Of a stretch of 64,000 bases of DNA, positions 1-64,000 are shown piece by piece. The stretch spans positions 7,639,426 through 7,703,425 of the forward strand of contig JAJEKV010000036.1 of NCBI GenBank assembly GCA_021234155.1, written 5' to 3'. This DNA comes from Isoetes taiwanensis. Its lineage: Eukaryota > Streptophyta > Lycopodiopsida > Isoetales > Isoetaceae. The notes below the pieces were generated by a model that worked only from the letters and a program-made list of their open reading frames with translations, searched no databases and was not told the origin of the DNA. A program made the position numbers and the translations under genes. Numbering within the stretch: the first letter of the stretch is position 1; every line of letters starts with the position of its first letter.

Positions 1-634
1 AACTTAGACCTCGGCGTGTTGTGTCTTCGCGGGCTAAAAAGTGTCGACATCCGGGCGGATGGCGGTTTATATCCATTGGATCCGTTGAGTGGCAAGAAAC
101 CGTCATTTCGGGGCGTTTCAAGTTTAGTCCGATTTTGTGGTGGCCGGTAACTCGGCCTCCTAGGATATTGTGAGAGATTGAGAGGGATGAAGGCATTCGA
201 ATCGAATCTGAGTTCCTTGAGATGAGCTTCCCGATAAGGAAGGGAAATGTCCGTGAAGATGCTAATAAATGACATTATACTTTGCAATGTGAAGGGTTTA
301 TACATTCTTGAAGTACAAAGGTTATGGTGTTTGTGTTTAGATACCGCTAATACAAGAAGTCTTTGACTACTTTTAACAATAGATTCCTTTAAAAATATAT
401 TGCTATTTAAATTATAGCAAAAATGAGTCTTGAAACTCTTTAAGTAGTAGAAGAACTCTTTGACTAGTTATCCATTTGATGACCATTTTTTAAGAAAATA
501 TGATATGTGACATTCTTATATGCAAACATTCATAAAATTTATGAACATTGAAGGTCAAAGCCATCCTTGTTTAAAGAGGATCATATGATCTGAAATCTTC
601 ATGCTTGTAAGTAATTGCATATAAGAAATTAAGC
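1..634. other. AT-rich intergenic, no gene seen
   Basis: I see no coding stretch, RNA gene or clear element end. The first 240 bases are less AT-rich than what follows, so an element boundary may lie near 240, but I could not define one. Confidence 0.4.
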
Positions 635-807
635 CGGTGTGATCCTTTTTGTAAAAAAGTAAATAGAAACACAAATATTGAACTTACAACTTAGCGTAAA
701 CAAATAGTATTTTAATAAACCAACACTTTATATACTAACACTTTATACTTTAAATAAGATATTTCTTTCTTTCCTTTTACTTGAAAGCTATTTTTTTTTT
801 TCAAGAT

Positions 808-875
808 GGATCACACCAAGCGAATAATACATATGCAAAAAAAAAGGGACACACTAAATTCGCATGGTGTGATCC
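808..875. repeat. GGATCACACC hairpin repeat, copy 1
   Basis: An 18-base arm at 808-825 (GGATCACACCAAGCGAAT) is matched in inverted orientation at 858-875, with 17 of 18 positions pairing around a 32-base loop. Both full copies (here and 1206-1273) are followed by the same flank, ACTTTCTT.TTTGTTGTCAA. Single arms occur at 635-644, about 996-1009 and 2021-2037. It looks like a small non-autonomous element or element terminus; the family is unknown. Confidence 0.6.
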
Positions 876-1205
876 ACTTTCTTATTTGTTGTCAAATTAA
901 AATTAAACACAAGTACCCCTTCTCATTTAATGCTTTACCACCCCAAGTGCATAAAGTTATTAGTCCTTTTCAAAGAGCATATCTTTTTTTAAGAAGGATC
1001 ACATCAAGCATCCTATTTGCATCTAAAATACTTTACCAACTCTAGTAGTACATAAAGTTATTAGCCCTTTTCAAAAAGCAAACACTTTATCAATAAATGA
1101 GCTCGTCATATATCCACACTTAACTTCAAATAAGACACATATATATTTCTTTTATTAAAAGATAATCAAAGTAATTTTACTATAGGAAATCATCTTTTTC
1201 CAAAA

Positions 1206-1273
1206 AGATCACATCAAGCGAATTTTGTATAAGCTAAAAAGTTGGAATATACTAAATTCGCATGGTGTGATCC
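1206..1273. repeat. GGATCACACC hairpin repeat, copy 2
   Basis: The left arm 1206-1223 (AGATCACATCAAGCGAAT) faces the right arm 1256-1273 (ATTCGCATGGTGTGATCC). The right arm is identical to that of copy 1, whereas the left arm has drifted. The distance between arms is the same as in copy 1, and the downstream flank is shared. This supports a repeated unit rather than a chance palindrome. Confidence 0.6.
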
Positions 1274-1299
1274 ACTTTCTTGTTTGTTGTCAATAGATA

Positions 1300-2800
1300 A
1301 TAACACCAAATCCCTCATCAATAGTCTCCCATTTGCGTATAAAATATGTATCATTCCAAGTTATATTATGTTTTATGAACTAAACTTTTTCAAAGAGGGT
1401 CCCAAAGCAAAATACAAACACTTAATCAATAAGCCAACACTTTTACCAACAACCAAAGCTTTATTAAATAAGATTTTTATGTTATTTTATCAAACCTAAC
1501 AATGTTTCCATATGTGACACTTTGAGTTAACTGATCCAAAGGCTCATGAAAGCGACATTTTATACAATATGTCTTTGGAGCTTTTGTGTCGTGGCATTAG
1601 TAAACACCTCTAATGGAGCAAATATTTTGTAACTCATTTTTTCAACAACCCTGGATGCACGTCTTATCAAATATTTCTTCATTGCAAGGACACCATTCTC
1701 ATAAGGCTTGCACAATTAAACTTAAAAAGGTCATGGGACGACTTTCAAGCTCGGCTCCCACAACTTTACAACGTAAAACTAGATGCCCAATGCCCTGAAT
1801 GTATATCTTGGAAAAGCATGTCTCTTATGTCCATATGTTAGACAACAACGATGCTAGTAATGCTTTTCCCTAGTCTCAAATCCCCGACATCTGATAAATA
1901 TAGCCCAAAGAAAAATATTTGATTCAGTGAGTGAATGTAAATCAAGAAGAGGGAAGAAAAAAGAAGCAAGGATTGCATGACGCGAAATCTCACTACACAT
2001 TTACAAAGTGCATATGCATTTTCGCATGGTGTGATCCATGTATTATTGAGGGTGCAAATTTGCAAATATCCTCCTCTTCAAATCCCTTCCCCCCCTCCCT
2101 TCCCCTTTTTTTTTGCAATATACTATCCATAGCATTTATTTTCTACCCTATAGTTCTACCTATTCATTGCGTATGAATGTCGCTCCGGCGATGTAACTCC
2201 ATAGTCACCCTTCGTTAAGGATAGCATTCTCACCCACGAGCCTATGGATAGATATCCTTCCACCGTCAGATCGATCGGTCGTTGAATTGTAAGAATGAAT
2301 GGCAGGGAGCAATACGATGAATGGGAAGAGCTGAAAAGTAGGAAAACTTCAGAATGAAAATTTGGGTAGTAAAAACATGGCATGTAACGTACGTTTGCTT
2401 GTCCGCACATCGCCTCGCCGTTGTTGCTTAACTCTATGCTCGCCCCGCAAAAACACAGACACTATTGGAGACTTGGATTCCAAATGAAGAGCGAAGGCGG
2501 AGAGGATGCACGTAGCGGTGCTAATGTGAACAATGGAAATCTTGGTGCCAAAATTTGATAAGATGGTGGTGCATGTGGGCATGTGCACAGTAGGCGGGAA
2601 AAGTAGCCATTATTTTGGTCCGCGATACGATTTTCGAAAAATGCGGGCCATTAATGTGGTTGCAATGAATGCACAAACCTTTCTACTTGCCAACTAATAC
2701 TGACTTTGGAAAAAAATGCGCAAACATCATTGGTCGTGAGAAACATGACGTGGAATTCTGGCATCCAAGATATGGGCCATTTTGAGACCCCAAATCCGCC
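1300..2800. other. Intergenic, no gene seen
   Basis: There is one isolated GGATCACACC-type arm at 2021-2037. Short open frames here have no recognisable composition or motif. The stretch 2150-2800 is richer in GC than the first 2 kb but gives no protein I recognise. Confidence 0.4.
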
Positions 2801-2807
2801 CTAATGC

Positions 2808-3480
2808 CAATGACATTTACAGTGCCGGTAATAGAACCATCTGCAACAGTGCCTCCTCGAACATGGCAAAGTGAAGTTGAGGAAATAGAGAGGATGGCAC
2901 TTGAGAAAGCTAAAAGCGATTCGCTTGCGAGCCTTCAATGATCACACCAATGAGAAACACTTTCATCATCAAGTGCTAAATTAGTATTTGGAGAAGCTCC
3001 TAAGAAAGATTCAAACACGTCTCCGGCATCATCTGCAGTGCCATTCAGTACGATATAGAAGCTACAAAGGACACAGATCCAGATTTTATCCCAGGAGATA
3101 CCAGGGAAGAGGAAGTTGAGTTGGTAGTTGAGTCCACTCCAAAGAGGAGGTAAAAGAATGCTGGTGATGTAACTCCAAGAGGAAAAAAAGCAAAAAATCT
3201 CCAAAGAACAAAAATGTCCTCCGAAAAGAAAATCTCCAGGCAAAAAAGTGCCACCACCAGCAAGAAAGAGGTATGTCCAAGATGAACTAATTTTGTTAAA
3301 CATCTCAGATTTATGATAATTAACCACATTTGTTTTGTACATAGGACACGATCACAAAAGTGAAGGGAAGCTGATCCCGATCCCCGGCGAGTCGGAACCC
3401 GGAAGAGGAAGAGGAGCTACAAGCAAATATTGATGTGATAACAAATAAGGTGCAGGCGATCCACGAAGATCTTTGAAGCG
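2808..3480 (+). pseudogene. Possible decayed N-terminal region of transposase-like gene
   Basis: Short plus-strand frames here read as acidic then Lys/Ser-rich protein, for example around 3073-3155 (TDPDFIPGDTREEEVELVVE) and a PPRKRKSPGKK-like basic stretch near 3210-3260. They are separated by stops. Together they could be the low-complexity N-terminus of the transposase-like gene that follows on the same strand. No domain is recognisable, so this is an inference from composition and position only. Confidence 0.25.
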
Positions 3481-5028
3481 GTGATGAATTTACAAGGTGA
3501 GTAATATACAATTGATTACAATAGATATATTCTTTTGCTAATGCTTGTTGTTTCCTTATACGGTTTAGTGAACCGACCGAAAAGGTTGGTTCCATTCACT
3601 CCTTATAGGACCTTGTCCTCCTAAGCCCTCGCACCCTCTATCTTTCAAAGTGATGTTGACGAAGTTCTGGCTGGAGCGGACTTGACCTCTAAGATGGTAG
3701 ATGTCTATGGGAGGTAGGCTAGCATTCCAACATATTTATGTTATTTCATTCTCTAAGTCACTCATCTTATGTATTAATATGTATTCTGGATTTGTGTGCA
3801 GGTACCTTTGTAGCGGTCTTCCATCTGATTGGAAACACAAGTTTTTTATGGTTCGACCGGACACCTTCCAGAATTTTGTGAATTCCCTCAAGAACAAGGG
3901 GGGGCAAATGCACAGAACACTAACATAAAGGAAGGGCTGGATGGCATTTTGATTGCAAGATGCCAATACATATGGGTGCTTTTTTACCTACTCAAAAAAT
4001 CATGTCGCGACATTGGTCTTTGGTAAAGGTCGATGCCCGTCATAAAAATTTTTCGACGGCCCTTCACATTTCGTCAAGCACTTCACCCGCCATAGCCAGC
4101 CTTGAGCGGGAGTCAAGATCCATCATTCCTGCTATTTTTGGCCAAGTCATCGATCCCAAAATTTTAGTTTGCAATCTCCAATTCGAATTGGAATTTCCCC
4201 CCATAATTCAAATCTTTGCACCTTCGAATTATGATGTTTCAAATTCTTCTTGAAGCACCACCTATGGTTCTTGAGTTGAGAGATGAATTCCTTGTTTACG
4301 TGTCCAAGCATTGTGCGCAATTTGATGCCCGGGGAATCTTTGGCGGGCATGCAAGAGTTAAATCAACAATTCCAAGCGATTTAAGTCTTTGTTCACAATT
4401 TCTGAGAAAATTACCTTGAAGAATCACCTACACAAATCGAAGCTGGTACTCACATTTCATCTGAAACAGTGGATTTCACAAGGAATGAAGAAACTACATA
4501 TGAAGTCGAAAATTCAGATCAAGAATTCCATCATGAAGATGAAAGACAAGGTATCTGCTATTAAATTGCTGAATTTTTTTGTTCTAAATTGTTTGACCGA
4601 TGTAATGTAATTGCTTTTCGATTGGAGCGAAATTCATTCAATGGTGCTTTGAATTGATGGACTTTGAACATGATTTCAACATGTCGAGTATGCAATTTAA
4701 ATTTGTTACTTGGTTTATAAAAACTAAACTGACATGCTAAAATTACAGGAGAATGTGGTGGAATATCAATTGAGGATGCTGAAGTTATGGATGTTGGCAA
4801 TGGTGTAGAGGTTGGATCTGACTGTCATAATACAGGTACTTGCTATAATAGAGGTATTTGCATTGATAAATTTAGTTTCATTTGTAGTTAGAATTGTTTC
4901 ATCAATGTAGGTGTTTGTGAACCATGCGGTGCTTGCAAACCAAGAGAATTATGAAGCCGCTTTCAAAAAAACAGTAGAAATCGGGGAGGATTCAAAGACG
5001 AGAAAAAAAGAAGTGGATCTTTGCAACT

Positions 5029-7769
5029 GGCAACTGAGTTGCAAATGATGCTACTGTTGGTAAGAAAGGTTCATTCAGCAGTTGGAAGAAAAGAAAGTTG
5101 TCAAAAGAATTAGACAAGCTTGTGAACGAATTGTGTGAGAATGCTACATCCAAGAAAAAGAGTGGAAATTCTAGGGGGTGCTAGAAAGTGGATACTGAAC
5201 TAGATCTCTCAAACGAAAAAAGAATTAAACACAATGAAAACAATCATTCACAATTTGAGGGAGTCTTTTGCAGCTCATAAGTATTCAAAAAATACAGATG
5301 TGTGGAGAGCAAGAAGTGCTGCAATGACTTTTACAGTCAATGGTGAAACTAACAAGTCTGCTTTTGCCAAGCAAATGAATCAATAGGAAGATTTGTGTCG
5401 GTTCTGATAAATAGAAGATTGGATGCAGAGCATGGTAGTGGACCATGGTCCATGTTCAAAAAGAATACTAGATGTGACAGACTCTCTTATGATGAGAGGA
5501 AACTAATAGTTGACTTTTGGAGAGATAACACACGAGTGTCTCCATGCAAGAAACATGTTATAAGGATTAGAGTGGCTGAAGGATTCAAGATCATGCATCC
5601 ATTACACTTCTGGGAGGATACTTTCGGGTTAGTTTGATTGCATATCTTTGGATGTTGTTACAATTCTTTGTAATTCTTTGTAATTACTCGTAATTGCTCT
5701 AATTGCTGTAATTCTTGTGTCTGTTTTTGCAGGTTTCATTTTACCAGCGTTTCAGAATTCTTTTTCAGTTTTTCATGCCTTGAAACCCCTTTATGTCAGG
5801 AAAGTAAAGGACAGAGAGACATGTTATTGTGTGTATCATATGAGAGCAGATTTTATTCGACTTGCAATGAACAAAGTAAGACATGATGAAAAAATTCATG
5901 GTTTAAATTGTAAATGCACGTGTGAAGTTTGTGGTCCTGGACCAACATGCATGGCAAGGAAGAGCACCTATGCTTCAACAAGTGAGCTTTGGAGGTCTCT
6001 TGTTTGTCCAAGAGATGAAAGTGAAGAATGGTATGCACATGACTGCCTAACTCTCAAGTGTAATAATTGTGGACCTAGCAAGCTGCCAACATGTCCAAAA
6101 GAAGTGAATTTCAAAAATGGTGTACAGGTGGAGTGGAAGACATATGACAAGGTACTAAGATTGTTGCTGTTTTTTATGCTTCATTATGGTGTAGCTTTAT
6201 TTTTTATTTCTGTATTTGTTGTAGATATATGAATCTGTAGAAGAACCTGATAGCAAAGGAGGTTATAAAATTTGGGAAAAAAAACCAGTCCACTAAACCT
6301 GGTTTACAAGACCACAAATGCTACTTGATATTTTTTTTGAGAATGCCGAATCGATCTTTGAAAAGAATTCATTCCACACAACTATGAGGCTAGATGGCAG
6401 GCCAGGCAATTCAAGGAGTGTTTGGAAACATTTCCAAAGGATGCAATAGTTTCAGTGATTGATTTTGCTAAAAATTACAGCTTCAAGATTCAGCAAGAAA
6501 TTCAAAGTCTGCATTGGGGAATGATCGATTGCACAATTTTAGTGCATATATCATATAGACATGCCATCAAAAGTGATGACCCTAAATTGGATGAAGATGA
6601 GAGAAGAATCATCAAAGAAACTCACTTCTACATTTCAAAGTGTGGCGGGGAACATGACACTTTGTTTATGCAACATTGTTTGAACAGCCATGCAAAGATT
6701 TTTGTCCGACAAACAAATCAAGTACAGCAGACATATTGTTTGGTCTGATGGATGTTCTAGCCAGTGGAAAGGAAGTAGAACATTTTACTTTCTAGGAAGA
6801 AATTATCAGACTAGTGGCATCCCAATAACTTGGAATTATTTTGCTTCTTATCATGGGAAAGGTAACTTTCATTTTCAAGCACCTAGAGTTAATGTTCATT
6901 TCCAGCACTAATCTGATAGAGAAACAGGTGAACATGATGGTGCTGGAGCTGTCATTAAGAGAGCCCTAACTCATGAGATGTTAAAACGAAATTCTGTGCC
7001 ACTTAGACATGCACATGATGTAGTGGTTTTTTGCAAAAAACATTTCAGTGACAACATGACAATGGAAGGCAAGGATGATCAAAAAGTGTCTTGGATTGAA
7101 CTGGCCGTTTTTTTATACATTCCAATTTGCTGAGCTTGTGAATGCTTGTGTTTGACAGATTTTTTTGGGAAGTTGGCATCGGAGATGTTGATAGAAGTGA
7201 AAGGTATGATTGTGCAACTCTATCTTGCTCTAGCAAATTTCATTCCATCAGGCCTACTCAAAGATCTGACCCGACTCAAGTGGCACATATGAACTTCAGT
7301 TGACAAAGAAAAAGTAGACTTTTATATTTTAAAATGCACTAGAACAAAGCATGTTATAGAGAAAGCATACAAGGATCCTTGGGGGCAAAAGTTTGGTAGG
7401 AATGAAGTAGTTGTTACTGGAAAATATTACAAGTTAATTAATGGTAACTTGTATGAATTGCTAGAACATGAGCCAGAGTGCAGTGTATACAGCCATTTGG
7501 TTTTGGCTGTTAATTTTGATATGACCAGATTGAGGAACAACCTGTTTCAGCTCCCTGACATTGTGGATGGTCAAATTATGGATAGCTTGCATCAAAGCAC
7601 ATCCATTTATGCTCAAGAAGTTTTAGAGTCTAAAGGAAATGAGATGAAAGGAAAGAAGAAATCAAAAGCAAAAGCAGCAAAAGGCAAAGACCTTATAAAC
7701 CTTTTACATAAACCTTATATTAATGTAAACCTTTTACATAAACCTTATGTAAACCTTATATTAGTGTAA
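5029..7769 (+). pseudogene. Transposase-like protein (DFA-NY / WSDG / HGKG family), decayed
   Basis: Four plus-strand coding blocks belong to one protein. 5395-5637 carries FWRDNTRVSPCKKHV. 5717-6150 carries a Cys/His-rich segment (ETCYCVYH, then paired Cys in CKCTCEVC and LKCNNC). 6422-6748 carries VIDFAKNY and LHWGMIDCTILVHI. 6739-7040 carries WSDGCSSQWKG and an HGKG motif, followed by EHDGAGAVIKRA. The acids in DFA, SDG and EHDG could be a DDE/D triad, but I cannot name the superfamily. Intron-like joints (for example TTTTGCAG before 5713) and frame changes separate the blocks, so it is probably dead. The C-terminal tail near 7640-7700 is Lys-rich. A related copy lies on the minus strand at 8-12 kb. 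Confidence 0.55.
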
Positions 7770-7816
7770 ACCTTACATATTCATGGAATGTAAACCTTAT
7801 ATTAGTGTAAACCTTG
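7696..7816. repeat. GTAAACCTTATATTAGT tandem array
   Basis: Imperfect short repeats of TAAACCTT followed by ATATTAGTG or TTACATA run directly after the last coding block of the plus-strand transposase-like gene. They may form its 3' untranslated region. Confidence 0.55.
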
Positions 7817-8051
7817 CTATTACATAAATATACAAAAAACATGTCAACACTATGGAACAAAATTGTGTTGCGTGTATACAAGATCCTCATAATATTTTAA
7901 AAAGAAAACATCTTCATAATATCCTCCTGGTAGGTGCTGATTAGATGCCTGGTAGATACTGAAAGACTGCTAAATTCCAGAAAGTCTTGCCTTTTTAAAA
8001 GCAAGATAATTTTCCTCCAGTGTACCACCTGGAAGGATTTCTTCTTCAGAG

Positions 8052-8139
8052 TCTGCTCCTTTATCCTGTGATAAATCTGCTCCTTTATCCTGTGATAAAT
8101 CTGCTCCTTTATCCTGTGATAAATCTGCTCCTTTATCCT
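8052..8139 (-). repeat. 24-bp minisatellite encoding DKGADLSQ
   Basis: A 24-base unit (TCTGCTCCTTTATCCTGTGA plus TAAA on the plus strand) repeats at 8052-8075, 8076-8099 and 8100-8123 without a mismatch, with a 16-base partial at 8124-8139. It is in frame in the C-terminal tail of the minus-strand transposase-like gene. Confidence 0.9.
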
Positions 8140-9173
8140 CTTCAGCATCATTGTTCTTTACATCTCCAGCATCTTCATTTTCTATAGGCTTCAACCTTGC
8201 ATCTTCAGCAGAAGCTTTCACAGCAATATTAGACACATTTCCTGCAACAAGAATTCAATATTAACTACAACTAAATTGAACATGGACTACTATTCAAATT
8301 TTCGCTTAGACTTACCATTTTTTTGCAGTGCTCCAGGCTTGTTTCTTGCAAGGGTCTTCTTGTCTGCAGGTTGTCCAGTGCCAGCAGGGGTCTTCTTGTC
8401 TGCAAGATTAATTTAAAATTAATGTAACTTAAAGAGAAGTTATAATACTAAAACTAAATGTGTACCTTTTATGGGAGATATGTGAGCAAATTTAACAGGA
8501 CTCAGCTTGTCAATATCTATAACTGCTCAAATAGAATTGAAGTTAGCACAAAACAAAAACATTACAAGATACATTGAACAAGAATACTTACTTGCAACAG
8601 GTTTCAAGTCTTTCTTTGTGCTGGCCCTTGTCTTCCTTTTCTTTATTTTTGCAGTCCTTTCTACTTTAAAATCAGCACTTGCAGGTTTATTGTACAAAGT
8701 GGTGCTGCTATCAACTTCATCCTTCTGCTTCTTATCTTCATCACTGTTTGCATTTTCAGTTTCTTCTTCATCTTCATAGTTAGAGTCCTCTTCAATCACA
8801 ACACTGAATTCTTTGAATCCCAGTTCCTGCAAAATATTGCTTGGGACTTCCTCTCCACAACAGGGAACCACACAGTGCATAGTTTTCAGCACAGTTGAAA
8901 AGCAAAAGACATGGTACTTATGTCCACATTGGTTTATTTTAACAAACAAGTCATATTCTTGAGGAAAACAAAGGCCACATGCCTGACATACATCACTAGT
9001 TAGCAAAGGCAAAGAATAGACACCCATACCCAACTCCATCCGAGTTTTGGTACTTACCTCCATTATTCTTAAGCCACCCCAAATGTAATTTAAAACCATG
9101 TTGCACAAAATGAGTGTCATGCTTCCTGTCATCTGAAACATAGAAATGCACTGTTTTTTTAAGCTTACCTTCT

Positions 9174-10005
9174 ATTTTCATCATAGAATAAATTAGTGGC
9201 TATTAATAGCCAAATGGCAATTTTTTAGAGGGTCTAGACAATTTTTGCGGCGAATTTTATGAAGGGAGAATTCCTTAAAAAAATAAAAAATAGCCATAAC
9301 TAAAACAAGTATTCCATTATTTTTTTAGGATTAGCCAAACTATTTTCCCCCTTTTCCCTAAAGAAAAAGGGATTAGCCTTTCTTTATATTATAATTTTTA
9401 TATACTAAATCATTAATAGCCAAACAAAAATAAATTCTTATTATAGACTTTTACACATCTCCACCTACCATCATCAGTGATAGTAGTCTTTCAAACTATG
9501 AATTTCTATTATATATACCACATATGCATCTTCAAAAAAGAATTGTAAGAGATTGTCAATATCCCTCTAGATGGCTGAGTTTGTTGCATAACATCTTCCT
9601 TCAATTAGGGTTGGAGATAAGTGCAATTTGATCACTATATCTAGAAGGTGTCATTGCATTGAATGTAGTTCAGACTATGGATGTTATAAGCTACGTTGTG
9701 AGCTTCTATTAACAGTTTTTTAATATTATTGTATGTTCCTTAATTGTTGATTATTATTTGTAATTGTAGTACAATATATCTAAGCTACAAAATCTAATTT
9801 ACATTTTTTGCTTTTTCCAGTTCGGAAAAATAGCCAAGTGAAAATTTATAGTACATAATTCAAAAGTTTCGCCAACTCCAAATACATATAAATTTAATAA
9901 AGCCAAATGTATATCATAAAATACTGTAAAATTTTGAAAAATAGCCAAATCATTTTTTATGAAAAAATATATAGTATGCTTAATTTTTTCCCTGATTTTC
10001 ATCAT
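9174..10005. other. AT-rich insert-like segment between 11-bp direct repeats
   Basis: ATTTTCATCAT occurs at 9174-9184 and again at 9995-10005. The segment between is AT-rich, with many copies of AATAGCCAAA, and interrupts the transposase-like gene. The repeat also encodes the shared peptide SMMKI, so it may be a duplicated coding fragment instead of a target-site duplication. An 11-bp duplication would suit a Mutator-like insertion, but I see no convincing terminal inverted repeats. Confidence 0.35.
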
Positions 10006-10799
10006 TGAAATATGGACCAAAATACTAATTTGATCAGGATTCCAATGCTCGGATTGCACTTCTGTCCCTGGTTTCAATGTGTAGTTCTCTGCAAAGTCAA
10101 CAACAGACAACACACTATTATCCGGGAGTTTCTCAACACATCTTTTAAATTGTTTGCTCTGCCAGTGTGCTGTAAAGTTATGATCTGTAAACTTAGCAAG
10201 CTGATTTTTCAAGTTCTTTAACAAAACAGATGCTTTGTCATTCTGATCAACTAATCTAAGCCTTCTGGATGTATCTTTTTTGGATGGCTCATTGACATAT
10301 GCATATACTTGCCAGTCCACATTCTGAATTCCATCTTCCTCGTTTGGACAGATGTCTAATTTTTTCACTCCACATTCATCACATTCACCTTTGATGCATT
10401 TTAGTTTATGCCATTCATCCGTCACATATTTCTCGCAAACTGTTGACCTCCACAAGATACTAACATTATCAAAAGTCTTCTTGTTTGCTTGACATACTCC
10501 ATTGTTTTCTTTGGGATGCACAGACACTTTGCAGCGCAAGTGCAATTAACATGTAGGGATCTCCTCATATCATTGAAGGCCTTTTACGTACATGATATGC
10601 TTGCTCATGTTTGACACAACAACATGTGTTTCTTTCCTTCAATTTCCTTATGCAATCGGTTTGGATACTCGAACCTGGCTGAAGGCGAATTTTGGTATCG
10701 GGATTACGATATACAAACCTGTGATAAAGCTCGGTTGCAATAACAAAAGCATTAAAGACCATGTTAGCAAAATGATGTCGGCAACCAGATGCCAAAAGA

Positions 10800-11190
10800 G
10801 TATTGAACTATACTATTGTACATTTAATGTATGTTCTATGTACATAAAATGTCCATCCAACAGTTCCACTGATCTGTTACTGTACATCTAATGTACATCT
10901 AATGTACATCAGTACATCTAATGTACAGCGATAGCAGTTCCACGATCATTCTTGTACATCCAATGTACATCCAATGTACATCTAATTAATGTTCCAATAT
11001 TAGTACATCACATTAATGTTACAATATTAGTACAACTAATGTACATATGTATGATTTGTTTTGCTTCATTACCTGAAAGTACACTAAAATGTAAAATGAT
11101 GTAATTTTGATATTCAAGTACATGTAAATGCAAATTGCATGGACATGTAAGTGTTAATGGATGTACATCTAAAAGTACCTAATAAGCGCA
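10800..11190. repeat. TGTACATCTAA-type simple repeat
   Basis: Dense irregular copies of TGTACATCTAA, TGTACATCCAA and AATGTACAT lie between coding blocks of the minus-strand transposase-like gene, probably within an intron. A related string occurs at about 12218-12235. Confidence 0.65.
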
Positions 11191-12483
11191 TCAACTTGCA
11201 AGAGGATTGCTACTATGTAAACAATGTAAAATGCAATACATTTCATGAAAACCATGTGTATTCATTAACAGGTCACTCGGAAGAGAACTAGAATGTACAG
11301 AAGAAAGTCATGAAAGAATTTTGGAAGAAAATATAATCTCCAAAATTGAATTGATTCAATTACAAGAGCAAACCTGTGAGATATCAAGGTATTGTATTGC
11401 TTGTGTTCTCCTCTTCATGACATCTCTAACCTTTGGTGAAACTTTGGTATTATCAAGCCAAAATTCACGAACCTGACATTTGTTTGAATCATCGATTCTA
11501 TTTGATCTTGGCATCCTTCCTGCCAAAGCCCATACATTTGCTCCACTTAATGACATTATCTTCCTTCTTGCTGCAGCTTTGGATAAATTTCTTGGTCATC
11601 TTTTTTAGCATTTTGAAGAAACATTCTTGTTTATATCTCCTTTTTTCCAACAATCATTGATAACGATTGAATGTTTTGCAGCCAATTTATCTTTGCTATT
11701 AGCAGACTTTACTTCTTGAAGCCCATCTTTCAAGTTTTTGATCATTGATTTCATAACAATAACTTCGGAAGGATTTCCAATTACAGGTTCGAAAAAAGAA
11801 AAAAGCCTGTCATCTTGCAACAAACGAGCACAAAAAACTAATCTTTGATCTGGACGAAGTGTTTGCCAGCAACTGAGGATGCAATCCACCGACCTGTCAA
11901 CGCGCTGCTTTATTTGTTTTGTGGCATAACACTGGCCAATGTCGGCATACTTGCGCTTAGAACCATCACTTCCATTGGAATTCTCACCCTCCATGAACAG
12001 ATTGAAATTGATTTGTATTTCTTGTAGATTCAATTGGCATGTGTTTGCTTCTGGAATTCATTCGGTGTTCGTCCTGTGAAAGGGGGGAATTTCGGAAAGG
12101 GAGGGACGGATCCATTCGAATTGGTTCGGTGGTTAACCAAGAATTTCGGGGGCACTGTCAGGGATGATCTTGCAATCATTGCAAACCTGACACAAAATGA
12201 CAAACCAGAGTATCTTGATGTACATCTAAAATGTACCCCAAAAAAGCACAAATTCGTCCTTCAATTCAGTACGATGTGCGTACACCCTTTCATGCTTTTA
12301 CCCAGCAAAGCTTGGCCAGTGGAAAGCCCAACTCCCGCAGTGGAGTTGCCCGAGGAGGGGAGCATGTCGATTGTGGTGAAGGCTGGAATGGATTGGTGTG
12401 CCCATTAAGGGGGAATGTTGGAGCATGTGTAATGGGCACACATGAAGAATGACTTAGTGGAGGAGTACCAAAAGTCCAACAAA

Positions 12484-12555
12484 GGGCCGGTAGCTCAGTG
12501 TTAGAGTACTTGGCTTGCAAGCAAGAGGTCCTAGGTTCGATCCTCAGCCTGTCCA
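12484..12555 (+). mobile_element. tRNA-Ala-derived SINE head (or tRNA pseudogene)
   Basis: The 72 bases fold as a tRNA. The acceptor arms at 12484-12490 and 12548-12554 pair with one mismatch and one G-T. There is a D-arm GCTC..GAGT, a loop CTTGCAA with anticodon TGC (Ala) at 12516-12518, and a T-loop TTCGATC. An A-box-like GGTAGCTCAG and a B-box GGTTCGATCC are present. Stem mismatches (one in the anticodon stem, one plus a G-T in the T stem) argue against a working tRNA and for a tRNA-derived SINE. Confidence 0.6.
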
Positions 12556-12589
12556 TCCAATCATAGGAGCAAGGGGGTATTAGCGTCAG

Positions 12590-13215
12590 CCATAGCATCA
12601 GATGGATTTCTTTGGTATTTCTTGAGGTGAAAACAGTGTTCTGTAGTAAATAGCAACAGTTATTATCAAATAATTCTGACGCTATATCTGACTCTATGGA
12701 TGACGCTATCATTTTAACCAAACTAACACTATCACTGATGCTATAGCTGACACAAGAGCTGATGCAATACAAATCAAATGTATTAGCATCAGATTCAAGT
12801 GTAACTGCCTTCTAACTCTAATTCTGACCTTAATATTGACGCTATGTGTGACTCTAATATGGGCGTTGAATCTAACGTTGGACTTGACTCTATGCCTGAC
12901 TTTAATGTTGACCTCTATTCTGACTCTATAGTGACTCTATGTCTCACACTACTTCTGACTCTAATAACGACTCTATGTCTGATGCTACAATTGACTCTAT
13001 ATCTAACCCTATGTCTGACACTATGTTTGCTTCTAATTCTGACTCTACTACCGAATATTCGCTTGATGCTACTATTGATTCTATATCTAATCCTATGTTT
13101 GACGCTACATTAGTATTATGAACTCTACTGTTCGTGAGTGATCTCATTCTTGTCTGTACACTATCTCTAGATTTGATGCTATCATTGATTCTATGTTCAG
13201 TTCTATATCATTGAC
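12590..13215. repeat. CTCTAT/TCTGAC minisatellite-like array
   Basis: Degenerate units resembling TCTGACTCTATGTCTGA with variants (GACGCTAT, GACACTATG, CTAATATTGAC) repeat with roughly 12-24 base spacing. The array is densest at 12830-13110. Both strands stay open for 60-89 codons here only because of this periodicity. Immediately beyond it lies a Helitron terminus. Confidence 0.65.
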
Positions 13216-13267
13216 CCATATAAACTAGTCATGCACTTTACTATAGATTTTAAAACTTTTTGAATAA

Positions 13268-13295
13268 CTAGTTATGGTGCCCGACGTTGTCGGGC
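13268..13295 (-). mobile_element. Helitron 3' end, minus orientation (copy 1)
   Basis: Read on the minus strand, a perfect 7-bp stem with a 3-base loop (GCCCGAC AAC GTCGGGC, 13279-13295) is followed by a short spacer and CTAG (13268-13271), with T next at 13267. Hairpin, spacer and CTRR before a T is the diagnostic Helitron 3' terminus. The element body must lie at higher coordinates. I could not find its 5' TC end, and no RepHel helicase is visible, so it is non-autonomous. The second copy at 52195-52222 has a compensatory change in the stem. Confidence 0.75.
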
Positions 13296-16200
13296 TTTAT
13301 TAAGAACTTGAAGAGCCTATTATTAATCAATCAAAGCTTTGGATAGCAAGTGTAATCATTGTTGAAATTTATGGTGGCACAACAATCAGTAGTTTGAATG
13401 TTTGATGTGAATTGATATTGAAATGGAGCTTTGGGGGGTAAATATGAGTATGGGAGAATCTCGAATAAATACCACTCTATTTATATTTCATGGACCATTT
13501 GAGAACAATATGGGGGTTCTAATCTCATTGTTAAATAAATGCGTCATTGTTGGGCTTTATCAAAAATATATTCTATTGGGTAGGCTTTAATGATACCATG
13601 ATTGTTTGGTTTGTTATACTGATGGTCGGGGAAGTGGAAGTGTGTTAGAAACTGATGGTGACCTATGTTTCCATTTCATTTGTTTCAAATGTGGAACTAT
13701 TTCTTATTCCATTTCATTTGTTTCAAATGTGAAAGTTTCAAGTAACTATAGCCCAGTTGATGACCTTGTCCTTGGATTAATTTAGTTTTCCTTAGATCAA
13801 TTCATTTTTTTAGCTGGCAAAGTGAAGGTTAGAATGCATCGTCATTATTCTATTTTATTCACTTTCGGATATTAATAAACAAAATTGTAACATTATCTGA
13901 CCATTAAGAAAGGCAAAATTGAGTTGCCCGGCTTTGGCAACAATGTTTTGCATTAGGGTTAGCAAAGGCTCTTGAAATTTAGATGTGCAACAAATATAGG
14001 ACGTCGAGTAAACTATATATATGTGTCATGAACCTAGGCGATAACAAGAAAAATACGTGGAAATATGCAAGAAATATGAAAGAAATATGCTTGACGACCA
14101 TATGAGTATAATAAGAAGATGCTCGTCACAATGTGTATGGTGATGTTGCACAAAGGGAAGAATGTTACTACCAACATGTTTATTGATGAAAATTATCCAT
14201 GTAAAAAAATGTCCCATATAGTGTTTAGTCTATTTGCAAGATGATAATTATGTAGGTCGCTTTATTATATTTTGTGGTGCTCAAATCTACTACAAATGGC
14301 AGCTATATAGGTGACCCCCAACACTTAGTTTCCATAATATGTGCCTTTGACAAGGTAAATCTGTATTTATGTAATGATCCAAGTAAAAAGAATTACATCA
14401 AGAAGAAAATAATGTCAATACTTCTTGTCCCAACAGCTCAAAGGTCTAAGCAACTATGCCATGGTGAAACTTAGCTTTGGAAGCGTCAAGCATTGAGCAT
14501 GAGCTGGCGCATTGTGGCACCTAGACCTCATATTGAAGGGATCTTCCCTGTCACTGGACAGGATAATAAACATCGTTAAACAACTTTGACAGAGTATAAC
14601 ATGAGAATGAGAACAGACTGCTTAGAAAGATGCCCTTTCTATTCACCACTTTGTACAGATCCGTATGCATGAATTTGAGATGGTAGACATCAAAGTAGTA
14701 AAAAGTGCAAGACAGTAGACATCTAGTCTTTTGAATTTGCCCTTGTTATTGAGACTGGACATTATTGAAGCCACAAGCAATTACATGTGCAGAACATGCG
14801 AGAACATGCAAGGACGCAAAGGACATAAAAATAAACAATAGGAATGATAAAATTTTCTAGTGAATGCTACATAAACACTGTGGTTGTGCAGTACAATGCA
14901 GTTAGCCTGTGGTGTTCTTCAAAATAGAGCAGCTATCTCTGCATGATATTTTGAACAGAAGCTACATGCAATATGATAGGGCCAGTTGAATGTTGCTGCA
15001 AGAAAAGAACAAATTTATTAAACTTGACATCAAGAGCTTTCACTTTTAAGGACTTGTCAAGGACACATAAGAGACAAATTCCAACAATCTAAACTACAAC
15101 TATCAACAAATATTAGCAGCAAAAGGCAGTCTCTCCCTAAAGCCATAATAACAACTATGCACTAAACTGTCTTTAGCATAAGTCTGTCTTTAGCATAACC
15201 CAGAAGAAGCCAATCACTCTCAAGCTATGGACCCATAATCCTTCCATTATATATAACTTCCATGTATAATACTTCTGTCTGTTAACATCTTAAACATTCA
15301 ACAAATGCCAGTCAAACCCCTAGAAATTTTAAGACCATGACACGCATCATGATAACCATAACTTGTTAATGTGGGGCAACCCATGACATGAATAATATTT
15401 CAATGCAATGTTTTACGAAATAAGCTAACAAAATATGTAGAATCTTGAGATATAACAACCAAACATGGGTATCTATTACATGTCTCCATCAACAACAGTC
15501 CATATCAAAAGTAGCAGTCCTGATGATAAATGTTTTTAGGAAACCAACTCTATCAGAAAAACCTTCTTCAAATATGTTCCTTGAAGTAGGTAAGTAGAAT
15601 TTCAAACTCAGTGTTTTGCTTTTTACAATGCTAATTACAACAATGCAGGAAAGAGCAATTATGTTGTGCACTGTATCTGTCAGTAGAAAAATGGGCAAAA
15701 CTAACCCCATGAAAATGTATGATCAAAGGAGGTTTGATGGGGCCTATTATGCTGCAGAATGCTTAGATCTACGGCTGCCACTCCATCGAATGATCTAAGT
15801 TCACTTTAAGTTCATCAATGTGTAGTTGGAAACTCGGAAAGGGCTTCACATGGATCATTTGGAAAGCCTGTAATAAGCTCCATCCGCTTGGATGGCTCGC
15901 TTGGATAAACCCTACTTACACCAAATTGATATGAAATTTGGATAGAACCTTTTTCGATCTACAAACTGATCATATATGTCCCGTACAAATAAAGCTGAGA
16001 GTTTACCTTTCAAAAAAGGGAATGGCAATAAACTTGTCCAATAGTTGTGCCTCCAAAATAAACCATGTATCCTTGGAACATTTAGTATCAATTGCAATTA
16101 TGATAAGATAGAACCACTTGCTTCTTGAAGAATATACTGAATACGTGCAACATGGTTCATTCGTTGCACAAGTAAAACGATGCTTGTAAACCACATAAAA

Positions 16201-16440
16201 GGTTGCAGAATTTGTAGTTACACCACATAACTAAGTGTTTTAATGTATGCATCCAAAATCATAATTCTAAACCGACATGCAAAAGAGACCAAGCAAGTTA
16301 AGGAAAACCTAGAAAACCATGCAACAGACGAGAGTGATAAAGTGGTTGAGAAGACATGTAGAAAAGTATGCAATTATATTCCTGCATCTACAGATTGTGC
16401 ACATCTATTAGAAGCAAAATTATAAGATGATAAGATGAAT
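13296..16440. other. Gene-poor; body of Helitron copy 1 plus unassigned DNA
   Basis: There is no recognisable coding region. Part of this is presumably the interior of the Helitron ending at 13268, whose far boundary is unknown. Short open frames around 14274-14474 and 16243-16425 have no recognisable motif. Confidence 0.4.
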
Positions 16441-16611
16441 TTTTACGTCCACGGGAACCCAACGGGTTATGGGACGGCACATGCAAGGGCAACAACCCAT
16501 CTAAAACCTGGGGACTAGGCCCCATCACCAAACACAATAACCAAATATTAAAAGACTACCAAGAAGAAGATAATGCTAATGCTAGTGGTAATTTTATGCT
16601 TCTAAAATTAT

Positions 16612-17669
16612 CTAGACATAGCCAATCCAAGGATTGGAAGGCCATTGATCTAGAATAATTGCTGCGCCTCCCCTGTACACTGCCCATTTCTTTTGCAGGC
16701 GGGCTGCCCTCACATTGTAGAGCTCCTCCTTGCGGTTACATAATTGAAGAGGGGAGAGGTCCTCCTGTACTGAGAAACTAGTCCCTCTGAGATGGTTTCC
16801 ATGCTGAAGAACATGTAAGCGGCTAAGAATGTCTTGAAACCGAACCAAAAGATGGCGAGGACGATCAGGTCTTGCTGCTCCCACCCTAGTAGCGGAGACA
16901 ACTCCACCAACCTTCACATGCATGACATCAGTGAAAAAATGCAAAGCCGCATCCATATCAGAATGGGCATCATCTTCTGCCTCTGCAACCCCTATAATAC
17001 GCAAGTTCAGGCTCACAGTAGCGAAGATCTTTGAGGCAGCTGCTCCTATCTGCTTGCTTTCGACACTGGAGCGACTCCACGGTCCCATTGGGATTGTGGA
17101 GATGTCTGTACGCCCACCTCAACATGTTCCCTTTCCAATGTCTGCACTTCCGCCTCGGCACAATGTTTCTTCTGTGGCTGTAATTCTGTATCTAGTGTCT
17201 GTACTAAAGCATCACTTGTGCCCATATCTTTGGGCCTTAAGGTCTGGAACAAAGGCATGTATTAAGCTGTAATAAGTGTGTCCATCTCTCAATAGACCAC
17301 GATCATAGATGTGGCCGTCATTCCTCCCTCGAGAATGAATGAGTCGTGCACTGTCACGAAGTGTAGGCAAAACACCGAACTTGTAGGTCTAGAGCACTTT
17401 GGAGATCCTCCCGATCTTGGAAGGTAAATGTACCAGACACTGCTTGTGCCGATATGAAGAGGCGGCGGGGACCAAAAAGAGAAGATGGCAAATCCATTAT
17501 TACACCTTGGGAATTAGCTTGCCCCCGACCATGGAGTCAGTATGCTAGACCGAGCACTTGTGGGACGAGGAACCTCCTGTGCAAACAATGATTCCTGAGT
17601 AGGAGGCTTTTTCTTTTCCCTAGCCATCCTTACACCAAATCTCTCCTTATTACTGGCCCTTTCTGTCAT
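16612..17669 (-). pseudogene. L1-type LINE ORF1-like fragment, broken
   Basis: The minus-strand block 16612-17088 carries TRVGAARPDRPRHLLVRFQD, then LRGTSF, QEDLSPLQL and ARLQKKWAVYRGG. This resembles the RNA-binding RRM-like plus C-terminal part of L1-family ORF1 proteins. An overlapping frame at 17046-17258 is Gln/Glu-rich and probably the coiled-coil, joined by a frameshift. An ATG at 17669 begins a Lys/Ser-rich N-terminus (MTERASNKERFGVRMAREKK) that meets a stop near 17510. No endonuclease or reverse transcriptase ORF follows, so this is an isolated, dead fragment. Confidence 0.55.
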
Positions 17670-19560
17670 GGTGAAGCTCTCTAAATGAAACCAAAGCGGC
17701 TATATATAAAAGTGAAATCAAAGCGGAAGCCTTAATCTAAAAGATCTGTAACACAATATCCAATACTGCAAACCCTACCAAAGCCGGCCGGAACAGGACT
17801 GTTTTGACATACAAAATGTAACCAAACATGGGCATACCATACACCATCGAAAAGCTCCTGAAGAGAGCTTTCCAAAGCAACAAGTCTTACCTGAAACGGA
17901 GTCCTGGATCAAAAGTTATGCTAGAAACTGTGTTGCCGACGCCTAAACTATAGAGTTTAAATTAGTCCCCAAGGCAGGCACCCTGATGACTCCATGTAAC
18001 TTACGATTCTTACGAAGGATCACTTGCTACTTAGACCATAACTATGGCTTAGATGAGGATGCCAAGTCATTTGGGATGCCATAGTAATGGCATAACGTCA
18101 TGACAGAGAAATGTAAGGACTAACATTTCTAGGGTGTACGACAACGTTGAATCGTAACCCCCAAGGATGTGGGTTAACAACATAGGGGGGGCATATAATA
18201 GCAGCTTAGAAGCCACAAGACGGTTAATGAACCTAAAGGAGTGAATGGATTGGTGACTCTGCTGGATAAAGGTCACAACCAAAGGGTGAATGGCATACGT
18301 TGTGTCTGGCATAAGGGCCAGGATAATGAAAATTGGCCATGGACGTAGAAAACATATTGAAGAAGAGAAGGAATGAAGGACCCTTATTAATGATATTTAG
18401 TCACCTGGATAGAAAGGTTATTACCTCCACGATCCTTGGATGAATGGCATGACTTGAAGGGTAGTCTTTCCTGTTATGCAAAGATAGATTTCCGGCTTGA
18501 AAAGTGGCAAGAGCTGAAAAGCTCTTTAAAGGTTTGATGCATGGCTTAGGGAAGAAGACTTTCATTTCTTAGGACAACATGGTGAGTTGAATTCACCAAG
18601 AACCTTTTTAATAGGAGAGGCCTCCCTTGAGAGGTCTTTGAGTGGTACTGTCCTTTGGGATATTCACATAATCCCTTGGAATATGTAAGTTCATTTGTGG
18701 AACTTAATGACATGTAGGCACTAAAGTAATGGTTGGAAACACTTTGCCCCAACCATATCTAGATACCCTAGAAGGAGGTGATTAGTCAACAATGGTTGGC
18801 TGCCATTGGACCGTTACGGTAGAACAACTCCAAAAGAGGGTAGGCCATCGTCAATTTGACAAGCGTGTGGCATAGATAAATAATCACGGCCATATAGGCA
18901 GTGAAGTTTGGCACAAAATAATACTAAAGTTTGTACTCTAGATAAATTAGGGTAGAGTGTTGACATTGTTGTGGGGGTTTTAACGCAAGCAGCCACTATA
19001 TGTTACAGAGTATGTATCGTCCATAAAAGGAACACGACCATTGGTTTAAACACTAAAGAGAAACAACATTAATTATAGTTATGTCTATAAAATTTTTACT
19101 TAAACCTTAATATATAGCGTCGAATAAGATCTAATATAAAGCATATGAATGCAGTATAGATTGAATCATGGCAAGGCCGGAAGAAATTTTGTTATCAAGA
19201 GATCTACCAAAGGAAAAAAATTATTTAAAGCTATAGGTCTAGGAATGTCGATAACTCGACATTATTGTCGTCGCCTAAAGGATATCGAAGTTGATAGTGG
19301 ATTAGAATCCAACTTGGAAGTTTCTATCTTACTCCGAGGTGTTGCCTTCCATCGCTCAGTGTGAATGTTCGTCGATATGGTTGTGGGAAACATTCCGAAG
19401 TGATGGTAATAACCCTTAGGTTATTCCTAGCTCAACATGGTTGCACAAGTCCGGCAGAGTTGTTGCCACCATAGTGTTGGTTTAGGGAAGGGTGATTACT
19501 AGACAGAAGCGTTACTATAGAAATAGAGATACTATTTAAGTAGAAAAAGAGAAGATTACA
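17670..19560. other. Intergenic, no gene seen
   Basis: I see nothing recognisable on either strand. The first few hundred bases may be 5' sequence of the LINE whose ORF1 starts at 17669. Confidence 0.4.
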
Positions 19561-19721
19561 TGCACTAAAAAGAGGCTTATTGTGTTGATAAAGGGTTTGG
19601 CTAGGTGGTGGGAGGTCAAGGGTTCAAGCCCCTATAGTACACTTTCATATAAAAGTTGCAATGCAGAGAAAACAAGTATTAAATGTATAAAAATGTGAAA
19701 TATATCCATTTTATTCAAGGA

Positions 19722-19818
19722 AGCTTGGCGTGGTGGTAAGCGACTAAGGTTTGAGTTGGGAGGCCACGGGTTCAAACCTGGGTTGAGGGGCAAAAAACAT
19801 TTATATGAAAAAAAAATA
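19722..19818 (+). mobile_element. tRNA-like SINE head with A and B boxes
   Basis: GGCGTGGTGGTAAGCG (A-box-like, 19728-19743) is followed at pol III spacing by CGGGTTCAAACCTG (B-box, 19767-19780), then an A-rich end near 19807-19817. A second B-box-like GGGTTCAAGCC sits at 19619-19629 after TTTGGCTAGGTGGTGGG, but too close for an intact tRNA head. These read as degenerate SINE copies. Confidence 0.5.
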
Positions 19819-20138
19819 CAATAAATTTTTTTATAGGGCGGAAATACACGTTTATATACGTGGGCGGCGCTGGATTTATATGGCTTTCTTTTCAAATTCT
19901 AAGGCGCGGAAAGTATAGCAGTGCCCATCTGGGTTTTGGGCCCTGCTATTGCCATTTTAATGTTGGATGTTGATGCCCATAGGATGTATTGGCGCAAAAA
20001 TTGCCTCAAGCCGAGTTACCTAGAGAAAGTTATAGCCCGTGGAAACAAGGGACCACTTTTTTCTGTAAAAACTTAACATACTTGATTCTAAGGACTCACG
20101 CCTTAATTCCTAACTAGCCTAGTCCTCCCATAACTATG

Positions 20139-20969
20139 TCAGACCTCCCACTTAGCGTTCGGCACCGCTAAAGGTTCCAATGCTCCTGGAATTCGAAGTT
20201 GCTCTGCCTTCGTCTGCTGACACAGCTGACACTCTTTGATGTATCGAGCTACCTGCTTCTTCATTCCTGGCCAATAATAGCTGCTGCGCACTTTGAAATA
20301 TGTCTTCATAAATCCTGCGTGGCTAGCTATTGGACTGTTGTGGGTGTCGTGGAGAATCAACTTCCTCACCCCTGATGATTCAGGCACACACAACTTGTTC
20401 TTATGGTACAAAAGGTTACCTTCCTTCTTAAAATTCTTGAAGGTTTCCCTCTCCTTATCTGTTCTTGCCTCCTTGCACAAGCTCGCCCATACTTCCTTGA
20501 AGTCTGCATCTGTCGGCAAGGTTTCTTCGATCTTCTTTCCGAAGTCCCTGGTGAGCATCGAAATTGCATTGCAGTGAACTCTTGTTATCAAAGGATGCCT
20601 TGAAAGTGCATCTGCTACCACATTGAGCTTCCCCCACTTATAAACTATATCAAAGTCATATTCTTCGAGGAACTCCATCCACCTTCGCTGCCTCAGGTTG
20701 AGATGTGGTTGCGTGAGCACATATTGGAGACTCTGATGATCCGTGTCCAATTGGAACTTCCTCCCCAACAGGTAGTGCCTCCAAATTCTTAGCGCCCTGA
20801 CAACTGCAAGCAACTCTTGATCGTGCGTCGGGTAGCGCGTTTCGGCATCGTTCATCTTCCTGGAATCGTAAGCTACTACCCGCTCTTCCTGCATGAGCAC
20901 TGCACCTGTGGATATCTTACTTGCGTCTGTCGCCACAAGCTTGTCCTTCTCTGGGTCTGGCAGGGTCAA
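20139..20969 (-). pseudogene. RNase H and integrase zinc head of gypsy pol
   Basis: The RNase H block shows [44 protein letters not shown] and VADALSRHP, the usual gypsy RNase H landmarks. It is followed by an integrase HHCC finger (HDTHNSPIASHAGF, then CQLCQQTK). The frame ends at once after the residues WEV, where the DDE core should begin, so integrase is truncated. This block is one base out of frame with RT because of a six-G run at 20973-20978 (plus strand), where one extra base would explain the shift. Confidence 0.9.
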
Positions 20970-21777
20970 GACGGGGGGTGGTTGTCAAAGCTTCCTTCAA
21001 CAATTCAAAACCTGCTTGGGCTTTCTTGTGCCAATGATCCGCCCAATCCTTCACTTTTTCCACCCTCGTCAAATCTGTTAGCGGGGCCGCTATCTTTGCA
21101 AAGTTCTTCACAAACTTCCTGTAGTACCCTGCTAGGCCAAGAAAGCTTCTGACCTCATGGACATTCTTTGGTGCCGGCCACTGTATGACTGCTTCAATCT
21201 TGGCAGGATCCGTCGAAATTCCTTCTGCTGAAATCACATGACCCAGGTAATCCACCCTCTCTGTAGTGAAGTGGCACTTCGACAACTTGGCGTATAACTG
21301 GTGCCTCCTTAGTTTCTCGAGCACTCTCCTTAGGTGTTGTACGTGTTCTTCCAGGGATCTGCTATACACCAGAATATCGTCAAAGAATACTATCACAAAC
21401 GTATCCAAGAACTCCCTGAAGATGTCATTCATGAGCCTCATGAATGTTGCTGGGGCATTTGATAAACCAAATGGCATTACTGTGAACTCGTAATGCCCAT
21501 ACCTAGTCCTGAAAGTCATTTTGTGGATGTCTTCTTCCTTGATCCTGATTTGATGGTACCCCAACCTCAGGTCTATTTTGGAGAAGACTTTTGCCCCTTG
21601 GAGCTGATCCATCAAGTCATCCGATCTGGGGAGCGCATACTTATTCTTGATGGTGTGCTTATTCAACTGCCTGTAATCTATGCACATCCTCAAGCTGCCA
21701 TCCTTCTTCTTCACAAAAAGAATGGGTGCTCCAAATGGTGAGACGCTAGGTCTAATGAACCCTAGGTCAAGTAGCTC
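20917..21777 (-). pseudogene. Reverse transcriptase of gypsy pol
   Basis: The RT landmarks are in order: [54 protein letters not shown], the catalytic [16 protein letters not shown], and the connection [14 protein letters not shown]. The catalytic Asp pair is intact. An in-frame TAG (21778-21780) separates it from the protease ORF, with ELLDLGFI and [10 protein letters not shown] read directly after the stop. The end runs into a frameshift before RNase H. Function would need both breaks undone, so this copy is inactive. Confidence 0.92.
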
Positions 21778-22701
21778 CTACAATTGCTTCTTCAACTCTG
21801 TCAGCTCTTGCGTCGTCATTCTGTATGGGGCATTGCTCGTCGGCTTCGTACCTGGTTCGAGTGCTATCTCACACTCGACTCCCCTGTAAGGTGGAAGCTG
21901 CTTGATCTCATCTGGAAAGAGATCGTGGAACTCTGTGATCAACTTAGCTATTTGCTTGGGCAACTTGCTGAGCACCTTATCTTCCTTGCTTTCTTCTGAC
22001 TCGGGCTCTTCGAGCTGAAGCTTGAAGATGTATGCTACCTGCTCGCTCTTTATGCACTTGAGCAGCCGCTTACTAGACATACACTGCATGATGGGGACAA
22101 CTTCTTTACCTGTGATCTCTATGATCTTTCCGTTGGCTACTGTGAGGGTCACCTTCCGCTTTCCACAATCAATGAGGGCTCCTGCTGGACCAAGATACTC
22201 CATTCCAATGATTAAATCATACTTTCCAATATTCATTACTTCTGCCCCCATCTGGATGTTGATTCCTGGCAAATCAATGTCGAAGTTTATCCTTTTGCCT
22301 GCCGTGTGCCTTACTCCCCCGTTTGCTAACACCACGGGTCTCGGCTTTGACTTCAACGGTTTCAGCTTCAACATCTCAACCATTCTTGGGGATGCAAAGT
22401 TGTGGCTACTTCTGGAGTCTATCAGGATTATGAATGACTTGGCCTTGGCCTTCCCTATTGTGGAGATTACCTGATACTGATTTTCTGCTTGTTCTGTATC
22501 TATGGCAACAAAAATGTGATACTCACCCTGAATGAAGTCGCGTGCTGGCTCGCCGTCGTCGTCAGATGGAGTGTCCCATTCACCCAACTCCGCTAATGCT
22601 GCACTCATGACGAAGGGGCAGTTCACTGTTCTGTGGCCCGGCTGGAAGCACCTGAAGCAAAGTTGTTTCTCTATGCACTCCTGCCTCTTCTCCTTGGGCA
22701 T
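21778..22701 (-). pseudogene. Zinc knuckle and aspartic protease of gypsy element
   Basis: The first ATG is at 22701, but the frame is open upstream of it as far as the end of the TATA box, reading ASYKLQA. A CCHC zinc knuckle (CFRCFQPGHRTVNC) is followed by an acidic linker and a retropepsin-like domain. The active-site loop reads LIDSRSSHNF where D-S/T-G is expected, so Gly is replaced by Arg. Further landmarks are YDLIIGMEYL and the pre-RT linker ending in TTQELTELKKQL, then TAG. No capsid-type gag domain precedes the knuckle. Confidence 0.85.
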
Positions 22702-22741
22702 TGCTTGCAACTTGTAGGATGCTAAGTGAGAAATGGGGTCC

Positions 22742-22749
22742 TATTTATA
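22742..22749 (-). promoter_or_regulatory. TATA box upstream of zinc-knuckle/pol ORF
   Basis: The minus strand reads CCTTGTCTATAAATAGGACC. The TATAAATA lies about 40 bases before the ATG at 22701, and the upstream side carries two 67-bp hairpins. A near-identical arrangement precedes the H3-like ORF. An internal pol II promoter is unusual for an LTR element. Confidence 0.5.
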
Positions 22750-22931
22750 GACAAGGGAAAAACCCTAATTTTTGGGTGACTTAGAAAACTCTTGAGGTTG
22801 GGCAAATCTGACCTATCTTGAGGTTCAAATGGGGATTGGAAGGCTAATTTGAGGGTTTAAGCATGACTAGGACTATCTAATGAACCTATTGCAATAAACT
22901 AGAGGTGGCATGTTGGAGAAATTGCTAGAAG

Positions 22932-22998
22932 GTCTCACGGTGTGCGCCAGGAAGCAAAACCAAAATTTGGTTTTTGGTTTGGGCGCATACCGTGAGAC
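22932..22998. repeat. 67-bp nested hairpin, copy 1
   Basis: The outer arms GTCTCACGGTGTGCGCC and GGGCGCATACCGTGAGAC pair with a single G-T. The interior holds a second palindrome, AAAACCAAA/TTTGGTTTT. It differs from copy 2 by one base. It lies upstream of the pol-side TATA box. Confidence 0.92.
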
Positions 22999-23134
22999 AT
23001 TGGCCCTGATTCGATCCAGACTTATCTAATTAAAGTAAACTAAAGGTCAAAACATGATAATCTCATCGAGATATTCAAGATTGACCCCTTACTTGGCCGA
23101 TTTGGAAACGCTTTGGGCTAGTTTGGGCATGAAG

Positions 23135-23201
23135 GTCTCACGGTGTGCGCCAGGAAGCAAAACCAAAATTTGGTTTTTGGTCTGGGCGCATACCGTGAGA
23201 C
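23135..23201. repeat. 67-bp nested hairpin, copy 2
   Basis: This has the same length and arms as copy 1, 203 bases away. The flanks are partly shared (GAAG before, ATTGG after), so the pair looks like a duplicated unit between the H3-like ORF and the zinc-knuckle ORF. Confidence 0.92.
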
Positions 23202-23410
23202 ATTGGGCACTGTTTGGCCTAGAAATGTCCAAATTTACTAAAACAAAGGGCAATTCTTCCTAATTCGACTTAATTAACACCAATAATGCACTTATAACTT
23301 ACAACAAAACACTTTGTATTAAACAAAATTTTATCATTTACAAAATTTACTGGGGTTCTCCCTTAATGTAGCTGGCAAGTTGCATGTCTTTCTTCATTAA
23401 GGTTACCCTC

Positions 23411-24620
23411 TTAGCATGTACGATCAGGTTTGGTAGTCGAATCTTCAAAGTCTTTGTACCGGCTTCGCTTTCGTTGCTTCTGTAATGCCAGCAGCATCTC
23501 ATCCATTACCCTCATGTCGGAGCTGTACTCTCGTATAACTTCTCTCACCAATCGGGCGAACGGTGCACGGGGAATAAGGAAGCCGAAGCTGCGCTGAAAA
23601 TGCCTAATCTTCCGTAGTGCTCGTTTCTGGCTGGAGTTGGCTTTCCTTTTTGCTGGCTTCTTTGGAGGAACCGGCTTCTCTGGCGGCGGCTTGAGCGTCT
23701 GCTTCTTGGATGGCCGTCCACCTTCTACAAAAGTTACCTTGTTCTCCTGATAGTAGGAGTTGTAAGCCTCCCACTTCTTCATGAACTCTTTGTGCTCCCT
23801 TAGCTTCTTCTGGTAGACCCTAATAGGGTCTATCACGTAAGATTCCCGGGCAGGTCGCGGCGGTTTCTTCCTATCCCAAGTCGGGTATGGCGGGGGTATC
23901 TGCACCTGCTCTGGCTGCTCCGGGTCTCCCTGCTCTTCACCTGGGGGTTTGGAGGAACTCCCACCTTCAAGGTTAGGATTGAAGTCTTCATCATCCGAAT
24001 TCGTCGGCCCGAGGGGCTTTGTTTCAATGCGAGCGCTCTTCGATGACGATCTTCGTCCTCGGAGTCTTCTTAATTCTTCTTTTGGGCTGCTCCACGTTCT
24101 TGCCCTTGAGCTTCTTCTTCTCTTCGGCCTCCTTGGCCTCCTTTTCCTCCCTCTTTCTCTTCTTGTCGGCCTTCTTCTTCTCTCGGCGCCGCTCCTTTGC
24201 CTCGTGCTTTCGAATCCAGGCCGCGAGTTCTTCCTCGAGTTAAAACCGGTCGGCTCCCTCATTCTTAAATCCGCCTTTGCCTCCTGCTCTCGCTCGGCCT
24301 TATCTTGCTTCTCCTTCTCTATCTGCTCGAGTACTCTCTGCATTTCGTCGTCGTCGCCCTCTATTTCCTCGAGCTCTTCTGTCGAGGCCTCCGAGTGCAC
24401 GTCCTCTTGGTCTACCTGCTGGTCTATCTCCTGGTCGATGATGTCGGCCAGGTTATCTTGTGCTCCCTGCTGGGATCCCTCCCCGTTGTGCTCATCTGAA
24501 ACTTGAGGAGGGCTGGTCCTGGTCTTCTCTCGCAAGAAGACGTTCCCAAAGCATCTGCTGGAGCTGGGCGCTGGCCGTTCCGTCTCCTCGAGGAACTCGA
24601 GCAGTCTGTTTGGTTCTAGC
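23411..24620 (-). pseudogene. Retroelement ORF with histone H3 tail and H3-like histone-fold segment, broken
   Basis: The reading starts at 24620 with ARTKQTAR (24597-24620), the exact first eight residues of mature histone H3. The base triplet before it is ATA where ATG is expected. Then follow an acidic Gln/Glu-rich part, a Lys/Glu-rich coil (about 24239-24018, best in the same frame as the tail), a Pro-rich linker, a basic stretch PPKKPAKRKANSSQKR, and a histone-fold-like piece at 23620-23480 (ALRKIRHFQRSFGFLIPRAP, then FARLVREV, ending MLLALQ). By eye about 21 of 47 positions equal canonical H3 alphaN-alpha1 up to the start of alpha2. IRHFQ and LIP resemble CENH3. The rest of the H3 fold is absent. 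Three frame changes (near 24505, 24240 and 24015) plus the lost start make this copy non-functional. Alternatively it is an aberrant gag with a captured H3 tail. Confidence 0.72.
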
Positions 24621-24726
24621 TATATCTTACGATTCGTCGATCGGAGGTCGGGCGCCCAAAAATCGTCTCAAAAAATGGGACCAAATTTCTAAACAGGAAG
24701 TCTACAATTGAGGGGGGGTCTAGGTC

Positions 24727-24734
24727 TATTTATA
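24727..24734 (-). promoter_or_regulatory. TATA box upstream of H3-like ORF
   Basis: The minus strand reads ACTATAAATAGACCTAGACC, about 107 bases before the ARTKQTAR codons. Two 67-bp hairpins lie upstream. The TATA core and the following GACC match the second TATA box at 22742-22749. Confidence 0.55.
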
Positions 24735-24836
24735 GTTTGGCCAATTTTAGGTCAAATTCTAAGTTACTCTTTTGGATGTGCCAAGGCACCTATTAACCTA
24801 TGACATATACTTACTTCAGACTTTTCTAATCCATTG

Positions 24837-24903
24837 GTCTCACGGTGTGCGCTGGGAGGCAAAACCAAAAGTTGGTTTTGGGTCAGGGCGCATACCGTGA
24901 GAC
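24837..24903. repeat. 67-bp nested hairpin, copy 3
   Basis: The outer arms are GTCTCACGGTGTGCGC.. and ..GCGCATACCGTGAGAC, with interior AAAACCAAA/GTTGGTTTT. It has the same 67-base length as copies 1, 2 and 4 and lies in the leader between the LTR and the H3-like ORF. Confidence 0.9.
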
Positions 24904-25047
24904 ATTTGGCATTTTTGACTAAATTATATGATTTCTAGGTATATCCTTAGGGGTATAACATACAGATCTGACTAATTCTTACCTCAAAACTCAATTTAGC
25001 ATGTTAGTTTGTTAAAATTCATCATGTTTCAAGGTGATTATGGCCAT

Positions 25048-25114
25048 GTCTCACGGTGTGCGCTGGGAGTCAAAACCAAATTTTGGTTTTTGGCCTGGGC
25101 GCATACGGTGAGAC
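25048..25114. repeat. 67-bp nested hairpin, copy 4
   Basis: It lies 211 bases from copy 3. The right arm reads GCATACGGTGAGAC, one change from the others, which weakens one pair. The interior palindrome AAAACCAAA/TTTGGTTTT is kept. Confidence 0.9.
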
Positions 25115-25306
25115 ATTGCTACTTTTGGTCAAAATTTATTCAACTTTTTAGTTTTCTTAGTTTTCAATTCTCCTAACTGTTATTAGCTTAGCATATACTA
25201 CAAAAATGAGAAAAAAATTTCCCACTTTTTCGAGGTTTGAGGGTCCTACTAAGTTAGTACTACTGGGAGCATGGTCAGTGTTTTGCTCTTGGTCACCAAG
25301 AACATA

Positions 25307-25318
25307 GCTCTGATACCA
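25307..25318 (-). promoter_or_regulatory. Primer binding site (initiator tRNA-Met type)
   Basis: The minus strand reads TGGTATCAGAGC, the standard plant LTR-retrotransposon primer site, one base inside the LTR end at 25320. This fixes both the orientation and the LTR boundary. Confidence 0.93.
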
Positions 25319-25319
25319 C

Positions 25320-26863
25320 TGTGACGTCCCCTACTCATATACAGTGCACTCACCATATACAAACAGGAGTTCATCCCCCATACCAGCTCCATACTGATAC
25401 AGGGCCCTCCACGTATCACTGCAACCTCGATGAGTTCCAGTGGGAAGAATGAAGGGGCTAGCTGCGGAAGCGTAAACATACATGTCAGTATACAACAACA
25501 ACATCACATAACCATCTCGAAGGATGGCTCATTACATATCTGCATAGACAAAGATCAGCACATCACATATGGAGGCCCTACCCAGGGCTCAGACTCGAAG
25601 GGGATGACTGACGGCTTGGGTCTCCAGAGGTCATAGCGGGCATGAAATTCATGGCAATGGATTTTTTCTTTGGCATAAGAACATGGCTTAGGGTAGTCCA
25701 CTCCATCCGCCCCTCCTGTGCACACTTTGCAGAGTAGGTTGAAAAGTGTTGGGACCTGACTGTAGCCCTCCGGATGCATAGCCCAAGGGGCTATTCCTGG
25801 GTTGCATCTCCCCAGTTCCGATGGGGCAGGTAGGGATCACTCCCACCAGAGATCTACATGCTGACTCAAGGTGACTAGAGGGCCACCGCCTGTACTCGAC
25901 TTGAACTCCATGGAAGGTGTCCACCACTCCAAGAGTGTCGAACCCATGCAAAGCCCTCACGCAGTGGCAGAGCATTGGGTCTAGTGCACAATGGTCCTCG
26001 ATAGGCCTTACTACCAGAGGGACGTGATCATGAGTCAGGACATGAACCTCCTTGTAAGCCAGTCTGGCCCCTTCACCCACAACCAGGTGTGGTTCTTGTA
26101 CACAGGCCGAATTTACAGTGTGCTAAAGATGCTAGCTAGGAGCATCAACTACCAGGCTTTAAGATCTCTACCCACCCTTCCCAATACAATGAGTTCACAG
26201 AGATACATCATCCATACATATCACAGAAGAACTAAAGAACAAGATCTAGTCTAAATCACAGAGTTAGGTTCTTTAGTTAGGGCTCAATATCTAGGGATCT
26301 AGATGGCTGCTATGGGCAATTTAATAGGCTAAACCTACTTATTCAATGACTGGGAGACGGTTTAGACTGTTAAATTGACAAAATACCTGATCCTTGGCTC
26401 GCTCCTCCTGCTCTAAACTCGACCATGCTGTTGAACTGCTAGAAAGGGGAAAACTGATGAGCTAGATCGCTCAGACAGAGTTTGGGAGGTGGGTTTGGCT
26501 CCTGGAGCAAGCAAAACAGAGACCTAGAATGCTATGGACGAAAATAGCAAGTTAGGGTTTCCTTTCCCTAAATAGACAAAGGGTTAGGGCTAGGGTTTCC
26601 CATTATCCCTTTAAGCATGTGGGATAATTGGGTATGGCCCACTTGCCTTTATTAGCTAGGTGGCATAAAGTGTCCACATGGGTAGATAAATGTGCACATG
26701 GGTAAATGTGCACATAAATAAATGCACACACCTTGCAAGTTGCCCCCTAGGGTGCTACTTGCTTGGCTACACGTCGGCGTACACGTCAGTCGGGATGGCG
26801 TGTACGCGTGACGAGGCAGTACAATATACGTCCTGGGACCGTATACTGTGCTGGAACGTCACA
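25320..26863 (-). repeat. 5' LTR of the gypsy element
   Basis: The 1,544-bp segment is bounded by TGTGACGT at 25320-25327 and ACGTCACA at 26856-26863, a perfect 8-base inverted terminus of the TG..CA type. The inner edge abuts the primer site. A TCTATTTAGGG stretch preceded by CCTTTG (minus strand, near 26565-26585) resembles the sequence around the internal TATA boxes and may be the LTR promoter. Open frames inside the LTR (for example 25688-26080) lack any known motif and are taken as chance. The partner LTR is missing, so no target duplication can be checked. Confidence 0.85.
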
Positions 26864-27289
26864 GAAGTGTCTTCAAACGAACTGTCTTCAAGACCTCCTT
26901 AGCTGGAAGAATAACCTAGCAAGGGAAACAAAATTCCTTAGCTGAATAAATAACCTAGCCTCCTTCTGATAGTTCATCACAACAGAGAAAACCTATGCTC
27001 AAATTCATGAAATTGCCTGGAACATCCAGTGTCAGATGAAACTAAAATTAGAAGGAAGGAACCACGACTCCTGCCAAATAATCATGGCTGAACCTGGATA
27101 AATATTCCTGGGTAACTTAGAGCTGAGGAGCAGATGGAATAACCAAACATTTCTTGATGAAACCAAGGAAATGGTTTCCTGCTAATCGCCAAGCTTCAAA
27201 AATGTAAGCAGCTTGTGACGACCTGCAAAATAGAAAGTAAAAAGAGTTTAATCTTACACCAAGCAATCAATCAGCCGAAGATTAACAAT

Positions 27290-27590
27290 ATGAAGGAGGA
27301 ACATGCCTTCCCTAAATTCGTCGCCTTCACGCCTGGATTGAGTTGTCGATGCCGTCGTTGCATGCATATCGTGGCATGCATGCCGGAATTTGAAAGGAGG
27401 AAATCGATTGAAAGGGCAAAAATCCCCTCTCAAAATCATATGGACGAAAATAAAATTAGTTTTTATAATACTGGAAATATTTCTCAGCATAAAAAATTCC
27501 AAAACCTTAGGCAAAGTGGCCTGAAAAATAAATACAAAAAGTTTTCCACCAGCCGAGAAAACCAAATTTAAACAATAGATATTGGATTAT
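27290..27590. repeat. Dispersed repeat, copy A
   Basis: It contains ATTCCAAAACCTTAGG and AAAAAGTTTTCC..CGAGAAAACC followed by AAATTTAAACAATAG. The same string order occurs near 56640-56880, about 29 kb away. Upstream similarities include GCCGGA.TTGAAAGG and GGCAAAA. The identity of the family is unknown. Confidence 0.5.
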
Positions 27591-27599
27591 TTTAGTAGA

Positions 27600-28590
27600 G
27601 CTTCCAGTCTCTGTATCTCAAAATATAAAACCTTCGGCGAACTCGTATAGAGATGAATCCCAGTATTTCATATTCCAAGGTAAACCTGTATTCCATATTT
27701 TAAAATCATAGCTGTCCCCAGTCATAAATAACCATAATTGAAACAAGAGGCCAAAATACGATCTAAGTCGTAGGATGGACAGATCCGACGACTGAGGTAG
27801 TCCACGTGCATCTCGTTTAGAATATATAGCACAATGATAGGGGGTTCCCGGGGGACTTAATGTAGATGCATAAATCATTATCCCTGAGGCCATAGACCAT
27901 ACCCTAAAACAATTTAATAAGTTACTATCGGAAAAAAAAAATACAATTGAGAAAAGAAGTATGTTAATTTGTTGGTTGCCAATCCGGCAACTGACGTAGT
28001 CCAGGGTGCACCTCATTTAGAATACGTAGCACAATAATAGGGGGTTCCAGAGGGATTTAATATAGATACATAAATCACTATCCCTAAGGCCATAGACCAT
28101 ACCCCTAAAACAATTTAACAGGTTATTATCGAAAGAAAAAAGAAAAAAGGAAAAAAATATATAGATATAATAGAGAAGAGAACGGTGTTAGTTTGCTGGT
28201 TGCATTGGTTAAAGCATTCTTAATATTGAATTACTTTGGTAGAGGTTTGAGTCTCCATATCTCAAAATCTAAGACCTCAGGCGAACTTGTATTCCATATT
28301 TCAAAATCATAGGCGCCCCCAATCATAAATGACGGTAATCAAAACAAGAGGCACCCAAAGGCCCCAACATACGATCTAGATCGTATCCAACGACAAAGGT
28401 AGTCCAGGGTGTACCTCATTTAGAATACAATAATAGGGGTTCTAGGGGACCACAGTCATAAATGACCATAATGGAAACAAGAGGCACCCGGAGGCCCCAA
28501 CATACGATCTAGGCCGTAGAATGGACAAATCCGACGACTGAGGTAGTCCTGGATGCACCTCATTTAACATATGTAGCACAATAACAAATT
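27600..28590. repeat. Degenerate tandem repeat, three partial units
   Basis: The strings ATCTCAAAAT.TAA.ACCT, AATCATAG, GTCATAAAT.AC..TAAT, AAACAAGAGGC, ATACGATCTA, GACGACTGAGGTAGTCC and AGCACAATAATAGGGGGTTC recur in the same order at about 27615-27890, 27990-28130 and 28255-28575. No coding content is recognised. Confidence 0.7.
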
Positions 28591-28599
28591 AGAAAACAC

Positions 28600-30420
28600 A
28601 TCAATACCTACATTTATGAAAACCTTCAAAACAAGCTATCATTAAAATGCATTGAATTTGCCTACCTAGAAAATAATTACAAAGGCCTTTATCCTTGTTA
28701 ACCAAAATTTATCCTTTAATTTCCAGTATGACCAAGGTTGTATATTTGCCTAGGCTACAAGAGTTTTTAAGAAGTTAAAGGTTGCACGAAGATTGATAAA
28801 GCGTGTAAGAGTTGTTATTAGTGGGCAACAACAACTTGCACTTACATAGTTAGTTACAAGATGTGTACCCATAAAATAAATCATGTGCTTCTTAGCCCTG
28901 CGTTGAACTCTATAGCAGCTTCAAATATAAGAATGAACCCCATCAAGGTCAAATTTTTACAAAAAGAAGATTTCTCATCATGGTAAAGCAATATTGCAGT
29001 TCCATACATCACCATACCTCTCTCTCCATACCAATTTATACATGGCATTAATCCTTCTTATATCTATTCAACATATGATGTGAAGTTCAATGTCACTTGT
29101 AATATAAACATGGAGGTATGGTTAACTTAGTCGTCTCTCCAAAAAATAAGGATGGTACATTCCTGACTATGCATGAAGAGTTGTGGTATTTGACACTGGC
29201 AAATCTTCATTTGGTCAACAACACTAAAGTACAAGGTGAGAAAAAATATCATAACCCTTTGCCCAAACTTCAAGAATTCTTAATATATATTCTGCCTGAG
29301 CAAAAACAAAAAAAATAGTGAGGACAACATGGTTTTTGCCTTGAAATATGCGCCAATATACCTATAGATATGTATTTGTTTCATCCAAATGGATTAACCT
29401 AGTGTATGAGAAGTCAAACATGTATTTGTTTCATCCAAATGGATTAACCTAGTGTATGAGAAGTCAAACAGTATACGAATAGCTTGTGGATGGAATTATT
29501 ATCTAATTTATCTTTGAAAGAGTTTATAAAGTGGACCTTGTGTATATTTCTAGCAAAGCAACACCCTATGAAAGAGAGAGAGAAAATAAAAGAGAATTAG
29601 AAAATGCTAGATTGGCAAAAAAGCATGCCAAAACAAAACCAATTATTTATGGACACATTGATGGGTGTCGCAATACTTTTGTAATTTTCGATGGGTATCA
29701 CAATAATTTTTGTAGCAGTTGAAGCTATTTCTTATCCCTATAGCTCCTTTGAGTAATTTCGCAAGGTATAATTTACCTTAACGTCGTGACTATCGAGGAT
29801 GTGGAAGGAGAAGGGATGATTGTGCTAACTACTTGAGGATCTGAATTTTTTCATGAGGAAAATGACAAAATGAAGCGCGCACACAAGTCAATAGGATGGC
29901 AATAGTGCTTTCAAAGTGGGTGGGCCTCTGGTACGTGAAAAAGTAATTGGTTTATTTGATGGTTTCCATATTATCATGGCAAAACCATTTGGGATTGTAT
30001 TGGAAAAGAAGATTGGCATGTGGGCGGAGAGGATTCTGGAGTGTGTGGACTTAGAGAAAAAGGTTTTAGAAAGAAAAATTGGAATGCTTTCAATTCGAGG
30101 AGGGGCAACAACGTGAGAGGGTTGAAAGAATGTTTATTCTGCGTTATTGCTCGCTATGCCATCTGCTAGATAGTGTTGAAAGAATGTTTATTCTGCATTA
30201 TTGCTCGCTATGCCATCTGCTAAACTGGGTGCATTTCTCCAAACTTGGTGGGAATAAATAATGTCGCAGATGAAATTGAAGCAAATGGTCTCATATGATG
30301 CTCATGGCTATGTAAACTAGTTTTCTTTCGTCTATGGGGCTACGGGAGTGAACATATGGAGATATTCATAATAAATAACAAGTTATTCATTCCACATCCG
30401 CAAAATTTAGATTGATAAGG
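28600..30420. other. Gene-poor, with two short tandem duplications
   Basis: A 50-base unit (GTATTTGTTTCATCCAAATG...) is duplicated at about 29368-29469. A 58-base unit (TTGAAAGAATGTTTATTCTG...) is duplicated at about 30120-30232. I searched the minus strand here for the terminal exon of IFT56 and did not find it. Confidence 0.5.
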
Positions 30421-30435
30421 TTAAACAAAAGATAC

Positions 30436-33400
30436 CTGTGCATGGCTTGTGTTCCTAAGAAGGAGCAACACATCTTCAAAACTTTTTTGGGGCTCACGTC
30501 CATTGATAATATTTTGGATCACACCAATGCAAGCTCCTCTCTTGCCTTCCCAATACTCTATTGATTTGTCCATTTTTTCAAGTGCATCAAAAGCCTTTGC
30601 AGAATACAAATATTGTCCAGTTTTGTAGCATTCATTTGCGATCATTTGCAGCAAACTTCATGTACAAGAATGGAGATAAAGACAAATGTAAGAACAGTGT
30701 ATTTTCTATTAAACTTCATATGCAACATTGGAGATAAAGAAAAATGTAAGAACATTGTATTTTCTATACAGGGCCGTTTGAAACATTTTAGCTCTCTAAT
30801 AAAGTTCCATGATAAAATCTACATGGTGCTCCTCAATAAAGCAATTTGTGAATTGCAACAAGCTACTACCGAGAATCAAAATTTAGAGTCTCACATTTTT
30901 GAAGTAGCTTATCAAATGTTAGAATTGGTAGAAAAGAGCGTAGAAGAGAAGATCAGAGAATAAAATAGAAGGGTTTTTAGCATCCACGGAGACCCAGTAG
31001 CCTATGAGACACAATATAGAGCGCAACAGCCTATGAGACAATATAGAGCGCAACGGAATTATTACTATCCGGATTAAAAACCCCTGCTAGACATGACAAT
31101 CACCACAGGAACACATGTGAGAGGTGGTATTACATATTATCCTTCATCTCATCGTTTAAACTATGGGATGGCACTCAATAAGAGCCAATGTTAGTCATGA
31201 CCTAATAAACAAACATGTCTTTATAACTCAAGAGATAAATTATTTTTGGATTGTATATACCCACATCGTCATAAACGAATATGGCAATGTTCAAATCTAT
31301 TGATCAATAAATTAATGCAAAGATATTGCTCAATACATAGAATAGAAAGTAATAAGGTATCGCTCAATAGACATAGGATGGATAGAGAACAAAGAAAAGA
31401 TGCTAGAAATAGAGAGAATATAGAGAAGATACCATAATAAAAGGATCGGAGAGAGGGAGGGATGGAGGGAGAGTGAAATAAAGAGAGAGTATGGAATAGA
31501 ACGGGACTAAAGAGAGACGCAAATAGAGATAGAAGAGGTAAGGGAATGAAGAGAGAAATGACATAGAGAGAAGGTAAAGATGAGATAGAGAGAGAATAGG
31601 GAGAACGTAGCAAGAAGATAGAGGGAGAGAGAGGAAGGGAGGGGAATAAGGAGAGAATAGAGACAGAGAGAATAAGGATAGGATAGAAGATATAGAGAGA
31701 GAGAGAGAGAATAAAGAATCAGAGAACAATAGAAAAAGAGAGAACAGAACGAGAAAAGAGAGAATATGTTATATAGAGAAGAGGTAGGAAGGGAGGGAGG
31801 AAGGTTGGTTATTATTTTTATTTAATAAACCTGATGGTCTATGAGACATTTGTTCATTACATTCCAAGATTAGTCATACGAAAAGCATACAGCATCTTCC
31901 TCTTGTCCGAAGAGGAAGATGCTGGCCTCCTCTCTCATGAATGATTCATGATCATCTAAAAGGTCTTTATGGCCTCTAACGTCCCGGCCCCAAGTGGACG
32001 GACGGCACAAATCTCAGCCCTTGATTTTGCAAATTGTGTGGTTTGGATTTGTGCCACATCAGAGGGAGCCAATAAAACGAATGCGTCCCAGCAATAGAGA
32101 GAAAATAAAGACAAAAATATAGAGAATAGAAAGAGTATAAAGAGATAAAAAAGAAAAATTTGATAAAAATAATATAAAAGAGAAGAATAAAGATAGAATC
32201 TCCAACCCACAAGACAATAAGATATGGCATTAGATTAGAGACAATCCATAGTGCTTTGGCACGTTGTTTATTTTTTAGAGAGGAGGGAATTGAAGTATAT
32301 ATGCCAAAGGAATGGTGTCTCATAGATTCTCTATGAAATCAATTTTAACCAAAATTGCAAGTTGTGTGACTCTATTAACGTAAATAAAGATCACTACGTG
32401 CTAAGTTTTATAACCACTACTATATGAATGGAATGGCTTTCCATACTGGCATCTCAAGGTGAATAGCCGCTCAATTACAGCAAGGAATTTCATTATCTCT
32501 ACAGCAATTAGTGAAGGTACTTTGAGATAGCATAGCCTAGGGTCGTTACTACATCCTTAAGTATCATGCAGTGTAGTAAAGGTTGAAAACTATAGTAAGG
32601 GATAGCACGCAGGTGACGAGCTGCAGAGTTGAAACTCCACACAAGAGGATGCAAACAAAAGGCATGACTCATTGGCATAAACTTCAAGCCCAAGTTGCTT
32701 GAACAACAAATTTTGAAGGGAACCGCCACTTCAACTACTAAGTATTGTTGCTTTAAATCTTAGCATAGTTCCGCCTGCCTTAAAAAGTTCTACTTCGCAA
32801 CCCTTTGTAAAAAATCAGTCATTCGAACCGGTATCATGCACATGCACGTATGATCAAGACCAATCTGATATGCTGCAACTTTTATTCATAAATTAAAAAC
32901 CAGAGGGACCTAACCTGCCAGGATGGGAGGATAAAAGAATAGGCTGAGTCTTGTGCTTGCTTGCTGATATAGTATTGAAAAGAAGGAGCTTTGAGGAAGA
33001 GATACAGTGCAATGTGGTGTGGGTGAAGGTTGTCAAAGGCAGCAAAATCCAAACTGAAAAAATCTGTGTTGCTAAAGCCAGCAGTTATGACCCATAAAAA
33101 TAACAACCAGCGCATGCAGAAACAACAAAAAAAACCCACGCCAAATTTCAAAATTATGTTCGTACCTGAAAGAATCATCTGAAGCCGCAAGATGAATAAA
33201 ATGTTCCCAAGCTGAATGGGCTTTGCCATTCTTTATAAAACAATATAAGAGCCATGCCTGAAAATAATAATCATTTGCATACTTATCACTGGATATCAGT
33301 AACAGTTGTTCTTCTGCCTCTTGAAACTCGCCAAGTCCTGCTTTTACCATGCCATAATTCCACTTAAACTCATCTTGGTTTTCAAAGAAAGCCTTTATTG

Positions 33401-36400
33401 ACTGCATAAACAGGAGGAAAAAAGCCTTCATAAGCAACAAATCAAGAACTAATAGATTCAACATTATAATTGCAGAATTATCTAAGTTAAATGCAAGATG
33501 ATTCCCAATATTGTGCTAGGGCTATATCCTCAATATTGTGCCCAACATCCTCCTCCCCTCGCCCACAACTCCCTCCTCCCCACTCAGCTGTGCCTCATTA
33601 ACATAAATGTAATACATCGATTCTTGGACTAGTTCACATCTTCATTGAACTTCAGAATGTGGTATTAGAAGACGAGTAAGGTAATTTAGAAAAACTTATG
33701 CGAACACAAACGAAAATAGTTTACAGCTATGGCAATTGTTATTTATGTTGTTGAAAGGATTACATTGGCTGGAATTCTTGACACTAAAAATGTAAATGCT
33801 GATGAAAACTTTGTAGCTTCATTGTCTAATTTGGCTGGAAACAAGACATTTGCTTATACAGCTTGAACCTTTAGATTGAGGAGATGTGCTTGCTAACTGG
33901 TGAAGCCTATTTTAAGCAGGAGGAGTAAATAGGCCAAAGTGGTATGACAAATGTGAAGATATATGTATACAACGATATCTTGTATGGCCATTAAAGATTG
34001 ATAATGATACCATGTATCTCGATTACGGCTCCCCGATCCTATATGATGCTTCCATCATATAAATTTATGGGAACTTCCTTATGATATACTATGTGATGCA
34101 CCTAGGGGTTTGTTGGGAAAGAAAATAATTTATTTCTTATAAACCTAGGCTAGGATCATTGTTGTTAAACCTTTAACTAGGGTATCCATATTTAAATATA
34201 GGAGATATTTGTGGAAAATAGAAGGAATATCTGGATTTGAAATAGCGGAATAACTTGTAGAAATAGGAAGATATCTCCTATACTTGGGGATCGAATTTTA
34301 TCGTAGGAATTGGCATAGTATTAATAGGCCTTTTTGTGTTCAACGAATTCCGTGTGCGCTAGAGAATTCTTGCAGGACAAGAGAAGAGCCAAATCGGTAA
34401 GAAACAATTCTATGGAAAACAAATATCATGCGAACCTGCAAATATACAACCGCATCATTATACTTCTTCAAAAGAATATATTGTGAAGCCATGCATTGTC
34501 TTCCAAGTATAGTGTCACACTCTGTTGGGGATGCTCCAACAACTTGAAAATACTGTTGTGCCAACTTTATCAACTCTGCTGATTCTACTTCTTGCCCCAA
34601 GCTTGCACAAGCTACTGCTTTAACCGTATATTCTAGTGGTGTAGTTGGATCAAATTCTTTAAGGACCTCATATGCTTGTTGTAGTTCTGGAACCTTCAGA
34701 ACGATATGTCACTGCCCACATAATATAAAACTAAGAATGTTAAATCAAGTCTGCAGATCACTCACCAACATTTTGCAGATAATGAATAGTAAGATTCAAA
34801 CGTGCCTCTGGGAGAACCTCAATCAATGCAGGAAATACCTGCAGACATATCTTAGAGCAATTTCATGAAAGATGATAGCTTGCAACTAAGCAAAGTCTAT
34901 TACTTGTAGTGCACCTTCCCCATTTCGAAAAACTACAAGGTTATGCCTTAAAAGGTCTTGCTCGAGGGAGCTCCTTCCAGTGTCACTGGCTGCCATTATT
35001 ACAGCTTCCGCAGCCTTCCCATCATATAGCTGAGAGTAGTTGCATGCCTGTATAAATATCAAGAAAAAAAACAGGGAGAGGAGACAGGCTTCAGCCCATA
35101 GTCTTGATAAATTGACACTGCATAGATATTTAGGAAAACTACATCCTCAATGAAAGAGATGGCTAGACAGTCACCTTCAGATTTACAGCAATCGCACTAT
35201 CAGGATGAACCTGGCAATATCAAATGAACAAGTCTTAAGATGAACTAAAGCATTATATATGGGAATAACACAAAGCACGTATAACTAAAAGTGAGATTTA
35301 AATTTCTAACCATTAAGAGAAAAGAAGGAAAGTTTTTATTGTCATCCCAGGCTAATATGGCATCATGCAATCAAGCACAGCTAGAAAGCAGTTTAGTGTA
35401 CCCCAAATGGAATAATTGATGAATCCAGAAGCATATGTCAATTTCCAGGATTATTCTACTATTTCCTATTGTTTCGTCGTCATTGTGTTTCGAAAATATC
35501 TATGTTCTCCTGCCATGTGTCAATTGCTATCGCCCTTTCCTAGTACTTGAATCCAGTCTCTTTAAACTGTGTTTCAATTAGCTTGGTTTTCCGCCAAAAA
35601 TGTCCTATCATAATGCTACATATGTAGGATCACACATCTACTTAGTATCCCCAATGCGACCACATGTCTGTTGAAGTCCATCTCTTTCTAGATGTTGGCA
35701 TCCTAGAAGACACAACTTGGAATGTCATATCAGTTTCTGTTAACATAATGGGCATACTTGATTATTTGTCTTGATATCTTGGATATAAAAGGTTTATCTG
35801 AAGTCTCTTCTTTGAAATTCTTTGGCCATTAAATCAGCACCCTGCAATGAGAACCCACATAGAGCAACTGGTTGAGTAGCATTGCTTTTTCACATCACAC
35901 GCAACCTTCTGGCTTTCCAATTGCACACTCTAATTGCATAAGGTCTTTTCTATCTAGTAAGAACCATAGAACAAATTGGCATGTGCCTATATTATATGAT
36001 TGTAAAGTAAAAGCAAGAAAATATGAAACAGAAAGTGCAGTTATACTGCCATCAATGATTAAACATGATTGTGATGGAAAAGAATGATCATACCTGCAGG
36101 TAACTGCTTAAAATCTCATGGCTCACGTCATATTGGTCCAAACTATAATAGCAAAGTGCCATATAAACCTCCAAGGCCAGCCATTCCCTGCACGTAATCA
36201 AGCCATCCCAAATGATCATCGTTGTACTTGACATGCAAAACGTCCTTACACACTCTAATGGTTATGTTTCATTATCTGCAGTATCATTTCTTGAATGATT
36301 AAGAGGTTTCCTTACATTGAAGTAAGGAAAAAGCAACAATATTTTAATGAATACTCAAGCTCATCAAATGAATCTCCAGAGGACTTCAGTTTATAATTAC

Positions 36401-37134
36401 CGGTTCTCGAGCAAAAATCTTTTGTATATTTCAGTAGCTTCCTCATAACGCATTTGTGAAAAATGGATAGCTGCCAAACTTAATTGGTCCTCTGGTGCTG
36501 TACCAATTTTTCCATGGTATTCTAGCACCTTCTTCTCATCATTCCTATGATGAGCTACATGAAACAAAATTCGGGTTCGAAGAGCTGAGTCTGGTCCTGA
36601 AATGAGCAGAAGCAAAATGAGCTTCAAGTTGAAAAACTAAACCTCCCATAGAGAATCTCTGATGTACCTTTCAAAGCAGCTTCTTCTGATTCTTCATATA
36701 ATTCCAGGTAAAAGAGGCATGCAGCCTGAAGAGTGTGATACAGAGGCTTAGCTTCAGGAAGGTGTTGCAGCTTCTTATAAGTAGCCTCGGCTTTCTCATA
36801 ATCTCCATTATGGAAGTAACAAAATGCCAACCACTCTAAGCAAATGTTGTCGGACTCGTCAATCTGATCAAACAGGCAAAGAACATATTACCAGATCATA
36901 TTGGACGTAACTCATAACAGAAAACAGGTAGTTCATTTCACCAGATGAATTGCCTATAAGCAAGTAACATACCTGGTTCTGAAATTGCAGCAAAGCAATG
37001 GCACCAGAATAGTCCCGGGCCTCTATAAAAGATGACAAGTCTGGCAATTTGGGAGACGATTTGCCACGTCCAGAACCACTGCCGGAACCACTTCTATCGC
37101 TCTGGCTATTACGTCGGGCCTTAGAAACTAACAT
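30436..37134 (-). CDS. IFT56: IFT56 (TTC26/DYF13), intraflagellar transport TPR protein
   Basis: IFT56 is a TPR protein of the IFT-B complex that carries cargo into cilia; in land plants it would serve sperm flagella. Ten exons with GT-AG borders join in frame: 36973-37134, 36668-36863, 36401-36596, 36094-36187, 35175-35210, 34904-35047, 34766-34838, 34436-34686, 33166-33401, 30436-30655. They total 1,608 bases, 536 codons, against 554 residues in human TTC26. Landmarks are [97 protein letters not shown] and [15 protein letters not shown], all matching the family in order. The final ~18 residues were not found; reading on past the last donor gives VSFV and a stop. No stop or frameshift was seen. 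A Harbinger element lies about 200 bp upstream of the ATG. Confidence 0.95.
30978..32340. repeat. Element-like insert in the large IFT56 intron
   Basis: The 2.5-kb intron between exons 9 and 10 contains a segment bounded by CCTATGAGACAC (about 30999-31010) and its inverse GTGTCTCATAG (about 32314-32324). Another TCTATGAGACA lies at 31828-31838. The left part has a short direct duplication (AGCCTATGAGACA..ATATAGAGCGCAAC twice, near 30997-31052). No coding content is recognised. It may be a non-autonomous transposon; boundaries are uncertain. Confidence 0.4.
31375..31805. repeat. Long polypurine (GA-rich) tract
   Basis: About 430 bases are almost all A and G on the plus strand, with many AGAGAGA runs. 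On the transcribed IFT56 strand this is a CT-rich tract. A weaker purine-rich stretch lies at 32097-32200. The long Ser/Leu-rich minus-strand frames here are by-products of composition. Confidence 0.85.
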
Positions 37135-37174
37135 ACTTCACCTTGCTACAAAGAAACCGGGCTAGCTTCAAGAG

Positions 37175-37338
37175 AAAACCGTCTACTCTTGTAAATCATG
37201 ATCGAATGGCTTAAGCCACATCCAACTCAAATTATCCTGTGATGCCGGGAACTATGATCTTGAATTTGATCTTAACCCAGAACGGCCTTCGAATTTTGAA
37301 AACCGTCTATTCTTGTAGATCACGATCGAATGGCATAA
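37175..37338. repeat. Tandem duplication upstream of IFT56, interrupted by Harbinger
   Basis: Unit 1 starts at 37175 (AAAACCGTCTACTCTTGTAA) and unit 2 at 37299 (AAAACCGTCTATTCTTGTAG), a period of 124 bases. Unit 2 is cut at 37338 and resumes at 44408 after the Harbinger element with GCCATATCCAACTC. Unit 1 is continuous across the same point (GAATGGCTTAAGCCACATCC), so it serves as an empty site. Confidence 0.88.
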
Positions 37339-37559
37339 GGCTGGGTTCACATGAACCATTATTTAACGTTGCCACGTCATCAAAAATACCCTCACGACGG
37401 TCGACGAGGGTCAGGTGTTCACATGTGATTCTTGTTTTCTTCGATGGTAGGAAGGGTCTAAAAGGGGTTTTGCAACCGGTTTCTTCACGGATTGACATGG
37501 AGGATGAATAAACGCTTGTGTAGTCCTGATTTTCTTCACCGATATCACCGATATCAGAG

Positions 37560-38864
37560 ATGGAGAATGAACAAATGGTGATTTTGATTGCAGGTGAGAT
37601 TCTTGCACACATTAGACGAAGAAGACATGCTCTGTTCACTAGATTTTATAGAAGGTTGCAAAGATTGAGAAGAGTTAGGTCTTTGCTCCAATGTGCACAT
37701 ATGCTGCCTTTGTTTTCAGGGAGTGCAAGCATCCTGTTGACATCAGAGCTCGTTCGAAGGCTTGACTATAATTCATCTGGTTGGTATATTCGTCCTAGAT
37801 CTTTGCATTTTTGGCATCATTGGATACATGAGGTGGATTTGGGGGATGTAAATCAATACCCAGAATTATTTCGAATGGATGCAGCTTGCTTTTGTGCAAT
37901 ATGTGATCGCGTAGCCCATTTGATGCAAACAAATCCACCACAAGGATTGAGAAACATTCCTAACAGGTGGACTCCCCCTGCAAAACAAGTAGCAGTAGCA
38001 TTGAATAGGTATGCATCAGGTTCTTCTTTGCTACAGGTAAGTACAACATTTGGTGTTGGGAGGTCAACTGTTTTGAAATATTGTTTGAAGTTTGTAGAAG
38101 CAGTAATTCTTACTATGGGAAGTTTAATAGGATGGCCAGATAATTTAGAGGGAATAAAGTCAGGATTTGAAAGGTATAGGTGTTTCCCAAACTGTATTGG
38201 AACTATTGATGTCACACACCTCAAGTTTCATCTTCCTGGAAATGCTGCAGCTCCAGACTACTATGATAAGGACAAGAATTATAGTATAGGAATGCAAGCT
38301 GTTGTATCCATGGAAGGAAAGTTTTTAGATGTGTCAGTGGGATTCCCGGGAAGTAACAATGATTTGAACATCTTGAGGATGTCTTCTTTGTATCAAAGAG
38401 TGCAAGGTGGTGAGCTATTTCAGGGTGCAGCTGTTAAAAGAGGAGATTTTTACTTCCCTGAATACCTATTGGGTGATGGAGGGTACCAAGACTTGCCATG
38501 GATGGTTATTCCTTTTCCCGGAGAAAGAGAAAATTTACCAAATGAAAAGAAAAACTTCAACTACTGGTTGTGCTCTTGTAGGATGATGACTGAGCGTGTT
38601 TTTGGCAATTGGAAGACGAAATGGAGGTATTTCCTGGGTATCATTGAGACAGAAAATGTAGCTCAAATTTCTAGAGCTGCATTTGCGTTTACATGTATTC
38701 ATAATTTTCTTCTTGAAAGAGGTTACTTGGTTATTCAGCCAATTGAAGGTGAAAGTGTGGAAAGCATTAGTAGACCAGTGCGCGGGAGGCCATCATCGGA
38801 CTCAATCCAGGCTCTCAAACTTCGAAATGATTTATGTATGTACTTGAATTCATTAGAGGAGTGA
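37560..38864 (+). CDS. PIF/Harbinger transposase (HARBI1-like, DDE_Tnp_4)
   Basis: A 434-residue single-exon nuclease that would cut and join the element at TAA/TTA-type targets in the nucleus. The N-terminus is Arg-rich. A helix-turn-helix lies at about residues 157-178 (LLQVSTTFGVGRSTVLKYCL). The catalytic triad is visible: Asp217 in GTIDVTHLKF, Asp306 in LLGDGGYQDL and Glu345 in MTERVFGNWK. The conserved GFPGSNNDL also fits the family. The ATG at 37560 is the first in frame. It lies 221 bases inside the left terminus, and the SANT/MYB partner lies convergent at 42371-43470. The length is normal for the family and no break is seen. Confidence 0.95.
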   Translation: MENEQMVILIAGEILAHIRRRRHALFTRFYRRLQRLRRVRSLLQCAHMLPLFSGSASILLTSELVRRLDYNSSGWYIRPRSLHFWHHWIHEVDLGDVNQYPELFRMDAACFCAICDRVAHLMQTNPPQGLRNIPNRWTPPAKQVAVALNRYASGSSLLQVSTTFGVGRSTVLKYCLKFVEAVILTMGSLIGWPDNLEGIKSGFERYRCFPNCIGTIDVTHLKFHLPGNAAAPDYYDKDKNYSIGMQAVVSMEGKFLDVSVGFPGSNNDLNILRMSSLYQRVQGGELFQGAAVKRGDFYFPEYLLGDGGYQDLPWMVIPFPGERENLPNEKKNFNYWLCSCRMMTERVFGNWKTKWRYFLGIIETENVAQISRAAFAFTCIHNFLLERGYLVIQPIEGESVESISRPVRGRPSSDSIQALKLRNDLCMYLNSLEE

Positions 38865-38889
38865 GGAAAATATCATGCTTAGCATGTTT

Positions 38890-39095
38890 CTAGATGCTGG
38901 TATATGTATTTTGTTAACAGCTACATGGAATTGTTTTAACTGTGCTGGTATGTGTATTTTGCTTTAACTGTGCTGGTATATGTATTTTGTGCTGGAATTG
39001 TTTTAACGTTCTTACTGTGCTGGTATATGTATTTTGTTAACAGCTATATGGAATTGTTGAAGAATTGTTTTATCGTTCTTACTGTGCTTTGTGGT
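38890..39095. repeat. Short repeats after transposase stop
   Basis: The unit GTGCTGGTATATGTATTTTG occurs four times with variants, mixed with GGAATTGTTTTAACGTTCTT. It probably lies in the 3' untranslated region of the transposase. Confidence 0.75.
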
Positions 39096-39124
39096 AAATG
39101 ATTTTGAAGAATTGTTTTACCGTC

Positions 39125-39259
39125 ATGAAGCATGTTAATTTAGGAGCATTAGAACAAGGTATGCACGTCCATGACAATATCATAAAGGCTGGATTTGAAC
39201 CAGAAGTTGTTATTGGAAGTTACATAGTAGATATGTATGTAAAGTGTGGCCTACTAGAC
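39125..39259 (+). pseudogene. PPR-protein fragment inside the Harbinger element
   Basis: 45 codons read MKHVNLGALEQGMHVHDNII, then KAGFEPEVVIGSYIVDMYVK and CGLLD. This is the hallmark stretch of plant PLS-class pentatricopeptide repeat proteins (ALEQG..IH..I...G.E..V..GS.LVDMY.KCG). No further repeats surround it. It is a fragment, likely captured or inserted, between the transposase and its partner gene. Confidence 0.8.
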
Positions 39260-39373
39260 TGGAAAGGGCTTTGTTTTTACAACCTAGAATATCACAACGT
39301 TACAAAGGGTGCAACTAGAAGACAGGTTAACAAAATAATGAAACATGTTAGTCAAAGCACAGTGACACAGTGA

Positions 39374-42358
39374 CACAGCTGGCGAGAGAAAGCACTGAAA
39401 GCCCAACTATAATATACTTATCCAGCTTTGTTTAAAGCAACAGCTTTACCCCTCGTGCCCACAATGGAAAAGAATGGATGCTAGAACAATTTGCTTGGAG
39501 AACACTCTGTTATTTGCAACTAAGGAACAACTCTGTTATTAAGCATTACCACGCCATTTTTTCAGCCATTCATAAATCTGGCACCCACAGGCAGTCAAGT
39601 TACTAGAACTTAGGAAAAATTATGATCAATTCCAAATCCCATTTGATCTTTAAATCTCCCAAGGTTTTAATGCATATCCAATTTACTATAAAAGCTACAT
39701 AATCCTGCCACAGCATCAAAGTCTTAATCCGTAATAGGCAAAATCATATCCCAAACCAGAACTATGTTTGCCTTCGAAATTTTGCAACTGTGAGATAAAA
39801 GCATTGCACACATAGACTGCACTGCTATTCGCCACCTGGAATTCACAATGGGTCATGCTTCTAGGAGGTATAGACTTGCACATTGCGAACGTGATGATGT
39901 TCATTTTATTTTTGTCAAATGACAAATGGATGCAGTTTGGCCAATCACAGACATGGTGTTGTTCTTCAGACACGCATCAAGGGCAATCACAAACAGGCCA
40001 GAAGGCAAAACCTGTGTAGAAACCATCCTTAAACCAATGGCTGCTTTAACTCCACACAAAAGCAGCCAAGCAGAATTAATTTCCAAGCAGCAGAAGGCTT
40101 AAAAGCAAATTATTGCTCTCATATGACCCAGCCCAGTCATGCACAACTGTCTTAACGAAGCTTCACTGATGCACAACATAATATGCTTCTTGCATGCCCT
40201 TTGCAGTTATTGCATGCTTTTCTACATAGTAAACAAAGTTCGTCCTCCAATGTTCTTCCAAAGCTGAGTTGTGTAGACAATTTCACAGATGTACAATAAT
40301 ATAATCACAAGTTCAATAAAATAATTTGCATCAAGATGTTCCTTGCCTCTGGTATGTTCTTCTGTGTGTACTCTGAACAAATCCAGATGCGTCAAACAAA
40401 AGCTCCATTCATACAAATATTGACATGTTTTTCCATGTAGTTTAAGTCCTCTCTTTTACTTTTCTGTAAATATTCTCCTTGAGCATTCTTCATTAACTTC
40501 TCTAGTATCCAGCCACAAATATCTCAAACTCATGATCAGTGATATAAATTTTAGCGCAGGCATGGAACTTTGCATATAAATCTTCATTGCGCAAAGAGCA
40601 CACTTCATTGCGCAAAGAGCACAATGATGCATGCAAGCTCAAGACTCACTTTCTGCTATCATGTTTATGATTGTTGATAATCACTTCAAATAAAGAGCTC
40701 ATAGGATGACTTAAATGCTTTATAAGAGTGAAGGAGACTGAATGAAGCGCTTACACTGGTGGCATGCTTGAAAGTGCTACAATTAATTCAAAAGTTTACA
40801 ATCACCCTTTGGTAACTTAGTCGGTTTTGATGCCATAGGTGTCGGCCGTATAAAATTCAGCTTTACAACAAACATATGTACTCGCAAGCATCCAGATGGC
40901 GATCCAATTAAGCATCCAGAAAAGTTATCCTCAATAATGACAAAATCATAAGAACTTCATAAATTTCTGATATTAGCACAAAGGCCAACTTATATCCTGA
41001 GTACATAAATGATCAAATCAACAGCTTTCTCTTAGATCAGAGCTGTGTCTCCCAAGAAACTTCTGCAACATTCTTTTTACTCACTACCTGAGAATTGATA
41101 GAATCTGAAAGCAGGCTTGATTCAGTGCATGAAAATGATGGATACTGTCATCATGCAGCCACTTCAACAATCTCTATGACTCAAAACCAAATCCCCAAAA
41201 ATATACTTCCTCTAACAATTCTGCTGTCCACTATTCCAGCACCTCTATGTAGTAAGCTGCTAGCCAGAGGCCATAAAAAAGCTTCTTACTCTTTTCCTGA
41301 TTCATGGAAGAATGGTAACCAATGCGAATGATAAATTATCTGTGTCAAGAATATAGACATGAGTAAGGTCAAGCTGCTTTCCAAGGTCTGCAAGGCACCA
41401 CCTAATAATGCATGCCACTGAACTTGGACTCTGCTTGCCAAGATATAAATGGCAGAGAATCTGGCAAAAGTACTACCCACAAGCTAGTACATAAAAGTGC
41501 TAACAAATTCCACTTACAATCAATAATACGGCGCTCCACTTCCAGGCAAGGAAAATCCACCACCTACAGGACCTTGAGAATACCTTGAGCATGCTTTTCT
41601 GCATAATAAACAAAGTTCGCCCTCCAATGTTCTTCCAAAGCTGAGTTTCTAGAGCACTAGCACCTTAATTTCTAGAGCACCTTAATTTCTAGAGCACTAG
41701 CTGTTTGATCACTAAGCAAGTAATTGCACAAACATGGTGAATGTCACTCTGAAGGTTGCCCTCATGATCAGTGATCTGATATAAAAACTATTGGATGCAT
41801 CTCAAAAAAATCCAAACATACTAAATCACCAACATACTAAAAATCCAAACATACATGCACACTTTGTTATTGTATGGATAGAGTAATCCAAACATACTAA
41901 GTTTCACCATGAGAATCATCTAATCATATACAATCCTGGAGAAACCAGTCAACACTTCCCAAAAGGTGATTGAACTAAATATGCTTAAGTTGCTACCATT
42001 TTTAATACTACATATGTTTTTTCTTTCTATCTACCTTACTGTCTCACCATAATACAGATCCTTCGCATGCTGCATTATCCTATTCAAACTATTTATACAC
42101 TGTCATAACAGATAAACCTTCCATTACTGCTTGTTGTGTTTCAGTTTTATCAAGCATATCAGCCGAAAATGACTTACAAAGTTTGGAGATTCCATATTGG
42201 TACCAATTGTCACAAATTTCCAAAATCATGGATCATACCCAATCGTTCAAAATCATGTAAACAGAATTGTTACCTTGTTCCTTTAATAACCAATTAAAAG
42301 AAATAATCCCAATGAAAGTACAACATGTTTTTTTATCTAGCTCCAATACTGGGCAGAT
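39374..42358. other. Non-coding interior of the Harbinger element
   Basis: I see no gene. A dispersed pair (GCATGCTTTTCTACATAGTA... at about 40212 and GCATGCTTTTCTGCATAATA... at about 41592) shares roughly 60 bases. A short duplication, TTTCTAGAGCAC(TAGCA)CCTTAA, lies near 41644-41702. Confidence 0.5.
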
Positions 42359-42370
42359 CCAGAGTTCCAT

Positions 42371-43470
42371 TCACTTCTTCAACGACTTGATGGCTTCAGC
42401 AAGTATTTTTGCGACTTGGATCTCTACTTGGAGACTAGCATCGTGCATTTTTCTCATTGCTTCCATCTCGCTTTCTGAAATTTGTTTCAATGCTTCAACT
42501 TGAGATACCGAGATGAATTTTGAAGATTCTGAAATGGCTGTAGCCACGCTCTGGGACGACGAGCTCACTGCTGCACACACATCATCTAAAGCATCTACTT
42601 TTCTCCTCTTGCGTTTTCTTCCACTAGATTGTCTGTCCTGAATGTTCTCCTTGCTAACTGGTTGAAAATGAAATGTAAAACATGTGAAACAATGAAAATT
42701 ATGTAACATGAATTGCAAAAGATTAATACGGACCATGATTACTCTGAGTCTCATTTTCTGGCTGATTGCTTTGAGTCTCATTTTCTGGCTGATTGCTTTG
42801 AGTCTCATTCTCTGGCTGATTGGTTTGTGGTTGCGTGTAATGTGAACCTGGAGGGAAGCTATAAACAGGCTGACTTCGTGGTGTAGATGCTGGCATGTTC
42901 TCGGTCAAGATATGTTGGGGATTGCAAGCTTCTCTACCTCCTAGCCAGCTCTGCATTGCATCAAACAATTGCTTATGAAATGTCTTTGGCAAGTCCTTCT
43001 CCCTACGCTGTGCTTCAGTCATGTTCCAATATGAAGAATGCCCTGATGGTATGTTATTCTCGTAGGAATTGATCTTCTTCCAGTCTTTATGATATCTTTC
43101 CCAACATGATCTGCATTGGGTGGACGTGCGGGAAACGCCTACATGACGACAGTACCTATGCAACAACAAAGAAAAATCATTCAATATGTGTAATGAACAA
43201 ATCAATAATCATTTTTTAATGTTCTAATTCTTACCCTGCTACTGCTTCCCATCGTTGATTGCTGTTGCGGCTTCTTTGGAGGGGTGTTCCATGCCTCTGA
43301 ATCATCCAATCTTGTTTCTTAGCAGTGTTAAGAATTAAAAGTTCGTCCAATGTCCAAATTCCGGAGCTTGGACCCCCAACCACGCTGCCCATTTCTCTCC
43401 ATTGTTCAACTTGAATTGCTGAGGAAGAAGGCAGCCTTAGTGCTGTTCGATGGGCAGTTGGTGCTGACAT
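42371..43470 (-). CDS. SANT/MYB DNA-binding partner of Harbinger transposase
   Basis: Three exons with GT-AG borders join in frame: 43235-43470, 42734-43155, 42371-42657 (945 bases, 314 residues). The start is the ATG at 43470. The SANT/MYB-like region spans the first intron: WTLDELLILNTAKKQDW, WEAVAG, then YCRHVGVSRTSTQCRSCWER and YHKDWKKI. It is followed by a Pro/Gln linker with QPENETQSN repeats, a nuclear-localisation-like GRKRKRRK, and a C-terminal coiled helix ending AKILAEAIKSLKK. In this superfamily such a protein binds the transposon ends and brings the transposase into the nucleus. It is intact and convergent with the transposase. Confidence 0.9.
42738..42821 (-). repeat. 27-bp repeat encoding QPENETQSN
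   Basis: Three consecutive copies of a 27-base unit, nearly identical, are in frame in exon 2 of the SANT/MYB gene. Copy number may vary among alleles. Confidence 0.9.
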
Positions 43471-44407
43471 CCTGTACAAAACAACATGACAAGGCTAGTT
43501 TATGCCTGCTGCAAATTGTCTGCACCATGTGATGTATAGCATAATATATACTGGTCAAATAGGTAATATGCTAACATCCTTCCCTGTGACACCTGATGCA
43601 ACGAAGTTAGCATCTTTTATAATAGCTTTGCTCAATCTTAGCAGCTATGCCATAATTTCTGCTGAGACATGTGTCCCTTGCAAAGTATACCTGTTTGATT
43701 TACCTTGTGAACTCATGGTACTGTTTGGAAGTATTAGAACAGCACATGGTGGCCATCCTCTCTTTGGCCTTTTGATGCAGATCCCGCCTGATTTTCAGCC
43801 TGATCAATATGTTCGTGCCAGCTATACATTGGTGCAATCGGTTTTACACTAGCATGGTAAATACCCTGGTGGAATAGGCGGCAAAATTTTCCATGTTTGT
43901 GTGAATTGATGCATTTACAACCCATTCATTTTCAAATCCCTCTTTTGCTATTTGGAGATCATATGATATTTACATATTCAAAGGTAAAGATCCTAGCATT
44001 ATACATTTTGGAGATGTCTTTTCTTCAAAATAACAACATTCTAAAACATGAAAAAGGAAGATGAAGTCGTTGAAACCTGGATTCATCGGACATTGCGTCA
44101 AGCGACGGAGCGTTCCACAGTCCAGACTCCACCGGATTTCTTTCTTAAATGCGTTCCACAGTTCAGACTCCACCGGATTTCTCAGGTCACGCACCTGAGA
44201 TTACAGGTCATATTGCAGACGTGGCGGTCATGAAGGTCGTGGCACCATCATGTAAAATGGCAGGCCCTTTTACGCCACGTAGGACTCATGAGGTGCCACA
44301 TAGGATAATGCACCATCGTCCACCATCACGATGTCTGATTTTTTCTTGCATGTGAACAGTCAACCATCGTGATTGTGATGGCATGACTGTCACATGTGAA
44401 CCCACTC

Positions 44408-44475
44408 TAAGCCATATCCAACTCAAATTATCCTGTGATGCCGGAAACTATGATCTTGAATATGAATATGATCTT
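44408..44475. repeat. Continuation of the interrupted upstream duplication
   Basis: TAAGCCATATCCAACTCAAA and onward matches 37213-37275 with few differences. It is the second half of the 124-base unit split by the Harbinger insertion. DNA beyond it is the original distal upstream region of IFT56. Confidence 0.88.
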
Positions 44476-44918
44476 AATTAAGGGTGAAATAGGGTGAAAA
44501 ATAGGTAGATAGAAAGTATTTTTTAGATTAATAAGCAATAACTAACTTAGAGTTTTTGACACGTGGATAAGCTAGCCTTCTAAATAAGGGGTCCCTTCAG
44601 GTCAAGCTGTTGCTAAAAATGTTTGTGAAGTTAGACCAATATGCAAAACCACTTGTAAATACTATACGAAGTACTAGATAGGACTGAGTTAAAACACCCT
44701 ACAAGTGTTAATGCCTACAAGTGTTAATGTTTTATTGTGACCATTGGATGAAGGCATCATGTGCAGAATATGCCATATGAATGGCCTTGCAATTTCCACA
44801 TCACACCCATGTACAGAACCACGCTCCCCATATGCACCACATACGTACATCACAAAGAAATACATCACACTCATGTGCCACATGTGCAAAATACACGAAA
44901 TTCAAAGGAGTAGATAAC

Positions 44919-45203
44919 GTGAAAGCTTTCATCACATGTGAGTAACAGGAAAGTGAAAATAGCATAAAACATGAAAGGTCTCTTTCATTTTGTGTGACCC
45001 AAGACTTGAAAGTAAAAGCACCAAGAACGTATGCAATTACATGGGTCATATATTACAATGTCGAAAGCTTCCATTACATGTGAGTAACAGGAAAGTGAAA
45101 ACAGCATAAAACATGAAAGGTCTCTTTCATTTTGTGTGACCCAAGACTTGAAAGTAAAAGCACGAAGAAGGTATGCAAATACATGGGTCATATATTACAA
45201 TGT
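44919..45203. repeat. Tandem duplication of about 142 bp
   Basis: The unit AAAGCTTTCATCACATGTGA... to ...CATATATTACAATGTC is present twice in a row (about 44919-45060 and 45061-45203) with about 90 percent identity by eye. It lies just beyond the 3' end of the Replitron-like gene. Confidence 0.88.
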
Positions 45204-45409
45204 CAAAACCAGCTGTACAAGTGAAGCATGCACAGGAACTGTTCCACAACTGTGACTGCATACCATGCTATGGCATGAACATCAGCATTGAGAAGAGGAT
45301 CTGCCATCACTTCAGATCCTAAGTTACAGAAGCAATGCACGAGGAAAACACCTACACTAAACTAGTCTGCAAACACAACTGCACAAAAGGATCTCCACCA
45401 AAGAGCACA

Positions 45410-46892
45410 CTAAGCTTGCATAGTCCGAAAGGACGTCCTAGCAAGCCTCTCCAATGCATTCAAATGCTTTATGAGCGTGGCCCTCATCAGATTCATGTGG
45501 CCTCGAAAGACCCTGCGCTGCCTGAGCGATACCTTCAGATCATCCATGTCCAAAGAATGCAAGGCTTCATCAAGGCGCTGCAAGGTATTCCCTAGAGCTG
45601 TCTTCGACTCACGAATGGACATCATCGTCTCTTTAGCAAGCAACTCCACATCCACATGCAAATGAACACACTCTGAGCTGCCAGCAGCACCAACATGCCC
45701 ATCTGGAACGCGCTCTTCATCGGAGTCCGTGTCAAGATTCACTAGTGGGCTGAAAATTGCATTTGCATCTGCCACTCCTTCACGCTTATCCAACTCCATA
45801 CGACCTCCTACAAGAAAGAACAAATATATACATAAGCACCAAGTTCCAGAACCAGCTACATAGCAGCGAAGGTGCTATCCTCCACACCCACGGGAACAAA
45901 GTCATCCCATGGCCTTGGATTCTGCACATCTACAGCCTGTGGACAGCCCACTCCATCATCCAACTCTTCATCACTATCCATGTCACAATCATTCCCCTCA
46001 CCAAGATGCACATTAGCATGAGCATCCCAATAACGTCTTCTCCCCTTACCAATTCGCTCAATGGGAACAATTCCGGGAGGCAGACCAAACAACACATTCC
46101 TTACATCACTATGGCACGCATGCGCAGGATCTAAAGTTATTCTCCAAGCAGCTTCGACACGGTGCTGGGAAATGAAGGCTGTGTTTGTTGGTAACACCCA
46201 TGATCCACTAAAAACAAACTTCTCGGTTTTAAGCATTCTGCAGATGGTTTGAACAAGGGAGGCACTGACGTGCCTACGGCCATGGTACATATGGAAATGC
46301 TTGGCCTTAGCAAACAAGTTACGGTTATCAAGAGTTACGCAGTTCTTAATGTCTCCAGCCCCATAGAGAGCATAGAGATTCTTCCCCCGTTCAATCTGGT
46401 CTGCTGTAACATTCTTCATATGGTGCCTATGATGCACCTTACCAAAATCCTTGAGGCAGTAGCCTATCATGCCCCTCGCGATGCTGCATTTTCAGATCTT
46501 TGAGGGCCTTGCACAAGATAACACCGCCCAAATAGGTTTATGGGTATCCCATCCCGGACTCTTCTTCACCTGACGTTGGCGTTGAATGGATTTGTCATAG
46601 CCATTCTAAACACCGCCTGAACATGGAGATGATCCAGGTTGGAGCCCCTCTCCAAGCTCACAACACCTCCCAAGCACTCAGACTCTAGAAAGCCACAAAC
46701 AAAGCCGGTGTATATCGATTCCCGGACATCCACACCACCCACACTAACAAGTAACACTTTCGAGTCCGGGGAAGAAGGTTCATCTCTAGTACCACTACCA
46801 TGTCTTCTTCTGTGCTTATCACTCTCTTTTCTCACGGCAAAGTTTCTTGCCTCCGGGGAAAACTTGTTTCCCGGACCCCTATCTAAACACAC
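45410..46892 (-). pseudogene. Replitron-like HUH endonuclease transposase, broken
   Basis: Block 46566-46892 has VSVGGVDVRESIYTGFVCGF, then SLERGSN..HLHVQAV; the HLH at 46623-46631 is a HUH metal-binding motif. After a frame change, 45856-46470 starts MIGYCLKDFGK; YCLKD at 46447-46461 is the single-tyrosine motif (Y..K). The rest of this block (NVTADQIERG, LDNRNLFAKAKHF, VSASLVQTICRML, GSWVLP, AAWRITLDP) fits the downstream domain I recall from non-seed-plant Replitron proteins. 45410-45823 adds a Leu-rich coiled C-terminus. An N-terminal tail may extend to 47265. Between the HUH and Tyr motifs the frame shifts at least twice, so the copy is dead. No helicase follows, which argues against Helitron RepHel. 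Confidence 0.65.
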
Positions 46893-47529
46893 CAGTTCTT
46901 TGCTGCAAAAAATTCACAGATTTGCCGCAGCCACCACCTCAGAGAAGGCCGCAGAGGGGTCAGAGATGCCAACATCTGCTCCACTTCCATGTGAGAGCTG
47001 GCTGTGGCCAAATTCACACCTTTTGCAGTAAACAGCGGTGCCTCGAGACGTCCGGAGGCAGAGCCTCTGGCCTCACAGGCTCATGCAAGAGGCCCTGGGC
47101 ATCTATTGCAACAGACTGCTCCACTTCCATGTAGGAGCTCTTGTGGAAATTGGAATCATCTGCAAGACTAAAACCTTTCCACAAATTCCTACAGTAAAGA
47201 ACAAAGATCGCTCTCTGGAGGCCTCCCTTCTGCATCCAACGACCCTTTGTCGGCTGCCCTTGCAAGCTTACGAAATAACATCTTGTACTCCTCTAAAAAG
47301 CAGACTCAGATCTTACCTGCGCTACCAACCGATGCTGAAGAAGCCATCGCCAGCCACCAAAACACAGAGCCCAGGAGGCCGTTCTCAGCAGAGCCTGCAT
47401 TTGTAGGCGCCTCCACCTGTCCGGCCGACTCCAGCGGGCTGCTCTTAGCAGCCCCCGTGAAGATCAATCCCTGCTATTTCCGACAACAGAGCCTCCTCTT
47501 TCCTAGACCATAGACGAAACACCTTAGGA

Positions 47530-48720
47530 AATTGAAAATCCAGCGCCCCCATTTTTCGGGCAACCTACGCCAAGAATCATAGGAACGACAAATTTTGGCG
47601 ACGTAATTAGTAGCAACAAATCCATGTGTTACATTATACGCAGATATGGTTTATGAGACAAAGATCAATAATATTGTTGTGCATAGAGTGTATGTAGGAA
47701 ACAATTTAGGACAGACTAGCACATGCATGTCCTATTGCAGTTTTATATATTGCCTGAGTTACCATGTAAATGCAAGAACCTCGAAAAAGAATATGGTACT
47801 TGGTTCAATATTATGCTAGTAAATGCACATTTAGAGTTAGCATGAAGATTATTTCTACATACCTTTTCCAAATAAGCTACAAGAGAAAAGACTTAAAATC
47901 CTTGGTAATATATTTGTGGTGCAAAAATGTACATGTCAATAAGAACATAGAAGTTTTTAGTGACGAACAGGGTATCATGGACAGTAGGTTTGAGAAACCC
48001 ATTGCATATCAAATTGTAACAGATTGAGTAGCATAAAAAACTCCTTTTGCATCGTCAAAGGAGAACATACAGAATTTTATAGAAGAATTTTATAGAAGCA
48101 ACCAATAGAAAAAAGTGAAAGTTACCACCTGATATCCTAGGGTTTGAGAAAAATAGGCCACAATCATTGTCTTTGTATGCCAGGTCAATTCAATGGTCTT
48201 TTTTGGTAAAATATTAAGAGTACGTAAAGCCAAAGAATTGAGATTGATGGTTCAAAAATATTGTACACACTATATGACATGCTCTTGACCTATCTAGAGA
48301 AATACCTAGTCCCCCAGGGGTTTTTTAATCCTAGTAGTAATGATTGTACTAGCCCATTGTATGGGTCCCATGACCTATTGGTCTCCGTGGACGTTAAAAA
48401 AACTATTCTATCTATTCTATTCTATTCTATATTACACCATCAAACAAGGGATTGCCTCTTACACAACCCAAAAAAAGAATGCTATTTCAGCCTATTTCAA
48501 ACCTTCTCCTATTCATGAAGGTTGCATGCTTGCCATGTCGTAAGTCAAACAGACATGTGTCCATCCAAATAGCCTCCCCCTATTTCTTTTACGTAGGAAA
48601 ATTCTGCTCTTACCCCAAGAGCTTCCCCGTTCCCTATAGGGAATTTATCACGGTGGCCAAGGCCGCTGCAAACATTTCTTTTTCTCGGCTATTCAGCGCA
48701 TATTTCCAGTCAAGCAATCA
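47530..48720. other. Intergenic, no gene seen
   Basis: AT-rich DNA with no recognisable coding region or element end apart from the LINE target site at its right edge. Confidence 0.4.
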
Positions 48721-48737
48721 ACATTTTGCAAGGATTT

Positions 48738-49328
48738 CATCCCAAAGTAGTAGTTTTGTGGTGGCAAGTGATCCATAGATGCCTCAGAGTCAACAGGTTA
48801 GTCCATAAAATGGATAATCGAATTTCAGAGCTCTGTCCTTCATGCCAGCAAAGGGTTGAGAGTATTGAGCAATGTTTTTTCTTGTGCGAGCGGCTTCGGC
48901 AGGCATAGTCTTGGTTGTTGACCCTATTTGGCACGTCTCGATCTAGCCAGCAAATTTTGCTTGCTATCTATCCTGATGCTTGGCCCAAACTACGGAAACG
49001 AGCTTTTCATCTCGCATGTGGCTGGCTTTTATGGTCAATCTGGAAGAGAAGGAGGTTGTTTATCTTTAAGGGCGTAGATACTGCAGATGAGATTGTTCTT
49101 CAGTGGGCGCAAAATAAAATTGTTATGGCTTACAATTGTTCTTCTCTTGATCAAGAGAAGAAAGTACTGATCTGGCATACTTATCTTCAGATTCATTCTT
49201 TTGCATAGGCAGGTGGTTGTGCTCAGTTGGATCGGTTTGTCCACTGGGGTTATAATCCTGTCTTTGCATTTTATGTTGCTCTAGTTTTTAGTTGGTGAAT
49301 AAAGCTTGTCGTCCTTAAAAAAAAAAAA
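48738..49328 (+). mobile_element. 5'-truncated LINE insertion with poly(A) and 17-bp target duplication
   Basis: The repeat ACATTTTGCAAGGATTT flanks the insert at 48721-48737 and 49329-49345. The insert ends in AATAAA (49298) and an A-run (49317-49329). It encodes the extreme C-terminus of a plant LINE ORF2: VLWWQVIHRCLRVNRLV, CPSCQQRVESIEQCFFLCER (reverse-transcriptase zinc-binding motif), then after a stop FHLACGWLLWSIWKRRR. Only the last ~590 bases of the element are present, the usual product of incomplete reverse transcription. Confidence 0.92.
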
Positions 49329-49760
49329 ACATTTTGCAAGGATTTAATTGATGCCACATTTAGCTCTCTCAATAATGTGACACCTTTTATTTGTTAAGGT
49401 CACCACTTCTTTTATATGTAGCCTAAGCTTTGACTATAGTAACAGGTGGGTGATATCACAGCCCTACACGTACGGCTCCTCCCCTAAATGTACGTATTTT
49501 TTTGGGAGGAGAGGAGAGACAATTGTCTCTCGAAGCTTAACAGCCTCGGTTATGGGCACAATTTTTGTTGTTTGCCGGATTTTCGATCATGCATCCATTC
49601 CGGCCGACGAGTTCTTTGTGGGATAATTCGACCGTAACGTTCCATTCGGGCGCCAAATTGTGGGATATTCAAGTCTGTTTTTTTCTTGGTTCGGCAGCCT
49701 ATGTGGGATATTTCATTTCTAGTTTTGCCTCTCTACGCTTTCAATTCCGGCCGCTAAACC

Positions 49761-51113
49761 ATGGATCCGGTCATTCTTGGCATGATTGCCATGCTTTTTC
49801 GGGCTTTGACACTCGGATTTGCATTCCAGAGATACTGTTTGCGGCTATTTGCGATCAACGAGCTCGAAGACCCAATGACCCTGTTCGATGATGAAGTTTT
49901 AGAATATAACAATGGTTTGCTTTTTTGTGCATCTGCAGCTTTAATGGTAGCGGGTTCCAGTAGGGTTAGAAGACCACCAAGAAGATTTTGGATTGCTTCA
50001 AGGCAAAGAACACAGTGGGATAATATCGATAACCATGCTTGGAATTGTCTGCCATCCTTTGAAGACGATATGTGGCACCAATTTTACAGGATGAAAAGGG
50101 CCACATTTGAGAGACTGGTAGGTTTAATTGTGCCTTATCTCGTCAGGCCTGGGATTAAAGTAAGGCATCCTGTTGATCCAAGGAAAGCAGTTGCTATGGT
50201 TCTGTATTTTCTAGCACACGGGGATATGCCCTTACATGTGGGACAGAGATTTTATGTTGGGAAAGCAACAGTGCAAAAATATACCAAGAAAGTCACACTT
50301 GTATTGGTCTCGAAGGCAATGCTGTACAAAAATGGTTTGTTGCTATGCCTACAGGAGCAAGATTAACTCAGTGTATTAAGGAATTCAATGATGCAACTAG
50401 GTTGCCCAATATATATGGTGCAGTTGACCCACATCGTTTTATGGAGGAAACCCAAAAAAAAGGATAATGGGGATGACTATTACAGCAGACATAAGAGGCA
50501 CTCATGTCTCATGCAAGGAATTGTAACACATAGCAGATTGTTTATAAATGTTTGTGTAACAAGAACAGGTTCAGTCCATGATTCCAACCAGTTCAAAAAG
50601 AGCTCTATCTATAATAAAATTGCTTCCAAACAAATTTTGCAAGAACCAGTGGTGACTCTGAGTGGCAGAAAACTGAAGAAGGGGCAGCCTACTGACCAAG
50701 AGGTTCAGATAACTATTCCACCACTACTATTAGGCGATTCAGCTTATTCTAGCAGGCCCTTTCTCCTTAAAGTCTTTCCTCAAAATCAGGGTGCTTATGG
50801 TAAGTTTAACAAAATGATTTGTAGGGGCAGAGTGTGTGTAGAAAATGGATTTGGCATTGTCAAGGAAAAATTCAGAATTCTGAAACACTTGCCCGTACAT
50901 GTTGGCAAAGCCTCCAAGATCATACATGCACGTTGTATTTTTTGGAACTTTTGTATAATGGAAGACAAGGGCTGGGACATGCTGGCAATTGAAGACGATC
51001 CTCCACCAATATATTACTATGAAACAGAAGCCATGGACAGGTCCTTGAAAAAACAAGATGATCAAATGAGGCACGTGTTATTTGAGAATCTGGATGGACA
51101 TGTGATCCTCTGA
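49761..51113 (+). pseudogene. Second PIF/Harbinger transposase, two frameshifts
   Basis: The frame from ATG 49761 gives an N-terminus with FRALTLGF, then a helix-turn-helix (HGDMPLHVGQRFYVGKATVQ). It runs out near 50365. A short middle part in another frame (about 50325-50455) has PNIYGAVDPHRFMEE, which carries the first catalytic Asp. A second shift in an A-run near 50450-50460 returns to the frame 50388-51113, with LLLGDSAYSSRPFLLKVF (second Asp) and CVENGFGIVKEKFRIL (Glu). All DDE landmarks survive, but the protein is split. It is distinct from the 37.6-kb copy. Its termini were not located. Confidence 0.88.
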
Positions 51114-51289
51114 ATGAATTTTATAGCAAAAAAAAATGAAATCCATAATTCAATTCTATTCGATTTGACCTTTTTAATTCTTTGTCCTGCATTTTTACAG
51201 AATGATGAAAAGATAAATATGTTTGAAGCATAAGTTTAGAGCTTAATTTGCAACATATAGTTTAGAGCTCAAAAGATTTCATTAAAAAT

Positions 51290-51960
51290 ACTGAGCAGCC
51301 TGGTACAGACATTGTGAGTCAAATGACTTCACATTAAAGAACAAAGAAGACTATAAGAAATCAAGAGTACATGTACAAGTAGGATAAACTAAGTTTGTAT
51401 TCATAAGATTTCATTACATGGCCATATGCTGCCCTGTTCAAAACAGTTCAGCATCAGAGCAGCCTGTTACAATCTGAGTGAGTCAAATGACTTCACAGTA
51501 CAAAACAAACAAGGTGCTGCACACGGAGGGTTGCCCTCCATGGCCGGAGGGTGAAATGGCTTAAATCGTACTTGAAAGTCATGTTTTTACAATCAATCAA
51601 AGTTGCTATTTTAAGACAATGACATTTTGCGAAGGTGATGGTAGCCATTTGCATTAATAACTCCTCCTTAGATGTTGAGCTCCTCTTGGACTAGGATCCA
51701 GCTGGACACATGGACTCTGAGGTTTCAGTGTAAAAACATATTGTTGCTAGGTTACTAGTAATTATAATAGCAGTGTTGTCAGGGTTGGTTATTGTGTGGA
51801 GGAAGTATTTACAAATTTTTCTTGAAAGAAAACTGTAGGTGTTGCAAATCTTAGTTTCCAAGCTTGCCCTGTAGTTGCTGAAGGGTTTTCCTATAACAGT
51901 GCTTCAAACTGCAATACAAAGGATTCGTGCACGGAGGGTTGCACTCCGGGGGCACAAGAG
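51290..51960. repeat. Short dispersed duplications
   Basis: GAGCAGCCTG.TACA..... followed by GTGAGTCAAATGACTTCACA occurs near 51293 and 51457. CACGGAGGGTTGC.CTCC occurs near 51517 and 51932. No gene is seen. Confidence 0.5.
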
Positions 51961-52194
51961 TGTGTTTTCATGTTTTTTTGTTGTTTGTTTTATGTTGAGG
52001 CTTATTAATGATTTAAAAGGGGGTTTATTTTGCTCCATTTTGATTTCTTTTGTTTTTAGATTGCACACATTTACCTATCATGCCCCATCTCGTCTATGCA
52101 ATATCTTGTACATTAATTAAACTTCACGTGATAATGCACATGGCCATATCATCCTCCTTATTAAAAACAAATGGACCATGTTTTATTATTTAAA

Positions 52195-52222
52195 CTAGTA
52201 ACGGTGCCCGGCGTTGCCGGGC
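52195..52222 (-). mobile_element. Helitron 3' end, minus orientation (copy 2)
   Basis: On the minus strand the stem-loop GCCCGGC AAC GCCGGGC (52206-52222) is followed by a short spacer, CTAG (52195-52198) and a T. The spacer length matches copy 1 (13268), and in the stem an A-T pair is replaced by G-C, a compensatory change. The element body extends to higher coordinates. Host-gene fragments on the same strand at 59-61 kb may be its cargo. The 5' end was not found. Confidence 0.78.
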
Positions 52223-55200
52223 ATAAGTATGGTTGTATTGTAATGAACTATGAAGTCATAGATGTACTTATAATACATATGTAGCAAAGAGCTTGCTGCT
52301 TTTAGTGTACAATTAATTGAAATGGCACAAATGGAGACACCCATATTGAAATAAGTATGGGTTTTTTGTTGTGAAACAAAGTGAAAAGTCCCTTGTAGGA
52401 ATATTGTATTGCAGGACATTCCATTGCATTTCATGATTTAGACAATTCATGCGTATTTGAGATTGCATGGATAGCAGCAAGTAGTAAGTTGTTCTGTATT
52501 GCTAGGCTTTTGTAATTGTTTGTCATGCTGTAGGTTTTGATTTTCCCTTTTTAGCAAGAAACCAAATTTAATAGTCGGGCTAATATTAGAGGCATTTTGT
52601 TGAGGGTACATTGGGTTTGTAGGCATGTCGATGTTGTTAACTTGTCGTTTCAAATTGTAAGTGAATTGAGGTCAGCGAATTATATGGCTTGGCAATTTAT
52701 AGAATGTTTTCATGGTTTTAAGAATGCCAAAATGAAATAAGGATGTAAAGTTTAAATATAGAGAGTAAGATAAGACATTAAGGACATAAAATATAAGGTA
52801 GTCATTATTCAACTCAAATGTTATTCTTAAATTAAAGACTGAAAGTGTAGTTGCTCGAACGGTATTTTTAGATGAAATAGTAAATGCAAGTAATTAGATC
52901 TTAACTAATGAAACTTATATATGTCGTGGACTTGGAGAAAAGATTGAAAAGTGCTATGTATTTTAGTGTCCATTAGGGACTTGGAGAAAAGATTGAAAAG
53001 TGCTATGTATTTTAGTGTCCATTAGTAAGTGCATATTGTCGAGACTTGTAGTTTCTTGCGTTACATTTTTCATTTTTCAGACTCAGATTTTTGGAAATTG
53101 ATTTGTTAGAATAAGATGTTCAAATGTTACAAAGGCTAAAATTTCAGCGTAATGGTGGCATGAGGATGTTGGAGTATGCTAAAACAGTTGCGTATCTAGA
53201 GTGTTTTGATAACATTTGAATTATTTGTAGCTAACAATGTTTATTGGTTATCAGCATGCCCTGGCTTATAGGTATGAAGCCTTATAAATGAAGCGCAAAC
53301 TTCATAGAATCTAGATAACTCTTGACAGACTTTGGATGGGTCGACACGTTAATATTGAATCTCATGTTAGGAAATCATCATGCTGAATGTATTCAGACAA
53401 TTCGTATATAAACTATTTGGCCTGATTTATTAAGAGGATAAAAGTCCTTAATTGAAGGCTTGTTTAACCTGAATGCTTATGGATCCTTTCCATGGTACTT
53501 ATAGCTTATACCTGTAGATGTGTTTATAGTCTTGCATTGGAGAGAAAATGAGACAACATTTCTGTGTAAGTCACGAAAGACCACAATATTTGGGAACTTG
53601 AGCAAAGTCTGCAATTTATATGATGGAAAATCTAAGAAATATGACCAAGTACTTCCGAAGGAAAATTTTGTGGAGTGTAGCTTACAAAATCTCAACACAC
53701 AAAGGCAAATAATTACCTTACACTCGAATGAAAATAATATGAATAGTTGTCACAAGATTCACTTAGCATTCACTCATTGTAGACCAATATTCAAGTCACG
53801 ACATGCTCAACAACTTTTGTTGTTAATATCAACATAGACGCATCACACAAAATCAAAATGTTGAAAAGGATGTAAGAATTACTGCAAAGCCCTCATAGTT
53901 GTTGCAAGGCTTCACCAACTTCTATCACCAACTTCTATCGTTGCATTCTCTTTTGTCAACACAAACGTGCATGCCAAATGTGGATCTTTACCTGGGTTTC
54001 CTTATCTTGTTCTAAGCAATGCCACAAATGATTTTTGTGAATCCATTAAGATGCTTTGGAAGAACAAATATTTTAGTTGAAGCAACTGCACTACGTGTAA
54101 GCAACCACCGATAAGCAAAAGCCAAGAATATTAAATGAGAACTTTGTCCTAGAACCTAAGAAACGATCTGTAGACTTCCAACTGGCAGTTTAGAAATTGA
54201 ATAATGCCATTTAAGTGCCGTTGAACCTGCAGAATGTTTACGTCCTTAAGTTAAAGACTTTTTTATATTGGTTCTATATTCAAATCTAAGGAACCTGAAC
54301 AATATTGGGCAAAAACCTTATATACTCTGCTATGGAAAAAGTAAAATGCAGTAAGAAATTGAATTTGAAGCATCTTCTACAGGAGTAGAGTAGAACCACA
54401 ATACGATCTACGAAATTATTGACAATCTAAGTAATTGGATCCTACTTTGAAAGTTATGTGAAGCACCAGCTAGCAGTCTTCTGCATCCAGAAAGCATGCA
54501 ATAAGCATTTCGCACAGACCATAATACCTGTTGGCAGATTTTTATGGATTGCCAGATCAACAAATCCAGGCATTTGGAGAATGCTATGGGCACTGAGCAG
54601 ATATGAGCAGAGAATTATGAACAGAGAATAGTTGAATTGTTATGTCCTCTATATCGTAATTCCACCAGCCTCATTCTTTTATATGGAGTTTGTGACATAC
54701 ATTATACCTTTGAATCATAATGTAGATTCTCCTCTGTCGTAAATCCTACCCAGTATCAGAACGTGTTCTTTGTTACAGTTTGAACAAATTATGCAGTTAT
54801 TCCTTCAAGACCTTTGTAATTATATCTCTAGAAAGTCAAAAGCATACGTAATGCTGCATTTGGAGACTGCAAGAACACACTTCTACATGGACTTTTTAAA
54901 TGCTTAAAAATGACAGAATGTAGAAATACATGGAATCAGTGCTCGAGTGCAATGACAGAATGTAGAAATACATGGAATCAGTGCTCGAGTGCTCGAGTGC
55001 TGGCTCTAGAAACTTCTTAATGGTATGTATATGTATCTCTAGAAAGTCAAAAGCATATGTAATGCTGCATTTGGAGACTGCAAGAACACACTTCTACATG
55101 GACTTTTTAAATGCTTAAAAATGACAGAACGTAGAAATACATGGAATCAGTGCTCGAGTGCTGGCTCTAGAAACTTCTTAATGATATGTATAACGGAACC

Positions 55201-58200
55201 CATAGAGGAGAAGAATCTAAAATGTAAACTTGTTTAGAAGCAAGAGGGTACTAACCGGTGCACAAAGAGTGATCTGTTGACGTCTCCTACATCAATATGA
55301 CTTGCAGACTAAATTTTTTGTATCGCTGATCTTCCCATAGAACTGCATTGACCATGTTGCAACCATGTTAGAAAAGATTCAATACTTCATGGAGCCGATA
55401 AATGCTTCCTGGATTTTAAAAAAAATGCAAACTCATGAAGAATGAAGGAAAAGAATTTCAGTAGCAACAAACCCTGAGAAGAGCTGCATGTCGAGATGTT
55501 AGCAATTATGGCGTGCATCTTGTGTATGAAGAGGAAAAATTCGACCTACAGAGACACTATTGGATGCCCATTTCAAGTTTTGAAAATCGAAGTTTTGTTT
55601 TGGAACCGCTGAAATAAACCAAATAGAAAATCAGATGTTATTATGAGGGAAATGAGGACAAAATGCTGAGCAAATGTAACCTTTGTGATTCCTTGTAGTC
55701 AGGATTTGCGATTTGTGTAAAGTTCTAGAAGATAATATAGAGGTTCAAAGAAAATCTCTGGAGAGAATCCTTAGGAACCTCATGGTGGCATGTGACAAAT
55801 TGGTCCGTTGGGCTACTATGAAGAAAGGAAGTCATAGTTGCAATGAAACGTGGAAGCAAATCGTGGCCAGGAATCTGTAACAGATGTCTATGAGTGAGTC
55901 TGTATAGGAGTAAAATTCCATGTAGAGATGTAGGCACACGTGGTACTATATGCATATATCCAAATTCACAGTCTGCACATGATAAATGCATTCAACAATA
56001 TACAATGACTTACACTAAATCTAAGATAATGCTTTAATCCAAACTACGATGCAGATTTAAAGCATTTAATTTAATCCACGTCAACAGTAGACTATTAGAC
56101 GAAACTTGAAGAGCACCTCAGCTGCAAAACCGTTATGCTCCAAAACGTCAGCCCCATTATGCTCCAATGTTGTCTACAAAATCCGAAAAGGACCTGCTCC
56201 TGCTCCAAAAACAAAGATATTCTTAGTTCTGTACAGGACTGCAAGAAATCACCCTGTTGCAAGGCAATATTTCAAATGAAATTGCAAATTAAGGATAGCA
56301 TATACAAATACAAATCAATATAGCATCAAAACATGGAAGGAAAGGAAAACCAAGATCGCTTTCCCACTTATCCTGAAAATATACTGGACTAAACAATAGA
56401 GCACCGTAGAATTGAAAGGGAAAAGAAGAAAACTTGATTTAAAAGCCTGCATGACCCCAAATGGTGCATGCGCCTCGGGATCAGGCAGAAAAGGTAGATA
56501 AAAGAAATCAAATTTCAACCTACCCTAGTTGAAGATGAAGACGCTCTGTCTATAGAAGACGGCAAGAATGGCGGCATACATGCTTGCTACCAGCTACAAT
56601 CAGATAAGGAGAGTCAAAGAGGAGGAAGCGATTGCAAAATAAGAGCCCCAAATTCATATAATCGAAAATTCATGCCGGATTGGAAGGGTCGATATTAGAA
56701 AGGGGCAAAATTGAAACCCCAAATCAAGGCTACGAAATTTTTTCCTGATTTTTGGCCAGTCGGAATTGTTTTCCGGCTCCCAAAACCCTCCAAACCTTAG
56801 GAAATCAAATCAAGAAAAAATTCCAAAAAGTTTTCGGAACCCCGGAAAAACCAAATTTAAACAATAGGATATAGGGAAATTATAATAATCTTAACGTAAG
56901 TGAATTGTCATGGATTAGAGACTCCCATTTTTTTTTCCATGAAAACAAGGCATAGATACCACTCTAAGGATAAGAAATGATCTATATGCGAAACATGTTA
57001 CAATGATTTGATTATACTTAACCCCATTTTTATAGTTGTTAGGCTTGTCCTTGGTGTTTTCAAACAAATATGAGGGAGATGCTACTTTTAAGGGAATGCT
57101 AATGATCATTTCAAAAGCATTTGAGGACCACTATGTCTTTTAAATAATTGCTAATTTAATTTCATTTTCATTTTCATTTCTTTGTCTGCATTCTTTCAAA
57201 GCCCTTCAAGCAAGCCCCACAACAATGTCAAATTCTTTCGAAGCTCTTCAAGCAAGGCTCACAACAATGTCAAATTGAAGCCCAACCTCATTAATTTGTT
57301 GACGGACACGTCTATCTTGATGTATGGCACTTAGATTTGTACATTTTTCAAGATGCAGAAGAAAGTAAAATTTTTAGGATGCTGTTGGTGTTCATGTAAG
57401 ATCAATGCCTTATTTGACCATTCCAACGGCATAGCATGGCAATTTGCTTAAAACTTACATGCATTATTTGTACAATTCATGTCCCTCTCATATCTCTCTA
57501 TGCAACATTACATACATGCATACATCCTTGTAAGAGACACCAAAATTTCTAAGAGTTGCAATAGGAATCAGGTCTTCGCCCTGGAGGATGTAGCTAATGT
57601 ATAGTCTATAGGGCATGTGCATGCACAGGGTTAAAGAAAAAGGTCCTTATATGGTTAAAATACTAGAAAATATCCCCTTAATAGGAAAATTTTAGAAACT
57701 CTAGGTACACTCCCTACCATATATGTACACTGAGTTCTATAAATTCCTCCAAATCCCCTACTACATTTGTACAATAAATTATCTAAATTCAGCCATACCC
57801 CTACCATATTTCTATAATCAGTTTCATAAATTTAGACAGTCCTTATTCTACACACCTTTAAGGTGCCGCTACAAGCCTATCCACAAGTGCTCTTGATCAA
57901 TTGTATAGGGGTTTTGTATATAGTTGACTATTTGATTGACCAGGTTGAGTTTAGGATTTAATCCGCATTTAACTTGGGGAGAAGGGACAATCGTAACTCT
58001 AAATGTGAAAATCATATCAAGTGAACCATTAGCTTATTTATTGCCATGTAAATTGGTCGGTTCTTGAACCTAAAAGGAAAGTTAATACATGGTCCCACAC
58101 ATGTTGGAACAACCTATAGACATTTTAAGAGCTGCAGGGCATAAGAATTACAGTTATGTTAAAAAGGCACACATAATGGCCCTTTTCTGCAGGGTAGTTC

Positions 58201-59270
58201 TGGTGACGCTTGACACTAAGGTTTGTAATGCATTTTATTCCTATAGGAATTTTTTAAGTCCTTATATAAAGGTGCATGGAGCTACAAATATTCCTGCTCT
58301 TGGATCCAAAGTACCCAAGATGGTCTTTAAAATAATACAAAGGATTGGAATTTTAAAACCATATAATGGGATGAACGTGAGCCAAGTTTGCCACATTGAT
58401 CCTTTGCAGTTTCTTCTAAGTCATAAGGGCTAGACGAATTGTTTAAGCTATTTTGTATGAGCAACAATGGCTAAAAATATCACCAATCTGAGCTTTTATT
58501 CCAGCAAAGCCTGCTATATTTTGTTCCGATGGCAGAACCTTGTTAACATTTACTAAGAGTACCATGCTTTAGGGACCATTCTATTTAAACTGTGGTAACG
58601 GAAAATTTCTCTGCGTATCTATGTTGCACTCGATCTTTTCGTTTCAGAGTCTGAAATGTTGATTTTGTTGCAGGGAATAAAAAGCGCGGTTGCAGCTATG
58701 TTAAGGCTTCCTATTCTGCTGCTGCTGGGTGTTCTCAAATACAAATGATTGCGTAAATGTCTGCATGGGATACTCTTGCATGTCCTTGTGGGTATGGCTA
58801 CTCCTGAAATCATCCACGTCACCATATGATTGTGCAACCATTGTGTCTAGTCAACATTGAAGTCAATATGCAAGTCAATGTCATGTGGCACTTTAGATTG
58901 AAATGACCACCCATCACTACTGCTACATTCAAACCAAAACATGTATGTTACCATGATGCCATATTACCACGAACTGCTACCCTCAGATAAGAAGAAGAAC
59001 TAGAGGGAATTGAACCCTCCCGTACAAGGCGTTTCCACAATACTTTGTGCAGCATAATGTAGGGCACAACTAGGACAAGTCGGGACAAGCAATATGCCCA
59101 AGGCAACAATAGCAGTTTAACAACCAATAAAACCACCCCTACTAATCTAATCTATCCATACTCAGACATAACAGTGGCAGAAAGAATGAAAATCTTAAGA
59201 ACCAAACCAGAAACCCGAAGATAAAAGAGAAGTTGTCGCCAAGCCAGCTGCAAATATATTTGGGGTGAAG
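52223..59270. other. Gene-poor, probable Helitron interior with tandem repeats
   Basis: No recognised gene. A 50-base unit starting GGACTTGGAGAAAAGATTGA is duplicated at about 52928-53026. A ~200-base unit (TCTCTAGAAAGTCAAAAGCA to GAAACTTCTTAATG) is duplicated at about 54822-55190, with a nested duplication of ATGACAGAATGTAGAAATAC. TCTTTC.AAGC.CTTCAAGCAAG is duplicated at 57191-57276. The plus frame 58089-58433 (114 codons) has no recognisable motif. Confidence 0.5.
56640..56880. repeat. Dispersed repeat, copy B
   Basis: ATTCATGCCGGATTGGAAGG, CAAAACCCTCCAAACCTTAGG, TTCCAAAAAGTTTTCGG and AACCAAATTTAAACAATAG follow the same order as in the 27.3-27.6 kb copy. The family is unknown. Confidence 0.5.
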
Positions 59271-59276
59271 CTTTAC

Positions 59277-59330
59277 CTGGTTCTTTGTCGAATGAACCTC
59301 TACCTGCTTCTTTGCCATACCTGCCACATC
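59277..59330 (-). pseudogene. Possible exon fragment of unidentified gene
   Basis: 54 bases with an acceptor-like TTGCTTCAG and a donor-like GTAAAG encode DVAGMAKKQVEVHSTKNQ. I do not recognise the protein. It is on the same strand as the neighbouring PEPCK, RPT6 and ABCB fragments and may be part of the same captured set. Confidence 0.35.
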
Positions 59331-59509
59331 CTGAAGCAATTTAAATAGAATTTCTTTAGATTTCAATCACATTCCATGACATTACTCACATACAATTCAG
59401 ATGAGGCAAACCCTAGCAAGCCCAGGCACATTACCATCCCACTTTGAAAACCCTGCTGCCTGACCTGAAAAGAAGATTGGGATATTACCGAGGCGTGTTT
59501 TGAGGTTAA

Positions 59510-59744
59510 CAAAAGAGTGCATTAAAACATGCAGAAAACGTGGCAGTAGATTCCCTGATGCCATCTTCAGTGCCAGCAACCAATGCAGAAACAAAAAGAG
59601 AAAAATTTGTAACCTCACAAGGCAGCATATGCAACTTACCAGAGCAGTGTAACCACTGATGAAATGAAACATGATCTGTGGTACTGTCAACTTGTTCACA
59701 GGTTGCAGCGCACCAAAGGCATCACAAACAAACAGAAAGTACAT
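59510..59744 (-). pseudogene. PEP carboxykinase (ATP) gene fragment
   Basis: Exon piece 59640-59741 reads [20 protein letters not shown], then HFISGYTAL, with a donor CTG|GTAAGT. Piece 59510-59580 reads [19 protein letters not shown]. Both are consecutive in plant ATP-dependent PEPCK. The acceptor before the second piece has decayed (GCATTG in place of an AG end). The fragment begins directly after the RPT6 stop codon, so the two genes are fused at the DNA level. Only about 55 residues of a ~600-residue enzyme are present, so it is non-functional. Confidence 0.85.
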
Positions 59745-60234
59745 TTACCTCCAAAGCTTCTTCAAGGACATATTTTTCTCTGTTTCTTTCTCGATAACCT
59801 TTGCTACTGCCGTTTCAAAATCTTCTTGCATAACGTGAACACGTCGTTCCCGCAATGCAAACATTCCTGCCTCTCTGCATACAGCCTGATCAATATAGAA
59901 ATGGGATGCGTAGGTCATAGCAATCATTTCCAGAACATTGCAGGATGTGAATATTACCTTCACTCGGCACCTGGTGCTCCATTCATCTTTTCAACTATCT
60001 TCTTTAGATAAATGCCCCGCATGAGATTCATCTTTCTTGAATGCATTTTTAGAATATCAAACTGAGACTGTCATTCAAGCCACCATGCCATTAGTACATC
60101 TTTAAATGGACTTCTGCACAAATGTAATAAATACCTCTTCACTAGGATTTGAAAACTCTATTTTATGGTCTATTCTCCGTAGCTGCAATAAAACTTGATC
60201 TAGAATATCATATCCTATTTGTAGCCATCAAAAC
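59745..60234 (-). pseudogene. 26S proteasome ATPase RPT6 3'-gene fragment
   Basis: Three exons with normal splice borders are kept. 60135-60234 holds VLMATNRI, one extra base, then DILDQVLL and RIDHKIEFSNPSEE. 59958-60067 holds [20 protein letters not shown] and [11 protein letters not shown]. 59745-59885 holds [20 protein letters not shown] and [11 protein letters not shown], then a stop. This is the C-terminal quarter of the RPT6/PSMC5 AAA-ATPase. An inserted T in the first exon and a lost base before the second donor break the frame, and the Pro-Gly of the usual LLRPGRID is missing. Retained introns show capture as DNA rather than a processed copy. Confidence 0.9.
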
Positions 60235-60581
60235 CTGCAAATGCCACATGATTTATCAAAAGCTGCAAAAGGTACCAAGTATCTCAAAGAAAATTTCACT
60301 TAAATGCCCAAAGGATAACCATACTATAACCAGTCATTTGACATTAAACTGTAGATAGAAGGTACAGCCATCAGCAACTAAATCAATTCTACAAACTTGG
60401 TGGCCACATATAATATAGTCAGCACCATGCTGTAATGTTCGAGACTTGCTCGCATCACAAGCTTGGAGACGAGTAATAAGGTCTACACACCTTAATTCTT
60501 GCTTCCTTTTATATCACAAGAACAATAATTATATATGAAATAAACAAAACAAATTATGTCACCTTGATTTTATTTGATGCC

Positions 60582-60854
60582 TCAAAACCATCTACTTGAC
60601 TCAACAGCCCCAGCAGGTACGTTGAACTCTAGAATAGTAAATGCCGGAAGGGCCAAACCATGTGTGATTGCACCAATGCTTCCAATGGCCATAAGAAGAG
60701 AATCAAAATTATCTGCATATAGTTCCCAATCGTTTGTGGCAGGGTTGCACTTATTGTGCACTGCACTAAAACAGCTGTTCAAATCATCTTCCTTTAGATG
60801 AAAAGCAGAATTACCAAGACTCTTCCACCTTGATGAAGCCGGTTCCACCGCCAT
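60582..60854 (-). pseudogene. ABCB (MDR/P-glycoprotein) transporter N-terminal fragment
   Basis: The C-terminal half of this 90-codon frame reads ADNFDSLLMAIGSIGAITHG, then LALPAFTIL, the start of the first transmembrane helix of plant ABCB transporters. The N-terminal half (MAVEPASSRWKSLGNSAFHL) is not recognised and may be unrelated sequence. The match stops after TIL. It lies upstream of the RPT6 fragment on the same strand. Confidence 0.75.
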
Positions 60855-61597
60855 AAAACAACCAAAAAGAAAGCATGAATCAAGAACCCGATCTCTTTAC
60901 ATCCGGGGAAACAGAGGTTTTAGGATTTGCCCGCCTATACGCTTTGTACATTTATTCTAAATAAAAACACTAGGATCCGTAATCCCTCACAGTGTGATGT
61001 TGCCCTAATTCCACCATAGCCAAATCTTACAATAATCGGTCTTTACAGAGTCATCTCCGTTGACAATCCCTCCGTCGGTGTGTAAAATCTGCAGAAAGGT
61101 TGAGAGATTAAGGGAAGAAAGAAAAGATACAAAGGGGATAAGAAAATACCGTGAGGGGAGGCCTCAAGTTCACAAGCTTTAGCATGTTCGGGGATGTCGG
61201 ATTGAGATGGCCACTCCAAATTTTGAGAAGAAGGTTCGCTGCGGGAAGGCTTTGGGGGCCAGGGCAAGAATGAGGAAAATGCCCACAGGTAGTCTCCAGT
61301 GCAAAATTTCCGAAAGCAGACTCTTGCTTCTCACACGCCCCTTGAAAAAAGCGATAGAAAGCCCGCTACATCGCCTCAGACCAGTCCCCCATCGCCATCG
61401 CCCGATTACAGCGCCTCGGGTCGGCGAGATGTGTTCTTATTCATCAGATGGAGCTGCCAGTTACCCGGTTCGAACATGCGCCATCCAAAACGAACCTGAC
61501 CGAGAGTTTACAGTGCACAATAGGTTTAGAGCAGTCACCAACATATCTTGGGTATATTCCAGCATATACTCAGGATATGCCATAAACCCACATAAAC

Positions 61598-61624
61598 AAG
61601 GGTTTGCCCCCTAGGGGCAACCCA
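61598..61624. repeat. Short palindrome GGTTTGCCCCCTAGGGGCAACC
   Basis: A near-perfect inverted repeat centred on CCCCCTAGGGG at about 61600-61621. It could be a transposon terminus or joint between two elements; no partner was found. Confidence 0.5.
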
Positions 61625-61820
61625 AAAAAATGCACGCCTTCCAATGAGCATAGGTAATCTGCATGAATAGATAGACACAATGTTTTTCATTTGTCAGATC
61701 CCGGGCAATTACATCAGCAAAAAAATGGCATGCATGCCATTTTATATATAACAAAAGCATGTTACAAAAAGAAAATGAACAACAAAAAAAAAGGTGACAC
61801 AAATCATGATTTTTTTTTTC

Positions 61821-62372
61821 TCAAAGCCGGGGACATAGCTCGCATTGAAAGGTTACACTTCGTATTTCATGGAGGCACCATTTTTCTTCATGCCTAACGT
61901 ACACACATTCCATATGGCCTGTCCGGTTCTTAGCAGAATTTGAGGCCCAATCCAAAACCTCAGCTTCTATATTCACCTCCATTTCCAAAAAAGCTGTAAT
62001 GGTCTGCTTGGAGAAGCTGCAATGGATAAGCTTGTGGGACAAGATTGCCACTTCAGGGTTTGGAACCTCGACCGAGGGGGAGGAGTATTGGCTTTCTTCT
62101 TGCTCATCAGAAGAATCTTCATCCTGCACCTGGTTCTCCTGAACTAGGTTTTCTAAGCTCACTGGATGATCACTGAACTCTGGAACTTCTGCACTACTAT
62201 CAGGAAAAATTTCTTCACTAGTAGTCGGCCATGAAGAATATTCAGAGTAATAAGACTCTGAACTAGAAGAAGAAGCAGAAGAATCCGGAGTCAAGAAAGA
62301 GGAAGAGGTCTTGGAGGAAGATGAAGAGGAGCTTGGAGACCGAGGGCGTTTACGGTTCACGATTCGAACCAT
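61821..62372 (-). CDS. Ser-rich acidic protein, unknown function
   Basis: 183 codons from ATG 62372, uninterrupted. The N-terminus is basic then a long Ser run (MVRIVNRKRPRSPSSSSSSS), followed by an acidic Ser/Glu middle. A less biased C-terminal third has VAILSHKLIHCSF, FLEMEVNIEAEVLDW and HEEKWCLHEIRSVTFQCELC. I do not recognise the family. It lies 200 bases downstream of the broken MYB/SANT-like gene on the same strand and may belong to the same element. It could also be the end of a spliced gene. Confidence 0.45.
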   Translation of the reverse strand: MVRIVNRKRPRSPSSSSSSSKTSSSFLTPDSSASSSSSESYYSEYSSWPTTSEEIFPDSSAEVPEFSDHPVSLENLVQENQVQDEDSSDEQEESQYSSPSVEVPNPEVAILSHKLIHCSFSKQTITAFLEMEVNIEAEVLDWASNSAKNRTGHMECVYVRHEEKWCLHEIRSVTFQCELCPRL

Positions 62373-62571
62373 GTTGAGGAGCGGCTTGCATGCAAGGAAT
62401 TCAGAAAGCTTAAATAGCCTTTACGAATTTGGGTGATTGCGACTCGAAGACAATAATAATTAATACTAAAGAAATAGGCCAGTACAAGTCATTCAATATT
62501 TAGGAATACTAGTGGATTTGAGACAGTTCCAAAATAGAATTTCTAAAAAGCAGAAAACTGAAAACGAACCT

Positions 62572-63765
62572 CTAATCCTTGTTCTTGGCAGCCAGTTTAG
62601 CAATTTCGAGCAATGTCTCCTTTGTCATTTTACAAATGCTTTGAGTCATTGCAGCCATGGACTCAGCAATTTTCAAGCTGTTGGCAGACCTTATTGTTTC
62701 CAATTCCCTAACCAACTCAATTTTTCATGCACTTTCTTCTTTCAGGAAATCCAATTTCTTTACCTCAGTGTCCCCGAATGTGCTTGCCATTTGTGATATT
62801 CCCATCGCAATGTCCTCATCTATCTGCAACCTGGACTTTTTTCTACTTGTTGGTTTTCCACAAACTCCAGGCTGGTTACATGCAGCTGATCTAGGACTTG
62901 AAGAATCTGTCTGGTTTCCTGTTGGTGTCCTATTTCTTGGAATGTCGGGCATGACTGGACTGCTCGGATTTTCCGTGTGTACATTATTATTTGAATTGGG
63001 TGGAATGCTTTCGAAGTGGTCCTTAAATGCTGCATCTGTTCCAACAGTTTCAAAGAAAGTGTCATTCATGAATGATTCTGAGAAATTTGTATGCAAGCCT
63101 GCAGCCTCAAAAGCTTCATTCCCAAATTCGCCATCGTCACTAGCCCCTGGAATTGGATTATCTGAGGTCACACCATACTTCACCTATTCCATTCTGTCAT
63201 ACCACTGCCAAGCTGAAGGTTCATAACCCGTCTGGCTACAAGCCTCCTTCTCATCTTTGAATTTAGCTTGGAGCTTATCCCATTTGTTCTTTAGTTGTCT
63301 CAGCTCCACTAAACCCCCAACTATAGGCTGCAATTTGGTCATAATTTCCCTCCATTGTGTGTTAGAGAGGTTGAGGGAACCATTAGTTACTAATTTCATC
63401 TCGTTTAAGAGATTGAGGAAAGTGGAGACACCTTGATCTGTCCATTGCACAGGAGACTTTCTATTCTTTGTGTCTATCACTTTTGAATTTTCCTTCTCGT
63501 GCACAACAAGAGCCAAGGCAGCTTCAGATTCAAAAGATTCACTCACAATATCAGAGGAGGCTTGAATTTCGCTCAATACTCGTTTGAATCTCCTTTCCTT
63601 TGGCTGTCTTGGTGATGGAATTGGCTCAGAATTTGTCTCCAAATGCACATCCATGGAGATCTGGCTTGTCATTTTCCAGGTCCTTCTTGGTGCCATTTTT
63701 TCAATCCGAGGAGGTACGAAAGGCTTGCTGCTTGCTGGCAAAGCAGATCAAGAGGCCTTAGACAT
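62572..63765 (-). pseudogene. MYB/SANT-like (PIF/Harbinger partner type) gene with three in-frame stops
   Basis: A single frame runs from ATG 63765 to TAG 62572, interrupted by TGA (63748-63750), TAG (63184-63186) and TGA (62725-62727). The DNA-binding region has QWTDQGVSTFLNLLNEMKLV, WREIMTKLQPIV, LRQLKNKWDKLQAKFKDEKE and CSQTGYEPSAWQW, the trihelix/MYB-SANT-like fold of plant LIMYB-type and Harbinger partner proteins. The C-terminus has RKKSRLQIDEDIAMGISQMA and a coiled helix. All three stops can be explained by C-to-T changes of CGA or CAG. With no frameshift in about 400 codons, decay is recent or the stops lie in undetected introns. It may be the partner of the 49.8-kb transposase. Confidence 0.75.
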
Positions 63766-64000
63766 CTGAATCCAAATAATTGTAGGGGAATAAGGAAGAC
63801 TTAAAACGAAATTGAGGTTCAAAACTTAATGTATGAATGCTCAAAAAACAGAATGCAAATGGGTGCGAAATCTGACGAATACCTGGATCGTAATTGGCTA
63901 ATGGCTTCGAGAAATTGGATACTTTTGCAAGAATTAGGCGGCCTTGAAGATCAAGAAGCAGGGAAAAAGACGCCCCATTTTCGGTGTGGGAAACATTTCG
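63766..64000. other. Upstream region of MYB/SANT-like gene, window edge
   Basis: No coding content is recognised. It probably contains the 5' untranslated region or promoter of the minus-strand MYB/SANT-like gene; I see no TATA box I would defend. Confidence 0.35.

Follow-up and report, generated by a model that had tools for sequence, protein, structure and literature searches.

A host-derived histone H3 as the first open reading frame of Ty3/gypsy LTR retrotransposons in Isoetes taiwanensis

Introduction

What is the N-terminus of histone H3 doing upstream of the gag-pol genes of a retrotransposon? The question arises from a 64-kb stretch of the genome of Isoetes taiwanensis (the window, by which the whole stretch is meant here), for which a preliminary description had proposed that a Ty3/gypsy-type element captured a histone gene. 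The plant, called a fern in that description, is a lycophyte; the proposed capture itself is borne out, since an H3-derived ORF sits between a 5' LTR and gag. The element in the window is a degraded Ty3/gypsy LTR retrotransposon, and its first ORF encodes an H3 that derives from the host and has an opened tail. The family to which it belongs is referred to below as family B, and the better-preserved histone-bearing elements that abound in the same genome as family A.

Layout of the window element

On the minus strand, the LTR is followed by a primer site, a leader with two hairpins, the H3 ORF, a segment with two hairpins, and pol domains that reach to 20142 (Table 1). No second copy of the LTR was found within the 64-kb window and the 3' end of the element is missing, so the LTR stands without the confirmation that an LTR pair would give, and its end strings are those of the family-A LTRs. 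The primer site is one that we take to match the initiator tRNA-Met. The element is cut off after the integrase zinc-binding domain, i.e., it is without the integrase core and ends before the position of a chromodomain. An internal loss can be placed more exactly. The family-B segment downstream of the H3 ORF matches to query position 637 (= 22709) in 34 of the 39 non-self copies listed, and the gag homology of the window copy with two family-A elements, c908 and c1068, begins at residue 11 (= 22710); 22709/22710 is therefore read as a deletion junction at which ORF2 and the capsid part of gag were removed.

A palindrome of approximately 70 nt is present in four copies that flank the H3 ORF as one upstream and one downstream pair, and each pair is followed by CTATAAATAG. 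These four flanking hairpins are possibly regulatory or packaging signals. As the same palindromes and the CTATAAATAG box occur on both sides, a small nested H3 element in which the hairpin segments would serve as LTRs was considered first; it was rejected because a 1.54-kb LTR with a primer site lies upstream and the segments are distinct parts flanking the H3 ORF. Elsewhere in the window are two transposases that are presumably PIF/Harbinger-type, and three further features that are included in Table 1.

Table 1. Features of the window element and, in the last five rows, of the remainder of the window
Feature	Position	Strand	Remarks
5' LTR, ends TGTGACGTTCC...GACGTCACA	25320..26863	-	~1.54 kb; exact strings common to family-A LTRs
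Primer binding site GTGGTATCAGAGC	25307..25319	-	directly after LTR; same string in 5/7 family-A elements
Leader hairpin 1, palindrome of ~70 nt	25048..25118	-	RNA fold z=-6.4
Leader hairpin 2	24836..24911	-	RNA fold z=-9.0
ATA + ARTKQTAR codons (H3 N-terminus)	24597..24623	-	ATG at the ATA position in L067 and L069
Longest open frame, broken H3 ORF, 402 aa	23412..24619	-	acidic, Lys/Glu-rich and Pro-rich middle, then H3 alphaN-alpha2
PF00125 match, alphaN to alpha2	23477..23692	-	E=1.5e-9
Alpha3 and stop, other frame	23347..23430	-	PF00125 E=1.6e-5 (just below cut-off); Cse4 E=4.2e-6
Family-B segment after H3 ORF	22709..23345	-	genome copies; ends at junction into gag
Hairpin 3, between H3 ORF and gag-pol	23131..23206	-	RNA fold z=-8.6
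Hairpin 4	22928..23003	-	RNA fold z=-8.3
Gag zinc knuckle (sub-threshold), aspartic protease	21781..22710	-	RVP_2 E=3.9e-9
Reverse transcriptase	20920..21777	-	RVT_1 E=1.3e-39; 76-79% identity to family A
RNase H and integrase zinc-binding domain	20142..20984	-	RT_RNaseH E=2.6e-34; Integrase_H2C2 E=7.2e-20
Transposase	37530..38861	+	DDE_Tnp_4 E=1.9e-26
Transposase	50367..51110	+	DDE_Tnp_4 E=1.2e-19
Myb/SANT-like DNA-binding domain	63187..63747	-	E=6.9e-11
Replitron HUH endonuclease domain, weak match	45859..46491	-	E=1.9e-5, below cut-off
tRNA-Ala (TGC) or tRNA-derived repeat	12484..12555	+	

Tail and fold of histone H3 in the window copy

The H3 N-terminus is exactly where it had been reported: minus-strand codons 24620-24597 spell ARTKQTAR, with ATA (24623-24621) before them, a string expected by chance 4.5e-6 times in the six frames of the window at its base composition. 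An H3-like fold had also been noted near 23480-23620, and here residues 310-381 of the 402-aa frame match PF00125 with 38.6 bits, the cut-off being 26.4 bits; against PDB chains of H3 the same alphaN-alpha2 region gives E=5e-9, with H3 chains ahead of CENP-A among the hits listed. The preliminary description had followed the fold correctly from alphaN to the start of alpha2 and overlooked its end, for alpha3 (HAKRVTLMKKDMQLA; the remaining fold reads HAKRVTLMKKDMQLASYIKGEPQ and a stop) lies in another frame, where it reaches 25.5 bits with PF00125 and has Cse4 chains as its best PDB matches. The PF00125 and PDB matches, together with the low chance expectation of the tail, rule out a chance similarity to H3. 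An ordinary host H3 gene or pseudogene is likewise ruled out; all eight host H3 genes fetched begin with the canonical MARTKQTARKS.

As the tail, alphaN-alpha2 and alpha3 occupy different frames, the window copy is degenerate, and its fold is nevertheless complete. That tail and fold share a single ORF, as had been claimed, is thus wrong for the window copy, with its three frames, and right for its relatives L067 and L069.

Family B is a recurrent unit

Relatives were sought in the whole genome (1,658,258,908 bases in 1110 pieces). The search with the 402-aa frame produced 17,059 first-look candidates, of which 103 were scored (112 rows), so that the counts given are lower bounds; at least 102 non-self matches are present among the 103 scored candidates. 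Two of the three family-B copies fetched are intact, having tail and fold in one frame: L069 is open over 429 aa, from MARTKQTAR to HAERVTLMKKDMHLASHIKGEPY, with an H3-type fold at its end, and L067 over 415 aa, from MARIKQTAR to HAKRVTLMKKDMQLASYIKGEPQ, with a complete fold. The third, L068, has kept ARTKQTTR, has lost the ATG, and has alpha3 out of frame; downstream of its ORF, L070 contains an ORF2 that has diverged from that of family A (match at E=1.9e-7).

The surroundings of the ORF recur as well. An H3 ORF from the 402-aa search stands just before 23 of the 39 listed family-B downstream segments and just after 14 of the 39 listed leader segments, and at least 22 leader/downstream pairs among the segments listed are 0.9-1.4 kb apart. 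The family-B unit of leader, H3 ORF and segment is thus recurrent in the genome. The observations that would have counted against the preliminary description, i.e., a missing histone match, relatives without tail or fold, or a tail outside any conserved frame, were looked for and did not refute it.

The exact ARTKQTAR is limited within family B to the window copy and L069. Residue 9 is V or L, and not Lys, in all four family-B copies (window, L067, L068 and L069). A canonical H3 tail bearing K4, K9, K14, K18, K23 and K27 was not found; a segment of approximately 300 aa opens the tail.

Family A: better-preserved histone-bearing elements

A genome search with PF00125 gave 8705 first-look candidates, of which the best 150 rows were scored, all of them above the cut-off. 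The first 15 of these 150 span the profile from position 2, like host H3, and by hand count 36 of the 150 lie in open frames of at least 400 aa. Nine such loci were examined with 20 kb each, and in seven of them a pair of 1.3-1.6-kb LTRs flanks the H3 ORF. Target duplications of 5 bp are exact in five of the six elements assessed and have one mismatch in the sixth, and the exact primer site GTGGTATCAGAGC is present in five of seven. The LTR-to-LTR length is approximately 13.1-13.3 kb in five of six elements and 16.7 kb in one, with the LTRs of seven pairs diverged by K2P 0.035-0.104. The order is LTR, ORF1 with H3 at its end (PF00125 E ~1e-42), ORF2, a third fragment, gag-pol and LTR. The gag region has a Ty3_capsid match (E=1.4e-16), and gag, PR, RT, RH and IN follow in that order. 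By their LTR pair, target duplications, primer site and gag-PR-RT-RH-IN order, the family-A elements are Ty3/gypsy LTR retrotransposons. The one element scanned for it also has a chromodomain at the C-terminus of its integrase (PF00385, E=3.1e-9), the hallmark of a chromovirus.

Codons for the stretch HAKRVTIM are found at 741 + 685 = 1426 genome sites (reversed control, 0), a figure that counts sites of an 8-residue stretch and not intact ORFs, includes host genes, and misses family B, which reads HAKRVTLM or HAERVTLM. ORF2 lies between the H3 ORF and gag (L021, 3065-4474, minus strand; L023, 2992-4497, minus strand; in family B, L070, 38-598 and 1412-2167, plus strand). It is 45% identical between groups A1 and A2 and has a relative in family B; in the two family-A copies scanned, it gave no Pfam family, and a PDB search gave no match. 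The stretch that separates ORF1 from ORF2 has TATA-like runs in all nine long loci (c908, c1068 and seven others); these runs may act as internal promoters or may be of low complexity.

Selection on the histone

The selection analysis covered eight host H3 genes and the ORF1 of 52 copies, of which 49 are from family A (9 long loci and 40 short) and 3 from family B. Within groups, where choosing family-A copies by top PF00125 rank and long open frame favors conserved H3 and lowers pN, the median dN/dS of the H3 part was 0.015 in A1 (45 pairs), 0.039 in A2 (561), 0.035 in A3 (3) and 0 in A4 (1 pair); it was 0.098 in family B (3 pairs) and 0.011 in host H3 (28 pairs). The comparison between A groups is less exposed to this bias, and there synonymous sites are saturated (pS 0.77-0.95) with a pN of only 0.07-0.15. 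Conservation within ORF1 is highest in its H3 part, both by dN/dS, which is 0.10-0.18 in the N-terminal part of family-A ORF1, and between c908 and c1068, which are 82% identical in H3 (pS saturated), 34% in the N-terminal part of ORF1 and 45% in ORF2. Judged from these substitution patterns, the H3 of family A is under strong purifying selection.

The same two elements are 90% identical in gag, 91% in PR-RT and 93% in RH-IN, with dS 0.8-1.6. Their ORF1-ORF2 part is therefore much older than their gag-pol, which suggests an exchange by recombination; the ORF1-ORF2 cassette appears to move between element backbones (L021/L022 = c908, L023/L024 = c1068).

Over residues 39-135 (alignment numbering), identity to host H3 is 81-89% in the 49 family-A copies and 45-50% in family B. 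All 49 of the former have kept C110, H113, K115, R116, T118, K122, D123, L126, R69, R72 and R83, and 48 have kept R49 and R63, residues that we take to be H3-H3' and DNA contacts; the complete fold, alphaN plus alpha1-alpha3 with the tetramer residues, is likewise present in family A. The three family-B copies retain C110, H113, R116 and T118, with P in place of residue 63 and S in place of residue 79; the fold is complete in L067, that of L069 carries E at 115, and that of L068 is broken in alpha3. Owing to this lower identity and the replacement of several DNA-contact residues, R63 by P and K79 by S, entry into nucleosomes is less sure for family B than for family A.

The N-terminal segments of A1-A4 are homologous to one another (hhalign probability 100). 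The family-B segment is unrelated to them, and one N-terminal domain, or one shared N-terminal function, for both families can therefore not be claimed. A PDB search with the N-terminal domain gave no convincing match (the best, at E=0.15, was a designed protein), it has no Pfam family, and searches of a large protein database and of viral contigs yielded no relative and no lead, respectively. Two A3 copies, L051 and L054, have a K9-like ARKSGS approximately 45-60 residues before the fold, the only two to do so among 14 aligned, and the loss of K9 is thus not universal. That every subfamily has Lys at position 4 is not claimed here: the 33 of 52 copies with a recognized start all have it, a circular count because the start-recognition motifs themselves contain that Lys.

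Comparison with known systems

So far as the open literature reaches, a chromovirus-type element whose captured host gene is a core histone has not been reported. No histone-encoding LTR retrotransposon was found in published open-access articles, the scope of the search, and the word histone is absent from the main text, as far as available, of the I. taiwanensis (PMC8566536) and I. sinensis genome papers. Chromoviruses have the same gag-pol order and integrase chromodomain, and lycophyte members are known from Selaginella; in the accessible portion of the account consulted no histone is described for them, unlike for the Isoetes elements (PMC3350952). A close parallel for the capture comes from Phalaenopsis, where gypsy elements likewise kept and multiplied an extra host-derived ORF, in that case an AlkB-type m6A demethylase acting on RNA and not a histone; the same paper tallied 15 unusual domains across 121 angiosperm genomes, with no histone among those named in its section 12 (PMC9289625).

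Histone H3 itself has been multiplied by mobile elements in fungi, as H3L by the hAT DNA transposons found in Pyrenophora tritici-repentis (PMC3538342) and as H3 by hAT elements of Pseudocercospora (PMC6710886). H3L has tail insertions and is distinct from H3 and CenH3. The carriers are DNA transposons with inverted repeats, whereas in Isoetes they are LTR retrotransposons in which H3, under deep purifying selection, forms the end of a first ORF that begins with a long N-terminal domain; going by the LTRs and gag-pol of the Isoetes elements, an identity with hAT-borne H3L was rejected. Certain DNA viruses also encode a single H3, with a fold 73-89% identical to that of the host and often a longer N-terminal tail, the extensions amounting to tens of residues (53 and 68 in two H3s) versus approximately 300 in Isoetes, and the H4 of a bracovirus is incorporated into the nucleosomes of its host, where it works by means of its tail (PMC9145170). 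The available text of that review does not mention retrotransposons ("retrotranspos" occurs 0 times).

What might the elements do with a histone?

The basis for any proposal is the LTR context, the intact frames, the complete fold, the purifying selection, the retained interface residues and the loss of K9 after ARTKQTAR. Together these suggest that the elements employ their own histone on host chromatin, and we consider it fairly likely, going by the sequences, that ORF1 is a functional H3 that enters chromatin. The ORF1 protein would be translated, pair with host H4 and enter nucleosomes, in which an element-specific protein would occupy the place of the modifiable H3 tail. From such pairing and entry follow the two leading uses, evasion of K9-type marks and tethering to nucleosome assembly: the most probable benefit would be chromatin closed to K9-type silencing marks, or element complexes tied to sites of nucleosome assembly, and the chromodomain integrase of the same element fits both. 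More specifically, the elements may carry their own chromatin, with the element H3 replacing host H3 on unintegrated cDNA, integrated copies or target sites, so that an element-specific domain, K4-like at its start and devoid of K9, forms the nucleosome tail and the host cannot mark this chromatin for silencing. This fuller picture is put forward tentatively, as one that may well prove wrong.

Of the other ways to account for the histone, one is accidental acquisition, with H3 copied along as a functionless passenger of the elements. Stops or frameshifts in the window copy and in many others would be in keeping with this, as would the inactivation of most of the H3 copies of mobile elements in fungi, going by the available text of PMC6710886; yet the dN/dS of 0.015-0.039 in the larger A groups, the low pN at saturated pS between groups, and the stronger conservation of H3 relative to the remaining parts of that ORF make it very improbable. 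Tethering, taken alone as one branch of the preferred explanation, would have ORF1 in the integration complex, its H3 fold engaging H4, chaperones or nucleosomes and bringing new copies to assembly sites. It has a parallel in the chromodomains of some chromoviruses, e.g., MAGGY, which direct integration via H3K9me (PMC3350952, in the part accessible). A chromodomain integrase is present in the same element as ORF1, and the chaperone-side and tetramer residues are kept in all 49 A copies, but ORF1 is separate and far upstream of gag-pol, which leaves tethering by itself a minority possibility.

Giant DNA viruses package with histones, and a histone might similarly condense the cDNA or RNA of the element in its particle, as in some DNA viruses, a role that the Lys- and Arg-rich ORF1 would suit. 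However, only one core histone is encoded and its H4-interface residues are kept, as would be expected of a protein that pairs in the nucleus with the H4 of the host, and packaging is accordingly judged unlikely. A centromeric role, in which family B derives from CENH3 and homes to centromeres, draws on LIPRAPF and RVTLMKKD of the window family, which resemble plant CENH3, and on the best match of alpha3 being Cse4. Against it, alphaN-alpha2 scores H3 chains above CENP-A among the hits listed, and a tree with two CENH3/CENP-A rows, in which long branches meet, does not group family B reliably with them. A lengthened loop 1 is a feature of CENH3/CENP-A, and the alignment with host H3 has no loop-1 insertion; this role, too, seems improbable. 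Both packaging and centromere homing are thus less likely than escape from K9 marking and tethering.

If the use of an element-borne H3 on host chromatin is true, it would constitute a transposon-side answer to histone silencing marks, a main defence against transposons, in which the element supplies the histone. Family A, with more than 1000 HAKRVTIM-coding sites, would offer natural test proteins that combine a nearly canonical fold with an uncharacterised domain where the tail would be. The elements also show that retroelements can shuttle core histones, a possible route to new H3 variants.
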